From: Acidobacteriota bacterium
GTDB lineage: Bacteria; Acidobacteriota; Vicinamibacteria; Vicinamibacterales; SCN-69-37
Length of the DNA: 64,000 bases
NCBI GenBank assembly: GCA_947467605.1
Contig: CANIII010000009.1
Span: 1 to 64,000 of the forward strand
Direction of reading: 5' to 3'
Shown: positions 1 to 64,000 of the stretch, piece by piece
Layout of the letters: every line of letters begins with the position of its first letter
Numbering within the stretch: position 1 is the stretch's first letter
Notes under the pieces: model-generated
The model's input: the letters and a program-made list of their open reading frames with translations, nothing else
The model's database searches: none
Told to the model about the DNA's origin: nothing
Position numbers and translations under genes: made by a program

Positions 1-183
1 CGCGCCGGCGGGGCCGGCGCGGCTGGTGCTGGCGCGCCGCAGGGCGGACGCGGCGGCGGTGCACCGCAACCCGCAGCGGTGACGCCGGGTCGCTACACCG
101 CGACGCTGGCCAAAGTAGTGGGTGAGACGGTCACGCCGTACGGCGCTGGCGTCTCCTTTTCAGTAAAGGCGCTTGAGCGATGA
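1..183 (+). CDS. C-terminal end of a VPS10/BNR-type exported protein (5' partial)
   Basis: An open frame enters from the left edge and stops at the TGA at 181-183. The visible 60 residues are a glycine/alanine-rich tract followed by a short tail containing PGRYTATL and TVTP. The next gene ends in a closely matching tail after its own glycine tract, so the two are probably tandem paralogues. The stop overlaps the next start as ATGA (180-183), which suggests translational coupling. The enzymatic or repeat part lies outside the window, so the family assignment rests on the shared tail alone. Confidence 0.75.
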   Translation, partial: RAGGAGAAGAGAPQGGRGGGAPQPAAVTPGRYTATLAKVVGETVTPYGAGVSFSVKALER

Positions 184-3100
184 AGTCCAGAGTCTTTGGT
201 GTCGCGCTTGTCGCGATTGTTGTCGGTTCGGTTGCGTTGACGCTGGGGCAGAGTGGCGAGCGCGTCACGACCGCGGCGTTGAAGGATTTTTCGCTGCGTA
301 ACATCGGGCCGATGCTGACGACCGGTCGCGTGCAAGACACGACGGTTGATCCGAAGGACAGCTCGGTGATCTACGTGGCGACGGCGGCCGGAGGTTTGTG
401 GAAGAGCATCAACCACGGCTACAGCTTCAAGCCGATCTTCGACAACGGCGGTTCCTTCAACCTCTGCTGCATCGTCGTCGATCCGAAAGATTCCAATGTG
501 CTGTGGCTCGGCACGGGCGAGAACTCAAATCCACGAGCGGCCATGTACGGCGACGGGCTCTACAAGAGCACGGATGCCGGCGAGACGTGGAACCGCGTGG
601 GCCTCGAGACGTCGGAGCACATTGCCGAGATCATCGTGGATCCGCGCAACTCCAATACGGTGTACGTCGCCTCGCAGGGACCGCTGTGGTCCGCGGGTGG
701 TGATCGCGGTGTGTTCAAGACGACCGACGGTGGGAAGACCTGGAAGAACGTGCTCGCGATCAGCGAGAACACGGGTGCTAATGGCCTGGTGATGGATCCG
801 GCGAATCCGGATGTGCTGTATGCCACGACGTGGCAGCGGCGTCGTGCGGTGGGGCAGTTTGTCGGAGGTGGTCCGGAGAGCGGCGTCTATAAGTCGATCG
901 ACGCCGGCACCAAGTGGACGAAGCTCACGAAGGGCCTGCCGTCGGGTGACATGGGTCGCGTCGCGATTGCGCTCGACGGCAAAGTGAAGCCGACCCGCGT
1001 GTATCTGTTGGCCAATGCCGCGTCGCAGGCATCGCGAGCGGCCGGCAAAGACGAATCAGGTTTCTATCGGTCGGATGATGCGGGCCTGTCGTTCCGTCGC
1101 ATGGAACCAGAGAAACCCGCCGTTGCTCCGGCGGAAGGCGCAGCAGCGACGGCGCCCAAGTCTGCAGCGTCAGCAGCAAAGCCTGCGGCACTTGCAAAGC
1201 CTGTTGAACCGATCGCGCCGTTCTGTGGTGGAGCGCCAGTGGATCCTGCTGCGGCACCGGGCCGCGCCGGCGGCGGTGGTGGTGGTGGTGGCGGGCGAGG
1301 TGGTGGTGGCGTCTATGCGGGCGGAGATCCGGGTTACTACCACGAGATCTTCGTCGATCCGATTCGGCCCGACACGATCTGGTCGGTGAACACGAATCTC
1401 GAATGCAGCGGCGACGGCGGCAAGACATGGAAGGCCGTCAACCAGGTCATGAACATGAGCAAGCCGGACGTGCACGTCGACTTTCATGACGTGTGGGTGG
1501 ATCCGAAGGACAAGCGTCACATGATCTTCTCGAACGACGGCGGCGTGTACGAGACCTATGACGAGGGCAAGTACTTCCGTCACTTCGACAACCTGCCGGT
1601 GACGCAGTTCTATCGTGTGGCAGTGGATAACTCCTATCCGTTCTACCGGGTGTGTGGAGGCGCGCAGGACAATAACTCGATGTGCGGCCCCTCGCGCACG
1701 GCGCACAGTGTCGGCATTCGCACGAGCGACTGGTTCCTCACCGGTGGCGGCGACGGCTTCCAGTCACGCGTCGATCCGCTTGACCCGAACATCATCTACG
1801 CGCAGTGGCAGACGGGCAACATCGAGCGCATTGATCTACGCACCGGTGCCTTCAAATCGATTCGCCCTCCGCAGGCGAGCGGTGGCCGCGGTGTGGGCAC
1901 ACCGGCCCAGGCGGAAGCAGAGCCGAAGGATGCGATTCCGCATCTCGAAGAACAAGGGCGCGGCGGTGGCGGCAATGCGGATCGCGCGAACTGGGACGTG
2001 CCGTACATCGTGAGCCCGCATTCGCCAACGCGTCTCTACTGGGCCACCAACTACGTGTATCGGAGCGACGATCGCGGCGATTCGTGGACGCGCATCAGCG
2101 GTGATATCAGCCGCAACCTGAATCCGGCTGACATTCCGATTATGGGCAAGAAGTGGGATACGGCGACGACGGTCTCGTGGGGCAACGCGACGACCGCGCT
2201 GTCGAACGCCGTATCGCTCGATGAGTCGCCGTTGCTCGAAGGTCTGATCTTCGTCGGCACAGACGATGGCTTGCTGCAGATCACGGAAGATGGCGGCAAG
2301 AACTGGCGCAAGGTCGAGTCGTTCCCGGGCGCACCGGCCGGCACGTATGTGGCCGACGTGGAGCCGTCACCGCGCGATGCCAACGTGGTGTTCGTGGCGC
2401 TCAACGATTGGCAGCGCGGCAACTACGCGCCGTACCTCTACCGCAGCGACGATCGCGGCAAGACATTCACGTCGATCGCAGGTGACTTGCCCAAGGTGCG
2501 GAACAACGTCTGGACCGTGGCGCAGGACTACGTGAACAGCAACCTGCTGTTTGCCGGCGCGGAGATGGCGCTGTGGACATCGGTCGATGGCGGCAAGCAC
2601 TGGGTGCAGCTGAAGACGGGGCTGCCGACCGCGCAGATTCGGGACATCGCGATCCAAAAACGCGAGAGCGATCTGGCAATCGGCACGTTCGGCCGCAGCT
2701 TCTACATTCTCGACGATTACAGCGCACTGCGTGAGATCACGAACGAGTCGTTGGCGGCCGAAGGGCAGTTGTACCCGACCCGTGCCAACGCGTTCCAATT
2801 CTCGCCGGCTGGCTATGAGCAGGCGGCGTGGATGAATGAAGCGACGCCGAATCCCGCAGTGGGGGCGATGCTGACGTACAGTCTTGGCGCTCCGGCCGCA
2901 GGCTCGAAGTACGTGATCACGATTACTGATGCAAGTGGCAAGAAACTACGCACGATGACCATCGAACAGACCGCAGGCCTGCATCGCGTGAACTTCGACC
3001 TGACCGGCGACCTGCCGCCGGCGGTCGCCGGTGCTGGTCGAGGCGGCGGCGGAGGCGGTGGCTTCGGTGGACGACCGCGTGGTCCGGCGCTTGAGCCCGG

Positions 3101-3203
3101 CCGCTACACAGCGACGCTCGGCAAGCAGGTTGGCGACACCGTGACGCCGCTCGGCAAGGCCCAGACGTTCCAGGTCACCGCGTTGCCGCCGATCGTGAAG
3201 TAG
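180..3203 (+). CDS. Exported VPS10/BNR-repeat beta-propeller protein
   Basis: The 1007-residue protein begins with a signal peptide (about residues 1-24, ending ...LTLGQS). It carries about eight Asp-box (BNR) turns of the form S/T-x-D-x-G-x-T-W/F, including STDAGETW near residue 130, TTDGGKTW near 181, SGDGGKTW, SDDRGDSW and SVDGGKHW. This pattern is typical of the sortilin/VPS10 and WD40/YVTN/BNR glycosidase-like superfamily, often labelled glycosyl hydrolase in Acidobacteriota. Glycine-rich tracts interrupt it near residues 361-380 and 951-968, and the second precedes a small C-terminal beta domain. No catalytic sialidase residues were identified, so hydrolase activity is not supported. 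It probably acts in the periplasm or at the cell surface. Its start overlaps the upstream paralogue. Confidence 0.85.
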   Translation: MKSRVFGVALVAIVVGSVALTLGQSGERVTTAALKDFSLRNIGPMLTTGRVQDTTVDPKDSSVIYVATAAGGLWKSINHGYSFKPIFDNGGSFNLCCIVVDPKDSNVLWLGTGENSNPRAAMYGDGLYKSTDAGETWNRVGLETSEHIAEIIVDPRNSNTVYVASQGPLWSAGGDRGVFKTTDGGKTWKNVLAISENTGANGLVMDPANPDVLYATTWQRRRAVGQFVGGGPESGVYKSIDAGTKWTKLTKGLPSGDMGRVAIALDGKVKPTRVYLLANAASQASRAAGKDESGFYRSDDAGLSFRRMEPEKPAVAPAEGAAATAPKSAASAAKPAALAKPVEPIAPFCGGAPVDPAAAPGRAGGGGGGGGGRGGGGVYAGGDPGYYHEIFVDPIRPDTIWSVNTNLECSGDGGKTWKAVNQVMNMSKPDVHVDFHDVWVDPKDKRHMIFSNDGGVYETYDEGKYFRHFDNLPVTQFYRVAVDNSYPFYRVCGGAQDNNSMCGPSRTAHSVGIRTSDWFLTGGGDGFQSRVDPLDPNIIYAQWQTGNIERIDLRTGAFKSIRPPQASGGRGVGTPAQAEAEPKDAIPHLEEQGRGGGGNADRANWDVPYIVSPHSPTRLYWATNYVYRSDDRGDSWTRISGDISRNLNPADIPIMGKKWDTATTVSWGNATTALSNAVSLDESPLLEGLIFVGTDDGLLQITEDGGKNWRKVESFPGAPAGTYVADVEPSPRDANVVFVALNDWQRGNYAPYLYRSDDRGKTFTSIAGDLPKVRNNVWTVAQDYVNSNLLFAGAEMALWTSVDGGKHWVQLKTGLPTAQIRDIAIQKRESDLAIGTFGRSFYILDDYSALREITNESLAAEGQLYPTRANAFQFSPAGYEQAAWMNEATPNPAVGAMLTYSLGAPAAGSKYVITITDASGKKLRTMTIEQTAGLHRVNFDLTGDLPPAVAGAGRGGGGGGGFGGRPRGPALEPGRYTATLGKQVGDTVTPLGKAQTFQVTALPPIVK

Positions 3204-3226
3204 CTCGAAGGCCTCTGGCCGGACCG

Positions 3227-3751
3227 ATGAAGACGTTTCGATGGATGTGTGTCGTCGCCGCCGGCGTACTGTTCTGCGCCGCGCCGGCGGCGGCACAGCA
3301 GACGACGCCGGATGAGCCGGTCGCGGTGTTCGGTGTGGGCGGTGTGCTGGTGCAGCGAGTCGCGCGCGACGGGCAGCTCAGCACCACCGGACCGACCGTG
3401 GGTTTTCAGTATCGATCGACGCATCAGGGCGCCGCTGGCTTCTCACTCGAGATCAGCGTCCAACTCTCCCCGGCGAAGGACCGCCATCCGCTGATCGCTG
3501 ATTCGTTGGCGCCGTTTTATCTCATGGGTGGTGTTGAGGTTGGCCGCGGCACGTACGTCCGACTGAGCCTGGGGTTCACGAGTGTCGCGACAGTTGCCCC
3601 CATTGCGGGTATCGCTGTCGGCAGGGAAAGCCGTGGGCGTGGCCCGGTCACCGGCTTGGAATTCATCGCTCGCGTCGCGGGTACCCGCAAGTCGTTTGGT
3701 GTGCTCGCCGGCTTTCAGGCGCGCATCGGTGGGCGCGTCAACGCGAACTAG
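3227..3751 (+). CDS. Small secreted protein, possibly an outer-membrane beta-barrel
   Basis: The 174-residue product has a clear signal peptide (about 1-24, ending PAAAQQ). The rest alternates polar and hydrophobic residues in short stretches (VGFQYRS, FSLEISVQL, YVRLSLGFTSV, FGVLAGFQARIG), as in small outer-membrane barrels. I do not recognise a named family. It starts 23 bases after the BNR gene and may share its transcript. The barrel idea is an inference from the strand pattern only. Confidence 0.7.
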   Translation: MKTFRWMCVVAAGVLFCAAPAAAQQTTPDEPVAVFGVGGVLVQRVARDGQLSTTGPTVGFQYRSTHQGAAGFSLEISVQLSPAKDRHPLIADSLAPFYLMGGVEVGRGTYVRLSLGFTSVATVAPIAGIAVGRESRGRGPVTGLEFIARVAGTRKSFGVLAGFQARIGGRVNAN

Positions 3752-3833
3752 CCAAGCTCGACTCCACATCCATTTCACACTTTCCTCACTCCCAGAGAAG
3801 GACCCAATCAACCTGAGTCTCTAGGCTGGGTGC

Positions 3834-5033
3834 ATGTTCATTCGAACGTGCACCGCGATTGTCCTTGCCCTGGTCGTCAGCCTGCCGTCGGCCGCGACCG
3901 GGCAGCGCCACAGCCAGGACGCCGCCACCCTTCGTCGTCAGGGGCTCGAGCTCGGATACAACCTCGACCACGCAGACGCGCTCACGACATTTAAGGCCGC
4001 GATCCTCGCCGACCCCGAGCATCCAGCGGGCTACCGCATGGCGGCTGCCGCGGCGTGGATCATGATCTTGTTCGAGCAAGGTCATATCTCGGTCGACGAC
4101 TACTTCGGCGATACGCGGATCTATCAGCCGCGTGGCGTCTTGAACGCGCGACTCGAAGCCGAGTTCGATGCCGACATTGCCCAGGCCATCGCGCTGGCCG
4201 ACGCCCAGGTCCGCCAGCATCCCGACAACGCCGACGCGCATTCACAACTCGGCGCCGCCTATGGGCTGCAGGCGTCTTTCGGTACGACGGTTCGAGGTCA
4301 GGTCATCGCCAGTCTTGGACCGGCACGCCGCGCCTATCGTGAGCAAGAACGAGTGATGGCACTCGATCCGTCGCGTACCGACGCGGGAATCACGCTCGGC
4401 ATGTATCGATACGCGGTGGCTGGCCTGCCGGCACCGAAGCGCATCGTGGCTCGGCTGTTCGGATTCCCTGGTGATCGTCCGCTCGCGATTCGACTCCTGG
4501 AGGCTGCCGCACAGCGGTCGGGCGACACCCAGCCGAACGCGATGTTCACGCTGATCCTGATGCTGAACGGTGAACAACGCTACGACGAGGCGTTGGCACT
4601 GATCGTGGAACTCGAGCACCGCTTTCCCCGCAATCGCCTGATGCCGCTCGAAGAAGGCCGCACCCTGCTGCGACAGCGTCGATTTGCTGCAGCGAAATCC
4701 GTGCTCAGACGTGGACTCGAGACGTTTGTCTCAGACGTCCGCGCCAAGGCGCCTGGTGAAGAGTCGCGTTGGCGGCTGGCGCTGGGCATGGCGCTCGTTG
4801 GCCTCGGCGAATGCGATGACGCAGGCCGCGAGTTGCGGGCGGCGCTGCCAGTGGCGACCCGCGGCTGGGTGCGCGGTCGCATCCAGATCGAACTTGGCAA
4901 GATCGCGGACCTTGGCGGCGATCACCCGCAGGCGGTACGCGCGTACCGACAGGCCGCCCAACTCTGCTCACAGGACCACGACGTGGAATGCGCTGACAGT
5001 GCAGCGCAATTGATGAAGGTGGCGTATCGATGA
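3834..5033 (+). CDS. Secreted tetratricopeptide-repeat protein
   Basis: The 399-residue product starts with a signal peptide (about 1-23, ending SAATGQ). Helical repeats follow with TPR features, including LGYNLDHADALTTFKAAILADPEHPAGY near residue 40, HPDNADAHSQLGAAYGLQA near 130, and a C-terminal repeat containing AVRAYRQAAQLC. The role is probably a periplasmic scaffold. The stop overlaps the start of the dihaem cytochrome gene as ATGA (5030-5033), so the two products are likely made together and may work together. The function beyond protein binding is unknown. Confidence 0.8.
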   Translation: MFIRTCTAIVLALVVSLPSAATGQRHSQDAATLRRQGLELGYNLDHADALTTFKAAILADPEHPAGYRMAAAAAWIMILFEQGHISVDDYFGDTRIYQPRGVLNARLEAEFDADIAQAIALADAQVRQHPDNADAHSQLGAAYGLQASFGTTVRGQVIASLGPARRAYREQERVMALDPSRTDAGITLGMYRYAVAGLPAPKRIVARLFGFPGDRPLAIRLLEAAAQRSGDTQPNAMFTLILMLNGEQRYDEALALIVELEHRFPRNRLMPLEEGRTLLRQRRFAAAKSVLRRGLETFVSDVRAKAPGEESRWRLALGMALVGLGECDDAGRELRAALPVATRGWVRGRIQIELGKIADLGGDHPQAVRAYRQAAQLCSQDHDVECADSAAQLMKVAYR

Positions 5034-6523
5034 CTCGAAAACTCCTCATGGTGGCATGTGTGTTGGTGGGCATCACCGCGTTCCTGCTCCGTAGTCGGGC
5101 CGCCGCGCCAGCGCTGAGCAAAGACGCGCTCGATGAGACCTTCGACTCCGGGATTAGCCGGCTCGTCATTGCCTGGGATCAGGACGATGCACGGCCGCAC
5201 GCGGCACGTCGGGCCGCGCTCTTCGACTTCATGTATGAGACCTACCAATCGTCGGCCTGGGTGCCGCAGTCGTTGTTCGACACCAATGCGGTCACGCAGG
5301 CGGTGGTCGGCGACATGGACACGATCGTCGGGCGCGAAGTGGGCCTGGTGCGATGGCGCGACAACCCGCGCGTGCCGGCATTCGGCATGGCGCCCAACGT
5401 CACAACGAAGGATCCATCGGTGGCGCCGAAGACATTGCGGTGGACGGTGAACTGTCTCGTCTGCCACACCGCGGAGATCGACGGTGTGGCGTATTTCGGC
5501 GCCGGCTCCAAGACCTTCGACGAGCTGTGGCTGGGGACCGCGCTCAAGCGGCTGACGAGCGAGCCGTGGCTCAGCCGGCTCCGCTCAAACCCGGATGACT
5601 TCGCGTTCGCGAAGGAAGCGAACCGCATTCTGAATAGCCACCATCACGACAAGATCGACTCACTGACGCGCGCTCGGTCCACCGCGTTCGCGGCGTCGCA
5701 CGTGGAGATGTTCATGCGATCGCACGAGGGCCGGATGCCAGACGTGGCGGAGGTCGGTCGCGGTGACGTGAAGACGCCGCCGCTGTGGCACACCGTGGCC
5801 AAGATGCCGGTGGGGCGGTGGTACAGCGACGGCAGTTTCCATGGTCCGTTTCCGCTGATGGCCTCGTCGATGGAACTGGAGAAGGATCGTTCGTTTGAGA
5901 CGCTGAGCACGGCCGTGGTGCCGGTGATCAAAGACGAGTTCACGTCGGTGATTCAGCATCTGCGCGCACCGCGCTATCCGTATGCGATCGATGTTGTTTT
6001 GGCAGAGAAGGGGCGCGCGCTGTTCAACTCACGGGAGATGGGGTGCGCAAGTTGCCACGGCACCTATGACGGTCGTGGTGGCGTGGACTGGCCAGGCCGA
6101 CATGTTGACGTCGGCACCGACCGTGGCCGACTTGATGTTGTGACCCCGCAGTTCGTTGACGCGTTCGAGCACAGTCCGCTCGCCGCGGAGGGTGCACTCA
6201 AGAAGAGCCGCGGCTATGCGGCCACCCCGTTGACCGGCGTCTGGGCGAACTTTCCGTATCTGCACAACGGCAGTGTGCCGACGCTCTACGACCTGCTCGG
6301 GCCGGCCACGGCACGGCCGAAGGTGTTTGAGGTGATGGCAGCGCGCACGCTTGACCGTGAGCGTGTCGGTCAGCCCCTTGGACGCGCGCCGAAGGACGCC
6401 GATGATCGCAACTGGTTCAACACCGCTCGGCCAAGTTGTGGCAATGGCGGCCATGATTTCTGGTCGGCGATTAAGACCGACGCGAACCGACGCGCGCTGA
6501 TCGAGTATCTGAAGACCTTGTAA
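5030..6523 (+). CDS. Dihaem c-type cytochrome, RoxA/CcP-like
   Basis: The 497-residue protein has an N-terminal signal or anchor segment (about 1-24). Two CxxCH haem-c motifs are present: CLVCH near residue 142 and CASCH near residue 339. After the second haem, the stretch PLTGVWANFPYLHNGSVPTLYDLL is typical of dihaem oxygenase/peroxidase-like cytochromes related to rubber oxygenase RoxA and bacterial CcP. It should be exported and matured in the periplasm. It could be an oxygenase, a peroxidase or an electron-transfer protein, and the sequence alone does not decide. It is coupled to the TPR gene upstream. Confidence 0.82.
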   Translation: MTRKLLMVACVLVGITAFLLRSRAAAPALSKDALDETFDSGISRLVIAWDQDDARPHAARRAALFDFMYETYQSSAWVPQSLFDTNAVTQAVVGDMDTIVGREVGLVRWRDNPRVPAFGMAPNVTTKDPSVAPKTLRWTVNCLVCHTAEIDGVAYFGAGSKTFDELWLGTALKRLTSEPWLSRLRSNPDDFAFAKEANRILNSHHHDKIDSLTRARSTAFAASHVEMFMRSHEGRMPDVAEVGRGDVKTPPLWHTVAKMPVGRWYSDGSFHGPFPLMASSMELEKDRSFETLSTAVVPVIKDEFTSVIQHLRAPRYPYAIDVVLAEKGRALFNSREMGCASCHGTYDGRGGVDWPGRHVDVGTDRGRLDVVTPQFVDAFEHSPLAAEGALKKSRGYAATPLTGVWANFPYLHNGSVPTLYDLLGPATARPKVFEVMAARTLDRERVGQPLGRAPKDADDRNWFNTARPSCGNGGHDFWSAIKTDANRRALIEYLKTL

Positions 6524-6532
6524 TCGGCGCCG

Positions 6533-7162
6533 CTAGCGAATGGCGAGGCTGCGGATCAACGAGAGCAGCATCCCGATCGCGACGGAGTTATGGCCACCTT
6601 GCGGCACGATGACATCCGCGTAGCGCTTGCTCGGTTCAACGAACTCCAGATGCATCGGCTTGACGGTGCTGAGGTACTGGTCGATGACCGAGTCGACCGT
6701 TCGGCCACGCTCGGCGACATCGCGTTGGAGCCTTCGAATAAACCGTGTGTCGTCGTCTGCGTCGACAAAGACCTTGACGTCCATCAGTGCGCGCAGCGGC
6801 GCATCGGCAAAGATCAGAATGCCTTCCACGATGATTGCGGTGCGCGCCTGCACGGGGGTGGTCGCCGAGACGCGCGCGTGTCGAGCGAAGTCGTAGACGG
6901 GGACATCGACGCGGCGGCCATCGCGCAGTGACTCGACGTGGCGCACCATGAGGTCGGTTTCGAGCGAGGCCGGGTGGTCATAGTTCAGCGCCGCGCGTTC
7001 TTCCAAACGCAGTTCGGGATGATCGCGATAGTAGCGATCGTGTTCCAGCACGCTGACGTGGTCGTCGCCGAGCGCTTCAACGATCCTGCGGACGACCGTG
7101 GTCTTGCCGGAGCCGGACCCGCCGGCGACGCCAATGATGATCGGTGCTGACGAAAACGCCAT
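6533..7162 (-). CDS. udk: Uridine kinase
   Basis: The product transfers phosphate from ATP or GTP to uridine or cytidine in pyrimidine salvage. A P-loop GGSGSGKTT lies near residue 13, followed by the family motifs HDRYYRD, YDHPASLETDLM, VPVYDFARHAR and IIVEGILIF, and by FIRRLQRDVAERGR. The start at 7162 (MAFSS) is preferred over the in-frame codon at 7210, because it lies four bases after the stop of the upstream quinoprotein gene, whereas the longer version would overlap that gene by 44 bases. Length is 209 residues, normal for the family. It is probably expressed from the quinoprotein promoter. Confidence 0.93.
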   Translation of the reverse strand: MAFSSAPIIIGVAGGSGSGKTTVVRRIVEALGDDHVSVLEHDRYYRDHPELRLEERAALNYDHPASLETDLMVRHVESLRDGRRVDVPVYDFARHARVSATTPVQARTAIIVEGILIFADAPLRALMDVKVFVDADDDTRFIRRLQRDVAERGRTVDSVIDQYLSTVKPMHLEFVEPSKRYADVIVPQGGHNSVAIGMLLSLIRSLAIR

Positions 7163-7166
7163 GTGG

Positions 7167-9152
7167 CTATTGTCCCCCGCGGCCACCGCCACCGGCGACG
7201 GGAAGTGCAAGGGTGATGAGTTCCGACGGCTGCTGCGCGTTGCGATTGGACGTCCAGAACGCGATGAATTGTCTGCCGTTGACCGAGTAGCTCATCGGCA
7301 CACTGCCGATCGCACCCGGCACTGTGATCGATGTCAGTTCCCCGCCGGTGGCCTTGTCGAGCACGTGGAGGATCGGCTGCGCGCCGCTGCCCTCGGCCAC
7401 GAGCAGGAACGTCTTGGTGACGAGAATCTCCGGACGTGTTTGCGCGCCTGTCTTCGGAATCGTCACGCCAGCCACGGCCGCGTTGTTCTTCACATCCGGC
7501 GGCGTGTCGCCGTTGGCGACCATCCATTGGTGATCGCCGGTGTTGAGATCAATGGCGGTGATGCGGCTGTACGGCGGCTTCAAAATGGGCAGGCCCCGCA
7601 CGCGCGTCGAGCCACCACCGCCACCGGAGTAGTCCATGTCGGACCGCGGATCTTTCACGAGCGCGAAGATCGAGGGGTTCGTCCAGGAACCGACGTAAAG
7701 GATGCCGGTCTCCGGGTCGAGGGCGCCGCCTTCCCAGTTCGTACCGCCAAGAGCGCCCGGCACCGTCAGCGTGCCCGTTGTGCCGTCTGGCGCATTGGCG
7801 AGCGACGGGGGAGTGAACGGCGACTTGCCCAGTCGAACCTTGGCCATTTGCTTGACGGCTTCCGCGCGCAGCTCCGGCGTGAAGTCAATCAGGTCGTCGA
7901 TCGTGACGCCCACGCGATCATAGGGCGCGGGTTTACTCGGCACGGGCTGCGTCGGAGATGTCTTCTCACCCGGCACGTCGGTCTGTTCGACCGGCACTTC
8001 ATTGATTGGCCACACCGGCGCCCCGGTCACGCGATCAAAGACAAACGCGTAGGCGTGCTTGGTCAGCTGCACCACCGCCTCGATCTTCTTCCCGCTGACG
8101 GTGATGTCCGCGAGGATCGGTTGCGTCGGGTTGTCGCGATCCCAGATGTCGTGATGCACGAGCTGTTGGTGCCAGACACGCTTGCCCGTCTTGGCATCGA
8201 GGCAGACGAGCGACGAGGCGAAGAGGTTGTTCCCCGGGCGGTGCCCGCCATAGTAATCGCCGGTGGCGTCTTCGACCGGGACGTAGATGAGGCCGCGCTT
8301 GTCGTCGCCGGCCATCGGTGCCCACGACCCGGCGTTGCCCGTGTACTCCGCCGAATTCTTTTCCCAGCTGTCGTATCCGACTTCGCCTTTCACGGGAATC
8401 GTGTTGAAGCGCCACGCGAGCTTGCCCGTACGAGTATCAAACGCCATGATGCGTGCGGGCACGTTCTTCATGGATGGCGGCCGCGTGCCCTCCTGCAGCG
8501 CGGGCGGAATCACCACGACGTTGTCGAAGACGAACGGCGGCGAGGAGTTGCCGATGGCGGCGTTGATCAGATCGACGTCGACGCCGAGATTGGCTTTGAG
8601 ATCTACGAGGCCGCTGGTGCCGAAGGTCGACACCGGCACGCCGGTCTCGGCGTCGAGCGCGGCCAGCATGAAACCTGGCGTAATCGTGAAGATGCGCGCC
8701 TTGGAGCCATCGGTCCAGTACGCCACGCCCCGGCCCGACGACCGGCGCGGAGCGAGGCGGCCACGTTCACCCTCTTCGAGATGCCAACTCCACTTGTTGG
8801 CGCCGGTGACCGCGTCCGCCGCTACCACCCAGCGCTCCGTGCCCGCCGTGAAGAACAACGTGCGGTTGATCATGATCGGCGTGCTCTCGTTCCGGTATTC
8901 CGGATTGGTGCCGTAGTTGTCTGACTTCCATCGCCACGCGATCTTTGCGGAGCCGATGTTGTCTTTCGTCAGCTGATCGAGCGGCGAATAGCGCCAGTTC
9001 GCGAGGTTGCCGCCGTAGGTCTTCCACTCCACAGACGGTCCGGTCGGCGCCGCCGGCGCGGGCCCCTGACCTCGGCCTTGTGGCGCGGCCAGTGCCGTGA
9101 GAGTGATGGCGAGCAAAGAAAGAGTAATGACGATCGGTGTACGCGCACGCAT
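7167..9152 (-). CDS. PQQ-dependent (quinoprotein) dehydrogenase-like protein
   Basis: The 661-residue product has a signal peptide (about 1-23) and then an eight-bladed propeller of the quinoprotein alcohol/glucose dehydrogenase type. Family hallmarks include NLANWRYSPLDQLTKDN, NESTPIMINRTLFFTAG, HHDIWDRDNPTQPIL and NWEGGALDPETGILYVG. No CxxCH motif is present, so it is not a quinohaemoprotein. It ends in a glycine/arginine-rich tail, with another glycine run near residue 508. It should oxidise an alcohol or sugar in the periplasm, but the substrate is not predictable. A TATCAT box sits 8 bases before the ATG and no ribosome site is visible. Confidence 0.88.
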   Translation of the reverse strand: MRARTPIVITLSLLAITLTALAAPQGRGQGPAPAAPTGPSVEWKTYGGNLANWRYSPLDQLTKDNIGSAKIAWRWKSDNYGTNPEYRNESTPIMINRTLFFTAGTERWVVAADAVTGANKWSWHLEEGERGRLAPRRSSGRGVAYWTDGSKARIFTITPGFMLAALDAETGVPVSTFGTSGLVDLKANLGVDVDLINAAIGNSSPPFVFDNVVVIPPALQEGTRPPSMKNVPARIMAFDTRTGKLAWRFNTIPVKGEVGYDSWEKNSAEYTGNAGSWAPMAGDDKRGLIYVPVEDATGDYYGGHRPGNNLFASSLVCLDAKTGKRVWHQQLVHHDIWDRDNPTQPILADITVSGKKIEAVVQLTKHAYAFVFDRVTGAPVWPINEVPVEQTDVPGEKTSPTQPVPSKPAPYDRVGVTIDDLIDFTPELRAEAVKQMAKVRLGKSPFTPPSLANAPDGTTGTLTVPGALGGTNWEGGALDPETGILYVGSWTNPSIFALVKDPRSDMDYSGGGGGSTRVRGLPILKPPYSRITAIDLNTGDHQWMVANGDTPPDVKNNAAVAGVTIPKTGAQTRPEILVTKTFLLVAEGSGAQPILHVLDKATGGELTSITVPGAIGSVPMSYSVNGRQFIAFWTSNRNAQQPSELITLALPVAGGGGRGGQ

Positions 9153-9160
9153 TGCCCAGA

Positions 9161-9166
9161 ATGATA
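9161..9166 (-). promoter_or_regulatory. -10 box of a probable leaderless promoter for the quinoprotein gene
   Basis: TATCAT on the minus strand lies 8 bases upstream of the ATG at 9152. At that spacing transcription would start at or within one or two bases of the start codon. No purine-rich ribosome site lies between them. A convincing -35 box is not visible. Confidence 0.5.
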
Positions 9167-9197
9167 CGCTTCCGACGTCATTTAGCGGAGGTCACGC

Positions 9198-10115
9198 GTG
9201 TTCGAAGGGGTCTATTCTGTGCTGCCGACGCCGTTCAAAAGCGGCGGCGATGTTGATGTCGAAAGTCTGAAGCGTGTTGTGGAGCTGATCGTGGGAGCCG
9301 GCGTCAACGGCGTCACGGCGCTCGGCGTGACGGGTGAAGTCACGCGCTTATCAGAGAAAGAGCGCGCGCTGGTCGTCGACACCGTCGTGACCCAGATCAA
9401 TGGCCGCGCCAAAGTCATTGTGGGCGCATCCGCCGATGGCGTGCGCGCCTGCATCGACTATTCCAAGGAAGCGAAGTCGCTCGGCGCTGCCGCCGTCATG
9501 GTGAGCCCGCCGCGTGCGCTCAAGCTCAACACCGAGTCGGTTGTGAGCCACTACAAGGCGCTGGCCGCCGCTGTCGGCGATCTCGAGATCGTCGTGCAGG
9601 ACTATCCGCCGATCTCCGGATTTGCGATGGAGGCCGGCCTGCTCGCGCGTATCTCGAAGGAGATTCCGACCGCACGCACGATCAAGCTCGAAGATCCGCC
9701 GACGCCGTTCAAGACCGCTCGCATTCTCGCAGCCGCTGGCGACACAAAGGTCGCGATCCTCGGTGGGCTTGGCGGCGTGTTCCTGATCGAAGAGTTGCTG
9801 GCCGGTGCGGCCGGCGTGATGACCGGATTTGCCTTCCCGGAAGTGCTCGTCAACGTGGTCTCGCGCTACAAGGCTGGCAAGATCGACGAGGCCGCCGAGG
9901 CGTTCTATCCGTTTGTGGCCCTGATGCGCTTCGAGTTTCAGGAAGGCATTGGCATGGCAATTCGCAAAGAAGTCTTCCGTCGGCGCGGTGCGCTCACGGA
10001 TGGCTCGACCCGTGCGCCAGGACCGGTGCTCGACGACAATACGCGTGCGGCCCTCGACCGTGTGCTGGGCTGGACGGCCGCAAAGAGCGGCGCTGAGTTT
10101 TTGAAGGGAATCTGA
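9198..10115 (+). CDS. DapA-family (dihydrodipicolinate synthase-like) aldolase/lyase
   Basis: The 305-residue product belongs to the N-acetylneuraminate lyase/DapA TIM-barrel superfamily. It opens with VYSVLPTPFKSGGDVD, carries the pyruvate-carboxylate loop GVTGEVTRLSEKER near residue 45, a tyrosine in VQDYPP near 135, and the Schiff-base lysine in TIKLEDPP near 162. The start is GTG at 9198, with GGAGG at 9187-9191. It is followed after one base by an SDR gene, so the pair probably acts in one catabolic route for a sugar acid or aromatic pyruvate adduct. True DapA activity is not implied, since no lysine-pathway genes are nearby. Confidence 0.88.
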   Translation: MFEGVYSVLPTPFKSGGDVDVESLKRVVELIVGAGVNGVTALGVTGEVTRLSEKERALVVDTVVTQINGRAKVIVGASADGVRACIDYSKEAKSLGAAAVMVSPPRALKLNTESVVSHYKALAAAVGDLEIVVQDYPPISGFAMEAGLLARISKEIPTARTIKLEDPPTPFKTARILAAAGDTKVAILGGLGGVFLIEELLAGAAGVMTGFAFPEVLVNVVSRYKAGKIDEAAEAFYPFVALMRFEFQEGIGMAIRKEVFRRRGALTDGSTRAPGPVLDDNTRAALDRVLGWTAAKSGAEFLKGI

Positions 10116-10116
10116 G

Positions 10117-10908
10117 ATGGAACTGGGACTGAAAGGCAAAGTGGCAATGGTGGCCGGCGCCAGCCGTGGCCTGGGCTACGCGGTCGCGCGCGGCCTCGCG
10201 GCGGAAGGCGTGCTGGTCTCCATGAGCTCACGTGAGGCCGGCAAGATCGGTGACGCGGCCAAGCGCATTGCTGCAGAAACCTACACCGAGAACTTCTCGA
10301 TGCCCGTCGACGTGCGTTCAGCGGATGCGCTCGCTGAGTGGCACGGCAAGACGGTGGAGAAGTTTGGCGGCGTCGATCTGCTCTTCGTCAACGGTGGTGG
10401 TCCACCGGCCGGTACGGTGTTGTCTTTCGACGATGCGGCATGGCAAGGCGCGTTTGAACTGCTGCTCCTGAGCGCGGTTCGCATGGTGCGTCTCGCGGTG
10501 CCTTCCATGAAAGCCCGTGGTGGTGGCGCCATCGTCGTCTCCACGTCGTCGTCGGTCAAGGAGCCCATCCCGAATCTCGCGCTGTCGAACGTGATGCGCG
10601 CATCAGTGTCGGCCATGTCAAAAACGCTGGCCAATGAGCTGGCGGCCGACAACATTCGCGTGAACCACTTGCTGCCGGGACGCATCGACACCGACCGCGT
10701 GCGCGAACTCGACACACTACGCGGCAAAGCGGCCGGCACGTCGGCCGACGACATCAAAGCCAGCTATTCAAAGGTGATTCCGCTCGGCCGCTACGGTGCG
10801 CCGGACGAATTCGGTAATGCCGCGGTGTTCTTGTTCTCCGACGCGGCGCGGTACATCACGGGGGCCTCGCTGCAAGTCGACGGCGGGTTGATCAAGAACG
10901 TCTTCTAA
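10117..10908 (+). CDS. SDR-family oxidoreductase with a substituted YxxxK motif
   Basis: The 263-residue product has the Rossmann glycine motif GASRGLG near residue 12 and the NxGG element (NGGGPPAG), and it ends in the C-terminal DGG motif common to SDRs. Where the catalytic YxxxK should stand it has S157-N-V-M-R161, so both tyrosine and lysine are replaced. A subfamily with LSNxxR at this position is widespread and is usually annotated as 3-oxoacyl-ACP reductase-like. Cofactor binding is likely, while classical SDR catalysis is not. It starts one base after the aldolase stop and is probably co-transcribed with it. Confidence 0.85.
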   Translation: MELGLKGKVAMVAGASRGLGYAVARGLAAEGVLVSMSSREAGKIGDAAKRIAAETYTENFSMPVDVRSADALAEWHGKTVEKFGGVDLLFVNGGGPPAGTVLSFDDAAWQGAFELLLLSAVRMVRLAVPSMKARGGGAIVVSTSSSVKEPIPNLALSNVMRASVSAMSKTLANELAADNIRVNHLLPGRIDTDRVRELDTLRGKAAGTSADDIKASYSKVIPLGRYGAPDEFGNAAVFLFSDAARYITGASLQVDGGLIKNVF

Positions 10909-11005
10909 ATTCCGCTTCGGGTCGTTTACGCTCGATCGACGGGCGTATCAGCTGTCTGCCGGCGGCGCAGCCATTCCTCTGTCTCCGCGCGCCATTGATC
11001 TGCTG

Positions 11006-12280
11006 TTGCTCATGGTCATGCAGCCCGGCCTGCTGTTTACGAAGGACGAGATCTTCAACACGTTGTGGCCGGATGTCACCGTCACCGACAACGCGCTGAC
11101 GCAGGTCATCTCGGAATTGCGGCAGGCGCTCGGCGACAAGCCGAACGCCCCCATGTTCATTGAGACGGTGCCACGACGCGGATACCGCTGGCTGGCACCC
11201 GTGGAAGTGAGCGACCCGGTGGCCACTGGCGTCGCGAGTGACGCTGGCGTCGAGCTTCAGGCACAGACCGCTCAAGCCGCGCAGCTGCAGAGCGCCATCG
11301 TCACCGCGCTGATGGCCGGGCTGAAAGTGACCATTACGGCGGCGCCGTCGCAGCCCACAGGCTCACGCGAGACGCCGAGCCTTGAGGCGTATCGCCTGGC
11401 GACCGACGGGCGGATGAAGCTCGAGACGCTCGATCCCAAAGCCATTCAGGAGGCCGTCGTCGACTTCACAAAGGCGATTGCGCTTGATCCAACGTATGCA
11501 CCTGCGCATATTGGTCTCGCGCATGCGCACTTCTGGTTGTATCAAGCCACGCGCGTGCGCAGCCGTCCGGAGAAAGCCGAGCTGGATGCGGCTATCGCGC
11601 ACGCCGAGCGCGCTGTGGCGCTCGACCCCAGTCAGGCAGAGGCGCACGCGGCGCTCGCATTTTTCCTCGCGATTACACCGCGCAACGCCGAAGCGCTCAC
11701 GCACGGCCGTCTGGCTGTGTCGATGGAGCCCGGCAACTGGCGGCATCAGTTCCAGCTGGGCATCGCGGCGTGGGGGAGTGAGCGACTGAAGTGTCTGGCG
11801 GTGGTGATGGCGCAGTATCCGGCGCTGACGCACGCCCACTTTGCGGCCGCTTACGTGCATATCGCGCGCGGCGATCTGGATCAGGCCGATGCGGTTCTGG
11901 CAATCGGGTTGGAAACGCAGCGCAAGACGCCGTCAGATCGGCTGCCCGGCCGCGGCCTGCATTGGCTACGTGGATTGATCGCTCTCCGTCGCGATCAGCT
12001 CGACGAGGCGCACCAGCATCTGGCAGCGGAGCTCAGTGCCGGGGGCGATGATGTGTTCGCGGATGAGTTTACGGTTGATGCGCTGATGGGGTTGGGATTT
12101 GCGCACTTGGCGACGAAGAAGCCTGCCGAGGCCGTGAAGTGTTTTGAACGGGCCGTTGAGCGAGTGCCGGATCACGCGCGTGCGTGGCTGGGGCTGGGCA
12201 AGGCGCGGCTTGCGGCCGGCGACGAGCCCGGCGCGATCGAGGCGCGTGAGCGCGGTGTTCGCGGCGAGCATGACCTTTAA
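11006..12280 (+). CDS. Winged-helix/TPR regulator, broken at both ends
   Basis: The coordinates give the longest frame with a usable start (TTG at 11006, ATG at 11012). This start cuts into an OmpR/CadC-type winged-helix domain: in-frame sequence from 10907 encodes its missing first part (FRFGSFTLDRRAYQL...PLSPRAIDLL), but no ATG, GTG or TTG exists there before the in-frame stop at 10889. The rest of the DNA-binding domain is intact (KDEIFNTLWPDVTVTDNALTQVISELRQALGD, then ETVPRRGYRW). It is followed by TPR repeats. The frame ends in TAA at 12278-12280, but matching sequence continues in frame to 12499. Either a pseudogene, a sequencing error, or unusual initiation could explain this. Confidence 0.7.
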   Translation: MLMVMQPGLLFTKDEIFNTLWPDVTVTDNALTQVISELRQALGDKPNAPMFIETVPRRGYRWLAPVEVSDPVATGVASDAGVELQAQTAQAAQLQSAIVTALMAGLKVTITAAPSQPTGSRETPSLEAYRLATDGRMKLETLDPKAIQEAVVDFTKAIALDPTYAPAHIGLAHAHFWLYQATRVRSRPEKAELDAAIAHAERAVALDPSQAEAHAALAFFLAITPRNAEALTHGRLAVSMEPGNWRHQFQLGIAAWGSERLKCLAVVMAQYPALTHAHFAAAYVHIARGDLDQADAVLAIGLETQRKTPSDRLPGRGLHWLRGLIALRRDQLDEAHQHLAAELSAGGDDVFADEFTVDALMGLGFAHLATKKPAEAVKCFERAVERVPDHARAWLGLGKARLAAGDEPGAIEARERGVRGEHDL

Positions 12281-12499
12281 GTGTTTGGTCGCGCACCGGA
12301 AGCGACCATCGCTCGCGCGATGGCATTCTTTCTTGACGGCGACATCAACGACGCCTGCGCCGTCCTGACTAAATTCCTCACAGAGGCGCCGACGGGGATG
12401 TGGGCGGCGACGCTGCCCGTGGAGCCCTGGATGCGTCCCTTTCTTGATGACAAACGCGTGATCGCCGTGCTGTCGCAACTGGCGCAGCGCGCCAAGTAA
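12281..12499 (+). pseudogene. In-frame continuation of the winged-helix/TPR gene after a stop codon
   Basis: This 72-codon stretch follows the TAA at 12278-12280 in the same frame. It reads as one more TPR helix pair (ATIARAMAFFLDGDINDACAVLTKFL) and then the typical end of such regulators (LPVEPWMRPFL...VIAVLSQLAQRAK). It therefore looks like the original C-terminus cut off by a nonsense codon. A GTG at 12281 could in principle restart translation, but a separate small protein is less likely. Confidence 0.6.
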
Positions 12500-12512
12500 C
12501 CACGATCTGTAT

Positions 12513-12785
12513 CTAATTCTGGGGTGTGTCGTCCGCGGAGTCTTCGACTTCGCGTTCGATGTCGATCGTGCACTCAGTAATCAGCGCGGCCAGTGCGCCG
12601 ACTGCGGCCAACATCGGCGCGAACATCGCGCCGACGACGCCGACCGTGAGCGGGAACTCGGCGATGGTCTTCTCGCCCTGACGAATGCGAATGCGCCGCA
12701 CGTTGCCGGCCTCGATGAGCTTCTGCACGGCATCGGCGAGCTGGTTGCCGGTGACTTGAATTGTTTCCCACACAGTGCGCGCCAT
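12513..12785 (-). CDS. DUF4342-family small protein
   Basis: The 90-residue product matches the DUF4342 pattern: an N-terminal helix (WETIQVTGNQLADAVQKLIEAGNVRRIRI), a strand (TIAEFPLTVGV), and a hydrophobic glycine/alanine-rich helix (VGAMFAPMLAAVGALAALITECTIDIER) that may insert in or lie on the membrane. The function of this family is not known. It is transcribed alone, divergent from the secreted-protein gene downstream. Confidence 0.85.
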   Translation of the reverse strand: MARTVWETIQVTGNQLADAVQKLIEAGNVRRIRIRQGEKTIAEFPLTVGVVGAMFAPMLAAVGALAALITECTIDIEREVEDSADDTPQN

Positions 12786-12904
12786 CGTGATCGCCTCTAC
12801 ACACCCTTACGGCATTCATCGGGAAGGGTTCGCGTATTTTCGTCAGTGCCCGGTCGAATCGGTCACGACTTGTTGTAGCCTGTCGCCAGCCAGTGGGGGC
12901 AGAG

Positions 12905-14575
12905 ATGTATTTCTACAGAAGATTCGCCGGGCGCGTGTGCGCCTGTGGCGTGTCGATCGCGATGGCGGTGGCCGCACCGTTGGCTCAAGTGCCTCGCGAC
13001 CGTCCGACGCCGCCGCCGGCTGCGCCGGCAGGAACCTGCTCGCTCGCCGGGCGCATGGTGATCGCGACGGCCTCGGGTGTCGCGCCGGTGCGGCGCGCGC
13101 GCGTGGTGCTCGAGTCGAGCGCACTGAAACAGCCGATGACGACCGAGACCGACAGCGAGGGGCGCTATCGATTCTCAGCGCTGCCGGCCGGGCCGTATCG
13201 AGCGCATGGCGAGAAGGCGGGGTTTGTGGCGAAATTGGCAGACCCGCGTCGCGTCTTCGAGGCCCCAACGCCGATCGATCTCAGGGCAGGGCAGTCGGCA
13301 ACCGCTGACTTCGTCATGCAGGCGGGGGCCGCACTCGAAGGCCGTCTCATAAAGGAGAATGGCGACCCGGCGGCAAACATCGTCGTGTCAGCCGTGCGTT
13401 TGGCGTATGACGTGACCGGCCGCAAACCGGTGGCGGTGCAACAGGCGCGCACGGACGATCTCGGTCGCTTCCGTGTGCACACGCTGCCACCGGGTGACTA
13501 CTACGTCGATGCGGCGCCCGATCCGCTGGATGCTGCGCGGATGCCACCGCAAGGGCCACGGCCATCGGTCTTGTCGCGCACGTACTACCCGGGGTCTGCG
13601 CGCTTCGACGATGCCCGCATCGTGAGCGTCACCGTCGGGCAGACGTTGTCGAATCTCGACTTCTCGGTCTCGAGTGCTTCCGTGGCGAGGCTCGGCGCTC
13701 GCCTGGCGACTGCCGCCGGGCAACCAGCAAATGACGGCGGGTTTCGTGTGCAGCGCGTAGGCGGTCCGACAGGTGAAGTGCGTGGCAGTGCGTCGCCTGG
13801 CGGCAATCAGGTGTCGTATGCGGCCGTGCCCGCTGGCGACTATTGGCTGATGGGCGTGTGGCGGTCGGCGCCTGGTGCCGACGCGGAGTTTGGCATCACG
13901 CGAATCACCGTCGCCGGCGAAGACCAGCTCAACCTCTCGGTCGTGACGGCGAAGGCGCCCTCGTTGACCGGACGTGTCGAAGGTGTCGCGATTCCGCCGG
14001 GCTTGCAGGTCGTGGCGTACGAGACCGCGTACGAATGGCCGGCGATTGTCGGCGATCAGCCGTGGAAGTGGACCGCGCCGGTCGCCGCGGATGGCACCTT
14101 CACATTCAGCGCGCTCCCGGGACCGCGCCTACTGCGATTGACCGGTGTGGCCAACGCGCCCACCATCAGTCGCATCGTCGCCGGTGATGTGGACGTGACG
14201 GATGTGCCGACCGAGATCAAACCCGGCGAGTCGATGGCGGTGCGCATCGTCGCCGCGCCGAATACCGCAACGCTCAGTGGCTCGGTCAAGGATTCCACTG
14301 GCGTCGGCATTGAAAAGGCGCGCGTGGTGGTGTTCAGCGATGACGAGCGCACATGGGGACCGCGATCGCGCATGGTCAAGGCCGTGGAGTCGAACGCGAC
14401 GGGGCAGTATGAAGTGCGTGGGCTGTTGCCCGGTACGTATTGGGTTATCGCGCTCGACTATTTGGACGAGAACGCCTGGAACGACGCGACGGTGTTGGCG
14501 AAACTCAAGACCGGCGCGATTTCTCTGACAACGGCGGGTGGTGCGGCGACGTTGCCGCTGGTGGTGAAACGATGA
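12905..14575 (+). CDS. Secreted carboxypeptidase-regulatory-like domain protein (first of two)
   Basis: The 556-residue product has a signal peptide (about 1-28, ending APLAQ) and consists of repeated beta-sandwich units of the carboxypeptidase-regulatory/CNA-B type. These show ETDSEGRYRFSALPAGPYRAH near residue 90, TDDLGRFRVHTLPPGDYYVDA near 190 and SNATGQYEVRGLLPGTYWVIA near the end. No catalytic domain is visible, so a binding or structural role at the cell surface is likely. The ATG at 12905 is preferred over the GTG at 12893 because it places the signal peptide at the N-terminus and follows a purine-rich GGGGGCAGAG. It overlaps the next paralogue as ATGA. Confidence 0.82.
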   Translation: MYFYRRFAGRVCACGVSIAMAVAAPLAQVPRDRPTPPPAAPAGTCSLAGRMVIATASGVAPVRRARVVLESSALKQPMTTETDSEGRYRFSALPAGPYRAHGEKAGFVAKLADPRRVFEAPTPIDLRAGQSATADFVMQAGAALEGRLIKENGDPAANIVVSAVRLAYDVTGRKPVAVQQARTDDLGRFRVHTLPPGDYYVDAAPDPLDAARMPPQGPRPSVLSRTYYPGSARFDDARIVSVTVGQTLSNLDFSVSSASVARLGARLATAAGQPANDGGFRVQRVGGPTGEVRGSASPGGNQVSYAAVPAGDYWLMGVWRSAPGADAEFGITRITVAGEDQLNLSVVTAKAPSLTGRVEGVAIPPGLQVVAYETAYEWPAIVGDQPWKWTAPVAADGTFTFSALPGPRLLRLTGVANAPTISRIVAGDVDVTDVPTEIKPGESMAVRIVAAPNTATLSGSVKDSTGVGIEKARVVVFSDDERTWGPRSRMVKAVESNATGQYEVRGLLPGTYWVIALDYLDENAWNDATVLAKLKTGAISLTTAGGAATLPLVVKR

Positions 14576-16227
14576 CGATCATTCGACGCACCCTGTTGTT
14601 GTTGGTCATGGCCATGGTCGCTTCGTCTGCGATGGCGCAGGGCGGCCCGCCCGCAGCGCCGCAAGGCACCGCGCGAATTACCGGGACGATCGCACGCGTC
14701 GATGGGCGACCCATTCCCAACGCGACGATTCGTTGGGTGCGCTGGGAGGGCGGCCGCGGCACGCAGGGCAGTGGCCGCGCTGAGGCCGATGGCAAGTTCA
14801 TCCTCGACAGACTGGTGGCTGGGTCCTACCAGATCACAGCTCAGTCGGAGGGCTTCGTGACCAGCGACTACGGTCAGACCGTGGCCGGCCAGCCCGGCAA
14901 GCGCATCGACGTGATCGATGGGCAAGTCTTTGAGCATGCCGACGTCGTGCTGCAGAAGACGAGCGCGATCGAAGGTCAATTGCTCGACGAGTTTGGGGAT
15001 CCGGTGCCGGGCGCCACCGTGCAGTTGGCGCAAGTGCAATTCGTTGCGGGAAAGACTCGTCTGATGCCGGCGCCGGGGCAGGCGCCGCAGCCCTCCGATG
15101 ATCGAGGCCACTACCGCGTCTCTGGTCTGGCACCAGGCGACTACTACGTCATGGTGTTGTCTGGCGCCTTCGCCGTTCCGGAGACCTCCGCCGGTTTCGC
15201 GCCGACGTTCTATCCGGGCACGGCCACTCCAACTGACGCGAAGTCTGTGCACCTTGTGGCGGGGCAGGATGTGCTCGACGTGGGTTTCGCGTTGACGCCG
15301 GCGACGATGCGGAGTGTGCGCGGAGTGACGCTGGCTGCTGACGGCACACCCACGAGTGCGATGGTCTTGCTCGCGCAGACGAGTGGCGGCGACGTGCGGG
15401 CGATGATCCTCGCCCGCGGCCAGAGCGCACCAGACGGCTCGTTCGAATTCCGCAGTGTCCCCGAAGGTTCGTACGTGGTGCAGGCATTCGGTCGCCCGGA
15501 GGGCGGAGGCAGCGTCGCGACGTCGCCGTTCGCTGCGGCCCAGCTCACCGTTGCGGGGAATACACCGGAGGTCCGGCTGTCGGTTCGGCCTGGCTCGATC
15601 GCGCGCGGCCGATTTGTCTTTGAAGGCGACGGCTCGGCGTTGAAGCCGAGCATGCTGCTCCTGTCGGGCGCGCCGACAGAATTTTTGACGTCGCCGCTGA
15701 TTGGCGGCGGCCCGCCGCGAAACACGATTCTTGACGACTGGACCTTTGAAGTGCGCGACATGATCGGGCTTCGCGTCGTGCGCGCCAGCATCGCAGCGCC
15801 GGGCTGGTTCGTGAAGAGCGTGGTGGTGGCTGGCCAGGACGTGACGGACACCGGTATCGACTTCCGCCGCGGTGATGTGAGCGACATCGAGATTACGCTG
15901 ACGCAAAAGCAATCGTCGATCACCGGGACAGTGACTGACGGCGACACGCCCTCTCGTGAATACAGCGTTCTTGTCTTTGCCGAAGACGCCGCAAAGTGGG
16001 CGTTTCCGTCACGGTTTGTGGCGCTCGCCCGGCCCGCGCCGGCAGATGGATCGTTTCGCGCTGCGGGGCTACCGGCCGCTGCCTACCTTGTGGTGGCGCT
16101 CTCGCTCGTGACCACCGCAGACATGCAGGATCCGGTGTTTCTGCAGTCCATGCGCGGCCAGGCCACGCGCGTGGTCTTGAATGAAGGTGACACGAAGGCC
16201 GTCGCATTGAGGATAATCAAGCGCTGA
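14572..16227 (+). CDS. Secreted carboxypeptidase-regulatory-like domain protein (second of two)
   Basis: The 551-residue product has a signal peptide (ending SSAMAQ) and is built like its upstream neighbour from regulatory-like beta-sandwich repeats. Examples are EADGKFILDRLVAGSYQITAQ near residue 65, DDRGHYRVSGLAPGDYYVMV near 180, and PADGSFRAAGLPAAAYLVVAL near the C-terminus. It is probably a diverged tandem duplicate. The start at 14572 overlaps the previous stop (ATGA). A longer in-frame version from 14440 would overlap the upstream gene and hide the signal peptide, so it was not used. Confidence 0.82.
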   Translation: MTIIRRTLLLLVMAMVASSAMAQGGPPAAPQGTARITGTIARVDGRPIPNATIRWVRWEGGRGTQGSGRAEADGKFILDRLVAGSYQITAQSEGFVTSDYGQTVAGQPGKRIDVIDGQVFEHADVVLQKTSAIEGQLLDEFGDPVPGATVQLAQVQFVAGKTRLMPAPGQAPQPSDDRGHYRVSGLAPGDYYVMVLSGAFAVPETSAGFAPTFYPGTATPTDAKSVHLVAGQDVLDVGFALTPATMRSVRGVTLAADGTPTSAMVLLAQTSGGDVRAMILARGQSAPDGSFEFRSVPEGSYVVQAFGRPEGGGSVATSPFAAAQLTVAGNTPEVRLSVRPGSIARGRFVFEGDGSALKPSMLLLSGAPTEFLTSPLIGGGPPRNTILDDWTFEVRDMIGLRVVRASIAAPGWFVKSVVVAGQDVTDTGIDFRRGDVSDIEITLTQKQSSITGTVTDGDTPSREYSVLVFAEDAAKWAFPSRFVALARPAPADGSFRAAGLPAAAYLVVALSLVTTADMQDPVFLQSMRGQATRVVLNEGDTKAVALRIIKR

Positions 16228-16228
16228 C

Positions 16229-16771
16229 GTGGCGCTGACCTCAACGATCTACACATTCGACATTCAACTCTCTGACATGGACCGGGGCGTCTACGAGACG
16301 CTCGACGTCCGTGCGGCGCAGCATCCGTCTGAGACGGAAGAATCGCTCGTGACCCGTGTGCTCGCGTATTGCTGCGAGTACACCGAGGGCATTGGCTTTT
16401 CGAAAGGTGTCTCGACACCGGACGAGCCGGCGGTCTTCGTGCGCGACCTGACCGGACGATTGCGCACCTGGATCGACATCGGCGCGCCGGATGCGGCGCG
16501 CATTCATCGCGCCAGCAAAGCTGCCGATCGCGTCGTGATCTATACGCACAAGGACCCGAAGCAACTGCTCTCGCAGTGGGCCGGCGAACGGATCCACAAG
16601 GCCGAAGCGATCGAGTTGCTCGCCGTCGATCGCGCGCTCTTGGCGACATTCGTGGCGCGCCTTGAGCGCCGTATGGCCTTCAGTCTCACCATCACCGAAC
16701 GACACCTTTATGTGGCCGTGGGCGACGACGTCATTGATGGCGAGGTCGTGCGGCACGAGGTCGTGATCTAG
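16229..16771 (+). CDS. yaeQ: YaeQ family protein
   Basis: The 180-residue product matches YaeQ over its whole length: TSTIYTFDIQLSDMDRGVYETL at the N-terminus, then HPSETEESLVTRVLAYCCEY, the EPAVFVRD element, WIDIGAPDAARIHRASKAA, and the C-terminal SLTITERHLYVAVG. The family has a PD-(D/E)XK nuclease-like fold, and its cellular role is unclear. It starts with GTG one base after the preceding stop, so it is probably expressed with the upstream genes, although no functional link is evident. Confidence 0.92.
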   Translation: MALTSTIYTFDIQLSDMDRGVYETLDVRAAQHPSETEESLVTRVLAYCCEYTEGIGFSKGVSTPDEPAVFVRDLTGRLRTWIDIGAPDAARIHRASKAADRVVIYTHKDPKQLLSQWAGERIHKAEAIELLAVDRALLATFVARLERRMAFSLTITERHLYVAVGDDVIDGEVVRHEVVI

Positions 16772-16780
16772 GTCTCGTCG

Positions 16781-17380
16781 ATGCGGCCCTATACGCTCGT
16801 CAACGTCGGCTATCGCTCAACCAATTTCTATGTGATCGGCTCCGGGCGCACGCGTTTGCTCGTGGACCTGGGCTGGATGGGGATGCTTGGCGCCATGCGC
16901 ACTGAGTTGCAGCGCAAGGGCATTGGGCTCACTGAGATCACGCACGGGTTCGCCACGCACTATCACCTCGATCACGCGGGCCTGGCGCAGGAGCTGAAGG
17001 CCTCCGGCATGCTGCTCATCATCACGCCTGAGCAGTTGTCAGCCGCACCGGTGATGAAGCAGTGGGCGAAACCCCAGGACAACTACGTCGACGTGGTCCT
17101 CGACGATGCGCAGACCCGCGTCGTCGAGTTGAGTGCGAGCCGCGCGTTTCTTGCAGGGCTGGGCATTGATGGCGAACTCATCCACACGCCAGGTCACTCA
17201 GACGACAGCATCTCGCTGCTGCTCGATGACGGCTGCGTGTTTACGGGGGATCTGACGCACCCGGCGCTGGTGGAGGAGAAAGACGTCGAGGTCGTGACTC
17301 GCAGCTGGAAGACCTTGCGGGACAAGGGCGCGACGACGATCTATCCAGGGCATGGGCCGGTGCGGCCGATCGGGACTTAA
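16781..17380 (+). CDS. Metallo-beta-lactamase-fold hydrolase
   Basis: The 199-residue product has the complete MBL-fold metal set: HYHLDH near residue 66, the third histidine in HTPGHSDDS near 135, the bridging aspartate in FTGDLTHP near 153 and the last histidine in YPGHGP near 190. It could hydrolyse a thioester, lactone or other ester, and the substrate is not evident. It lies close behind yaeQ and overlaps the tail of the convergent Uma2 gene by four bases. Confidence 0.85.
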   Translation: MRPYTLVNVGYRSTNFYVIGSGRTRLLVDLGWMGMLGAMRTELQRKGIGLTEITHGFATHYHLDHAGLAQELKASGMLLIITPEQLSAAPVMKQWAKPQDNYVDVVLDDAQTRVVELSASRAFLAGLGIDGELIHTPGHSDDSISLLLDDGCVFTGDLTHPALVEEKDVEVVTRSWKTLRDKGATTIYPGHGPVRPIGT

Positions 17381-17988
17381 CGAGCGCTCGAAGCTCGGAA
17401 CAATCGGGTGAGTGGCAGCTTGAATGTGGGTAGCAACGGTGACGTCAGAGAATCACAGACCGCCGCCGATCGCTCGATCGCATCTTCGAATTGCGCATGC
17501 CCGTTGCGTCTTGCGACGCGCACAACGCCACGCTCCGGGTAGACGATCCAGTATTCGAGGACACCGGCTCGCTCGTACAAATCGCGCTTCACGCGTTCGT
17601 CGCGACGACGTGTTCCCGGTGAGACCACTTCGATGGCCACGGTCGGTGCACCGTGCACGTATTCCTGCAGGATCTGTCGTCGGTCATTGAGCACAACGAG
17701 CACGTCCGGTTCGACCACGTCGTGATCAGACAGAATCACCGCGAGTGGTGCCACGAAGCATTCGCCGAGTGGCGTGTGCTCGAAGTAGTTCGACAACTCC
17801 ACATGCAGACGTCCCACCAGCCGCTGGTGGCTGAGGCGCGGTGTTGGTGTCACATAGTGCTCCCCGTCGATGAGCTCATGCCGCTGCCCATCGACCGGGA
17901 AGCACACGTAGTCGTTATACGTGAGCTTTCTCGGTGTCGTGCGCGTGGCCGTTCGGGGATCCATGGGTCGGGATTTTAGCATCGTCAT
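17377..17988 (-). CDS. Uma2-family PD-(D/E)XK nuclease-like protein
   Basis: The 203-residue product fits the Uma2/DUF820 family: TYNDYVCFPVDGQRHELIDGEHYVTPTP, then LSHQRLVGRLHVEL, the acidic EPDVLVV motif, the active-site AIEVVSPGTRRRD and KRDLYERAGVLEYWIV. Its physiological role is unknown, although the fold suggests nuclease activity. The ATG at 17988 was chosen because GAGG stands five bases upstream. An earlier in-frame start at 18021 and later ones at 17982 and 17964 are possible. It overlaps the convergent MBL gene by four bases. Confidence 0.85.
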   Translation of the reverse strand: MTMLKSRPMDPRTATRTTPRKLTYNDYVCFPVDGQRHELIDGEHYVTPTPRLSHQRLVGRLHVELSNYFEHTPLGECFVAPLAVILSDHDVVEPDVLVVLNDRRQILQEYVHGAPTVAIEVVSPGTRRRDERVKRDLYERAGVLEYWIVYPERGVVRVARRNGHAQFEDAIERSAAVCDSLTSPLLPTFKLPLTRLFRASSAR

Positions 17989-18185
17989 CGGTCCTCGATT
18001 TCTTCCAGTCGCTCGGAGCAACAGCGTGGCGACCAGGTAATAGCGAGGATCGTGCCAAAACGGCTCTCATAGGAGAGCGCGACGCCACGGGGCCGGAATG
18101 ACAACTGTAGTTGCGCTCGGACGCAACCGGAGGAGCGCCTCGACGAATCGAAGAAGGACGCCGTGGTCACTTACGCCGACAATAT

Positions 18186-18272
18186 TGGTGCGGAAGAAAG
18201 GACTCGAACCTTCACTCGATTGCTCGAACCAGCTCCTGAGGCTGGCGCGTCTGCCAATTCCGCCACTTCCGC
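18186..18272 (-). tRNA. tRNA-Leu (anticodon CAG)
   Basis: The minus strand folds into a class II tRNA. The acceptor stem GCGGAAG pairs with CTTCCGC, the anticodon arm is CCAGC-CTCAGGA-GCTGG giving anticodon CAG (codon CUG), a long variable arm follows as in leucine tRNAs, and the T-loop is TTCGAGT. The discriminator is A, and the 3' CCA is encoded at 18188-18186. Confidence 0.97.
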
Positions 18273-18290
18273 AAGAAGGGTGGACTTAGA

Positions 18291-18320
18291 ACTATATCTC
18301 ACGAACCCGGTCGTTTGTAA
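18291..18320 (-). promoter_or_regulatory. Promoter of the tRNA-Leu gene
   Basis: On the minus strand, TTACAA (18320-18315) and TATAGT (18296-18291) are separated by 18 bases and lie about 20 bases upstream of the mature tRNA 5' end. This is a plausible sigma-70-type promoter. Confidence 0.55.
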
Positions 18321-18397
18321 GGTGTGACCGGCCAAATTCTTGCGAGCCCACGCCGATGATATTGTCCGCCTGCGGCGATGCCGCATGGAGGCTCGGA

Positions 18398-20692
18398 ATG
18401 GGCAAGAAGCTATGGATCGTATCGGCGCTCGGCGCGTTGGCTCTGGTCAGCGTGAGTGCGCAGGAAAGAGAAGACCGGACGCTGCTCCCGCAGGAGCAGA
18501 TGACGGCAATCATCAATGAGGTGTCTGGCGAGCGAGCCATGCACCACATTATGGAACTCGTGCCGTATCAGCGTGTGCGCAAGCCGGCTGAGTACAACGT
18601 GCACTTCCAGGAAAGCGACGTCATGGCGCAGTTCGCCAAAGACTACGGCTTCGACAACGTCACGATCGAAAGCTTCGCGGCCGGTCAGGCCTGGCAGCCG
18701 ACGCAGGGCGAGTTGTGGATGACGTCGCCGAAATCGGTGAAGCTGTTCGACATTCACGATGTCGCGCTGTCGCTGGCCTCGCTCAACTCGAACGGCGATG
18801 CGAGCGGTGAACTCGTTGACATCGGCGACGGCACCGACGCGACGCTCGCGACGAAGGACCTGACGGGCAAGTTCGCCCTGTCCGCCGAGTCCGTGGCCGG
18901 CCTCGGTCAGATCTACACGCGCGTGCTGGCGAAAGGCGCGGTCGGCCTCATCGGTCTCTCGCAGATCGGCATTCAGCGCGCGCTCGACTACCCGGATCAG
19001 ATCGTGTCAACGAATGCCACCGCCCCGCAGGGCAAAGAGAACACGGCGGCCTGGAACGTGTCACCGCGGGTGGCGCGCGAGTTGAAGGGCCTGCTCGCAC
19101 GCGGCGACAAGATTACGATCAAATCGATCGTCAAGAGCACGCAAGTGCCCACGCGCAGTGAAGTCGTTCATGCCGAGATCCTGGGCGACGGCAGCACCAC
19201 GCAGGAAGTCGCGACCGGCGGCCATCTGTATGAAGGCGTGATCAAGCAGGGCGCGAACGACGACAACTCCGGCTGTGCCCTGACGCTCGAGATGGGCCGC
19301 GCGTACATCAAGCTCATCAAGGAAGGTAAGCTGCCGCGCCCGAAGCGCACGATCAACTTCCAGTGGCTGGCCGAAATCAGCGGCACCAACTGGTGGCTCG
19401 GCGCGCATCCCGACAAGGCGGCCAAACTGATCGGCGACCTGAACTTCGACATGGAAGCGCTGCAGATCTCGAAGAGCCGCAGCTACTGGATCTTGCAGCG
19501 GACGCCCGACTCGTTCCCGTCGTACATCAACGACATCGCGCAGAGCGCGATGGAGTACATCGCGGACATCTCGCGCGAACGCGTGCGCTTCCGCGGCAAC
19601 GGCTACCTGCCGTCGCAGGCCGTTGAGTCACTGCGCGGCAGCAAGGACGCGTTCTACATCAAGGTCGACAAGCACTACGGCTCATCGGATCACGCGACCT
19701 ACATGCAGCACGGCATTCCCGCCGTCATGTTCATCACGTGGCCCGACATGTGGTACCACTCGTCGGAAGACACGCCTGACAAACAGGATTCGACACAGTA
19801 CAAGCGCGCCGCAGCCGTCGGTCTCGGCGCACTGGCAGCACTGGCCAATGGCACGGACGAAATGGCCGCGCGCATCCTGCAGGAAAACCTCGGCCGCGGT
19901 CTCGCGCGCATGGGTGAGAGCCACACGAAGGGCCTCGGCTACCTCGCAGACGTGAAGAGCGCTGCGGAACTGAACAGCGCGTGGCGTGAAGCGCGTGTGG
20001 CGATTCAGCACGCGGCGGAGATCGAGAAGGCGGTGGTGCGGTCGGCCAGCATCCTCTACACCGACGTCGAAGCGGGCAAGAAGCGCACGGCGGCGTTCGA
20101 GCCGATGATCGACAAGCGCGCCGCAAGTCTGCTCGACGAAGCGGCGGCGGTGTATCAGTTGCAGGCGGCTCAGCGCGGTCTGCCCCTGGCCGCAGCGCCG
20201 GCGCAGACGGCGGCGCCGAAGGGCGCCCCCGCGAAGTTGGCAGCGACTCCGCAGGAGCCGACGCTCACGGCCGAAGAGAAAGAAGCCGCGAACCTCGTCG
20301 TTGAAGTGGTCGGTGGCGCGGCAGGCGGTGGACGTGGCGCAGGCGGCGGTGGTGGCGCCGGTGCAGGTGGTGGACGTGCAGGCGCACCGCCGGCAGCCGC
20401 TGGTGTTGCAGGCGCGGGGGCGCCTCCGGCCGGTGCGCCGCCAGCGGGTGTCGGTGGCGGCGGACGTCAAGGCGGCGGACGCGGTGGTCCGAGCCTGCCG
20501 ACCGAATACAACGCAGAGTTCTCGGCGATCCTGGGCCGCAAGATGACGGTGCTCGAGATTCGCGACTTCCTATCGGGCGAGTTCTCACCGCTGCCGCTGG
20601 CCGATGTGATGGCCGTGCTGAAGGCACGTGAGGCGGCCGGCACGATCAAGCTGGTGCCCAAATCACCCGCTCCGGCGCCGATCAAGAAGTAA
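18398..20692 (+). CDS. Exported M28-family metallopeptidase with glycine-rich linker
   Basis: The 764-residue product starts with a signal peptide (about 1-20, ending VSVSAQ). It contains an M28 catalytic domain with an inserted PA-like region. Likely zinc ligands are in GGHLYEG, GANDDNSG, WLAEISG, LNFDMEAL and MWYHSSEDTPD. An aminopeptidase or carboxypeptidase acting in the periplasm or outside the cell is expected. Between about residues 640 and 700 lies a long glycine/alanine/proline tract, followed by a small helical domain (ILGRKMTVLEIRDFLSGEF) of unknown role. The ATG at 18398 follows GGAGG with 7-base spacing. The gene ends at a strong terminator. Confidence 0.88.
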   Translation: MGKKLWIVSALGALALVSVSAQEREDRTLLPQEQMTAIINEVSGERAMHHIMELVPYQRVRKPAEYNVHFQESDVMAQFAKDYGFDNVTIESFAAGQAWQPTQGELWMTSPKSVKLFDIHDVALSLASLNSNGDASGELVDIGDGTDATLATKDLTGKFALSAESVAGLGQIYTRVLAKGAVGLIGLSQIGIQRALDYPDQIVSTNATAPQGKENTAAWNVSPRVARELKGLLARGDKITIKSIVKSTQVPTRSEVVHAEILGDGSTTQEVATGGHLYEGVIKQGANDDNSGCALTLEMGRAYIKLIKEGKLPRPKRTINFQWLAEISGTNWWLGAHPDKAAKLIGDLNFDMEALQISKSRSYWILQRTPDSFPSYINDIAQSAMEYIADISRERVRFRGNGYLPSQAVESLRGSKDAFYIKVDKHYGSSDHATYMQHGIPAVMFITWPDMWYHSSEDTPDKQDSTQYKRAAAVGLGALAALANGTDEMAARILQENLGRGLARMGESHTKGLGYLADVKSAAELNSAWREARVAIQHAAEIEKAVVRSASILYTDVEAGKKRTAAFEPMIDKRAASLLDEAAAVYQLQAAQRGLPLAAAPAQTAAPKGAPAKLAATPQEPTLTAEEKEAANLVVEVVGGAAGGGRGAGGGGGAGAGGGRAGAPPAAAGVAGAGAPPAGAPPAGVGGGGRQGGGRGGPSLPTEYNAEFSAILGRKMTVLEIRDFLSGEFSPLPLADVMAVLKAREAAGTIKLVPKSPAPAPIKK

Positions 20693-20711
20693 GTCATCGT
20701 CGAAGGTTCTA

Positions 20712-20758
20712 GGGCGCTCCGGTGTGCAAAACAGGCACACCGGAGCGCCCGGTTTTTT
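20712..20758 (+). terminator. Rho-independent terminator after the M28 peptidase gene
   Basis: A perfect 16-bp stem (20712-20727 with 20735-20750) and a 7-base loop are followed by GG and a run of six T. It separates the peptidase gene from sppA. Confidence 0.93.
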
Positions 20759-20776
20759 GTACGCTGGATCACACTC

Positions 20777-22480
20777 ATGTCCAGATTCGTTAAGCTCCTG
20801 TCGCTCGTTGCCTTCGGCGCCATTGTTGTGGCCGTGGCGTACTTTGCGTTCGTGCGGCGCGGCACACCGATCGAAACAAACTCCACGCTCTACCTGCGTC
20901 TTGAAACGCCGCTGTCTGAAACGGGAGGGGCGAGTGTGTTGTCGCCGTTTCTGCCCGATCGCCCGACGCTGCGCGATGTGGTGGCCACACTCGATCGCGC
21001 GCGTACTGACCCGCGTGTGAAGGGTGTTGTTATCACACCGGTCACTGGCAGCGGGCTCTGGGGGCAGTTGCAGGAACTGCGGGCAGCCGTTGTGAGCTTC
21101 CGCAAGTCGGGCAAACCCGTGACGGCGTACCTCGAGAGCGGCAGCGCATCCGACTATTACCTGGCGTCTGCCGCCAACCGCGTGCTGCTCATGCCAGGCG
21201 GCTCGCTCGATCTCTCGGGTGTGGCCACCTACGAGCTGTTCTTTCGCGGCGCGCTCGACAAATTCGGCATCGTGCCCGACATGCTCCACATCGGCGACTA
21301 CAAGACCTACAGCAATACATTCACGGAAAAGGGGATGACGGCTGCCCATCGTGAGATGGATGCGTCGCTCAATCGCGACACCTACAACGAGCTCGTGCAC
21401 GCAATCGCCGAGGGCCGCGGCAAGACCGACGCTGAGATTCGCACGTCGATCGATGGCGGCCCGTATCTTGGCGCTGGTGCGGTCGCAGCCGGGCTTGTGG
21501 ACGCGCTCGCCTACGAAGATCAGATTGACGACGCCGCACCTGTGCTCGGCACCCGTCGTCTCACGAGTGATGACTACGGGATCCATGGCGAGAGCGCGCC
21601 GTTCCGAGCGCCGAAGATCGCCGTGCTGTACGCCGTGGGCGAGATCGCCAGTGGTGCGAGCTCGACATCGGCCACTGGGAACAATGTGCTGGGCAGCGAC
21701 ACGTTCGTGCAGTGGATCCGGTCGGCGCGTGCCGACACAGCTGTGCGCGCGATCGTGGTGCGTATCGACAGCCCCGGCGGATCTGCGATCGCATCGGAAG
21801 TGATCTGGCGCGAACTCATGCTCGCGCGTGACGTCAAGCCGCTCGTCGTGTCGATGGGGGATGTGGCCGCGTCTGGGGGCTACTACATTGCGGCCCCGGC
21901 GCATGCGATCGTCGCCCAGCCCGGCACGCTTACTGGGTCAATCGGTGTGGTGACAGGGAAGTTCGTCGTCGCCGGTGCACTCGAGAAGCTGGGCATTACG
22001 ACTTCGGTGGTGACCGACGGCGCGATGGCGGCGATGAACTCGCCGTTCCGCGAGTTCACGCCGGCTGAGCGGACGAAGATCGATACGCAGATGCATGCGA
22101 CCTACACGGACTTCGTCGCGAAAGTCGCGCAGGCGCGCGGCTCGACGCCGGCGAAGATCGACGCGATCGCGCAGGGTCGTGTGTGGACCGGGCGTCAAGC
22201 GAAGGATCTTGGTTTGGTCGATGCGCTTGGCGGACTCACCGATGCGATAGCGCTGGCCAAATCGCGCGCGAAGGTGCCGACGGGCACGGCCGTGTCGCTC
22301 GTGGTCTATCCCGGTCGCCGGAGCTTGCTTGATGTCGTGGCCAACCCGTTCGGCGCATCGGCGTCTGACAGCGGCACGACGATGGCGGTCTTCAACCAGG
22401 CCTCAGCGATGCTGGCGCAGCTTCGGCGCTACCGGCCCGGCGAGCCGTTGATGCTCATGCCGAACGTGTTTGTGAAATGA
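20777..22480 (+). CDS. sppA: Signal peptide peptidase SppA, 67K type
   Basis: The 567-residue product is a tandem S49 protease that degrades cleaved signal peptides in the membrane. An N-terminal membrane anchor spans about residues 5-26. The first S49 domain holds the general-base lysine in GDYKTYSNTFTEKGM near residue 178, and the second holds the nucleophile serine in GDVAASGGYYIAA near 362, followed by LTGSIGV. The IDSPGG element is also present. The gene stands alone between a terminator and a convergent chaperone gene. Confidence 0.93.
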   Translation: MSRFVKLLSLVAFGAIVVAVAYFAFVRRGTPIETNSTLYLRLETPLSETGGASVLSPFLPDRPTLRDVVATLDRARTDPRVKGVVITPVTGSGLWGQLQELRAAVVSFRKSGKPVTAYLESGSASDYYLASAANRVLLMPGGSLDLSGVATYELFFRGALDKFGIVPDMLHIGDYKTYSNTFTEKGMTAAHREMDASLNRDTYNELVHAIAEGRGKTDAEIRTSIDGGPYLGAGAVAAGLVDALAYEDQIDDAAPVLGTRRLTSDDYGIHGESAPFRAPKIAVLYAVGEIASGASSTSATGNNVLGSDTFVQWIRSARADTAVRAIVVRIDSPGGSAIASEVIWRELMLARDVKPLVVSMGDVAASGGYYIAAPAHAIVAQPGTLTGSIGVVTGKFVVAGALEKLGITTSVVTDGAMAAMNSPFREFTPAERTKIDTQMHATYTDFVAKVAQARGSTPAKIDAIAQGRVWTGRQAKDLGLVDALGGLTDAIALAKSRAKVPTGTAVSLVVYPGRRSLLDVVANPFGASASDSGTTMAVFNQASAMLAQLRRYRPGEPLMLMPNVFVK

Positions 22481-22509
22481 AAAAGGCGGCGGGATGAAAG
22501 CCCGCCGCC
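22481..22509 (-). terminator. Terminator hairpin for the PpiD-like gene (minus strand)
   Basis: A 9-bp GC stem (22485-22493 with 22501-22509) with a 7-base loop is followed on the minus strand by T residues (22484-22480). It lies between the convergent sppA and PpiD-like genes and may stall transcription from both sides. Confidence 0.65.
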
Positions 22510-22513
22510 CATT

Positions 22514-22535
22514 CGGCCGGGCTGAAGCCCGGCCG
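22514..22535. other. Second GC hairpin between convergent genes
   Basis: A 9-bp inverted repeat with loop TGAA (stem 22514-22522 with 22527-22535) lies next to the terminator. It has no T tract on either strand. It may assist termination or be a copy of a dispersed intergenic element with a GGGCTGAAGCCC core, and only this one copy is visible here. Confidence 0.5.
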
Positions 22536-22548
22536 CTCAAGCCCGCTG

Positions 22549-24459
22549 CTACCCGCCGATCAACTGCTTGACGACGGCGTCGTTGATGACGATCTTCATC
22601 TTTGCTTTGGCCTTCGTCATGTACGACGCGAAGAATTCCTGGCGGTTGGTCTGGAGGAGCTGGCCACGGATGCCGTCACGTTCGGCGGCGAAGCCTTCCG
22701 GCGTGCCGGCCTGCTTTTCGATCACGTGCGCCACGACCACCGCGCTGTCGGTCGCGATCGGCGCGCTGACGTCGCCCTGGTTGAGGGCGAACACCGCCTG
22801 ATCGACCACGCCGCTCACGCCCACGTCCGGTAGCGCCGTGCCGCGTCCAACCAGTTCCGTCTTCTTCACTTCAACACCGGCGGCCTTGGCGGCTGCGACG
22901 AAGTTCGCCTTGCCCTGCAGTGACACCGCCTGAGCCTTGGCTTTGGCGAGTTCCACAGACTTCACGCGGATCACGTCCTCGCGAACCTTGGCTTTGACTT
23001 CCTCAAGCTTCGGCGCGTGTGGCGCCTGGATCTCGGCGAGTGTAATGAACGCGAAGCCGCGATCGGTCTTCAATGCCGCGCTGACGTCACCCTGCTTCAT
23101 GGTGAAGGCCGATGCCGACACGCTCGGCACGAAGCCGAGGCCAGCGAGTGGCTCTTCGCGACTGAAGAGGCCCGAGTCACCGACAACGAGACCACGCGAC
23201 TGTGCGATGCGTTCGATGTCGCTCGGCGTCTTGATGGACGGCGCCACTTCATCGCTGATCTTCTGGGCTTCAGTCTGCGCCTTCGTCCAGCGCAACTGAT
23301 CGTCGATCTGCGCCTTGACCGCTTCGAGCGGCTTCACGTTGGCGTCGCGCTTATCGAGCAACTTGATGATGTGGTAGCCGAACTGCGACTTGACGAGACC
23401 GGAGATCTCGTCTTTCTTCAGCGCCCACGACGCCTCTTCGAACTCTTTGACCATCTGGCCCTTGCCGAACTCGTATTCGCCGCCCTTGTCCTTGCTGCCT
23501 TCGTCTTCCGTGTACTGCGTGGCGAGCTTGGCGAAGTCTGCGCCCGGGGCTTTGGCCTGCGCGAGAATGCCTTCCATCTTGGTTTTGACCGCTGCGTCGT
23601 TCTTGCCATCGGTCTTCATCAGGATGTGGCGCACATGCACCTGCTCCGGGGTGGAGTAAGTGGCGATATTCGACTGGTACTGCGCTTGAATTTCGGCGTC
23701 GGTGACCGCGACCTTGGCCCGGAGCGCCTGCGCGTCGATGGAGAGAAACCGTACCCGGCGACGCTCGCCGATCTGATACTGATCGGTATGCGCGGTGAAC
23801 TGCGCCTGGAGGTCCGCGTCGGTCGGTTGGATGCCGTCACGGAACTTCGCCGCGTTGAATACGGCCACCTCCAGCTTCACTTTCTCGCTCTTCGACTTGT
23901 ATTCCTTCTCGACGTCGGCGTCCGACACGCGCACCCAACCGGACACGGCCGCCTGCACCTTTTCGGCCAGCAACGTCTTGCGCAGCTGTTCTTCGAACGT
24001 GGCGGGCGTCAGCGGCGGGCGCTGCATGCTGAGCATCTGGCGATAGCGGGCATCGCCGATGAAGACCCCATTCTCCTGCAGGGCGGGGAGCCGGAGGATC
24101 CGCGCGAGCACTTCCGCATCGGTGACCTTCAGCCCGAGACGATTGGCCTCCGCGAGCACGGCTTCCTCGTCGATCATCTGCTGGATGAGGCGCTGTTCGA
24201 TGCCGAGTTGCTTGAGCAACTGGTCATTGAGGCTCGCACCGTAGGCCTGACGGTACGCATCAACCTGCTGCGCGTACATCGTTCGGAAGTCGCCGGCCTT
24301 GACCGCCCGACCATCGACAGTCGCGATCGTGTCAGTGGCTGACGGACCGCCGGTCTGCAAAAAGCTGGGCACGTACAAAAGGACAAACGTCACCACGACC
24401 AGCCCCAGGCTCCATTTGAGCCAGGCTTTGTGGCGGCGCATGTTATCGAGCATCGTCAT
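22549..24459 (-). CDS. PpiD/SurA-like membrane-anchored peptidyl-prolyl isomerase
   Basis: The 636-residue product has one N-terminal membrane helix (WSLGLVVVTFVLLYVPSFLQ, about 15-34), a SurA-N-type chaperone region (IATVDGRAVKAGDFRTMYAQQVDAYRQ), and a parvulin domain in the middle (VRHILMKTDGKNDAAV...FAKLATQYTEDEGSKDKGGEYEFGKGQMV...FGYHIIKLLDKRD). This layout is that of PpiD, which helps proteins leaving the Sec translocon to fold. The ATG at 24459 follows GGAGAG by 7 bases; an upstream in-frame start (24483) is less likely. Confidence 0.9.
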   Translation of the reverse strand: MTMLDNMRRHKAWLKWSLGLVVVTFVLLYVPSFLQTGGPSATDTIATVDGRAVKAGDFRTMYAQQVDAYRQAYGASLNDQLLKQLGIEQRLIQQMIDEEAVLAEANRLGLKVTDAEVLARILRLPALQENGVFIGDARYRQMLSMQRPPLTPATFEEQLRKTLLAEKVQAAVSGWVRVSDADVEKEYKSKSEKVKLEVAVFNAAKFRDGIQPTDADLQAQFTAHTDQYQIGERRRVRFLSIDAQALRAKVAVTDAEIQAQYQSNIATYSTPEQVHVRHILMKTDGKNDAAVKTKMEGILAQAKAPGADFAKLATQYTEDEGSKDKGGEYEFGKGQMVKEFEEASWALKKDEISGLVKSQFGYHIIKLLDKRDANVKPLEAVKAQIDDQLRWTKAQTEAQKISDEVAPSIKTPSDIERIAQSRGLVVGDSGLFSREEPLAGLGFVPSVSASAFTMKQGDVSAALKTDRGFAFITLAEIQAPHAPKLEEVKAKVREDVIRVKSVELAKAKAQAVSLQGKANFVAAAKAAGVEVKKTELVGRGTALPDVGVSGVVDQAVFALNQGDVSAPIATDSAVVVAHVIEKQAGTPEGFAAERDGIRGQLLQTNRQEFFASYMTKAKAKMKIVINDAVVKQLIGG

Positions 24460-24576
24460 CGAAGGTCTCTCCGTGTCTGCCACGGGCGGCAGACGAAACC
24501 GCGATTATGTCATGAAATGCCGCAAGTATCAGGAAAAACAGGGGTTGAGCGTGATATCCTTGACCGGTTTATCACG

Positions 24577-26025
24577 ATGCCTAGAGCCCTCACGCTCGCG
24601 GTATTCCATCGTAGCCGCGACGTCTTGCGGTATCTGGCCCCTTTGCGCCGCGCGGGTCACCTTCGGGTGAAATGCGTGCCGCAGACGGCAGTCGTCCAGG
24701 TGCCGTCGAATGCCACCGGTGTGCTGTGGGAACTCGGCTCCGACGATGAAGTTGATCGTCGCCGATTGTCGCGTGTGTTGTCGGGTGCACCGGCTGCATC
24801 GTTTGGTGATGGCGCGAGGCAAGTGTCGGATCTCTCGCGCGCCGCGGGGTTTCGCCATCACTTGAGTGTGCCGTTGCGGTTGGCGAAAGTGGAACGCGCA
24901 CTGGGCTTGCCCGGCGTCCACGATCTCGCGGATCGCATCGACTCCGGTGCCGAGGTGCTCGCCGCGCGTGCAGCGCGTGCGGATGTGATTGTCGACATGA
25001 TGCGCATGTTGAATATGTCGACCGATCCGGCGATGGTCGCCTCCGCGCTGTCGACGCGGATGTCTGAGTGGATGCCGATGGCGTCGTGGTCGGTGGTCGC
25101 CGTGGAGTCGGACGGCAGCGTGCGGTATCTGGCCGGCCGGCCGCAGGATCCTGCGATGCGTGCGCCCGCGGAAGCCGTGGCCGATGTCGTGGCGCAGCGG
25201 GAGCAGTCATTTGTGTCGGCGCGGCTTGCGTCCGATACACGAGTGGGTGAGCACGTGGAGGCCGCGGCAATGGGCTGGCCGATTGTGGCGCACGGTGCAG
25301 TGGTCGGCGTGCTGGTGGGCATCGATCACGGCCGCGCGCGACGCCTGCCGAAGTTTTCGCCGGTGTTCCGCCGGGCCATGACGCGGTTGCTCGAGCCGGC
25401 AGGATTTGCCCTGGCCCATGCGCTGCGGGTGGCGCGTGCGGAAGCGTTGTCGGTGACCGACGATCTGACGCAGCTGTACAACTCGCGCTATTTGCACGAG
25501 GTCTTGCGTAAGGAGACCAAGCGCGCCGTGCGCAGCCGATTGCCGTTGTCGTTGTTGTTCGTCGATCTGGACGGGTTCAAGCGGATCAACGACGCCCACG
25601 GCCATTTGCTCGGCAGCCGCGCGCTGGTGGAAGCGGCCGCGGTGATTCGCAGCAGTGCCCGCGAGACCGACATCGTCGCGCGGTACGGCGGCGACGAGTT
25701 CTCGCTGGTGCTTCCGGAGACCGGCGCCGACGGCGCGATGTCGGTGGCCACGCGCCTCCGCGATCGCATCGCGCGGCATGTGTTGTTGTCAGACCGCGGG
25801 CCGGGCAGTCGCCTGACGGCGTCCATCGGTGTGGCGACGATGCCCGAAGCGGCCGATACAGCAGATGGTTTGCTGGAAGCGGCAGACGCGGCGATGTATC
25901 GGGTGAAAGAAGAAGGCAAGAACGGTATTCATATGGCGGCGCGTCCGGACGGAATCGTTCGATTGCGCGGCGTCAATTTTTCCAAGAGCTCCGGTTTCAC
26001 CAAGGAAGATGAGGGCGTGCGTTGA
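24577..26025 (+). CDS. Diguanylate cyclase (GGDEF) with sensory N-terminus
   Basis: The 482-residue product has an N-terminal region of about 300 residues that looks like a GAF-type sensor (DMMRMLNMSTDPAMVASALSTRM...WSVVAVESDG...GWPIVAHGAVVGVLVGI). A C-terminal GGDEF domain follows (VTDDLTQLYNSRYLHEVL, FVDLDGFKRINDAHGH, RYGGDEFSLVLPETG). The active site is intact. An RETD five residues before GGDEF is a canonical product-inhibition I-site. It should synthesise c-di-GMP in the cytoplasm. Its stop overlaps the mreB start (TTGA), placing it at the head of the rod-shape operon. The ATG at 24577 was chosen over an in-frame codon at 24430, which lies inside the divergent gene. Confidence 0.88.
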   Translation: MPRALTLAVFHRSRDVLRYLAPLRRAGHLRVKCVPQTAVVQVPSNATGVLWELGSDDEVDRRRLSRVLSGAPAASFGDGARQVSDLSRAAGFRHHLSVPLRLAKVERALGLPGVHDLADRIDSGAEVLAARAARADVIVDMMRMLNMSTDPAMVASALSTRMSEWMPMASWSVVAVESDGSVRYLAGRPQDPAMRAPAEAVADVVAQREQSFVSARLASDTRVGEHVEAAAMGWPIVAHGAVVGVLVGIDHGRARRLPKFSPVFRRAMTRLLEPAGFALAHALRVARAEALSVTDDLTQLYNSRYLHEVLRKETKRAVRSRLPLSLLFVDLDGFKRINDAHGHLLGSRALVEAAAVIRSSARETDIVARYGGDEFSLVLPETGADGAMSVATRLRDRIARHVLLSDRGPGSRLTASIGVATMPEAADTADGLLEAADAAMYRVKEEGKNGIHMAARPDGIVRLRGVNFSKSSGFTKEDEGVR

Positions 26026-27047
26026 ACTTTCGGTCGCTGTTTTCCCTGTTTTCGAGCGATCTTGCGATCGACTTGGGTACGGCCAACACTTGTGTGTATG
26101 CCCGCGGCAAAGGCATCGTCGTCAATGAACCGTCGATTGTCGCCATCAACAAGGTGACCGGCCGTATCGAGGCCGTCGGACGGGAAGCCAAGGAAATGCT
26201 CGGGCGAACCCCGGGCAACATTGTGGCGATCAAGCCGATGAAGGATGGCGTCATCGCCGACTTTGAAGTGACCGAGAAAATGCTCGCGCACTTCATCAAG
26301 AAGGCCCACAACCGCACGATGTGGGTGCGGCCGCGCATCGTCATCGGGGTGCCGTCCGAGATCACGCAGGTCGAGAAGCGCGCGGTGAAAGACAGCGCCT
26401 ACCGCGCGAAGGCCAGCGAAGTGTATCTGGTGGAAGAAGCGATGGCGGCCGCGATCGGCGCCGGCATGCCCATCGAAGAAGCGTCCGGCAACATGGTCGT
26501 CGACATCGGCGGTGGCACTACGGACATCGCCGTCATCTCGCTCGCAGGCATCGTCTACAGCAAGGCGATTCGCGTGGCGGGCAACGAGATGGATGAGGCG
26601 ATTATCCAGTACATCAAGAAGACCTACAACCTGCTGATCGGCGAGCGCACGTCCGAACAGATCAAGATGGAACTCGGCTCCGCGTTTCCGCTCGAGGAGC
26701 GGCTGACGATGGAGATCAAGGGCCGCCATCTGATCGAGGGCGTGCCCAAGACGATCACCATTACCGACGAGGAAATTCGCGAGTCGTTGGCCGAAACGGT
26801 CAACGTCATTGTGGATGCCGTGCGCGTGGCACTTGAACGCACGCCGCCGGAGCTCTCGGCCGATATCGTCGACCGGGGCATCGTGCTGACGGGTGGCGGG
26901 TCGCTCTTGAAGAATCTGGACAAGCGTTTGCGCGAGGAAACCGGTCTGCCCGTGGCCATGGCGGAGGATCCACTCTCCACCGTCGTGCTGGGCGCCGGCA
27001 AGATGCTCGCGAACTTTGAGCTGCTGAGAAAGATCTCGTTGGATTGA
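26022..27047 (+). CDS. mreB: Rod shape-determining protein MreB
   Basis: The 341-residue actin homologue directs lateral cell-wall synthesis. Phosphate-binding loops IDLGTANTCVYARGKGIVVNEPSIVAI and VVDIGGGTTDIAVISL are present, followed by GERTSEQIKMELGSAFP and LTGGGSLLKNLDKRL. The only possible start is TTG at 26022, since an in-frame stop lies four codons upstream; GAGGG stands six bases before it. The TTG overlaps the cyclase stop as TTGA. Confidence 0.97.
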   Translation: MNFRSLFSLFSSDLAIDLGTANTCVYARGKGIVVNEPSIVAINKVTGRIEAVGREAKEMLGRTPGNIVAIKPMKDGVIADFEVTEKMLAHFIKKAHNRTMWVRPRIVIGVPSEITQVEKRAVKDSAYRAKASEVYLVEEAMAAAIGAGMPIEEASGNMVVDIGGGTTDIAVISLAGIVYSKAIRVAGNEMDEAIIQYIKKTYNLLIGERTSEQIKMELGSAFPLEERLTMEIKGRHLIEGVPKTITITDEEIRESLAETVNVIVDAVRVALERTPPELSADIVDRGIVLTGGGSLLKNLDKRLREETGLPVAMAEDPLSTVVLGAGKMLANFELLRKISLD

Positions 27048-27895
27048 TCGACATCCGCCGCCGGACCACGTACTTCTTTCTGCTTGTCAGCCTGGGCCAC
27101 GTGCTGCTCATTTCAGCGCAGGTCCAGTCGAAGTCCGGCATGCCCCTGCTTGAAGCGATTGCGTTTGGCGCGTTTTCCGGCGTGCAGCGCGCCTCGGCGG
27201 GTTTTGCCGATGGCGTCGCCTCATTGTGGGGCCGCTACATCGCTGTGCATGGCGTCGTCTCGGAGAACGTCCAACTGCGCGCCGAGATCGCGCAGTTGCA
27301 GGGGCAATTGCAGCAAAAAGACGCGATCGCGGCGCAGGCCCATTCGCTCGAAGCCCTTCTCCATTTGCAGCAGTCCGTGGCGCAGCGCACGCTCGCCGCG
27401 CGTGTGATCGCCGGCGATCCCGCACCAGGTTCGCTCGTAATCACGATTGATCGCGGGACCGACGACGGGCTTCGCGCCGATCTCGGCGTGATTACTCTCG
27501 GCGGCATCGTGGGACGCGTGATCGGCCAACCGCTGCCGCACGCCGCGCGTGTGCAATTGCTCACCGGCCGCGGTGCCGGCGTCGGCGCCGTGCTCGAGCA
27601 GGCCAACGCTGTCGGTACGGTGCAGGGAGGCGGTGACACGCCGCCGCTGCGCATGTTGTATGTGCCGAACAGCTACGACGTGAAGGCGGGCGAGCGGGTG
27701 CTGACATCGGGGCAGGACGGCATCTTCCCCGCAGGGTTTGTGATCGGATCGGTGACGCTGGCTGAGCGTGGCAGCACGATGTACCGGCTCATCGCCGTGC
27801 GTCCATCGGTGAACTTTGCACATCTCGATGTCGTGCTGGTGTTGCTCGATGCGCCGCCGAGCGGCGCCGGCACTGCCGTGGGCGCGGAGAAATGA
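27044..27895 (+). CDS. mreC: Rod shape-determining protein MreC
   Basis: The 283-residue product has an N-terminal membrane helix (about 9-25), a coiled-coil (NVQLRAEIAQLQGQLQQKDAI, near 75-95) and the periplasmic beta domain (VIAGDPAPGSLVITIDRGTDDGLRADLGVI, RVQLLTGRGAGVGAVLE, GERVLTSGQDGIFPAGFVIGSV). MreC links MreB to the cell-wall synthases. It starts with TTG inside the mreB stop (TTGGATTGA), another 4-base overlap. Confidence 0.95.
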   Translation: MIDIRRRTTYFFLLVSLGHVLLISAQVQSKSGMPLLEAIAFGAFSGVQRASAGFADGVASLWGRYIAVHGVVSENVQLRAEIAQLQGQLQQKDAIAAQAHSLEALLHLQQSVAQRTLAARVIAGDPAPGSLVITIDRGTDDGLRADLGVITLGGIVGRVIGQPLPHAARVQLLTGRGAGVGAVLEQANAVGTVQGGGDTPPLRMLYVPNSYDVKAGERVLTSGQDGIFPAGFVIGSVTLAERGSTMYRLIAVRPSVNFAHLDVVLVLLDAPPSGAGTAVGAEK

Positions 27896-28410
27896 AAGCC
27901 GCCGGCGTTGTGGCTGCGATCGCGATTGCGGTGGCCCTGCAACTGACGCTCGCGCGCTTTACGGTGGGTAGTCGCTGGGCGTTTGATCTTGTGCTGGTCT
28001 CTGTGGTGTACGTCGCGCTGCGCTGGGGGCCGACGGCCGCGGTGATGGGCGGGTCGCTCGGCGGGTTGCTGCAAGACGCGCTGGCCGGCAGCACCATCGG
28101 GGTTGGCGGGTTGGCCAAGACGGTCGCCGGTTTCGCCACGGGCGTCATTGGCTCACAGTTCATCGTCACGCGTCCGCTGCCGCGGATGCTGCTGGTGGCG
28201 GGGGCCACCGTCGTGGCGCGCCTCATTGTGCTCGGGCTCTTCGGTGTCATCGATGGGCACTGGCCCGATGTCTCGTGGCTCGCGATGCTGGCAGAGACGC
28301 TGCTGAACAGTCTGGCCGCGTTCGTGCTGTTCCAAGGTTCAGAGTCGCTGCCTGGCATGCTGCGCCGCGGCCCCTCGCGACACTCGTCATTCGGCAAACG
28401 GAAGTGGTGA
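27892..28410 (+). CDS. mreD: Rod shape-determining protein MreD
   Basis: The 172-residue integral membrane protein has about five predicted helices. Features such as RWAFDLVLVSVVYVALRWG and GGSLGGLLQDALAGSTIGVGGLAKTVAGFATG match the MreD substrate-transporter-like fold. It overlaps mreC by ATGA and sits at its normal place before the PBP2 gene. Confidence 0.92.
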   Translation: MKAAGVVAAIAIAVALQLTLARFTVGSRWAFDLVLVSVVYVALRWGPTAAVMGGSLGGLLQDALAGSTIGVGGLAKTVAGFATGVIGSQFIVTRPLPRMLLVAGATVVARLIVLGLFGVIDGHWPDVSWLAMLAETLLNSLAAFVLFQGSESLPGMLRRGPSRHSSFGKRKW

Positions 28411-28414
28411 CCTC

Positions 28415-30298
28415 ATGTTGACGTCTGCCAACTTCGAAGATCGTCAGAGTTTTGCGCTGCGCCTCATGGTGCTGCGCATCGCGGCCATCGTGCTGTTTAC
28501 GCTGATCGCCGTGGCCTTCTGGAAGATCCAGGTCCTCGACCATCAGCGTTACGAGCAACTGGCGGAGCGACAGCACCTGCGCACGCTGCCCCTGCGCGCG
28601 CCGCGTGGCATTCTGTACGATCGCAATGGCAAGGTGCTGGTGCGCAACACGTATTCCTTCACGATTGCTCTCGTGCGCGAGCAAAGCGCGAATATCAACG
28701 AGGCGGTGCGTCGGCTGGCGGCGGCCACGGGCGTCGATGAAGTGCGAATGGGAGAGATCGTCGCCAATGCGAAGAAGCGACGCGATCCGCTCTACCGCCC
28801 GATCCCGCTGATCGAGCACGCGACCATGGCGCAGGTTGCGGCGGTGACGGCGCGGCAAGTGGACCTGCCGGAAATCGTCGTGCAGCAATTGCCAACGCGC
28901 GAGTATCCCGAGGGCGGGATGGCGGCGCACCTCTTCGGTTATGTCAGCGAGATTAACGAAGCCCAATTGCAGCGGCCGGAGTTTTCGGAACTGCAAGTCG
29001 GCGCGATGATCGGACAGGCCGGCCTCGAAAAAACGTACAACGCGTTGCTGCAAGGCAAGGACGGCAAACGCATGGTCGCCGTGAACAGCCGCGGTCGCGA
29101 AATCGAAAAGCTTGGCGAGCAGGATCCGGTTGACGGAGACCGGCTGCAGCTGACCGTTGATGCCGATCTGCAGAAAGCGATGGAGGACTCGTTCAGGGCA
29201 TCGGGTTACTCCGGAGCCGGCGCGCTGCTCGATCCCCGCACGGGAGAGATTCTGGCGTTGAGCAGCTTGCCGAGTTACGACCCGAATGCGTTTGCGAGTG
29301 GACTCGACGCGGCCGCCTACAACCGGCTGAACAACGATCCCCTCAAACCATTCACGAATCGCGTGATTCAGGGCACGTATTCGCCAGGATCGTCGTTCAA
29401 GATCCTGATGTCGACGGCGGCGCTCGAAGAGGGCGTGATCACGCCCGACACGAAAGTGTTTTGCCCTGGCTACTACGACTTCGGTGGACGCCGCTTCAAA
29501 TGCAGCCGTCAGGACGGGGCGGGGCATGGCGTGGTCGATGTGCGCCACGCACTGGAAGTGTCGTGCAACGTGTTCTTCTACAACATTGGCGCGAAGATGA
29601 ACATCGACACGATTCACGCCTATGCCGAGAAGATGGGGTTGACGGGGAAGACCGGTGTAGATCTGCCGAACGAGCGCGACAGCCTGGTGCCGAGCACCGA
29701 GTGGAAGCGTCGGGTGTACAAGCAGGACTGGTATCCGGGCGAAACGATTTCGGTCTCCATTGGTCAGGGCGCGGTCAACGTCACGCCGTTGGCGCTGGCC
29801 ACGATGATTTCCACCGTGGCGAACGGTGGCACGCTGATCACGCCGCACATTCTGAAGGCTGTCGACCAAGGCACCGGCTGGGTCTCCGCCGGCGCCGCGC
29901 CCGTGCGCTCGCAATTCTTCATGAAGCCCGACAATCTGCAGGCGATTCGCGACGGCTTGTGGATGGTCGTGAACGGCGCAGGCACGGGCGGCAATGCCCG
30001 CGTCTTGGGGCGTGATGTGGCCGGGAAGACCGGCACGGCGCAATTGATCGGCAACGAAGCCAAGAAAGCGACGCAGGGGAAAACCGATCTGGATTTGCGC
30101 GACAACGGCTTCTTCGTGTTCTTTGCGCCGCGCGACAATCCTGAGATCTCCGGCATCATCTACGCCGAGCACGGGTTGCACGGTTCCAATGCCGCGTTGA
30201 TCGCGCATCACGTCATCGAAACCTATTTCGCGAAGAAAGACGGCCATCCGTTGCCCGTGTTGCCGCCGCCGACGACGGTGAAAGGTGGGGGACAGTGA
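28415..30298 (+). CDS. mrdA: Penicillin-binding protein 2 (transpeptidase of the elongasome)
   Basis: The 627-residue class B PBP has an N-terminal membrane helix (about 14-33), a pedestal/dimerisation domain (LRAPRGILYDRNGKVLVRN onward), and a transpeptidase domain. The catalytic motifs are the SxxK serine in SPGSSFKIL near residue 325, SCN in VSCNVFFYN near 385, and KTG in GKTGTAQ near 540. With RodA it polymerises and cross-links peptidoglycan for elongation. It starts 4 bases after mreD and overlaps rodA by four bases. Confidence 0.95.
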   Translation: MLTSANFEDRQSFALRLMVLRIAAIVLFTLIAVAFWKIQVLDHQRYEQLAERQHLRTLPLRAPRGILYDRNGKVLVRNTYSFTIALVREQSANINEAVRRLAAATGVDEVRMGEIVANAKKRRDPLYRPIPLIEHATMAQVAAVTARQVDLPEIVVQQLPTREYPEGGMAAHLFGYVSEINEAQLQRPEFSELQVGAMIGQAGLEKTYNALLQGKDGKRMVAVNSRGREIEKLGEQDPVDGDRLQLTVDADLQKAMEDSFRASGYSGAGALLDPRTGEILALSSLPSYDPNAFASGLDAAAYNRLNNDPLKPFTNRVIQGTYSPGSSFKILMSTAALEEGVITPDTKVFCPGYYDFGGRRFKCSRQDGAGHGVVDVRHALEVSCNVFFYNIGAKMNIDTIHAYAEKMGLTGKTGVDLPNERDSLVPSTEWKRRVYKQDWYPGETISVSIGQGAVNVTPLALATMISTVANGGTLITPHILKAVDQGTGWVSAGAAPVRSQFFMKPDNLQAIRDGLWMVVNGAGTGGNARVLGRDVAGKTGTAQLIGNEAKKATQGKTDLDLRDNGFFVFFAPRDNPEISGIIYAEHGLHGSNAALIAHHVIETYFAKKDGHPLPVLPPPTTVKGGGQ

Positions 30299-31401
30299 TT
30301 GTCGATCGCCGCGTCCTGCCGCATCTTGACTGGGCCTGTGTCGCGGCGCTGCTGGCCTTGATGACCATCGGTGTCGTCTCGATCTATAGCGCCAAGTGGG
30401 ACTTTGTCCATCAAGCGCCCGGGCGCGAGTTCTGGAAGCAGCTCTACGCCGTGGGCATCAGCCTGGTGGTCTTCGCCGTGTGTCTGCTCGTCGACTACCG
30501 ATCCCTGACACAGCGGTCGCTGATCTTCTACGGGGCGCTGATCGCGCTACTCCTGTATGTCTCCTTCTTTGGCGTCATCCGCAACGGATCGCGTCGCTGG
30601 ATTCCTCTCGGCGGGTTTGATTTTCAGCCCAGTGAATTTGCCCGCGTCGTGGTGGCGCTCGTGCTCGCAGCGTACTTCGCCGGCGCACAGCGGCTGAGCA
30701 AGTCGATGCGTGAGATCGCCTTCGGCGCGCTGTTTCTCGCGGCGCCGTTGCTGTTGATCTATCGCCAGCCCGACCTTGGCACCTCCGTGACGTTGATCCC
30801 GGTGTTCCTCGGCGTGGTATTGCTGGGCGGCATGCGCATGAAGTGGCTGGCCATTGCGGCACTGGTGGCGCTGGTGCTGGCGTGGCCGGCGTATCGGTTT
30901 GTGCTGTCGGACTACCAGCGCGGTCGCATTCAGACGTTTGTGAACCCGGATCTTGATCCCCGGGGGGATGCCTACCAGCAGCGCCAGGCCACCATCACCG
31001 TTGGCTCGGGCGGCCTGTTTGGCAAAGGGTTCGGCGGCGCCACACAGGCCGGTGGCTACGGATTTCTGCCGGAGGCGCACAACGACTTTGTCTTCTCAGG
31101 CCTCGCCGAGGAGCACGGCTTTCTGGGGGTGCTGGTCGCCCTCCTTTTGTACTTGTTTGTGATTTTGCGCGGGCTCGAGGCGGCCAAGCTGGCGAAAGAT
31201 CGGCTGGGCGCCTATCTGGTGATCGGGATACTGTCCGGTTTTGCGTTTCAAGTGGTGTACAACATAACGATGTCGGCGGGGTTGGCCCCAGTGAAGGGCC
31301 TGACGCTGCCTCTCATGAGTTATGGCGGGTCGTCGCTGATGGCGACGCTTGCCGGTTTCGGCCTCATTCTGAACGTCCGGATGAGACGATTTACAAATTA
31401 G
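30295..31401 (+). CDS. rodA: RodA, SEDS-family peptidoglycan glycosyltransferase
   Basis: The 368-residue polytopic membrane protein has about ten helices and SEDS signatures: IYSAKWDF near the start, GFDFQPSEFARVVVAL, YRQPDLGTSVTLIPV, GKGFGGATQAGGYGFLPEAHNDFVFSGLAEEHGFLG, and the C-terminal LPLMSYGGSSLMATLAGFGLILNV. The GTG start overlaps the mrdA stop as GTGA. Confidence 0.96.
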   Translation: MIVDRRVLPHLDWACVAALLALMTIGVVSIYSAKWDFVHQAPGREFWKQLYAVGISLVVFAVCLLVDYRSLTQRSLIFYGALIALLLYVSFFGVIRNGSRRWIPLGGFDFQPSEFARVVVALVLAAYFAGAQRLSKSMREIAFGALFLAAPLLLIYRQPDLGTSVTLIPVFLGVVLLGGMRMKWLAIAALVALVLAWPAYRFVLSDYQRGRIQTFVNPDLDPRGDAYQQRQATITVGSGGLFGKGFGGATQAGGYGFLPEAHNDFVFSGLAEEHGFLGVLVALLLYLFVILRGLEAAKLAKDRLGAYLVIGILSGFAFQVVYNITMSAGLAPVKGLTLPLMSYGGSSLMATLAGFGLILNVRMRRFTN

Positions 31402-31409
31402 GAAGAAGC

Positions 31410-33056
31410 ATGACGAAAGAGATGGTTATTTCCTCGACGCCGCACGAAACCCGTGTGGCCATTCTCGAGGACGATCTGGTGACCGAGATCTTCATCGAGC
31501 GGGAACACTCGCGCGGGGTCGTCGGCAACATCTACAAGGGGCGCGTCTCCAAGGTCTTGCCCGGTATGCAATCGGCCTTCGTCAACCTGGGCCTCGAACG
31601 CGACGCGTTTCTCTATGTCACCGACGTCATCAGCCCGTCGGAAGCTGAACTTGAGGATGATGACGACGAGCCGGTGATTCCGCCAACGCCGATCATCGAC
31701 GAGGCCGAGGCCGCAGCCGCCGCGCCCGGGGCAGGCGATGCCGAGGGCAAGCTCTCACAGAACCCAGCCCAGACGACGCAGACCAACGCGGGACAGTCGC
31801 GTCGCAGCGACCGCCGCCGCGAGCAGGCTGCACCCACGTCCAAGATTGAAGACCTGCTGAAAGAAGGGCAGGAGGTGGTCGTGCAGGTCGTGAAAGAGCC
31901 GCTCGGGACCAAGGGCGCGCGCATTACGTCGCACATCAGCCTGCCAGGACGTTTTCTCGTCTACATGCCGACCGTCGAGCACATCGGCGTGTCGCGCAAG
32001 ATCGACTCGCGCGATGAGCGCAAGCGCCTGCGCGGCATTGTCCAGAAGTTCAAGGAAGAGCATGGCCTCGTCGGCGGCGTGATCATCCGCACCGCCGCGT
32101 CGCATCGCTCGGACGAAGACGTCAACGCCGACCTGTCGTACTTTCACCAGATCTGGACCGACATTCAGAAGAAGAAGGAGTCCGGCCGTCCGCCGGCCGC
32201 GCTGTTCCGGGAAGACAGTCTCGTGTCGAAGCTGTTGCGCGATCTGCTCACCGAGCAGTTCACCGCGATCCGCATCGACGACGAGGTGGAGTTCCGCCGC
32301 GTGCAGACGCTGGTCGGCCGAATCATGCCGACGCTGCTCGCGCGTGTGAAGCTCTACACGAAGGACTATCCGATCTTCGACGAGTACGGCGTGCAGGCTG
32401 AAGTCGACAAGGCGCTCCGCTCGAAGGTCTGGCTCAAATCCGGTGGCTACATCGTGGTCAACCAAACCGAAGCGCTGGTCGCGATTGACGTCAACACCGG
32501 GCGCTACGTCGGCAAGAAGTCCGCCGGACGACTCGAAGACACCATCGTGAAGACCAACCTGGAGGCGGCGAAAGAGATCATTCGCCAGATTCGGTTGCGC
32601 GACCTCGGCGGCATCATCGTGCTCGACTTCATCGACATGGAAGAGAAGAAGAACCGGCAGAAGGTCTTCCAGGCGATCGAACAGGAGTTGCGGCGCGACC
32701 GCGCGCCGTCCAAGGCGGTGCAGGTGTCGGACTTCGGGCTGATCATCATCACGCGCAAACGCGTGAAGAGCAGCCTCGAGCGGCAGCTGACCGAGCCGTG
32801 CCCGTATTGCTCGGGCACCGGTGCCATCAAGGGCAGTGCGACGATTTGCTACGACATCCTGACCGAGGTCAAGAAGGTCAGTGCCGAGCTCGACGGCTAC
32901 AGCCTGGTGCTCCGCGTGAATCCGGAGATTGCGCGGGCACTCAAGGACGAGGAGCGCGAGCTCTTCAAAGAACTCGAGACGTCGGTCGGTCGGCCGGTGA
33001 CGGTACGGTCCGACGAGCAGTTGCATCACGAGCAGTTTGATTTGATGGCAATTTAG
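31410..33056 (+). CDS. rng: Ribonuclease G/E family endoribonuclease
   Basis: The 548-residue product has an S1 domain split by an insert rich in acidic residues and then alanine, glutamine and arginine (about residues 73-150). This is followed by the RNase H-like catalytic region with metal-binding aspartates in VAIDVNTGRYVG and IVLDFIDM, and the zinc link CPYCSG near residue 466. No long RNase E scaffold tail is present, so RNase G is the better name. The position directly behind mreBCD-mrdA-rodA matches other bacteria, in which rng adjoins the shape genes. Confidence 0.93.
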   Translation: MTKEMVISSTPHETRVAILEDDLVTEIFIEREHSRGVVGNIYKGRVSKVLPGMQSAFVNLGLERDAFLYVTDVISPSEAELEDDDDEPVIPPTPIIDEAEAAAAAPGAGDAEGKLSQNPAQTTQTNAGQSRRSDRRREQAAPTSKIEDLLKEGQEVVVQVVKEPLGTKGARITSHISLPGRFLVYMPTVEHIGVSRKIDSRDERKRLRGIVQKFKEEHGLVGGVIIRTAASHRSDEDVNADLSYFHQIWTDIQKKKESGRPPAALFREDSLVSKLLRDLLTEQFTAIRIDDEVEFRRVQTLVGRIMPTLLARVKLYTKDYPIFDEYGVQAEVDKALRSKVWLKSGGYIVVNQTEALVAIDVNTGRYVGKKSAGRLEDTIVKTNLEAAKEIIRQIRLRDLGGIIVLDFIDMEEKKNRQKVFQAIEQELRRDRAPSKAVQVSDFGLIIITRKRVKSSLERQLTEPCPYCSGTGAIKGSATICYDILTEVKKVSAELDGYSLVLRVNPEIARALKDEERELFKELETSVGRPVTVRSDEQLHHEQFDLMAI

Positions 33057-33067
33057 CGGCGTATAAT
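33037..33067 (+). promoter_or_regulatory. Promoter for the small secreted protein gene at 33116
   Basis: A consensus -10 TATAAT (33062-33067) begins just after the rng stop. TTGATT at 33037-33042 is a possible -35 with a long 19-base spacer. The -10 is strong and the -35 is weak. Confidence 0.55.
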
Positions 33068-33115
33068 CACCTCGCGCGGACGCGTCAGCGGCCGGCAGGT
33101 TCAAGGAGCTTGGTC

Positions 33116-33553
33116 ATGAAACAGCGACTTTTTGGTGCGGTGCTCTCAGGTGTCATGGCGGTCAGTGTGGCGATGGTGGGCGCGCAGGCGCAGAAGCCCA
33201 CGTCGCTCGGCGCGGTGAAGATCGTACGCAACGTGATGGCAGACGGCAAGCCGCTCGCGGCCGGCACGTACATGCTGCGCGTCTCGGACGAGATGCCCAA
33301 GGCGGTCGTCGGGCAGTCGTCCGACGAGGCCCGGTGGGTGGAGTTCGTGCAGGGCACGACCGTCAAAGGCCGTGAGATGGCGACCGTGCTATCAAAGGAC
33401 GCGCTCAAGGCCATGTCCAAAGCCAAGACTGATGCGTCCACGCCGCCCGCGTCGATCAAGGTCGAAGAATTGAAGGGTGGCGATGGCTACATCCGTGTGT
33501 GGGTGAACCACGGCGGGGTGCAGTACCTGATTCACCTCACGACCGCGAAGTAA
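33116..33553 (+). CDS. Small secreted protein of unknown function
   Basis: The 145-residue product has a signal peptide (about 1-24, ending GAQAQ). A predicted beta-rich domain follows (VKIVRNVMADGKPLAAGTYMLRV, WVEFVQGTTVKGREMATVL, GYIRVWVNHGGVQYLIHL). The ordering is reminiscent of small acidobacterial exported proteins related to DUF2911, but the match is not firm. The ATG at 33116 follows AAGGAG by 7 bases, so the in-frame codon at 33110 was rejected. It has its own promoter and terminator. Confidence 0.75.
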   Translation: MKQRLFGAVLSGVMAVSVAMVGAQAQKPTSLGAVKIVRNVMADGKPLAAGTYMLRVSDEMPKAVVGQSSDEARWVEFVQGTTVKGREMATVLSKDALKAMSKAKTDASTPPASIKVEELKGGDGYIRVWVNHGGVQYLIHLTTAK

Positions 33554-33569
33554 ACCGGTCCAACACGAG

Positions 33570-33612
33570 AAAAAGCCGGGAGTTAATGAACAATTAACTC
33601 CCGGCTTTTTTG
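33570..33612. terminator. Bidirectional terminator between convergent genes
   Basis: A 13-bp stem (33575-33587 with 33593-33605) has a 5-base loop, A residues on the left (33570-33574) and seven T on the right (33606-33612). It can terminate both the plus-strand gene and the minus-strand DUF4097 operon. Confidence 0.92.
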
Positions 33613-33627
33613 TACGCGGGCGCGGCC

Positions 33628-34872
33628 CTAGCGTCTTCGACTGGCGCCGATCGTGATGTCGCCGTTGAAGGTCTGGAGCTTCACGGTCGCACTCCCGTCG
33701 CCGACTTTGCCGGAGAGCGACCGCTGCCGCGAGCGGCCGCGGTTGCCAGCGTCGCCTTGGAGGGCAACCGACGAGTTGATGTCCCCACCAAACGACGTCG
33801 CCGTCAGTGAGTAGCCCGCTGATCCCGTCGGGGAGAACTGCACGTCGCCCGAGTGGCTGGTGATCTCGTAGCGCCCATTCCGCGAGATCTCGCCGGCGAA
33901 TACCGCATCACCCGACATCGTGCTGAGGGTGGCCGAGTCGCAGATCACGTCGTGTGCCCCCACGGTACCGCTCACCGTGCTCGCGTTGATCTTCCGCGCC
34001 TTGACCTGCCGCAGCGTGACATCGCCGCTCAGGGTCCCCACATCCAGGGTGCCGTCGGTGGACGCACCGCTGACGGTGACATCGCCAGACGCGGTCTTGG
34101 CTTCTGACACGACGCCTACGTTGGTCAGAGTGATGCCGCCGCTGATCGTCGTGATGGCGAGTTCGCCCTTGATGCCGGTCACTTTCACATCCGCCGACAC
34201 ACTTTTGACGATGACGCTCGTGCCGGCCGGCGCCGAGACGATCATGTCGATCGCCACGCTGTACGGCGCCTGGCGATCATTCGGATAGTCCGCTTTGATG
34301 ATGGCGCGTGTGCCGGCGACCTGGGTGTCGACCTTGACGCGCTCGAGGCCAAGACGCGCGTCGGCGTCGGTGCGGCCGCGCGAGTGGCGGACCAACTCCA
34401 CCGTCGCGTCACGGCCACTGCTGACCGTCACCGTGATGTCGCCCGACAGGTTGTGCAATTCAATGGAGCCGGATGTTCCAATGGCCAGTGCGCGCGTCTG
34501 ACGATCATCAGCTTTACCGCGCCAGTTGCGGTCCTGGGCCATCGCCCATCCGCCATCGAACGCCCCCAGGTCGCGCGCTATCCCAGGGAGGTCTCGCAAG
34601 CCTTTGCCGAGCTCGCGGCCGATGTCGCGCCCGAAGTTGGAGCCGAGATTCTGACCCAGTTCCCGGCCGAGGTCTCGCGAGACGTCGCGGATCGCGTCGG
34701 CGACACCGCGCGTGATCTCGCGGATGGCATCGCTCAGCTCCCGGCCGAAATCGCCGGTCGCTTTGACGTCGAGCTGCACGCGCTGTGCGTGTGCCTCTGC
34801 CGGTAGTGCCAGCACGAATGCGGCAAAGGCCGCCGATACCGTCAGTGTGCGTAGTGCGTGTGGTCTCGTCAC
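33628..34872 (-). CDS. Exported DUF4097-type beta-helix protein with amphipathic N-terminal region
   Basis: The 414-residue product has a signal peptide (about 1-29, ending AEAHAQ). Next comes a charged helical stretch of about 65 residues with repeating GRELSDAIREITRG/GRELGQNLGSNFGRDIG units. The rest is DUF4097 repeats in which short strands of the form GDITV/GDVTL recur (LSGDITVTV, ASGDVTVSGAS, LSGDVTLRQV, MSGDAVFAG, HSGDVQFSP). Such proteins are usually associated with the envelope and sit behind ECF sigma/anti-sigma pairs. Its start overlaps the anti-sigma stop (34869-34872). Confidence 0.82.
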   Translation of the reverse strand: MTRPHALRTLTVSAAFAAFVLALPAEAHAQRVQLDVKATGDFGRELSDAIREITRGVADAIRDVSRDLGRELGQNLGSNFGRDIGRELGKGLRDLPGIARDLGAFDGGWAMAQDRNWRGKADDRQTRALAIGTSGSIELHNLSGDITVTVSSGRDATVELVRHSRGRTDADARLGLERVKVDTQVAGTRAIIKADYPNDRQAPYSVAIDMIVSAPAGTSVIVKSVSADVKVTGIKGELAITTISGGITLTNVGVVSEAKTASGDVTVSGASTDGTLDVGTLSGDVTLRQVKARKINASTVSGTVGAHDVICDSATLSTMSGDAVFAGEISRNGRYEITSHSGDVQFSPTGSAGYSLTATSFGGDINSSVALQGDAGNRGRSRQRSLSGKVGDGSATVKLQTFNGDITIGASRRR

Positions 34873-35582
34873 GATTTTCCATCCATGATCTTGGCGGCTG
34901 TTTCCTGATCGCCGCGTTGCATTGCGCCCACGAGCGCGACGGTGTCCTGCAGAATGCTGACCTTCCGGCGCAACGCATCGAAGAGGCTGTCGCGCGCCGG
35001 CTCGTTTTGCGGTTCGCTCACCAGCGCCGCGCGACTCTCGGCGATGTACTTGTCAATCTGCGTCAGCGACGTCTGCAACTTCGCCGCGGTGTCGGCCGGC
35101 AGGGCGTTCGAATCCTGTTTGGCGACCGCTTCGAGTTGTGCGATCGCGGCTTCGTAGTGTTTCGCCGCGGTGGCCAACTCCTGTTCAACTGTTTCGACGG
35201 TGGCGGTGGGCGCCGCGTTGCCTGCCGATGTGACGACACCGTGCGAAACCGGCGCGGTGGCGCGTGCGAACGCGTAGGCGCCGGCCGTCACCAGCACGAG
35301 CGCGGCGGCCAAGCCGAGCCACTGCGCGCGCGCCTGTCGGCGCGCACCTGGCAATTGCGCCGCGATGTTCTGCCACACCAGCGGCGGCGGCGTCATCGGA
35401 CCGAGCGCGCGCGCCGCGTCTCGCAGCCGCTCGAAATCGCGAGCCGTGTCGCGACACGAATCGCACGTCGCGAGGTGCGCCGCGACCCGGTCACGGAGCG
35501 CAGGTGCGAGCGCGACGTCCACGTACTCGCTGAGGTGGGGCTGAATCTCCGAACAGGTACTCAACAGGTTCACCACGGTCAT
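34869..35582 (-). CDS. Zinc-finger anti-sigma factor, membrane-anchored
   Basis: The 237-residue product has a ZAS-type N-terminal domain with H-x3-C-x2-C (HLATCDSC, near residues 36-43), one transmembrane helix (WLGLAAALVLVTAGAYAFARA, near 86-107) and an alanine-rich helical periplasmic part. It should hold the adjacent ECF sigma factor inactive until an envelope signal arrives. It overlaps the sigma gene upstream and the DUF4097 gene downstream by four bases each. Confidence 0.88.
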   Translation of the reverse strand: MTVVNLLSTCSEIQPHLSEYVDVALAPALRDRVAAHLATCDSCRDTARDFERLRDAARALGPMTPPPLVWQNIAAQLPGARRQARAQWLGLAAALVLVTAGAYAFARATAPVSHGVVTSAGNAAPTATVETVEQELATAAKHYEAAIAQLEAVAKQDSNALPADTAAKLQTSLTQIDKYIAESRAALVSEPQNEPARDSLFDALRRKVSILQDTVALVGAMQRGDQETAAKIMDGKS

Positions 35583-36151
35583 AGCCGGCTTTCCCTGCGC
35601 GAGCCCGGCGTCGCAAGCGAGCGACGCAGGCGCATGCGCGCCTTGTGGAGCTGAGATTTTGATGTGCCTTCCGCGATCGTCAGCATGTCGGCGATCTCGC
35701 GATGTTCAAACCCTTCCACGTCGTGCAACACGAAGATGGCGCGGCAACCAGGCGGAAGGTCCGCCAGCGCCCGGTCAAGATCGAGGCGATCCACAACGCC
35801 GACGACCGGCCCTGAGCTGCCCGCCGAGAGTTCCTCGACCGAGATCGTCTCGTCGAACTCGCTGGTCATCTGGGCGTTGCGGTTTGCGCGGCTGCGCAGA
35901 TGGTCGAGGCAGACGTTGGTGGCGAGTCGGAAGAGCCAGGTGCCAAGTGACGATTCACCGCGGTACAGCGCCAGCTTGCGGTGCGCCGTCAGGAAGATGT
36001 CTTGCAGCAGGTCTTCACCATGGCTGCGCCCGACCATGCGGCACGCCAAGCCGAAGAGTCGTGGTGAATGCGCGCGATAGAGCGCTTCGAAAGCCCCGGT
36101 GTCGCCCGTCTGGCACCGTTGGGCCAACTGGACGTCTGGATGTCCCTGCAC
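35579..36151 (-). CDS. ECF-type RNA polymerase sigma factor (RpoE-like)
   Basis: The 190-residue product has sigma region 2 (YRAHSPRLFGLACRMVGRSHGEDLLQDIFLTAHRKLALYRGESSLGTWLFRLATNVCLDHLR) and region 4 (LPPGCRAIFVLHDVEGFEHREIADMLTIAEGTSKSQLHKARMRLR). Directly downstream and overlapping lies its anti-sigma factor. It starts with GTG at 36151. A candidate ECF-type promoter sits just before it, consistent with autoregulation. Confidence 0.94.
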   Translation of the reverse strand: MQGHPDVQLAQRCQTGDTGAFEALYRAHSPRLFGLACRMVGRSHGEDLLQDIFLTAHRKLALYRGESSLGTWLFRLATNVCLDHLRSRANRNAQMTSEFDETISVEELSAGSSGPVVGVVDRLDLDRALADLPPGCRAIFVLHDVEGFEHREIADMLTIAEGTSKSQLHKARMRLRRSLATPGSRRESRL

Positions 36152-36166
36152 GGTCGTCAGAGGCTT

Positions 36167-36194
36167 GGACGGGAACCTGCCCGTTGGGGTTGCC
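36167..36194 (-). promoter_or_regulatory. Candidate ECF-sigma autoregulated promoter
   Basis: On the minus strand, GGCAACC (36194-36188) and CGTCC (36171-36167) are 16 bases apart and lie 16 bases before the sigma gene start. The AAC in the -35 and CGT in the -10 are features shared by many ECF promoters. One occurrence in a GC-rich sequence is weak evidence. Confidence 0.35.
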
Positions 36195-36817
36195 TAGGAT
36201 TTCTTCGGGGCGTTGAAGAGACCGTACTTCAACATCTCGATCATTTCCTTGAGGACATCGCCACTTGACCGGCCGAAATGATTGGTGACGCCGAAGAGCA
36301 CCTCGACCTCGTAGAACTTGACCATAAAGCGCGTGGCAAACTGAATGGCCGTGAGCGGCGAGACGCCGTCGCGGAACATCGTGGCCGACTGTTTGCCACG
36401 TTCGGTCTGCAAGTAGGCCTCGAACTGGCTCGTGAGGTTCTCGTAAAACCGACGCAGGTGTCGGCCTTCGAACTCGATCACGTCGACGTAGACGAGCAGT
36501 GACTGGGCGCGCTGCTGCACCAACGACTCGCGGATCGCGTCTGCCAGCTTGGCGAGGTCTTCCGGAAACGCCCCTTCGTTGATTGCCTTGTTGAAGGGAT
36601 ACGCCGGCGAGTTCGTCGTCACGGCGAAGTCGTCCAGCAACGTCTGGAACAGCGCTTCCTTATCTTTGAACTGGTGGTACACATTTCCGGTCGACACGCC
36701 GGCGGACTCTGCGATTTCGCGCATATTGGTGCCGCGATAGCCTTGGCTCGAGAACAAGCGAAGTGCGGCGGTGAGTATTTGCGTACGACTGCGTTCGGAC
36801 CGGGCTTCTTGTTTCAT
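36194..36817 (-). CDS. TetR/AcrR-family transcriptional regulator
   Basis: The 207-residue product has a classical TetR helix-turn-helix at residues 9-55 (RTQILTAALRLFSSQGYRGTNMREIAESAGVSTGNVYHQFKDKEALFQTLL) and a larger ligand-binding helical domain with no recognisable specificity. It lies upstream of the ECF sigma operon on the same strand, 42 bases away. The 114 bases before it, up to the alkyltransferase-like gene, hold its promoter region, including an AT-rich stretch near 36925-36945. No clear operator palindrome is visible. Confidence 0.92.
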   Translation of the reverse strand: MKQEARSERSRTQILTAALRLFSSQGYRGTNMREIAESAGVSTGNVYHQFKDKEALFQTLLDDFAVTTNSPAYPFNKAINEGAFPEDLAKLADAIRESLVQQRAQSLLVYVDVIEFEGRHLRRFYENLTSQFEAYLQTERGKQSATMFRDGVSPLTAIQFATRFMVKFYEVEVLFGVTNHFGRSSGDVLKEMIEMLKYGLFNAPKKS

Positions 36818-36931
36818 CTATGGGGTCGGCCGAGGCGCGGGGTGTGTCTGCGGGGAGGCGGACAGACAACGCGCCGGGCAACCGCGGTGAGAGTGCCGAA
36901 AACCGAACACGATTGCAAGGTCTTGAATAGT

Positions 36932-37222
36932 TTATTTGTAACTTAATCCACGCCAACGTCGTATTCGAAAATTCGCCAGTCGTTTTCCTCGAAAGGTGTG
37001 GCCCTCGGCCACGAGGCGCGCCTTCTTAATGTGTGACGCGCCCCCGAAGCCCCCGAGCGCTCCGCCGGCGGCGATCACGCGGTGGTAGGGGAGCCCCGGT
37101 TCGGCAGCATCACGCATGATGTTCCCCACAGCCCGTGCCGCGCCCGGCCGTCCGGCGAATTGGGCGATGTCACCGTACGTGGAGACCTGTCCGGCCGGAA
37201 TGCGAGCGACGACGCGTAGCAC
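36932..37222 (-). CDS. Alkyltransferase-like protein (MGMT fold, PYHR in place of PCHR)
   Basis: The product has the DNA-binding and active-site region of O6-alkylguanine alkyltransferases: RIPAGQVSTYGDIAQFAGRPGAARAVGNIM, then PYHRVIAAGGALGGFGG. The acceptor cysteine of PCHR is replaced by tyrosine (codon 37085-37087), as in ATL proteins, which bind alkylated guanine without repairing it and hand it to nucleotide excision repair. The GTG at 37222 gives 96 residues, but in-frame sequence upstream (KTATAFTRRVLRVVA) resembles the family N-terminus. A CTG at 37252 overlapping the upstream TGA (CTGA) may be the real start. Confidence 0.88.
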   Translation of the reverse strand: MLRVVARIPAGQVSTYGDIAQFAGRPGAARAVGNIMRDAAEPGLPYHRVIAAGGALGGFGGASHIKKARLVAEGHTFRGKRLANFRIRRWRGLSYK

Positions 37223-37248
37223 GCGACGCGTGAAGGCAGTGGCGGTCT

Positions 37249-38916
37249 TCAGCGAACGACCGCCTCGGTGAGCGGCCGTCCTTCAGCCCGCGGCAGGATG
37301 ATGCCGGTCAACAGGGCCAGCGTGGGCGCAAGATCGGCCGGACTGGCGGATGTCAGATACTGGCCCGGGCGGATCCCGAATCCCATCATCGCGACTGGCA
37401 CACGTTGGTCATACCCGTACGGTGTACCGTGCGTCGTGCCCGTGCTCGCGGCCATCCAGTTCTGCTTCAGTATCAACTGCAAATCTGCGCTGCGGCCCGG
37501 CGAGTAGCTCAGAATCGCTGCGTGCCTGATCGCATCATCTCCCGCGTTGGCCAGCGCCAAGTCATCGCCCCAGTAGGCCTTTGCAATGCCAGGTGTGGCG
37601 AGCGCGGCGTCGGTCACGGCCTGCCGCGCGGTCGGCGTGCTGCGAAGAACGGCGAGTGCGGCCGGCGTGAAGTAGATATCGCTGCCGTTGCCGCTCGCAA
37701 TCGGGCTTGCAGCATCCGTGGCGAACGGTTTCCATGCGTCGATGATGCGCGTGTTCACGCTCGCCGCGGTCAGGCGCCCGGCATCGAGCCCGAGCGCGGT
37801 CACTTGTTCAGGAATTTGCGCGATGCCGTGATCGGCAGAGAGGGCGACGACGTAGTTACCGGCGCCGAGGCGTCGATCAAGCGTGTCGAAGATTTTGCCG
37901 AGCTGTGCGTCGAGCCGTGCCAGGATGTCCTGAACTTCATGGCTCTTCGGCCCGTACCGGTGGCCGACGAAGTCGAGTGCCGAGAAGCTGACCGCGAGCA
38001 TGTCGGTGCCGGCCGTCTTACCGAAGTTGTCTGAGAAGGTGATCGCCATATCCGCGAGCGCTTCATCGGCGAATGGCGAGCGTTCCCAATTGAGCACGAA
38101 CGTTTGATCGGGCTTGCCCTCAGGTCTGACCTGCGGGTGCGGAAAGGTGATGGCACCACCGTCATTCTTGACCTCACCAACGCCTTCGTCACTGAAGAGG
38201 TAGGACGACGGAGGCATGAAGCGATCCCACACGCGACCGTACTGCGCGTACACCGCGTGTGCCTTCGCGTAGGCATCAATGTCGGGCCGCGCGGAGTTGG
38301 CAAACGCACTGGAGGTTGCCCATTTGCCGTTGTCTTCCTCCCAGACGACCAGATCGCCGGCGTGGCCGACCATGCCGATCGATGAGCGCGCTTTGAGGGA
38401 GAAGCTGGCGATGTGCGGGGGAATCGCGGACTGGTTACGGAGCTCGTCGGCGAATGTCGTCGTTTGCAGCCACTTCGGTCCGTGGTGTTCCACCCCGGGG
38501 AGGCCACCAAACGGGACGGAGTTCACGGCGGCGTCGGCCGTGCAGGCCACCGATTTCTTCGACTCGCGATCAAACCACGAATTGCCGATCATGCCGTGCG
38601 TGCGCGGATAGGCACCGGTGCCAATCGTGGTGTGACCTGCGCAAGTCACGGTGCCGGAGTAGGGATACGCGCCGAGTGGAAAGTAGGCGCCGTTCGTGAA
38701 GATACGGTGCAATCCCTTCGTCCACTGCTTGCCGTAGAGCTGGACGTAGTCGCCGCGAAACTGATCGATGACAATCATCACGACCAGCGCCGGTGTGGCG
38801 CGCTTGGGGGCTGGCGTGGGCCGTGCGGCCGGTGCCGGCGTTTGCGCCGTGAGACTTAGTCCCATCGCCAGGATCAGAACCAACGTGCCCCACCGGGTGT
38901 TCGCTCGCGTCGTCAT
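37249..38916 (-). CDS. Exported alkaline phosphatase-superfamily protein, PafA-like
   Basis: The 555-residue product has a signal peptide (ending LSLTAQ). The phosphodiesterase/nucleotide pyrophosphatase fold is indicated by VVMIVIDQFRGDYVQLYGKQWTKGLHRIFTNGAYF, the nucleophile region CAGHTTIGTGAYPRTHGMIGNSWFD (threonine as in PafA), metal residues in SFSALDFVGHRYGPKSHEV, and ALSADHGIAQIPE. It should hydrolyse phosphate monoesters in the periplasm. The ATG at 38916 places the signal peptide at the N-terminus; the longer frame to 39033 runs into the neighbouring gene. Confidence 0.87.
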   Translation of the reverse strand: MTTRANTRWGTLVLILAMGLSLTAQTPAPAARPTPAPKRATPALVVMIVIDQFRGDYVQLYGKQWTKGLHRIFTNGAYFPLGAYPYSGTVTCAGHTTIGTGAYPRTHGMIGNSWFDRESKKSVACTADAAVNSVPFGGLPGVEHHGPKWLQTTTFADELRNQSAIPPHIASFSLKARSSIGMVGHAGDLVVWEEDNGKWATSSAFANSARPDIDAYAKAHAVYAQYGRVWDRFMPPSSYLFSDEGVGEVKNDGGAITFPHPQVRPEGKPDQTFVLNWERSPFADEALADMAITFSDNFGKTAGTDMLAVSFSALDFVGHRYGPKSHEVQDILARLDAQLGKIFDTLDRRLGAGNYVVALSADHGIAQIPEQVTALGLDAGRLTAASVNTRIIDAWKPFATDAASPIASGNGSDIYFTPAALAVLRSTPTARQAVTDAALATPGIAKAYWGDDLALANAGDDAIRHAAILSYSPGRSADLQLILKQNWMAASTGTTHGTPYGYDQRVPVAMMGFGIRPGQYLTSASPADLAPTLALLTGIILPRAEGRPLTEAVVR

Positions 38917-38960
38917 CTCAGCTGTGCTCTCGACAAAATGTGTGTGCCGCAATGGTGCGG

Positions 38961-39410
38961 CTATCGCTGCCGTGCGACGAAACATAACCCGGCAAGGCAT
39001 CCGTCGTATAGGGCGCAGCCGATCAAATACCATCGCGGGAAGATCTCCACAGACAGCCCGCCTGGGCGATGCGCCAGATCGATCAGGGCATGTGCGAGGA
39101 AGCCGATCGCGCCGATCCAGAGTGCCGTGCGCGGTTCGCGAAAGAACATCGCGCCTCCGAGGCCGACAAACCCGAGGGCCAGGGCCATTTCCAGCGCCGC
39201 AGTGGCGGCGGCGCCATTGATGATCGCGAAGCCCATCGCGGACGCGCCGGTGGCCGCGAGGAGGAGGGCCGCCGCGTTGGCCGCCTGCAATTCGCCGATC
39301 AGCCGGGCCGGTGCATTGGGATCGTGACGCCGTAGGCGCATCACAAAGGTGATGGCGGCAATGGCGGAAAGCACGCAGGCAACGAGGAGCGTGCGGGCAG
39401 CGTCAGTCAC
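38961..39410 (-). CDS. Small integral membrane protein of unknown function
   Basis: The 149-residue product has about five hydrophobic segments (LLVACVLSAIAAITFVM, AALLLAATGASAMGFAII, ALEMALALGFVGLGGAMFF, ALWIGAIGFLAHALIDL, YLIGCALYDGCLAGLCFV). I do not recognise the family. GTG at 39410 is preferred because a TATATT box lies 7 bases upstream; a TTG at 39419 overlaps that box. It is divergent from deoA and shares its promoter region. Confidence 0.7.
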   Translation of the reverse strand: MTDAARTLLVACVLSAIAAITFVMRLRRHDPNAPARLIGELQAANAAALLLAATGASAMGFAIINGAAATAALEMALALGFVGLGGAMFFREPRTALWIGAIGFLAHALIDLAHRPGGLSVEIFPRWYLIGCALYDGCLAGLCFVARQR

Positions 39411-39417
39411 AGATTCC

Positions 39418-39425
39418 AATATACT
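39418..39425. promoter_or_regulatory. Overlapping divergent -10 boxes (membrane protein gene and deoA)
   Basis: On the plus strand TATACT (39420-39425) ends 8 bases before the deoA ATG at 39434. On the minus strand TATATT (39423-39418) ends 7 bases before the GTG at 39410. The two hexamers share four bases, so one near-palindromic AT element could serve both directions. Neither gene shows a ribosome site. Confidence 0.55.
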
Positions 39426-39433
39426 TGGCCCGC

Positions 39434-40753
39434 ATGCGCGCGGTGGATGTGATTCGGCGAAAGCGGGATGGCGGGGTGCTTAGCCCTGAGGACATTCACG
39501 CCTTTGTCGCGGGTGCGACCGATGGCAGTTGGGCCGACTACCAGTGTGCCGCGCTGCTGATGGCGATCGTGCTGCGGGGGATGACGCTCGATGAGGCGGC
39601 CGCCCTAACCGATGCGATGGTGCACTCCGGCATGCGGGTGGACCTCGGACGGCGGCATGACGGGACGGTGCCCGTCGACAAGCATTCCACGGGTGGCGTG
39701 GGCGACAAGACCTCCTTGATTCTGGCGCCGCTGGCGGCGGCGTGTGGCGCCGTGGTGCCGATGATGTCGGGCCGCGGCCTCGGACACACAGGCGGCACGC
39801 TCGACAAGCTCGAGGCCATTCCTGGATTCCGGACTCGCCTGTCGCTGGACGAAATGCGTCGTGCGCTTGATCGACGCCGCTGCGCGCTCATTGGACAGAC
39901 TGCGGAGATTGCGCCCGCAGACAAGCGTCTGTATTCGCTTCGCGACGTCACGGGCACGGTGGAGAGCATTCCGCTCATCTGTGCGTCGATTCTCAGCAAG
40001 AAGATTGCGGAAGGCATCGGCGCGCTGGTGATGGACGTGAAAGTCGGCCGCGGCGCCTTCATGAAGACCGACGCCGACGCCCGCGAACTGGCGACCTGGC
40101 TCGTCGGGATTGCCGAAAAGAACGGCGTCCGCACGGAGGCATTTCTGACGTCGATGGATGCGCCGCTCGGTCGCGCGGTCGGCAACGCGAATGAAGTCAT
40201 CGAATCGATTGAGACGCTCAAGGGCCGCGGTCCGAAGGATCTCGAAGGCCTGTCTGTCACGCTGGCCGCGCGCATGCTCGTGCTCGCCGGCGTGGCCGCA
40301 GACGACGCCGCGGCGGAGCGGAAGGTGCGAGAGGCGTTGGGGTCGGGGGCGGGCGTTGAGGCTTTCCGCGGCATCATCGAAGAGCAGGGCGGTGATCCGC
40401 GCGTGATCGACGACTACTCGGTGTTGCCGACCGGACGCGATCGGCGTGAGATCGTGGCGACGCGCGGCGGCTATGTGTCGGCGCTGGATGCCGAATGTGT
40501 CGGGCGCGCCGCCGTGGTGCTCGGTGCCGGGCGCGAGCGGGTCGACAGTGTGATTGATCCGGGCGTGGGCATCGAGATTCGTCTGCCGCCCGGCGCGGCC
40601 GTGCGAGCGGGCGAGTCCATCATGACGATGATCTACAACGATCAGGGGCGCGCCGATCAGGCGCGTGTGTTGCTTGAAGGCGCGATCCAGATCGCGGACG
40701 TACCGCCGCCGGCGGTGCCGGTGATTCGCAACGTAATAGGAGGCCGTTCGTGA
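39434..40753 (+). CDS. deoA: Thymidine/pyrimidine-nucleoside phosphorylase
   Basis: The 439-residue product cleaves pyrimidine (deoxy)nucleosides with phosphate to free base and (deoxy)ribose-1-phosphate. Signature elements are MRAVDVIRRKRDGG, VDKHSTGGVGDKTSLILAPLAAACG, MSGRGLGHTGGTLDKLEAIPGF, SLRDVTGTVESIPLICASILSKKIAEG and DVKVGRGAFMK. It opens the nucleoside salvage cluster and overlaps the transporter gene by four bases. Whether it prefers thymidine (DeoA) or uses uridine too (PyNP) is not decidable here. Confidence 0.94.
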   Translation: MRAVDVIRRKRDGGVLSPEDIHAFVAGATDGSWADYQCAALLMAIVLRGMTLDEAAALTDAMVHSGMRVDLGRRHDGTVPVDKHSTGGVGDKTSLILAPLAAACGAVVPMMSGRGLGHTGGTLDKLEAIPGFRTRLSLDEMRRALDRRRCALIGQTAEIAPADKRLYSLRDVTGTVESIPLICASILSKKIAEGIGALVMDVKVGRGAFMKTDADARELATWLVGIAEKNGVRTEAFLTSMDAPLGRAVGNANEVIESIETLKGRGPKDLEGLSVTLAARMLVLAGVAADDAAAERKVREALGSGAGVEAFRGIIEEQGGDPRVIDDYSVLPTGRDRREIVATRGGYVSALDAECVGRAAVVLGAGRERVDSVIDPGVGIEIRLPPGAAVRAGESIMTMIYNDQGRADQARVLLEGAIQIADVPPPAVPVIRNVIGGRS

Positions 40754-41997
40754 CGCTGCTGACCAGACTGCAACCGCTCGTGGGACTTGTGCTGATCCTC
40801 GGGACGGCCTACGCACTTTCGACCAATCGCAAGGCGATCCGCATCAAGACCATCGCGTGGGGCCTCAGCCTGCAGTTCCTCTTCGCGCTGATCGTGCTCA
40901 AGACGGGCGCGGGGCAGGCGGCGTTTCGCGTGATGGGCGACAAGATCCAACAGTTGCTCGGTTTTGCGACCGTCGGTTCATCGTTTGTGTTCGGCCCGCT
41001 CGGCGACAAAGCGGTCTGGGGACAGGCCATGACCAAGGTCTTCGGTGAGGCCGGGGGCGCGTACACCGTGATCTTCGCCTTTCAGATTCTGCCGACCATC
41101 ATCTTTATCGCCGCACTCTTCGCCGTCCTCTATTACTTCGGCGTGATGCAGATCGTGGTGCGCGTGTTTGCCGTGGTCATGAATCGCGTGATGGGCGCGA
41201 GTGGCGCCGAGTCGCTCAACGTCGCGGCCAGCATCTTCATGGGCCAGACCGAAGCGCCGCTGACGATTCGGCCGTACCTGTCGAAGATGACGCAGTCGGA
41301 GCTCATGACCGTGATGACGGCCGGCATGGCGCACATCTCGGGCGGCATCATGGCGGCTTACATTGCGTTTGGCATTAAGGCGGAACATCTGTTGACGGCG
41401 GTCATCATGACGGCGCCCGGCACGCTGATGATGGCCAAGATGTTTGTGCCGGAGACCGGCACGCCCGAGACACAGGGCACGGTGAAACTCAATATCGAGA
41501 AGACGGACGTGAACGTCATTGACGCGGCTGGCCGCGGCACCGGTGAAGGTCTGCACCTCGCCCTGAACGTCTGCGCCATGCTGATCTCGTTCGTGTCGCT
41601 GGTGGCCCTCCTGAACGCGATGCTCGGCGTCGTCCACCTCAGCATGCAGCAGATCCTGGGCTGGGTCTTCTCGCCGGTCGCGTGGAGCCTTGGTGTGCCG
41701 TGGAAGGACGCGGGCACGATCGGCAACCTGCTCGGCACGCGTATGGTGCTCAATGAGTTCATTGCATTCGCTGCGCTCGGTCCGATGCAGAGCTCGCTCG
41801 ATCCGCGCTCCTTCATGATCGCGACGTTTGCGTTGTGCGGTTTCGCGAACTTTGCCTCAATCGGTATTCAGATCGGCGGCATCGGCGCGCTTGCGCCAGA
41901 CCGCCGACACGATCTGGCCAAACTCGGATTCCGCGCGATGCTTGCCGGCACGATGGCGAACTTCGTCACGGCGATCATCGTGGCGTTGCTGACATAG
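40750..41997 (+). CDS. nupC: NupC-type concentrative nucleoside transporter
   Basis: The 415-residue membrane protein imports nucleosides with a cation gradient. Motifs of the CNT family are visible: FVFGPLGDK, FAFQILPTIIFIAALFAVLYYFG, ESLNVAASIFMGQTEAPLTIRPYL, MTAGMAHISGGIMAAYI, and near the end RMVLNEFIAFAALG and GFANFASIGIQIGGIGALAPDRR. The GTG start overlaps the deoA stop (GTGA). Confidence 0.95.
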   Translation: MTLLTRLQPLVGLVLILGTAYALSTNRKAIRIKTIAWGLSLQFLFALIVLKTGAGQAAFRVMGDKIQQLLGFATVGSSFVFGPLGDKAVWGQAMTKVFGEAGGAYTVIFAFQILPTIIFIAALFAVLYYFGVMQIVVRVFAVVMNRVMGASGAESLNVAASIFMGQTEAPLTIRPYLSKMTQSELMTVMTAGMAHISGGIMAAYIAFGIKAEHLLTAVIMTAPGTLMMAKMFVPETGTPETQGTVKLNIEKTDVNVIDAAGRGTGEGLHLALNVCAMLISFVSLVALLNAMLGVVHLSMQQILGWVFSPVAWSLGVPWKDAGTIGNLLGTRMVLNEFIAFAALGPMQSSLDPRSFMIATFALCGFANFASIGIQIGGIGALAPDRRHDLAKLGFRAMLAGTMANFVTAIIVALLT

Positions 41998-42009
41998 GTG
42001 GAGCCGAAC

Positions 42010-42831
42010 ATGACGGCCTATTTCGATCGCGTAACACAGGCGGCAGAGTTTCTTCGCGCGCGCATTGGTGACACCCCGCTGGCGGCTATCGTCCTCGGAT
42101 CCGGACTCGGTGACTTCGCCGACAGTCTGGGCGAGTCGACGTCGATTCGCTATGAAGATATTCCGCACTGGCCGGCCTCGAACGTCATGGGCCATGCCGG
42201 CAAGCTGGTGGTCGGCACCTCTCGCGGACGTCGCATCGTGGTGTTGGCTGGACGTGTGCACTTCTACGAAGGGCACGACCTGCTGACGGTGACCTTCGCG
42301 ACCCGCGTGCTGTGGAAGCTCGGCATCAAAGTGCTGGTGCTCACCAACGCGGCCGGTGGCATCAACACGAAGTTCGCGCAGGGCGCCTTGATGGTGATCG
42401 ATGATCACATCAACTTCATGGGCAGCAATCCGCTCGTTGGCCCCAACGACGATCGGTTTGGGTTCCGCTTCCCGGACATGAGCGAGGTGTATTCCAAACG
42501 CCTGCGCGGGCTCGCAGAGGCCAGCGCGAAGGCCATCTCGCTGCCGATCGAGCACGGTGTGTACGTGGCCGTTCACGGGCCGAGCTACGAGACGCCGGCC
42601 GAGATTCGTGCATTCCGCGTATGGGGCGCCGACGCGGTCGGTATGTCAACGGCTCCAGAAGCCATCGTCGCGCGCCAGATGCGCATGGAGGTGCTGGGCA
42701 TCTCGTGCATCACCAATATGGCCGCTGGCGTCTTGCCGCAGCCGCTGCATCACGACGAAGTCATGGAGACCGCGGCGCGTGTGCGCGGACAGTTCATCGC
42801 GCTCCTCGAAGGCGTCGTGGAACGGTTGTGA
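42010..42831 (+). CDS. punA: Purine nucleoside phosphorylase, trimeric type
   Basis: The 273-residue product has the PNP/MTAP family pattern: IVLGSGLGDFAD, phosphate-binding GRVHFYEGHD, VLTNAAGGIN, GPSYETPAEIR and CITNMAAG. The glutamate in YETPAE and the asparagine in TNMAAG match true PNPs that act on guanosine and inosine, rather than MTA phosphorylase. The ATG at 42010 follows GGTGGAG by 6 bases, so the in-frame GTG at 41998 is not used. It lies between nupC and the cytidine deaminase gene. Confidence 0.93.
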   Translation: MTAYFDRVTQAAEFLRARIGDTPLAAIVLGSGLGDFADSLGESTSIRYEDIPHWPASNVMGHAGKLVVGTSRGRRIVVLAGRVHFYEGHDLLTVTFATRVLWKLGIKVLVLTNAAGGINTKFAQGALMVIDDHINFMGSNPLVGPNDDRFGFRFPDMSEVYSKRLRGLAEASAKAISLPIEHGVYVAVHGPSYETPAEIRAFRVWGADAVGMSTAPEAIVARQMRMEVLGISCITNMAAGVLPQPLHHDEVMETAARVRGQFIALLEGVVERL

Positions 42832-42833
42832 CG

Positions 42834-43232
42834 ATGTCTTCCGACCGTCTCGCCGCCGTCGTCGCCACTGCGCGGGAGGCGAGGCTGCGAGCCATCGCGC
42901 CGTATTCACACTTTCTTGTGGGTGCGGCGCTCGTGACCTCTGACGGCCTGGTGATCACCGGCTGCAACGTCGAGAACGCGTCGTACGGCTTGACGATGTG
43001 CGCCGAACGCGTGGCGTTGTTCAAAGCGCTGTCGGAAGGCCATCGATCGTTTTCGCTCTGCGTCGTCGTGGCCGATACCGACAAGCCGACGCCCCCATGT
43101 GGACCCTGTCGACAGCTGCTGTGGGAATACTGCGGCGACATCCCGGTGGTAATGGCGAACCTGACGACGGTGACGGCTGAGCTGCGGATGCAGGATCTGC
43201 TGCCCCTGCCGTTTGATGGCAGGCTGCTCTAA
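42834..43232 (+). CDS. cdd: Cytidine deaminase
   Basis: The 132-residue product is the short tetrameric form that converts cytidine and deoxycytidine to uridine and deoxyuridine. The zinc site is complete: [18 protein letters not shown] with catalytic glutamate, and [22 protein letters not shown] is the usual N-terminal motif. It starts two bases after the PNP stop; GTG at 42828 is an alternative in the same frame. Confidence 0.95.
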
Positions 43233-43235
43233 AAT
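43230..43235 (+). promoter_or_regulatory. -10 box of a probable leaderless promoter for mtnA
   Basis: TAAAAT includes the stop codon of the cytidine deaminase gene and ends 8 bases before the mtnA ATG at 43244. No ribosome site lies between. It would allow mtnA-tsaD to be transcribed separately from the salvage genes. Confidence 0.5.
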
Positions 43236-43243
43236 CATCCCGA

Positions 43244-44287
43244 ATGCTCCCGACGATTGAAATGCAGGCCGATGCGGTCGTGATGATCGACCAGCGGAAG
43301 CTGCCTGCTCAGGAAATCTACGTCCACTGCAAGACTGCGAACGAGGTGGCGCGCGCCATCAAGACGATGGTCATTCGTGGCGCTCCGGCGATTGGTGTGG
43401 CGGCCGCGATGGGCATCGCCCTGGGGATGCGGCGCAGCAAGGTGTCGGGCACCAAGCAGTTCGCCATCGATTTCACGCGTCTCTGCGAAGTGATGGCTGA
43501 GACGCGGCCGACCGCAGTGAACTTGTTCTGGGCCATCGAGCGGATGAAGCGGACGTTTTCGTCGGCGGTGCTGTCCGGGCAGTCTGTGGAAGAGCTGAAG
43601 GTGCGCCTCGATGTTGAGGCCCAGGCCATTCACGACGAGGACCTCGCCAGCTGTCAGGCGATGGGGCAGTGGGGCGCCGAGATTGTGCCGGAGCACGCGC
43701 GCATTCTCACGCACTGCAATGCTGGCGCGTTGGCCACGGCCGGCTACGGCACCGCATTGGGGGTGATCCGAGCCGCTGCGGCGCAGGGGAAGGTGCAAAA
43801 AGTGTTTGCCGACGAGACGCGGCCGTTTATGCAAGGAGCGCGGCTGACGGCGTGGGAGCTGGTGCGCGACCACATTCCAACGACCGTCATTACCGACAGT
43901 ATGGCTGGTCCGCTGATGCGCGATGGCCAGATCGACCTCGTCGTCGTCGGTGCGGATCGCATCGCTGCGAACGGCGACTTCGCCAACAAGATCGGCACCT
44001 ACACTGTGGCGACAATGGCGAAGGCGCACGGCGTACCGTTCTATGTGGCGGCGCCGCTCTCCACGATCGACATGAAGACGCCGAATGGTCAGTCCATTCC
44101 GATCGAACAGCGCAGCGCCCGCGAGGTCACGCACCTGGGAGCGATCCAGTTGACGCCCGATGGCGCGTCGGTATGGAATCCGTCGTTTGACGTGACGCCG
44201 CACGCGCTTGTGACCGGCATCATCACGGAGCGCGGTATTCTTCGCGCGCCCTACCACGACAGCCTGCGCGCGCTCTTCGCCGAATGA
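43244..44287 (+). CDS. mtnA: S-methyl-5-thioribose-1-phosphate isomerase (MtnA family)
   Basis: The 347-residue product carries the family's catalytic cysteine in [20 protein letters not shown] and aspartate in [21 protein letters not shown], with [14 protein letters not shown] near residue 45. It converts an aldose-1-phosphate to the ketose-1-phosphate in methionine salvage. None of the other methionine-salvage genes are nearby, but the preceding phosphorylases produce (deoxy)ribose-1-phosphates. It overlaps tsaD by ATGA. Confidence 0.93.
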
Positions 44288-45366
44288 GGATCCTCGGTAT
44301 CGAAACCTCCTGCGATGAAACCGCGGCCGCGGTCGTGGAGACGACTGACGACCTCGCGCGGCCGTGGGCAGTGCGATCGAGCGTGATTTCCTCGCAGGCC
44401 GATATTCACCGCGAGTGGGGCGGTGTCGTCCCCGAAATTGCGTCACGCCAGCACGTGGCAGACATCTGCGGTGTGGTCGAGCGCGCCCTGTCCGACGCGG
44501 GCGTTCGTGCCGCCGACATTGACGCCGTGGCGGTGACGCAGGGGCCGGGCCTGGTCGGGTCACTGCTGGTCGGTGTGTCGTTTGCCAAAGCCTTCGCGGC
44601 GGCGCGCGCGTTGCCCGTCGTCGCCGTCCATCACCTGGCGGGCCACATCGAGTCGCTGGTCCTTGAACACGGCGAGTTGCCGTTGCCGGCCGTCGTGCTG
44701 GTGGTCTCCGGTGGCCACACGAGTCTGTACTTCGTGCCGTCGCGCGGGGTGTATCGCCTGGTGGGACAGACGCGCGATGACGCAGCCGGGGAAGCCTACG
44801 ACAAGGTCGCGAAGCTGTTGGGCCTCGGTTACCCGGGTGGCCCGGCCGTTGATGCGCTCGCCGAGACCGGGCGCGACGATGTGGTGAGTCTGCCGCTGCC
44901 GCGTTTCACACACGCGGATCGTAACGAGGCGCCGGCCGACTTGAAGGTGGACGAATTTCCCCCATCGGTACGGAAGATGGCCGAGTTCAGTTTCTCCGGA
45001 CTGAAGAGTGCCGCCGTTCGTCATCTTGAGAAGCACGGCCCGGGCAACGTTGCCGACTTTTGCGCCAGCTTCCAGCGAGTCGTCGTCGGCACACTGGTCG
45101 ACCGACTATTTGCCGTCGCCGGCGCGCTCGGGGCGAAGAGTGTCGGTATTGTGGGCGGCGTGTCTGCCAATCGACGGCTCCGCCGGGATGTGCTCGCGCG
45201 CGGTCAGCGCGAGCGGATGCCGGTGTTTGTGCCACCGGTGTCGTTGTCGACTGACAACGCGGCCATGATTGCCGCCGCCGGTCTGCGCCGGATGGCGATG
45301 CAGGGTGCGTCGCCGCTGGAGTTCAACGCGCAGGCAACGCTGCCGATGGCTTCGGACCGGTCGTGA
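44284..45366 (+). CDS. tsaD: tRNA N6-adenosine threonylcarbamoyltransferase
   Basis: The 360-residue product transfers the threonylcarbamoyl group to A37 of ANN-decoding tRNAs. The sequence shows [40 protein letters not shown], the metal-binding [33 protein letters not shown], and [11 protein letters not shown]. The length is normal. The start overlaps mtnA, so both are probably on one transcript. Confidence 0.97.
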
Positions 45367-45453
45367 TCCGGGCTGCATTCTGCTGGACGACGACCCGAAT
45401 GTGGGGTAACACTGCGTGGGTGTTCATTCAGGATTCACGAGGGAGTCACTGAC

Positions 45454-46218
45454 GTGCAGAAGAAGCTGATCGTTTCGCTTGGGCTCGCGCTCCTGGCCAT
45501 TGTGCCGCTGAGCGCTGACATCAAATATACGATGCACATGGAGGCACGGGTCACCGGCAGCGCCAACGATCCCATCTCGCAGATGGCGGGCGGCATGCTC
45601 ACGCAGATGTTTCCGGCGGGCGGCCTCGATCAGATCGTGACGACTGGCGATCGGGGCACGCGCTCCGAGCAGAAGCAGGCGTTTGCGACCGTCAAGGCCG
45701 GCACGGTGACGCTCGTCCGACCCGATGGCGCGATCATCGTGATCGAGCCCGAGACCAAAACGTATTGGAAACAGCCGGTCATGTCCGCGGAACTGGCGGC
45801 GGCGATGGGCGGCGCCAAGCCCGACATCAAAATCACCAAACGCGGCGAGTTCGAGACGATCAACGGCATGAAGGCCGAGCACCTCACGCTGGTCATGACG
45901 ATCGCGATTCCCGGCATCGACGCCAGCCAACTGCCCCCCGGCATGGCGCCCGATCTGACCATGACCTACAACGTGTGGGTGACCGACGCGGTCAAGGCCT
46001 CGGCCGGCGCCACGTCCGTCGCCATGACGTTGATGAAGCAGTTCGGCATGGATGGCGTCAAGGAACTGAACGACGGTCGCATGATGCTGAAGGGCGTGAT
46101 GTCCATGTTTGGCGTCGAACTCGTGATGACGACGAGCGCGATGACGAATGAGTCGGTGCCGGCGTCGATGTTTGAAGTGCCGGCTGACTACAAAGAGGTT
46201 CCGGGCCCGATTCGATGA
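45454..46218 (+). CDS. Secreted DUF4412-like protein of unknown function
   Basis: The 254-residue product has a signal peptide (about 1-20, ending VPLSAD). The mature part starts with KYTMHMEARVTG and continues through VTLVRPDGAIIVIEPETKTYWK and ETINGMKAEHLTLVMTIAIPG. This order (dye-like threshold strand, then a strand ending in tyrosine/tryptophan, then a modified-by-motif region) resembles DUF4412-type exported proteins. The GTG start follows GAGGGAG by nine bases. It overlaps the HD gene as ATGA, so the two are probably translated together. Confidence 0.72.
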   Translation: MQKKLIVSLGLALLAIVPLSADIKYTMHMEARVTGSANDPISQMAGGMLTQMFPAGGLDQIVTTGDRGTRSEQKQAFATVKAGTVTLVRPDGAIIVIEPETKTYWKQPVMSAELAAAMGGAKPDIKITKRGEFETINGMKAEHLTLVMTIAIPGIDASQLPPGMAPDLTMTYNVWVTDAVKASAGATSVAMTLMKQFGMDGVKELNDGRMMLKGVMSMFGVELVMTTSAMTNESVPASMFEVPADYKEVPGPIR

Positions 46219-46796
46219 GTGATTCGAGGCTGGTATCCCGTGACCGCGCGTGGGCGCTGGTTACCGAGCATGTGCAGAGCGAGAGTCTGCGGAAACACCT
46301 GCTGGGGGTTGAAGCGGCGGTACGCGGATACGCGCGCGCCGCAGGCGCTGATGAAGAGGCCTGGGGCTTTGTGGCGTTGGTGCACGACTTCGACTACGAG
46401 AAGTATCCGGATCGCGCGGATCATCCGTTCCGCGGTGTCGAGATCCTGCAGTCGATGGGCTATCCCGAGTGGGTGACGCGCGCGATCCTGTCGCACGCGG
46501 ATTACTCCGGCGTGGCGCGCGAATCTCCACTGGAGAAGACGTTGTTTGCCTGCGACGAGATGTCCGGGTTCATCACGGCGGCCGCGCTCGTCCGTCCCTC
46601 GAAGAGCATCATGGACCTCGAGGCTGCGTCGGTGATCAAGCGGATGAAAGACAAGGCCTTTGCCCGTGCCGTGCCGCGTGAAGACTTGAAGAAGGGCGCC
46701 GAGGAAATCGGCCTGCCGCTCGATCAGCACATCACCAATGTCATCGGATTTTTGCGCACAGAGGCCGACGCTCTGGGTTTGCGAGGCACGTTGTGA
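46215..46796 (+). CDS. HD-domain hydrolase-like protein
   Basis: The 193-residue product has an HD-type metal site. RKHLLGVEAAVRGYA supplies an N-terminal histidine (as HxxxA), LVHDFDYEKYPDRADHPFRGVEIL the HD doublet, and LSHADYSG a further histidine. This pattern matches HDIG proteins of the phosphohydrolase superfamily. Substrate is unknown. It overlaps the preceding gene (ATGA) and is separated from the ABC genes by 43 bases that include a TATAGA box near 46820. Confidence 0.82.
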   Translation: MSDSRLVSRDRAWALVTEHVQSESLRKHLLGVEAAVRGYARAAGADEEAWGFVALVHDFDYEKYPDRADHPFRGVEILQSMGYPEWVTRAILSHADYSGVARESPLEKTLFACDEMSGFITAAALVRPSKSIMDLEAASVIKRMKDKAFARAVPREDLKKGAEEIGLPLDQHITNVIGFLRTEADALGLRGTL

Positions 46797-46839
46797 GAAC
46801 CAGCCCCCGGTACGCGCCGTATAGAACGTCAGCGACTTC

Positions 46840-47775
46840 ATGAGCGAATCCGTTGTCACACTCGATCGGGTCAGCGTCACGTATGGCAAGCAACGCGCCC
46901 TGCGTGATGTGTCGGCCGTGTTTCCCAAGGGAGCCGTGGGGTTGCTCGGCCCGAACGGGGCCGGCAAGAGCACGATGCTCAAGTCGCTGCTCGGCTTCGT
47001 CAAACCCGATAGCGGCACGTTAAATGTGCTGGGGCTGAACGTCGCTGACAAGCCCCTCGAAGTGCGCTCCCGGCTGGGGTACATGCCCGAGAGCGAAGCC
47101 CACATCCCTGGCATGAACGCCGTCAGTTTCGTCGCGTACTGCGGCCAGTTGTCTGGGTTGCCCAAGGCCGACGCGATGCAGCGCGCGCACGAAGTTCTGT
47201 ATTACGTCGGGCTCGGTGAAGCGCGCTACCGTAATGTTGAGACCTACTCGACGGGCATGAAGCAGCGCATCAAGCTGGCTCAGGCGCTGGTGCACGACCC
47301 CGATCTGTTGTTCCTTGATGAGCCGACCAACGGCATGGACCCGAAGGGCCGCGATGAAATGCTCGAGCTCATTCGCGATCTGGCTCACAACAAGGGCGTG
47401 AATCTCATCCTCTCGTCCCACCTGTTGCCCGACGTCGAATACACCTGCGATCACGTCGTGGTGATGGACAAAGGCACGGTCGCGACCTTCGGTACGATCG
47501 AAGCCCTGAAGGGGCCAGCCGGACGCGTGTATGAAGTGCGCGTGAAGGGCGAGTTGCCGACATTCATTGCCGCGCTGAAGGCCGCCGGCCTTGAAGCATC
47601 GGAGACCGACGAAGACGTCATGCGCGTGTTTGTGCCGGGCGTGCCGGCGGGCGCCGGTGAAGATCAGCAGCGCATTTGCGGCGTCGCGCTGTCTGCGGGT
47701 GTGCAGGTCCGCCATCTCAAACCCAGCCTGCCAACACTTGAAGATGTGTTTGCGCGCGCGATCGGTGAGGCATGA
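46840..47775 (+). CDS. ABC transporter ATP-binding protein (first pair)
   Basis: The 311-residue product has Walker A GPNGAGKST near residue 39, a Q-loop region with RLGYMPES, the signature YSTGMKQRIKLAQAL, Walker B LLFLDEPTNGMDP, and the H-loop in ILSSHLLPDVEYTCD. It resembles the NosF/ABC-2 exporter ATPases. It overlaps the permease gene by four bases (ATGA at 47772-47775). The substrate is not evident. Confidence 0.93.
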   Translation: MSESVVTLDRVSVTYGKQRALRDVSAVFPKGAVGLLGPNGAGKSTMLKSLLGFVKPDSGTLNVLGLNVADKPLEVRSRLGYMPESEAHIPGMNAVSFVAYCGQLSGLPKADAMQRAHEVLYYVGLGEARYRNVETYSTGMKQRIKLAQALVHDPDLLFLDEPTNGMDPKGRDEMLELIRDLAHNKGVNLILSSHLLPDVEYTCDHVVVMDKGTVATFGTIEALKGPAGRVYEVRVKGELPTFIAALKAAGLEASETDEDVMRVFVPGVPAGAGEDQQRICGVALSAGVQVRHLKPSLPTLEDVFARAIGEA

Positions 47776-48617
47776 GCCCGATTCACGATCAGAGTTATCG
47801 TCGCTATCAGGGCGCTCGCAACATGTCGGGCAGTGCCTGGGCCGTGATCGCGTGGTCGGGCATCCGCGCGATGCTCGCCAAGCGCGCCTATCTTGGCCTC
47901 GTCATCTTCAGTTGGGTACCGTTCATCGTGAACGCGGTGCGCATTTACGTGGCGGCCAATTACCCACAGGCCGGCGCGTTCTTCGGAATCAGTCCCAACA
48001 CGTTCCGGCAGTTTCTTGAATCGCAGGGTGTCTTCGTCTTCTTCATGACGGTCTGGGCCGGCGCCGGGCTCATTGCCAATGATCGGCGCGCCAATGCGCT
48101 CCAGATCTACCTGTCGAAGCCCTTGCTTCGGTCGGAATACATCGGCGGCAAGCTGGCCGTACTCGTCGCGTTTCTGGTGAACGTCACGCTCATCCCGGGA
48201 CTGCTGTTGCTCCTGCTGCAGATCGCCTTCTCAGGAAACTTCGATTTCATCCGGGCGAACGCGTATCTGGTGCCGGCGGTGATCCTCGGCTCACTCGTTC
48301 AGGTGATTGTGGCGTCGACGACCATGCTGGCGTTGTCGTCGTTGTCGAAGAGCAGTCGGTATGCGGCGCTGCTGTATACAGGTGCCATCTTCTTTACGGA
48401 CGCCGTCTTTGGTGCCGTCCGTGTCATTACTGGCAACACGCGCATGGCATGGCTGTCGATCAGCGCGAACATGGGCCAGGTCACCGACGTGATCTTCCGG
48501 CAGACGCCGAAGTATGAGACGCCGTGGATCGTGTCGCTGATGGTGCTGCTCGCGCTGGTCGCGCTGTCGATCTCGGTGCTCGAGCGGCGCGTGCGTGGTG
48601 TGGAGGTGGTGTCGTGA
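47772..48617 (+). CDS. ABC-2 type permease (first pair)
   Basis: The 281-residue membrane protein has about six helices, with the NosY/ABC-2 characteristic YLGLVIFSWVPFIVNAVRIYV and GLIANDRRANALQIYLSKPLLRSEYIGGKL, in which the ALQIYLSKP element is the usual coupling region. It is followed by two long hydrophobic segments and a C-terminal helix. It overlaps the ATPase gene upstream and the second ATPase gene downstream (GTGA). Confidence 0.88.
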   Translation: MSPIHDQSYRRYQGARNMSGSAWAVIAWSGIRAMLAKRAYLGLVIFSWVPFIVNAVRIYVAANYPQAGAFFGISPNTFRQFLESQGVFVFFMTVWAGAGLIANDRRANALQIYLSKPLLRSEYIGGKLAVLVAFLVNVTLIPGLLLLLLQIAFSGNFDFIRANAYLVPAVILGSLVQVIVASTTMLALSSLSKSSRYAALLYTGAIFFTDAVFGAVRVITGNTRMAWLSISANMGQVTDVIFRQTPKYETPWIVSLMVLLALVALSISVLERRVRGVEVVS

Positions 48618-49543
48618 GCACCGCGCCCATCATCACCGCCGAACATCTGTCGAAATGGTACGGCCAGATCAGCGGCCTGAACGACATCTCGGTGAACGTG
48701 CCGCCTGGCGTCACGGGCCTGCTGGGCCCGAACGGCGCAGGCAAGAGCACATTCATGAAGCTGATCACCGGTCAGCTCAAGCCGAGCAAAGGCACCATCC
48801 GCGTGCTCGGCGAGCCGATCTGGGGTAACCCAGGTCTGTATTTCAAGATCGGGTTCTGCCCCGAGCAAGACGCGTTCTACGAGCGCATGACGGGCATCGA
48901 GTGGGTTGCGGCGCTCGTCCGGCTGAACGGGTTTTCCGAGAAAGAAGCCAGAGATGCCGCCGAGCGCGCACTGACGCAGGTGGATCTGATGGAGGCGGCC
49001 AACAAGAAGATCGGCGCCTACAGCAAGGGCATGCGGCAGCGCGTGAAGCTCGCGCAGGCCATCGTGCACGATCCCGAGTTACTCATTCTTGACGAGCCAC
49101 TCTCAGGCATGGATCCGCTCGGTCGACGCCGCACGATGAAGCTCATTCGCGAGTGGGCACGCGCCGGCAAGAGCGTGCTCGTGTCGAGCCACATCCTCCA
49201 CGAAGTGGAGTCGATGACGTCCGACATTCTCCTCATCAACAACGGCCGCATCCTCGCAGAAGGCAACGTGCACACGATTCGTGGGCTCATCGACACGCAC
49301 CCGCACTCGGTGCACATCCGCGCGAGCGATCCACGTGGTCTCGCGCGCGAGTTCCTGACGCACGACGATGTGATCAGCATGCGGTTTCAGGATGGCGCGG
49401 TGATTGTGGAAACAGGGAAGCCCGACGCGTTCTACTCGCGGTTGACGGATCTGGTCGCGGCAGGCCGCTGCGGCGAGATTGAAGAATTGACCTCGCCGGA
49501 CGACAACCTGCAGGCCGTATTCCAGTATCTGGTGAAGAACTGA
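48614..49543 (+). CDS. ABC transporter ATP-binding protein (second pair)
   Basis: The 309-residue product shows Walker A GPNGAGKST near residue 42, the signature YSKGMRQRVKLAQAI, Walker B LLILDEPLSGMDPLG and the H-loop VSSHILHEVE. The GTG start at 48614 is chosen because it overlaps the permease stop as GTGA; the longer in-frame start at 48524 lies inside the permease gene. It resembles the first ATPase and is probably its functional duplicate. Confidence 0.93.
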   Translation: MSTAPIITAEHLSKWYGQISGLNDISVNVPPGVTGLLGPNGAGKSTFMKLITGQLKPSKGTIRVLGEPIWGNPGLYFKIGFCPEQDAFYERMTGIEWVAALVRLNGFSEKEARDAAERALTQVDLMEAANKKIGAYSKGMRQRVKLAQAIVHDPELLILDEPLSGMDPLGRRRTMKLIREWARAGKSVLVSSHILHEVESMTSDILLINNGRILAEGNVHTIRGLIDTHPHSVHIRASDPRGLAREFLTHDDVISMRFQDGAVIVETGKPDAFYSRLTDLVAAGRCGEIEELTSPDDNLQAVFQYLVKN

Positions 49544-50376
49544 TGGCGACCCCAACCAAAGCGCCGAGCTTCCTCTACGCCGCCATGCGCGTCTTCGATC
49601 TGTCGGTCGGCGAGATGTTGTGGTCGCGCCGCACGATCTTCATGGGGCTCGTGGTCGGTGTGCCTGTGCTTATCGCCTTGATCGTGCGGGGCGCGGAATT
49701 TCTCGGCGCGCAGACGATTCACGTCAACAACACGGCCGTGAACGGCCCGGCGATCTTCGGCCTCATGATCTGGGCCTTCTACCTGCGCTTCAGCATTCCG
49801 GTGCTGGGGGCCTTCTACGGCACCTCGCTGATTGCCGACGAGGTTGAAGACAAGACGGTGACGTATCTGTTCACCCGGCCCGTCTCGCGCGGCGCAATTC
49901 TTTTCGGCAAGTTCCTCGCCTATGTGCTGTGCACGATGATCGTCGTGCTGCCGTCGGTGACCGTGGTTTGGGTGATGGTCACGCCGATCGGTGGGTCTCT
50001 GGGCCAGAATTTCCCCGATTTGCTGAAAGATTTGGCGATTCTGGCCGCCGGCTTGATCGCCTACGGGGCTCTGTTTGCCTTCGTTGGGGCGACCTTCAAG
50101 CGGCCACTGCTGATCAGCCTGGTGTTCGTGTTCGGTTTTGAGCCAGCAGTGCTGGTGTTTCCGGGCTACCTGAAGCGGTTTACGCTGGCCTATTACATTC
50201 AGGGGCTGGTGCCTCAGGCCATGCCGAACGACTCGGTAGTGAGCCTCGTGACCCAGATCTTCCGGGAAACTCCGTCCCTGACGGCCGCTGTGGCCGCCTT
50301 GGCGGTGATCACAGTGGGTTGCCTCTGGCTGGCCGCCCGGACCGTGACAAACAAGGAATACGTCCTGGAACAGTAG
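49543..50376 (+). CDS. ABC-2 type permease (second pair)
   Basis: The 277-residue product has about six membrane helices and the ABC-2 pattern LIADEVEDKTVTYLFTRPVSRGAILFGKFLAYVL. It begins at the last base of the preceding stop codon (TGATG). The two ATPase/permease pairs in a row suggest either two exporters or one four-component exporter. The substrate is unknown. Confidence 0.88.
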   Translation: MATPTKAPSFLYAAMRVFDLSVGEMLWSRRTIFMGLVVGVPVLIALIVRGAEFLGAQTIHVNNTAVNGPAIFGLMIWAFYLRFSIPVLGAFYGTSLIADEVEDKTVTYLFTRPVSRGAILFGKFLAYVLCTMIVVLPSVTVVWVMVTPIGGSLGQNFPDLLKDLAILAAGLIAYGALFAFVGATFKRPLLISLVFVFGFEPAVLVFPGYLKRFTLAYYIQGLVPQAMPNDSVVSLVTQIFRETPSLTAAVAALAVITVGCLWLAARTVTNKEYVLEQ

Positions 50377-50444
50377 ATTTTAGGGACGAACCGGTGAACC
50401 GCTCCTCGAGCGACGCCGTATAGCCAGACTAGAGGTTATCGCCG

Positions 50445-51446
50445 ATGACAAAGGGCACTCGCTACTTCATCTCTGCCGCATCCATGATCATGGTGGCCGG
50501 TCTGTGCACCGGGCTCGTGGCGTATTACAGCGGGGGGCTCCCCCTGATGGCCAGCCACGCGGCCGGGAACGACGATCTGGCCTACGTGCCGGCCGACTCC
50601 ACGGTCGTGGCCTACGCTAACGTCCGCGACATCATGAACTCTGAGTTCCGCCAGAAACTCCGCCAGGTCATGCCGACGGGCGAGGGCCGGAACGAATTCT
50701 TCGACGAGACCGGGATCGACCTCGAGCGCGACGTGGTCTCGGTGGTCGCCGCATTCGCGGGATCGCCGATCGGCTCCGCAACGGGCAACAACACCGACAA
50801 GAACTTTGTGCTGCTGGTCCGCGGCGTCTTCAATCCGCCTGTGATTCAGGCCTCGGCCGTGCAGCGCGGCGCGACGGTCAGCGACTATAAGGGCAAGCAG
50901 GTCATCACCTCGAAGGACGGCGACGGCGGCGTGGCATTTCTTGAGCCGGGCCTCGCAGCCATCGGTGCGACGGCCTCCCTGCACCGCGCCATTGACGCTC
51001 ACGCGGGCGGCAACGTGACGGGGAACGCCGATGTGATGCGCATGATTGGCGGCGTGGATCCGAACGCTAATGCCTGGGCCGTTGGTCGGATGGACGACAT
51101 GCAGAAGGTCGCCAACTTGCCGGAACAGGTGAAGTCGCAGTTGCCGGCGATCCAGTGGTTCGCGGTGACGGGGCATGTGAACGGAGGCGTCAGTGGTTCG
51201 ATCCGCGCGGAAGCGCGTGATGATCAGGCGGCCGAGAACCTTCGCGCGGTCGTCAACGGCGGTCTCGCACTGGCGCGGCTCCAGATGGGCCACGACAACA
51301 AGCTCGACGCCGTGATCAACTCGCTCCAGATGAATGGCACAGGCAAGTCGGTGGGCCTCTCCTTCAACCTCCCGTCCGACATCGTCGAGATCATCAGCGG
51401 TGCGGCCGGATCGGGGATCGCGAACCTGCACAAGCAGTTCCGGTAA
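50445..51446 (+). CDS. Membrane-anchored protein of unknown function
   Basis: The 333-residue product has an N-terminal hydrophobic segment (about 8-28). A long soluble part follows that opens with DLAYVPADSTVVAYANVRDIMNSEF and FFDETGIDLERDVVSVVAAFAG. It resembles DUF3352-like acidobacterial proteins that begin with a similar statement of strand-helix order, but the family is not certain. It is monocistronic, ending at a clear terminator, and its 68-base upstream region separates it from the ABC genes. Confidence 0.72.
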   Translation: MTKGTRYFISAASMIMVAGLCTGLVAYYSGGLPLMASHAAGNDDLAYVPADSTVVAYANVRDIMNSEFRQKLRQVMPTGEGRNEFFDETGIDLERDVVSVVAAFAGSPIGSATGNNTDKNFVLLVRGVFNPPVIQASAVQRGATVSDYKGKQVITSKDGDGGVAFLEPGLAAIGATASLHRAIDAHAGGNVTGNADVMRMIGGVDPNANAWAVGRMDDMQKVANLPEQVKSQLPAIQWFAVTGHVNGGVSGSIRAEARDDQAAENLRAVVNGGLALARLQMGHDNKLDAVINSLQMNGTGKSVGLSFNLPSDIVEIISGAAGSGIANLHKQFR

Positions 51447-51468
51447 AGACCGTCTTTCGATAGATCAG

Positions 51469-51500
51469 CGGCCGATGAGGACAACCTCATCGGCCGTTTT
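51469..51500 (+). terminator. Rho-independent terminator after the gene at 50445
   Basis: A 12-bp perfect stem (51469-51480 with 51485-51496) with loop ACAA is followed by TTTTCTTT. Confidence 0.88.
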
Positions 51501-51542
51501 CTTTGTGCGTTACCATTCGCCCAATCGACGGGAGACACGTCT

Positions 51543-52007
51543 GTGCCACACACGTTCTACGAAGTCCGCGAAGTGAATGTCACGGCCCGACAGGTCGCCG
51601 GCGTGCGGGCGCAGGTCCGCCGTGGGCGGGTGGGGCAGGAGTTCGGCCGCCATTTGGATCAGGTGTATGCCGCGGCCAAGGCTGGCGCCGTGCAACTCGA
51701 CGGCCAGAATATCTTCATCTATCGATCCGCGACTGCGGACGAGTTGACCGTCGATTTCTGCGTGGGCGTGAAAGCGTCGTTCGACGCCGTTGGTGCCGTG
51801 CAGCCGCTCGAGACGCCGCAGGGTGTCGCGGCCGTGACGACGCACGTTGGTGACTACGGACGGCTGGGCGAGGCGGTGACGGCCATTCATGACTGGTGCC
51901 GCGCCAACGACCGCCTGCGCGCCGGCCCATCGTGGGAAGTGTACGGACACTGGGACCCTGACCCCGCCAAGCTCCGCACGGACGTCTACTATCTGCTGAA
52001 GCCCTAA
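51543..52007 (+). CDS. GyrI-like/AraC effector-binding domain protein
   Basis: The 154-residue single-domain product opens with YEVREVNVTARQVAGVRAQV, and continues with IFIYRSATADELTVDFCVGV and AAVTTHVGDYGRLGEAVTAIHDWCRANDRLRAGPSWEVYGHW, ending in the typical RTDVYYLLKP. This matches the stand-alone GyrI-like ligand-binding fold found at the C-terminus of some AraC regulators. It may bind a small molecule. The start is GTG at 51543, with GGGAGAC upstream. Confidence 0.83.
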   Translation: MPHTFYEVREVNVTARQVAGVRAQVRRGRVGQEFGRHLDQVYAAAKAGAVQLDGQNIFIYRSATADELTVDFCVGVKASFDAVGAVQPLETPQGVAAVTTHVGDYGRLGEAVTAIHDWCRANDRLRAGPSWEVYGHWDPDPAKLRTDVYYLLKP

Positions 52008-52017
52008 CCGCAGGGGT

Positions 52018-52049
52018 TGGAGCGCCGGACCTAAAGGTCCGGCGCTCCA
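52018..52049. other. Strong inverted repeat downstream of the GyrI-like gene
   Basis: A 15-bp perfect inverted repeat (52018-52032 with 52035-52049) with two loop bases is not followed by a T run. It may be a transcript-stabilising hairpin or the footprint of a dispersed element; no second copy was found in this window. Confidence 0.55.
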
Positions 52050-52075
52050 GAATGTTGAGACGGGTCTCGGTACAA

Positions 52076-52109
52076 GAAAAACGGCCAGCAGGGAAGTCCC
52101 TGCCGGCCG
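52076..52109 (-). terminator. Terminator of the TonB-receptor gene (minus strand)
   Basis: An 11-bp stem with one mismatch (52082-52109) is followed on the minus strand by TTTTTCTT (52081-52074). It lies 30 bases after the receptor stop. Confidence 0.8.
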
Positions 52110-52138
52110 TTGTGTGTAATGACTATTTCTCTATCGCG

Positions 52139-55100
52139 TTAGAACGTGAACTTCGCGAAGAGGCGGATCGAGCGCGGGTTCTGGAAGCCAGCCGGGAGCT
52201 TGTAGAGCGGGCTCCTACGGCCAGTTGACGCGCTGGCGGCGTTGGCGGCCGCCATGATTGCGACGGTGTCGAAACCCGCTGCATTGCCGAAGAACGCCGG
52301 CGCCGGCAACTGACCGCCGGGGATCACGAGCGAGTCACGGTACGGCGCGGTGCCGATCGACGTCCACGTCGCCTGATCGAACAGATTGCTCACGTTGACC
52401 TGGAGGCTGAGGCGCGTGTTGCGCGGCAGCTTGAGGTCGTGTGAAAGCAGCAGGTCCGTCTGGCTGAAGAGCGGCGAGCGACCGAGGTCGCCACGGCCGA
52501 ACACGTCCACCGGGACGCCGTTGTAGGTGACCTGCGACGTCTGCAGTGTGCCGCTGGCCGCGCTGAAGTTCACGCCCACGCTCGTACCCCACTTGGTGAT
52601 GTACGAACCCTGGAACTTGAACTGGTACGGGCGATCCGTCTGGAGGCGGCCGTAGATGACGTTGAGCTTCTGGTCGAAGCTCATGTAGATGCCGTCATAC
52701 ATGCGGGTGACGCCGGGCGACGTGCGCGCGTTCTCGTCCGAGCTCGCCAGACCCGGGTAGGTGCCCCACAGGCGGCTGACGAGGAAGCTCGTGGTCGCCT
52801 GCCAGTTGTTCGACAGACGCTTGGTCAGCTTGAACTCGACGCCGTCGTACTTGCGGACCGGATCCGGTGTGCGCGGGAACGCCGTGCCCTGCGGATACGC
52901 ACCGAAGCCGTAGCCCGGGTTCGCGATGTAGAACACTTCGCCGACGCCCGGCACCGTGACGCCGACGTCTTCGATCGTGCGCACGAACCACTTGTGCGCG
53001 TAGCGCACGCCGAACGACATGACGCGCGTCACTTCGTGATCCATGCCAAGCGTGAATTCGCCCGTCTTGGTCGGCTTGAGGTTTGGATCGACCAGGTTGT
53101 TCGCCGGATCGTTCGACACGTGACGACGGTCGTTCTGCTCGACGAATGTGCCGGGGCACTTCGGCGTTGCGGTCGGATCGCCCGAGCAGTCGATCGACTG
53201 CCAGTTGGCGGTGTCGAGGGTGTAGATGTAATCGATCCAGTGATCGGCACCCCACGCGCCACGCGGCAGTTCGAGCTTGAACGTGTCGTAGAAGTAGCCG
53301 AATGAACCGTAGGTCTTCCAGCGCGAGTCGCCCTTCACGTCATACGCGAAGCCGAAGCGCGGCGCGATCTTCGTGCCCCAGCCGAACGTGACGCCCGGGT
53401 TCTGTTCCTGGTACGACGGCACGTTCTCGTGTTCGGCGCGGACGCCGAAGTTGAGCGTCAGCTTGTTGCTGACCGTCCACGCGTCCTGTGCGAAGAGGCC
53501 GAGGCTCACTTCGTGGATGCTGCCCTGCGTGTAGGTGCGCGACACGGTGTAGTAGCCGTACTTGCCCTTGTTGGTGCCGCCCGAGAGGTTGCTGTAGGTC
53601 GAACCCCAGCTGAGCGCCACGGTCGGGAACTGCGCGCCGGTATCGACGTCGTTGCCGATGCGCTCGTAAAGGCCACCAAACTTGATCGCGTGATCACCCT
53701 TCCAACGCGCGAACCACGTGACGTCGGAGTTGAGCTGCAGGCGGTTGTAGTTATCCTTCAGCGAGAAGGTGCTGGCGGGGAAGTCGACATAGCCGCTGAG
53801 CTGCTGCAGGCTGGCCGGCACATCCAGCAAGCCGACGTTCGACTGGCTGAACGAGTGACGGATGCCGTGGTAGTAGTCGCCGCCGGTGCTGCCGCTGCCG
53901 TAGCTGAAGTAGCCGCCCGTGACGTTCACATACACCTTGTTGTTGGCGACCCAGTCGAGCACGCCTGTGTAGGAGTCGGTGAAGCTGTCCGTGCGAATCG
54001 TCGGCCGCGGGTTGAATGACGACGCGGTGGAGGTGCTGGTGCCGTCGGGCTGAATGTTCGGCAGGCCCAAGCCGCCGCGCACGCGCTCGTTGCTGCCCGT
54101 GAAACGACCACGCAGGGCGCTCGAGATCTGGCCCGTGACGTTGTAGTTGTACGAGAAATCGTGCGGCTTATCGACATTGAACGTCTGCGTCGGCGTGTAG
54201 ATGCCCGGCGTCGCCCACGTGATCGTGCGTTCCTGCCGGTTGTATGACGGGTTGGCACCCGCGAAAAACCAGACCTTATCCTTGAACACCGGACCGCCGA
54301 AGTCGAACACCGGGTCCACCGAGTAGGTGCCCTTGTCGCGCGGCGTCGTGATGTATTCGCCCTTCGACGCATCGGCTGGCGTGGCGCGGATCGACTGACG
54401 GATCTTGCCGAGGAACGCGTTCGACGTGAAGTAGCCGCCCGCATCGCCGTGGAAGAGGTTGCTGCCGGACTTGGTCACCGCCGAGATCACGCCGCCGGTC
54501 GCCGCGCGATATTCCGCGTTGTAGCCCGACTGCTTGACCTGAATGCTCGAGATGAAGTCGGTGATGACGTCTTTCGCCGAGAGACCCGTGCGGGCGCTCG
54601 TCGTGTCGAGACCGTCCACCACATAGCGGTTTTCCGAGGCCGAGGCGCCGTCGATCATGATGCCGCCGCCGCGCGCTTCGTTGTTCGTGCCGGGCACCTG
54701 CGTCAGGACGCTGGTGAAATTGCGGCCCTTCGGGATGAGGTCGATGATGTCCGAGCTGACCGTGGACGTGGCCGCGTTCGCCTTGACGTCAATCAGTGGC
54801 GGCTCGCCTTTGACCGTCTCCGAGACCGCCACTCCAGCGACGGCCATCGTCAGATCGATCTTCAGCGTCGCGCCAACGCTCAGAACGACGTTGTCGAGCT
54901 TGCTCGCGCCGAAGCCCTGCAGGGCGGCCGACACGGTATATGTTCCGGGAGCGAGCGCCGGGAACCGGTACACGCCGTTGCTATCAGACACTGCTACCTG
55001 GACGCCAACGAGCGACGGGCTCTTGGCTTCCACGGTCACGCCAGGAAGCACAGCTCCAGAGCTGTCCTTCACGACACCCTGAATCGAGCCACGCTGTTCC

Positions 55101-55165
55101 TGCGCTGCCGCCGGCACTGCAACAAGCAGGGCCATCGCCAGCAAACCGAGTACAAACTTACGCAT
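52139..55165 (-). CDS. TonB-dependent receptor with carboxypeptidase-regulatory domain (Oar-like)
   Basis: The 1008-residue outer-membrane protein has a signal peptide (about 1-22, ending VPAAAQ), then a carboxypeptidase-regulatory-like domain (GSIQGVVKDSSGAVLPGVTVEAKS...DSNGVYRFPALAPGTYTVSAALQGF, about 25-100). A plug domain follows (SSDIIDLIPKGRNFTSVLTQVPG, IMIDGASASENRYVVDGLDTT), and then a long beta-barrel ending in FAKFTF. This is the Oar-like form typical of Acidobacteriota, for uptake or secretion of an unknown substrate. The ATG at 55165 is chosen for GGAGGAG five bases upstream; the frame itself opens at 55192. Confidence 0.93.
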   Translation of the reverse strand: MRKFVLGLLAMALLVAVPAAAQEQRGSIQGVVKDSSGAVLPGVTVEAKSPSLVGVQVAVSDSNGVYRFPALAPGTYTVSAALQGFGASKLDNVVLSVGATLKIDLTMAVAGVAVSETVKGEPPLIDVKANAATSTVSSDIIDLIPKGRNFTSVLTQVPGTNNEARGGGIMIDGASASENRYVVDGLDTTSARTGLSAKDVITDFISSIQVKQSGYNAEYRAATGGVISAVTKSGSNLFHGDAGGYFTSNAFLGKIRQSIRATPADASKGEYITTPRDKGTYSVDPVFDFGGPVFKDKVWFFAGANPSYNRQERTITWATPGIYTPTQTFNVDKPHDFSYNYNVTGQISSALRGRFTGSNERVRGGLGLPNIQPDGTSTSTASSFNPRPTIRTDSFTDSYTGVLDWVANNKVYVNVTGGYFSYGSGSTGGDYYHGIRHSFSQSNVGLLDVPASLQQLSGYVDFPASTFSLKDNYNRLQLNSDVTWFARWKGDHAIKFGGLYERIGNDVDTGAQFPTVALSWGSTYSNLSGGTNKGKYGYYTVSRTYTQGSIHEVSLGLFAQDAWTVSNKLTLNFGVRAEHENVPSYQEQNPGVTFGWGTKIAPRFGFAYDVKGDSRWKTYGSFGYFYDTFKLELPRGAWGADHWIDYIYTLDTANWQSIDCSGDPTATPKCPGTFVEQNDRRHVSNDPANNLVDPNLKPTKTGEFTLGMDHEVTRVMSFGVRYAHKWFVRTIEDVGVTVPGVGEVFYIANPGYGFGAYPQGTAFPRTPDPVRKYDGVEFKLTKRLSNNWQATTSFLVSRLWGTYPGLASSDENARTSPGVTRMYDGIYMSFDQKLNVIYGRLQTDRPYQFKFQGSYITKWGTSVGVNFSAASGTLQTSQVTYNGVPVDVFGRGDLGRSPLFSQTDLLLSHDLKLPRNTRLSLQVNVSNLFDQATWTSIGTAPYRDSLVIPGGQLPAPAFFGNAAGFDTVAIMAAANAASASTGRRSPLYKLPAGFQNPRSIRLFAKFTF

Positions 55166-55288
55166 TGTTCCTCCTCCAAATCGTGACGGCACGCGCCCTA
55201 TTCGGGACGAATGACCAAATCACGGGTTAATCAGATTTTAGGAGGGGCTAGGGGCCAGTAGCAAGGATTCTGCGTCGATCACCTTCGG

Positions 55289-55294
55289 TATGAT
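55289..55294 (+). promoter_or_regulatory. -10 box of a probable leaderless promoter for the thiolase gene
   Basis: TATGAT ends 7 bases before the ATG at 55302. It overlaps a second in-frame ATG at 55290, which could not be translated if transcription starts downstream of the box. Confidence 0.5.
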
Positions 55295-55301
55295 CCATTG
55301 G

Positions 55302-56516
55302 ATGCTTTCGTCCAAATCCACTGATGTCGTCATTCTTGGTGCCGCTCGTACGCCAATCGGCCGCTATGGCGGCACGCTGAAGGACACCCACCCGGCGGAA
55401 CTGGGCGCCCGGGCGGCCATCGCGGCCATGGCGCGGGCCGGCGTGCCCCCAGACGACATAGAAGAAATCTTTATTGGGCAAGGGCGCCAAGCGGGCTCCG
55501 GGCCCAATCCTGGCCGTCAGGTCGCGCGACGTGCCGGAATTCCGGTCACCGCCCCGGCCCAGACCATCAACCAGGCTTGCGCCTCGGGTCTCGCGACCGT
55601 GGCCCTGGCGGCGCAGGCCGTGCAATTGGGCCAGTCGTCGATCGCGCTGGCCGGCGGCATCGAGTCGATGAGCCGCATGCCGTATTTCATCGACAGCGAA
55701 GACGCGCGCTGGGGCCACAAGATGGGCAACTTCACGCTCGTTGACGCCATGTCACGAGACGGGTTCTTCTGCCCGCTGTCCAACATGCTGATGGGGCAGA
55801 CGGCGGAAGTGTTGGCGCGCGAGTACGGCATCACGCGCGAAGAGTCGGACGCCTTCGCGCTCACGAGCCAACTGAAGGCTGAGGCGGCGATCACCGCGGG
55901 ACGTCTGAAGGCCGAGATCACACCGGCACCGGGGAAAGACGCCAAGGGCCGGCCGGTCGAACTCGAAATCGACGAACACCCCCGCGCCGGATCGACAATT
56001 GAAGGTATCCGCAAGCTGCCGTTGGTCTTCGCGCCGGTAGATGGACACCAGGGCATCATCACGGCCGGCACCTCCTCCGGCATCACCGACGGCGGCGCCG
56101 CCGTCATCGTCGCCAGCGGTGCCGAAGCCGTGCGCCGCGGCCTGAAGCCAATGGCGCGCATCCTCGGATGGGCGACCGCCGGCGTTGATCCGCGCCGCAT
56201 GGGCATCGGCCCCGTCCCGGCGCTGCAAAGACTCTTCAAGAACACGGGCCTGACGATGAACGACATCGACCTGATCGAGCTGAACGAAGCGTTCGCGCCA
56301 CAGGTGCTCGCCGTGTTGCGCGAGATGCCGATCCCGGAAGAGAAGCTGAACGTGAATGGCGGCGCGATCGCGCTGGGGCATCCGATCGGCTGCACGGGCA
56401 CGCGCATCCTCGTCACGCTGCTCTACGAGATGGAACGCCGCGGCGTAAAGCGCGGCATCGCCACGATGTGTGTGAGCGGTGGCATGGGCATGGCGATGGC
56501 GGTGGAACGGGACTGA
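55302..56516 (+). CDS. Thiolase (acetyl-CoA acetyltransferase-like)
   Basis: The 404-residue product cleaves or condenses acyl-CoA. The nucleophile cysteine is in NQACASGL near residue 86, the catalytic histidine in GGAIALGHPIGCTGTRI near 354, and the second cysteine in TMCVSGGMGMA near 386. The N-terminus VVILGAARTPIGRYGGTL is typical. The ATG at 55302 was preferred to that at 55290 because a TATGAT box overlaps the earlier one. It precedes an IPMDH-type gene. Whether it degrades fatty acids or builds acetoacetyl-CoA is open. Confidence 0.92.
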   Translation: MLSSKSTDVVILGAARTPIGRYGGTLKDTHPAELGARAAIAAMARAGVPPDDIEEIFIGQGRQAGSGPNPGRQVARRAGIPVTAPAQTINQACASGLATVALAAQAVQLGQSSIALAGGIESMSRMPYFIDSEDARWGHKMGNFTLVDAMSRDGFFCPLSNMLMGQTAEVLAREYGITREESDAFALTSQLKAEAAITAGRLKAEITPAPGKDAKGRPVELEIDEHPRAGSTIEGIRKLPLVFAPVDGHQGIITAGTSSGITDGGAAVIVASGAEAVRRGLKPMARILGWATAGVDPRRMGIGPVPALQRLFKNTGLTMNDIDLIELNEAFAPQVLAVLREMPIPEEKLNVNGGAIALGHPIGCTGTRILVTLLYEMERRGVKRGIATMCVSGGMGMAMAVERD

Positions 56517-56523
56517 GCGCGGT

Positions 56524-56529
56524 TAGTAT
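56524..56529 (+). promoter_or_regulatory. -10-like box before the IPMDH-type gene
   Basis: TAGTAT ends 7 bases before the GTG at 56537, and no ribosome site is visible. It is a weaker hexamer than the other examples. Confidence 0.4.
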
Positions 56530-56536
56530 TAAGTCT

Positions 56537-57589
56537 GTGCGCATCGCAGTCATTGCCGGAGACGGCATCGGTAAGGAAGTCACGGCGGAAGCGGTCAAAG
56601 TCCTCACGGCGGTGACGCAGGTCACCGGGCGCTCGATTGATCTTGAGCCGCTGCCGTGGAGCGCGGACTACTTCCTGGCGACGGGCATCACGCTGCCGCC
56701 GAATGGCTACGCGATGCTGCGCGATGAGTTCGACGCGGTGCTGCTCGGTGCGCTCGGCGACCCCCGCGTGCCCGACAATCGTCACGCGCGCGACATCCTG
56801 CTCGGCGCGCGTTTCGAGCTTGATCTCTATGTGAACTACCGCCCGGTGCGTCTCATCGACGACCGGCTCTGTCCGTTGAAGGATCGCGGACGCAAGGACG
56901 TCAACTTCGTCGTGTTTCGCGAGAACACCGAGGGCGTCTACGTCAGCGTCGGCGGCCGATTCAAAGCCGGCACAGACGATGAGATCGCGATACAGGAAGA
57001 GATCAACACTTTTAAGGGCGTCAATCGAATCATTCGGCACGCGTTTGAATACGCAGCCGCGCACGGACTGAAGAAAGTGTGCATGGCCGACAAGAGCAAC
57101 GCCATGCAGCAAGGCCACGCGCTCTGGCAGCGTGTGTTCAAGACGGTGGCGAGTGAGTATCCCGGCATTACGGCGTCCCACTTGTACATCGACGCGCTCG
57201 CGATGTTCCTCGTGAAAGACCCCGGTCAGTTCGAAGTCGTCGTCACCAACAACCTCTTCGGCGACATCGTCACCGACATCGGCGGCGCGTTGCAGGGCGG
57301 CCTCGGCATGGCCGCATCGGGCAACATTCACCCAGGCAAGACGTCACTCTTCGAACCCGTGCACGGCTCGGCGCCGCCACTCGCTGGCAAGAACGTCGCG
57401 AATCCGATGGGCGCGATTCTCTCCGCCGCGCTCATGCTCGAAACCCTCGGCGCCACAGATGAAGCCGCCCGCGTCGAAGCCGCCGTCGAAGCTGCCGTCC
57501 ACGCCGACATGACCACCGGCGACATTGGCGGCAAACTCGGCACCTCGCTAGTGGGCGACTGGATCGCTGCGAAGATCCAAAAACCTTAA
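56537..57589 (+). CDS. Isocitrate/isopropylmalate dehydrogenase-family beta-decarboxylating dehydrogenase
   Basis: The 350-residue product opens with RIAVIAGDGIGKEVTAEAVKVL and carries the family metal/NAD region VTNNLFGDIVTDIGGALQGGLGMAASGNIHPG and EPVHGSAPPLAGKNVANPMGAI. The substrate loop reads VFRENTEGVYVSVGG rather than RELTGGIYFG, which is usual in isopropylmalate dehydrogenase, so homoisocitrate, isocitrate or tartrate are also possible. No leuA, leuC or leuD gene is near. The start is GTG at 56537; earlier in-frame codons lie inside the thiolase gene. Confidence 0.88.
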   Translation: MRIAVIAGDGIGKEVTAEAVKVLTAVTQVTGRSIDLEPLPWSADYFLATGITLPPNGYAMLRDEFDAVLLGALGDPRVPDNRHARDILLGARFELDLYVNYRPVRLIDDRLCPLKDRGRKDVNFVVFRENTEGVYVSVGGRFKAGTDDEIAIQEEINTFKGVNRIIRHAFEYAAAHGLKKVCMADKSNAMQQGHALWQRVFKTVASEYPGITASHLYIDALAMFLVKDPGQFEVVVTNNLFGDIVTDIGGALQGGLGMAASGNIHPGKTSLFEPVHGSAPPLAGKNVANPMGAILSAALMLETLGATDEAARVEAAVEAAVHADMTTGDIGGKLGTSLVGDWIAAKIQKP

Positions 57590-57619
57590 ACATGGGGAGG
57601 CCCTCAATGACCCCCATGT
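57590..57619. terminator. Weak hairpin between convergent genes
   Basis: An 8-bp stem (57590-57597 with 57612-57619) with a 14-base loop directly follows the dehydrogenase stop. TTTT appears a few bases later (57627). It may work as a poor terminator. Confidence 0.4.
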
Positions 57620-57631
57620 TGATGGCTTTTG

Positions 57632-58093
57632 TTAGTACGTCAGCGTGATCGCGTACGACACGGCGCCTTCCTGCACCGTCACGTCAGAGACCAGCACGCA
57701 GTCGGTACCGGCCGGCATCGGCCACGCCATTTGCGGGCTCGTCGCGGATGCCGTGTTGACGAAGGCGCCGGGGAGCACGGTGCAGACTCCGTTGGTGACC
57801 GTGCCGAGGCCGACGCCGAGCGGGACGGTCGAGACGACCGAGCCATCGAGCATGACCTCGGTGGCGGAGGTTAATGTGAGCGACATGGTCGCCCCAGCGG
57901 GCAGGAGGAAGATGTGCGCGAAGCTTTGCGGCACACCGCTCACGGCGGCGGGTACTTTGCCGAGTAGTGCGTAGCTGTTGCTGACCGTGGTCGGCGATGT
58001 TGGCGACGACGTCGTCGATCCGCAGCCGATCGAAGCGAACAGGGCAGGCAGCACGACGAGAGCGAGCACGAATGAGGACAGTCGACGGATCAT
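57632..58093 (-). CDS. Small secreted protein, possible lipoprotein
   Basis: The 153-residue product has a signal peptide followed by a cysteine (FASIGCGSTTSSPTSPTT), which resembles a lipobox, although serine at -3 is unusual. A serine/threonine-rich linker follows, and then a beta-rich domain (IFLLPAGATMSLTLTSATEVMLDG). I do not recognise a family. The ATG at 58093 places the signal peptide properly; ATG at 58117 and an upstream GTG at 58180 are alternatives. It is divergent from folE. Confidence 0.68.
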   Translation of the reverse strand: MIRRLSSFVLALVVLPALFASIGCGSTTSSPTSPTTVSNSYALLGKVPAAVSGVPQSFAHIFLLPAGATMSLTLTSATEVMLDGSVVSTVPLGVGLGTVTNGVCTVLPGAFVNTASATSPQMAWPMPAGTDCVLVSDVTVQEGAVSYAITLTY

Positions 58094-58191
58094 CCTGACG
58101 CAATTGGCAAAGGGCATGCCATGTATCTGACGATGCGGCGTCCCCTCCCAGGGACGATGTGCCATCTGAAGGCGTCTCACCGACCGTGCAG

Positions 58192-58197
58192 TACAAT
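58192..58197 (+). promoter_or_regulatory. -10 box of a probable leaderless promoter for folE
   Basis: TACAAT ends 6 bases before the ATG at 58204, with no ribosome site between. Confidence 0.5.
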
Positions 58198-58203
58198 TCC
58201 CCT

Positions 58204-58746
58204 ATGGAAGAGATCATTCGACGCCTGCTCGCCGAGCTCGGCGAGGATCCCACGCGTGAGGGATTGGTCGATACACCCAAGCGCGTCGAGAAGTCGCTGC
58301 GATTTCTGACCAGCGGTTACGCGACGGATGTTGACGGCATTATCAACAATGCGTTGTTTACGGTCGACTACAACGAGATGGTGATTGTTCGAGACATCGA
58401 CTTCTACAGCATGTGTGAGCATCACATGCTGCCGTTTTTCGGCAAGGCGCACGTGGCCTATGTGCCGGATGGCCGGGTGATCGGTCTCAGCAAGATTCCG
58501 CGGCTGGTGGATGTCTTTTCGCGGCGGCTGCAAGTGCAGGAACGGTTGACGTCGCAAATCGCCGAGTGCCTGTGCGAAAAGATCAAGCCGCTCGGCGTTG
58601 CGGTCGTGATGGAAGCCACACACCTGTGTAAAGCGATGCGCGGCGTGCAGAAGCAGAACACCGTGACGGTCACGAGTGCCATGCGTGGCTCGTTCCACGA
58701 AGATGCGCGCACGCGGCAGGAATTCCTCAAGCTCATCGGCCGCTGA
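58204..58746 (+). CDS. folE: GTP cyclohydrolase I
   Basis: The 180-residue product converts GTP to 7,8-dihydroneopterin triphosphate, the first step of folate (and queuosine/pterin) synthesis. Zinc ligands are in [15 protein letters not shown] near residue 70 and THLCKAMRG near 139. [25 protein letters not shown] and the C-terminal [13 protein letters not shown] are family hallmarks. The ATG at 58204 is preferred over a GTG at 58159, because TACAAT lies six bases before it. Confidence 0.95.
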
Positions 58747-58861
58747 CGACCGGTTGCAATCGCGCGTGCAGCACCGCCCGCCACTTCAACGGCGTGTCCC
58801 AGTCCTCAAAGAACGCGCGTGGGCGTCTCTTCGGCGAGGCAAGCGGGAGGACATGGGTTGG

Positions 58862-58867
58862 TATACT
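58862..58867 (+). promoter_or_regulatory. Extended -10 box of a probable leaderless promoter
   Basis: TATACT preceded by TGG (TGn-type extended -10) ends 8 bases before the ATG at 58876. No ribosome site lies between the box and the start. Confidence 0.5.
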
Positions 58868-58875
58868 CACACAAG

Positions 58876-59538
58876 ATGCGACGCGCGTTGATGGTGGTGG
58901 GGCTTGCCTGTCTGGTGCCGCTCGGTCTCGCGGCAGGCGCGGATGATCAACAACGGAAGAAGCCGACGGCGCCGCCGGCGAAGGGGGCCGCCGCCAAACC
59001 GACGGCCGTGAAGACCGTGCGCGACGTCACGTGCCCTGTCGATCTCGGACTGGGCGCGAAGAGTAAACGCCAATTCTGTGATGTAGTGATTGGCACGGAC
59101 GCGGCGTCAGGTATTTCCATGCGGGTGCCGCCGCACGCCGGTGCGTCGACGCTCATGTTTGATCTGCACAATCGGTTTGCGGTCACCGGCGGCGCGTTGA
59201 CGTTTGCGCGCGCCTCGGCGCTGGTCGCCGTGCTGAATGGCAACAGCGGCGCGGTGATCGAGCGCGCGGCCGTGCTCGGTGAACTGCGCACGGAAGTCGA
59301 CCTCTTCGACCGTATCGCGAGTGCGGGTACGGGCGGCAGCAAGACGGTGGCACCGGGCCGCCCGGCGGCCGTGAAGATCGTGATACCTGCCGCCGTCACG
59401 TCGATCAGCATTGTGGGCGTGCGCGTGGAATTGACCAGTAAGGACGGCCGTGCGGAATACGCGACCATGGGCCGGCCGATTGCGATTGCGAGCAACATGC
59501 GGATTGACTACACGCCAGCGACGGTGAGCAGGCAGTGA
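58876..59538 (+). CDS. Secreted protein of unknown function
   Basis: The 220-residue product has a signal peptide (about 1-20, ending AAGADD). A charged and proline/alanine-rich linker follows (QRKKPTAPPAKGAAAKPTA). Next comes a beta-rich domain with two cysteines (DVTCPVDLGLGAKSKRQFCDVV) that could form a disulfide. No family is recognised. Its stop overlaps the following flavoprotein start (GTGA). The ATG at 58876 fits the TATACT box; in-frame codons upstream from 58819 would hide the signal peptide. Confidence 0.75.
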   Translation: MRRALMVVGLACLVPLGLAAGADDQQRKKPTAPPAKGAAAKPTAVKTVRDVTCPVDLGLGAKSKRQFCDVVIGTDAASGISMRVPPHAGASTLMFDLHNRFAVTGGALTFARASALVAVLNGNSGAVIERAAVLGELRTEVDLFDRIASAGTGGSKTVAPGRPAAVKIVIPAAVTSISIVGVRVELTSKDGRAEYATMGRPIAIASNMRIDYTPATVSRQ

Positions 59539-60527
59539 CTGTAGACGTCATCATCATCGGTGCCGGCCCCGTTGGCATTGCGGCCGCGATCGCCGCGCAG
59601 GATCATGGGCTGAGCTTCGTCGTGCTCGAGAAGGCGGCGCTGGTCAATTCGCTGCTGCACTATCCGACCGACATGATCTTCTTCACGACGCCGGATCTCA
59701 TGGAGATGGGCGGTCTGCCGTTTGTCAGCCCGCACGAGAAGCCGACCCGTCAGGAAGCGCTGAAGTACTACCGACGCGTCGTCGATACCCGCGCGATTCC
59801 GATTCAGTTCGATGAGCCCGCGACGTCATTAGTGCGCGGAGCCGATGGCATCTTTCATGTGGGCTCACAGCCGCTCAATGGCGCCGCCGTGACGCGGACG
59901 GCCCGCGCCGTGGTGGTGGCGAGCGGGGCATACGACTTCCCGAATCGTCTGGGTATCCCCGGCGAAGACCTGGCGCACGTGTCGCACTTTTACCGCGAAC
60001 CGCATGCGCACTATCGACGTCGGGTCGTGATCGTCGGCGGCAAAAACTCGGCCGCTGAGGCGGCGCTCGACCTCTATCGCAACGGCGCCGCGTCGGTGAC
60101 GCTCGTGCACCGCCACGCGGAACTCGGCGACTCGATCAAGTACTGGGTCAAACCCGACATCGAGAACCGCATCACGGAAGGCTCCGTCGCGGCGCGGTTC
60201 AACACGCGTCTCGTCGAGATCACGCCCACCGACGTCGTGACAGACGGACCTGCGGGCCGCGAGTCACTGCCAGCAGACTTTGTGTATCTCCTGACGGGTT
60301 ATCGCTCCGACACGTCGCTGCTGAAATCGGTCGGCGCGGCGATCGAGGAGTCTGAAGGCGCGCCCGTGCTGAACCCGGTCAACTTCGAAACGACCGTGCC
60401 GAGCCTCTTTGTCATTGGCGCGGCCGTGGCAGGCAAGCAGAGCGGCAAGATCTTCATCGAGAACGGCCGCTTCCACGGCGCCGTGGCCATCAGAGCCATC
60501 GCCGAACGGTCCAATTCATCGAGCTAG
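59535..60527 (+). CDS. YpdA-like FAD/NAD(P) disulfide-reductase family protein
   Basis: The 330-residue product has an FAD-binding motif VDVIIIGAGPVGIAAAIAAQ at the N-terminus, and YPTDMIFFTTPDLMEMGGLPF and PTRQEALKYYRRVV, which are the YpdA pattern. A second dinucleotide fold follows near residue 160 (VVIVGGKNSAAEAALDLYRNGA), and the C-terminus ends in FVIGAAVAGKQSGKIFIENGRFHG. YpdA is proposed to reduce bacillithiol disulfide. Bacillithiol occurs in some Acidobacteriota, but no bsh gene is in this window. It starts with GTG inside the previous stop and overlaps the convergent LonN gene by four bases. Confidence 0.88.
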   Translation: MTVDVIIIGAGPVGIAAAIAAQDHGLSFVVLEKAALVNSLLHYPTDMIFFTTPDLMEMGGLPFVSPHEKPTRQEALKYYRRVVDTRAIPIQFDEPATSLVRGADGIFHVGSQPLNGAAVTRTARAVVVASGAYDFPNRLGIPGEDLAHVSHFYREPHAHYRRRVVIVGGKNSAAEAALDLYRNGAASVTLVHRHAELGDSIKYWVKPDIENRITEGSVAARFNTRLVEITPTDVVTDGPAGRESLPADFVYLLTGYRSDTSLLKSVGAAIEESEGAPVLNPVNFETTVPSLFVIGAAVAGKQSGKIFIENGRFHGAVAIRAIAERSNSSS

Positions 60528-61216
60528 TGGGCGGCGCCTTGCCAGCCCTGCGAGCCCATCAGGAGTTGCATCTCGACGAGTTCGATCATCGCGCGGCAGC
60601 GTGCGACCGGGTCTGACAGTTCGAGCAGTGCTTGTTTCTCGATTGCCTCAAAGCCGAAGTACTGCGACAGCGCGTGCACAAACTCCACGTCGGGCATGGT
60701 CGGCGGCAGTTTGAAGGCGAAGTTCTCGGTGCCGGAGTTGGCCAGCAGGGATTCAAGCCGGCTGCGCTCCGCGCGCAGCGCATTCTTGTCGGAGGGCGCG
60801 TCGGAGATGGGGTCGACGTGTGCGACGCGATAGCGTCGAGTCGGATCGGGATCTTCGCCCGTGATGCGAAACTTCTGCAGGCCGCGCAAGATGATGTTGT
60901 AGCGGCCGTCCTCCACCTCTTCCACGTGCGAAATCACGCCGGCACACCCGATGGTGTAGATCGCCGGGGTGTCGAGCGCGACCAGATCGCTTGGCTCGAG
61001 TTCGCCCGCGGCGCCGAGCGCGGCCCCAGCGCCAGAGGCCCCTGCGGATCCCGTCTCCGAGGACTTGATAAGCACCATGCCGATGAGCCGGTCACTGTCG
61101 AGCGCGGCGCGGGTCATGTCTCGGTAACGCGGCTCGTAGATGTGCAGAGGCAGAAACACGTCCGGGAACAGGACGACATTCGGGAGCGGGAAGATCGAGA
61201 GCGTGGCCGGGAGCAT
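60524..61216 (-). CDS. Lon-protease N-terminal (substrate-binding) domain protein
   Basis: The 230-residue product is a stand-alone LON substrate-binding domain: SIFPLPNVVLFPDVFLPLHIYEPRYRDMTRAALDSDRLIGMVLI at the N-terminus, then DTPAIYTIGCAGVISHVEEVEDGRYNIILRGLQKFRI near residue 90. A helical C-terminal region follows. No ATPase or protease part is present. The role may be substrate recognition. It lies 7 bases downstream of the VWA gene and is probably part of the AAA+/VWA transcript. Confidence 0.9.
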   Translation of the reverse strand: MLPATLSIFPLPNVVLFPDVFLPLHIYEPRYRDMTRAALDSDRLIGMVLIKSSETGSAGASGAGAALGAAGELEPSDLVALDTPAIYTIGCAGVISHVEEVEDGRYNIILRGLQKFRITGEDPDPTRRYRVAHVDPISDAPSDKNALRAERSRLESLLANSGTENFAFKLPPTMPDVEFVHALSQYFGFEAIEKQALLELSDPVARCRAMIELVEMQLLMGSQGWQGAAH

Positions 61217-61223
61217 CGCGACG

Positions 61224-62486
61224 CTAGTGTACCGTGCGGGTCTTGTTGGTCAGGTAGTCGGCAAGCACGTACTGCCCGAGCGTCTGGGGCGTTGTGAAGT
61301 ATGCCTTGCCTCGGCAGATGTTCGCGACACGTCGCACGAAGGCCACGAGGTCGTAGTCGCGCGCGAGCATGAACGTGTTGATCATGATGCCGGCGCGGCG
61401 GCATGCGGCAACTTCCGCGAAGGTCTCGCGCAGCACGTACGGGTCGAGTCCCGCCGGGTTGCGGTAGATGCGCCCGTCGGGCAGCGTGACCGCCGACGGT
61501 TTGCCGTCGGTGATCATGATGATCTGCCGCATGTCTTTCTTCTGGCGCTCGAGAATGCGGCGCGCGAGCTTGAGCCCTTCACGCGTGTTCGTGTAGTACG
61601 GTCCCACCTTGACGCGGCCGAGTTGCTTCAGCGGCACTTCTTCGGCCGAGTCGTGAAACAGCACGCAGCGGATGACGTCACCGGGGAACTGATGCTGAAT
61701 CATGTTCGACAGCGCGAGCGCCACGCGTTTGGCCGGCGTGAAGCGGTCTTCGCCGTACAGCACCATGCTGTGGCTGCAGTCGAGCATGATCACCGTCGCG
61801 CACGAACTCTGATATTCGCCCTGCGTGATCATCAGGTCTTCGTAGCCGATGTCGATGCCGCTGGACCCGCCGGTGGTGAACGCGCCGCGCTTGACCGCGT
61901 TGAGCACGGTCGCGGCCGCATCAAGATTCATCGTGTCGCCGAACTCATACGGTCTCGGCGGGCCGCCCGCGTCCACACCGGTGGCCAGATCCCGCGTGTC
62001 GTGGCGGCCGGCCGCGCTGCGGCCCATGGCGCCCAACAAGTCGCGGAGCGCGCGGTAGCCAAGAAAATCGAGCGCCTTGTCGGTGACTTCGAACCGCGCA
62101 TTTGGATCAAGGGGACCCGTACCGCCGGGCCCCTGCGCCTGCTGTTTGCCGGGCTGTCCGGCCATGCTGACCAGGCCCTGCTCGCTCAACCGTTCGATGA
62201 TCTGCTGAATCAGATCCTCGATGGCATCGCGCACTTCCTCGTTCTTGCCGTCCGCCTGCTGCGCCATCAGGCGATTCAGCATGTCGTCCGACATCGCGCC
62301 GCCGTTCAGCAGCGCATCGAGGATCGCATCGTGCAAGGCCTGCATCGTCCGATCGTCTTCGTTCATCGGATCGTACGGGTTGCCGAAGCCGCTCGACAGA
62401 AAGAAGTCAGAGAGCTTCGAGACGAGTGAATCGAAATCCAGATCGTCGAGCAGGCTCGGCGTGTATTTCGTGTATTTGTATTTCAC
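61224..62486 (-). CDS. VWA-domain protein partnered with the AAA+ ATPase
   Basis: The 420-residue product has a helical N-terminal part of about 200 residues and a von Willebrand A domain. The MIDAS motif DCSHS is near residue 235 ([19 protein letters not shown]), with the further metal residues in [14 protein letters not shown] and [12 protein letters not shown]. Such proteins act with MoxR/BchI-type ATPases as two-part remodelling machines. The GTG at 62486 is one base after the ATPase stop, so they are co-expressed. Confidence 0.9.
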
Positions 62487-62487
62487 G

Positions 62488-64000
62488 TTAGTTGTAATAC
62501 TTCTTCTTTTTGCCGCCGGTCGGCACACCTTCGTCGTCCATCAACTGCTCGAGGGCGCGTTCGCGATCGGGATTGCGCGGCTTGCGTTCGGTCGCCGGCG
62601 CCTGGAAGCGGCCTTCGTCGGTGCGGCTGATCTTCTTCAGCGACGCCAGGCCCTCGAGGACGAAGTCGAGCGCGGAGGCACGATACGGCGCGTCCTTCTT
62701 GGGAGCCAGCCCCATCATGCCCAACGCACGTTCGAGGCCGTTCACCGCCTTGACCTGCTCGAGCACTTCCTCCGCGGGCGCATCGTCGGCCAACTGCAGC
62801 GTGCCGCCGTCTTCGAACCACTCGATAACGGGTTTGAGGTCGGCCACGGCCGCGTGGCCGTCGAACACGGTCGCGATCGCGACGCGCACGAGGTCGCGCG
62901 CGACGGTTTCCGCGCCGCGCAGCTCGCCTTCGTATTCGAGCTCGATCTTGCCGGTGAGAGAGGGCAGGGCCGCGTAGATGTCAGTGACGCGCGGCACGAT
63001 CGATGCTTCGCCGCACTTCAACGCACGCCGCTCGGCGTTCGATACGGTGTTTTCGAGGCACGTGATCGGCAGGCGCTGGCTCACGCCAGATCGTTTGTCG
63101 ACGCGCTGATCGCCACGGGCCTGGAACGCCACTTCCTCCACGACTTCGCGCACGAAGAGCGGGACGTCCACGGTGAGCGCGCTGTCCGCGCGCGCGATCA
63201 GCGCTTCCTGCTCGGTGATGTCCATGCCGTCGCGTCGCGAGGCCGGATAGTGCGTGCGGATCTCCGAGCCGATACGGTCCTTCAGCGGCGTGATGATCTT
63301 GCCGCGCGCCGTGTAGTCCTCCGGATTCGCGCTGAAGACCAGCATGATGTCGAGTGGGAGGCGCACGGGGTAGCCCTTAATTTGGACGTCGCCCTCCTGC
63401 AGGATGTTGAAGAGGCCGACCTGCACTTTGCCGGCGAGATCAGGCAGTTCGTTGATCGCGAAGATGCCGCGGTTCGCGCGCGGAATCAGGCCGTAGTGCA
63501 TCGTCAACTCGTCGCCAAGCTCAAGGCCAGCGCGCGCGGCCTTGATCGGGTCGAGGTCGCCGATCATGTCGGCGATGGTGACATCTGGCGTCGCGAGCTT
63601 CTCGACGTAGCGGCGATCACGGGCCAACCACGCGATCGGCGTGTCCTTGCCTTCCGTCACGATGCGTGCGCGACATGCGGCGCAGATCGGCGCGCGCGGG
63701 TCGTCGTGGATTTCGCAACCCGGCATGACCGGGATCTCCGTGTCGAGCAGTGACGTGAGCGCACGCAGCATGCGGGTCTTCGCCTGGCCCCGCAAGCCGA
63801 GGAGGATGAAATTGTGTTTCGACAGAATTGCGTTCACGACCTGCGGCACGACGGTGTCGTCGTAGCCGACGATGCCGGGGAAAAGCGGTGCGCCGGAGCC
63901 CAGACGCGCAATCAGGTTGGCGCGCATTTCGTCTTTCACCGAGCGCCGAACGCGCCAGGCCGGTGATGCGACGAGCTCACCGAGCGTGTGTAGTTGTGGC
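62488..64000 (-). CDS. AAA+ ATPase of the magnesium-chelatase/MoxR type with cysteine-rich insert (5' partial)
   Basis: The frame remains open to the window edge, and the edge sequence (LGELVASPAWRVRRSVKDEMRANLIARL) matches the expected N-terminus, so the true start lies outside; the GTG at 63939 is an internal alternative. The ATPase core has a variant Walker A, GLRGQAKTR (Ala in place of the second conserved Gly). A putative zinc-binding insert C-x2-H-x7-C-x2-C follows at about 63670-63720. Sensor region ANRGIFAINELPDLAGKVQVGLFNILQEGDV and LMLVFSANPEDYTARGKIITPLKDRIG-like sequence are typical of Mg-chelatase I/MoxR proteins. The C-terminus is lysine-rich (KKKKYYN). It is probably the partner of the VWA protein. 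Confidence 0.9.
   Translation of the reverse strand, partial: PQLHTLGELVASPAWRVRRSVKDEMRANLIARLGSGAPLFPGIVGYDDTVVPQVVNAILSKHNFILLGLRGQAKTRMLRALTSLLDTEIPVMPGCEIHDDPRAPICAACRARIVTEGKDTPIAWLARDRRYVEKLATPDVTIADMIGDLDPIKAARAGLELGDELTMHYGLIPRANRGIFAINELPDLAGKVQVGLFNILQEGDVQIKGYPVRLPLDIMLVFSANPEDYTARGKIITPLKDRIGSEIRTHYPASRRDGMDITEQEALIARADSALTVDVPLFVREVVEEVAFQARGDQRVDKRSGVSQRLPITCLENTVSNAERRALKCGEASIVPRVTDIYAALPSLTGKIELEYEGELRGAETVARDLVRVAIATVFDGHAAVADLKPVIEWFEDGGTLQLADDAPAEEVLEQVKAVNGLERALGMMGLAPKKDAPYRASALDFVLEGLASLKKISRTDEGRFQAPATERKPRNPDRERALEQLMDDEGVPTGGKKKKYYN

Follow-up and report, generated by a model that had tools for sequence, protein, structure and literature searches.

CadC/ToxR-like membrane regulators are one-component regulators with an N-terminal winged helix of the OmpR/PhoB type, and HilA consists of a winged helix followed by TPR. 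The locus described here lies in a window of 64,000 nucleotides, the whole stretch of DNA that was analysed, from an Acidobacteriota bacterium (contig CANIII010000009.1). Its protein shares the winged helix with the CadC/ToxR-like regulators but differs from them in having no clear membrane segment and a C-terminal part made of TPR repeats: no transmembrane helix was found in residues 1-462, where the 19-residue hydropathy maximum is 1.53 and falls within the winged helix. The winged-helix/TPR identity proposed in an initial annotation, made from the sequence alone, is borne out by Pfam, in which the frame matches Trans_reg_C at 6.1e-16 (58.7 bits against a curated cut-off of 26.2) together with TPR families, and by the DNA-binding domain of CadC (5ju7), the best solved match, at 7.6e-18 over residues 8-104. 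The resemblance to HilA/EilA-like regulators (NCBIfam NF009037) is weak, with 59 bits, far under the curated cut-off of 589 for the HilA equivalog, and its best stretch is the winged helix. The 72-aa tail alone matched no Pfam family at E<=0.001. Because of the Trans_reg_C/TPR and CadC matches, and of those to genome G042 and to the tail in genome G001, the regulator frame is, as judged by homology, real coding sequence and not a chance frame. We assign a probability of about 0.73 to the reading that it is a recently inactivated gene, that is, a pseudogene, for a CadC-like winged-helix/TPR transcription regulator.

A regulator frame without a standard start and with an internal TAA

The features of the locus, and of the SDR-family gene that overlaps its beginning, are as follows.

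10117..10908, + strand: intact gene for an SDR-family oxidoreductase, 263 aa (Pfam adh_short_C2, 4.5e-49)
10889..10891, + strand: in-frame TGA upstream of the regulator frame (from the sequence)
10892..11005, + strand: first 38 regulator codons, without ATG, GTG or TTG, forming the start of the winged helix (CadC alignment from residue 8)
10898..10900, + strand: ACG, the sole codon of the first six that is one base off a standard start; inside the SDR gene
10967..11188, + strand: Trans_reg_C (OmpR/PhoB-type winged helix) match, residues 26-99 (Pfam)
11006..12280, + strand: longest ORF with a standard start (TTG; ATG at 11012), 424 aa, with a cut winged helix and TPR repeats
12278..12280, + strand: in-frame TAA; G001 has an alanine codon there, with the alignment ungapped on both sides
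12281..12499, + strand: former C-terminal tail, 72 codons in the same frame, GTG first; matches in G001, G042, G063 and G011

Read directly from the sequence, the frame spans 10892-12499 on the plus strand and is open over 535 codons apart from the TAA, with coding-like base composition on both sides of that codon. The upstream TGA is followed by TCA AGA ACG TCT TCT AAA TTC CGC TTC, and no ATG, GTG or TTG occurs in the frame before TTG 11006, which is followed by ATG 11012 and ATG 11018; these lie inside the DNA-binding domain, so that no standard start yields a complete winged helix. The missing start reported in the initial annotation is thus confirmed, with the addition that the non-standard candidates include ATT 10973 and ATT 10994 besides ACG 10898 and several CTG codons. 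Its further observations, that the same frame continues beyond the TAA (from GTG 12281 to the stop at 12497-12499) and that these 72 codons are the tail of the same protein, also hold, the latter through an ungapped match, 45.8% identical, to the C-terminus of the G001 orthologue. A mechanical ORF list renders the locus as two ORFs, 11006-12280 (424 aa) and 12281-12499 (72 aa).

The orthologue of G001

The orthologue comparison that the initial annotation had proposed could be made with G001, a genome of the same genus, which is open in the same place over the C-terminal 216 codons of a positional orthologue; these lie at a contig end, and the start of the gene falls beyond the contig. From residue 320 of the window's frame to its end, across the position of the TAA, the two sequences align without gaps, with no indel in the 216 shared codons, and identity is 55.9% before the TAA and falls to the lower value given above after it. 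Three neighbour genes are 51.5, 59.7 and 69.1% identical between the window and G001, so the regulator is close to its surroundings in this respect, the tail somewhat lower, and the third codon positions change most. The order of genes from the regulator to tRNA-Leu and the gene at 18356 is common to the two genomes, with two carboxypeptidase-regulatory-like genes, a YaeQ gene and a metallo-beta-lactamase-fold gene preceding the tRNA-Leu. Directly after the regulator, the window has a DUF4342 gene (12513-12785, - strand), and G001 has at that place a 214-aa ORF without a Pfam match. In G002, the second genome of the genus, no match better than 5.2e-15 was found.

The open frame, the lack of indels relative to G001, the coding-like composition and the neighbour-like divergence suggest that the regulator was under selection until recently, and it could still be used. 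Given the absence of indels and the neighbour-like divergence, either the lesions arose recently or the product remains in use in part. At conserved family sites the regulator deviates at 19 of 118, the third highest value in a set of 25 (24 proteins kept of the 31 loci offered, plus the regulator); L060 and L032 deviate more, and the raised deviation may point to relaxed selection or reflect distance only.

Separately, positions 11288-11344 of the window correspond in the alignment to the last part of a middle region, about 110 aa long, in L025 (G011), the remainder of which is nearly absent here. This suggests an older in-frame loss of that region, in which Pfam names no domain.

Relatives and their start codons

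The genome that contains the window (G000) has 3.66 Mb in 32 contigs; apart from the regulator itself, its strongest match to this protein is 36% identical over about 100 residues. A search across the order, in which 10 candidates were scored per genome, gave matches at E<=1e-40 in 30 of 162 genomes (G000 and 29 others), and the matched places outside G000 number 30, none of which has a stop within the match. The best of these matches is in G042, with 48% identity over residues 7-439 and also 44% over residues 8-459; the tail (12281-12499) is matched in G042 and G063, and in G011 over 34 residues. A first scan of named genomes, covering 66 stretches, yielded no relative. In a second scan, made with alignment, 428 of 452 stretches encoded one; the best 80 were kept, and the first 16 of these (L117-L132) are labelled Acidobacteria, Vicinamibacteria or Vicinamibacterales, labels that probably place G000 in the order Vicinamibacterales. 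The best named-genome matches, L118 (JAHFUL010000036), L117 (JACOUA010000335), L119 and L120, are 44-49% identical in their best segments and match over long stretches. Unlike the regulator of the window, both L117 and the G042 copy begin at a standard start and stay open as far as the C-terminus.

A pattern search identified 22 distinct relatives among ORFs of at least 250 codons (it missed L035, which has an ATG, and contig ends truncate L053 and L130). In 21 of the 22, a standard start lies no more than 20 codons from the first strand, with the nearest starts 1-8 codons before it. The exception, L055 (G077), has GCG where its sisters L056-L058 have GTG, and one has to go 34 codons upstream to reach a standard start, an ATG. 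The promoter-like box of L055 is kept despite this substitution. In a wider and looser set, 81 of 83 winged-helix ORFs contain one or more standard starts in the interval 72-105 codons before the wing, although some of the codons counted there lie inside the domain; the exceptions are L055 and L147, the latter without any standard start and opening with CTG directly behind a stop. Measured in this way, the first start of the regulator frame in the window, TTG 11006, is 56 codons before the wing. A missing start thus appears to be rare among relatives, in sets that were chosen for being open: the start, conserved-site and wide-set tests took only ORFs open over 250, 430 and 150 codons, respectively, and would miss broken relatives.

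The junction with the SDR gene

The regulator frame opens with 10892-10908, a stretch that at the same time closes the SDR gene. The SDR codons begin one base earlier than those of the regulator, and the last SDR codons and stop overlap the beginning of the regulator frame by 17 bases. Four orthologues of the SDR gene from the same family (G007, G008, G012 and G013) are 74-79% identical to it, and all four stop at the same codon; no regulator match was found in the 6-11 kb around each. In G000, a 301-base DNA query containing the 5' end of the regulator matched itself only. A plasmid collection gave 28 records, of which the 20 listed matched within the SDR part only.

In 15 of the 22 relatives a TANNNT hexamer is located 10-40 nt before the first strand, compared with a mean of 3.9 and a maximum of 10 in 1000 mononucleotide shuffles; in 13 of those 15 it reads TAGAAT or TACAAT, and it usually lies 6-11 nt before the start. 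A leaderless arrangement has been described in bacteria, including Acidobacteria (PMC3160421), and the placement of TANNNT in the relatives is similar. In the window, a single TANNNT falls within 45 nt of the first strand, 4 nt ahead of it, and SDR codons occupy the usual place. Since SDR codons fill that place, the join of the two genes lacks both a standard start and the promoter-like box.

TANNNT also peaks 12-15 nt before ATG or GTG near ORF starts in a sample of G000 (L077-L096 plus the window; 304 ORFs), with counts of 16, 10, 11 and 11 against 0-5 at other distances, which suggests that leaderless genes are common in this genome. No clear peak was seen in a sample of G004 (235 ORFs), for which the ORF set looked poor.

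A single base separates ACG 10898 from ATG, and in the SDR gene this base is silent. The chance of at least one codon among six being one base from a standard start is about 0.89; such a codon is thus expected, and we rejected the ACG as a proven ancestral ATG and regard it as weak evidence for one.

A probable recent pseudogene and its alternatives

The coding region is disrupted in comparison with open orthologues, lacking a start and containing a TAA where relatives are open, as expected of a pseudogene. At the 5' end, a deletion or rearrangement may have joined the end of the SDR gene to the first regulator codons, with loss of the start and the promoter-like box; alternatively, a point change may have struck an ATG overlapping the SDR end. 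TAA 12278-12280 is a separate nonsense codon and cuts off the last 72 codons. Under standard rules, the locus would then make at most a protein from TTG 11006 or ATG 11012. Judged by the fold of CadC and PhoB, such a protein would be missing the strands at the N-terminus as well as part of the first helix, and DNA binding is therefore unlikely. The initial annotation had left open a choice between a recent pseudogene, an assembly error, and non-canonical initiation with readthrough. Open relatives, the G001 orthologue in place and the presence of two lesions favour the first; the last gained no positive support, and the assembly error is made unlikely by the TAA being the only internal stop in 40 homologous stretches and by the lack of a confirmed frameshift, with a second gene containing an internal TGA counting against that assessment.

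An error of assembly or consensus, or strain mixing within a metagenome bin, is the strongest of the competing explanations for one or both lesions and is nevertheless improbable. Open relatives exist, and each lesion can be a single-base change; set against this, two independent errors in one gene would be needed, and SDR codons replacing a promoter region are unlike a base-calling error. In a homology test whose queries were 1,436 ORFs of the G004 sample plus eight other loci (some loci having been fetched as regulator matches), 40 stretches of G000 were aligned, comprising 14,948 aa within 464 kb, and two contained stops, of which TAA 12278-12280 was the sole one inside a gene. The second stop (window 6542-7312, - strand) was dismissed as lying upstream of a gene, because the ORF there is open from TTG 7210 and matches uridine kinase from its residue 21. 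No frameshift was confirmed, the one frameshift-like pair in the sample being a tRNA region, and the small reverse control gave no stops in 23 stretches (8,237 aa). The test covered about a tenth of the 464-kb sample and missed the second disrupted gene, located in the sampled stretch L084, and for these reasons we do not place the probability of an error lower. A codon-usage scan for internal stops returned 15 candidates in the 464 kb of G000, TAA 12278-12280 not among them, and 37 in the G004 control, where the model looked poor.

Across 14 genomes of the family, 121 of 122 Trans_reg_C matches have no internal stop, and the exception is also in G000. This exception, a winged-helix gene with an FHA domain (L002 from 1501; G000:C4 35963), carries a TGA (1672-1674) at the place of the tryptophan in the LWP motif of relatives. 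Of the 12 winged-helix genes of G000, two are thus disrupted, which may point to decay of winged-helix genes in this lineage or to a few sequence errors.

Slightly less probable again, and doubtful in our view, is a functional shortened product of 422-424 aa, running from TTG 11006 or ATG 11012 to the TAA and acting via its TPR repeats without normal DNA binding. It would correspond to the longest ORF with a standard start, and 96 of the 118 conserved family columns fall between residues 39 and 462; against it, such a product would begin inside the winged helix, whereas in 21 of 22 relatives a standard start precedes the first strand. A search of 8900-12950 for a sigma-70-like site gave none, which carries little weight, as shuffles give only 0.6.

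It is very improbable that a whole or two-piece regulator is produced by unusual translation, in which ribosomes ending the SDR gene would start again at ACG 10898 (or shift into the frame by +1) and would then read through, or reinitiate, at the TAA GTG of 12278-12283. The frame is open and conserved at both ends, the ACG is 4 codons before the first strand and so within the range of the relatives' nearest starts, GGCGGG ends 10 bases before it, a GTG directly follows the TAA, and L117 provides a precedent in which the GTG start of the regulator overlaps the upstream stop by 4 nt. Weighing against this are the high chance frequency of a near-start codon, the lack of a full Shine-Dalgarno match by eye, the standard starts of the relatives, the sense codon of G001 at the position of the TAA and the need for two rare events. 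No recoding signal was recognised by eye at the locus, nor is one conserved in the relatives, judging by those starts and that sense codon. We consider still more far-fetched the specific case of a two-piece regulator tied to SDR translation, with an ACG or coupled start at the SDR stop and GTG reinitiation after the TAA. A +1 frameshift from the SDR gene was rejected: the offset fits, but TTC TAA A presumably offers no good re-pairing for tRNA-Phe, and we assume that it is not slippery, having recognised no such sequence there. A changed genetic code was set aside, as the SDR gene and the listed neighbour genes use ordinary starts and stops.

Implications

As a decayed gene, the regulator would be ordinary. 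The mechanical ORF list shows two normal-looking ORFs where relatives have one regulator. If, instead, the locus were translated whole, it would be a natural case of non-standard initiation and termination in a poorly studied phylum.
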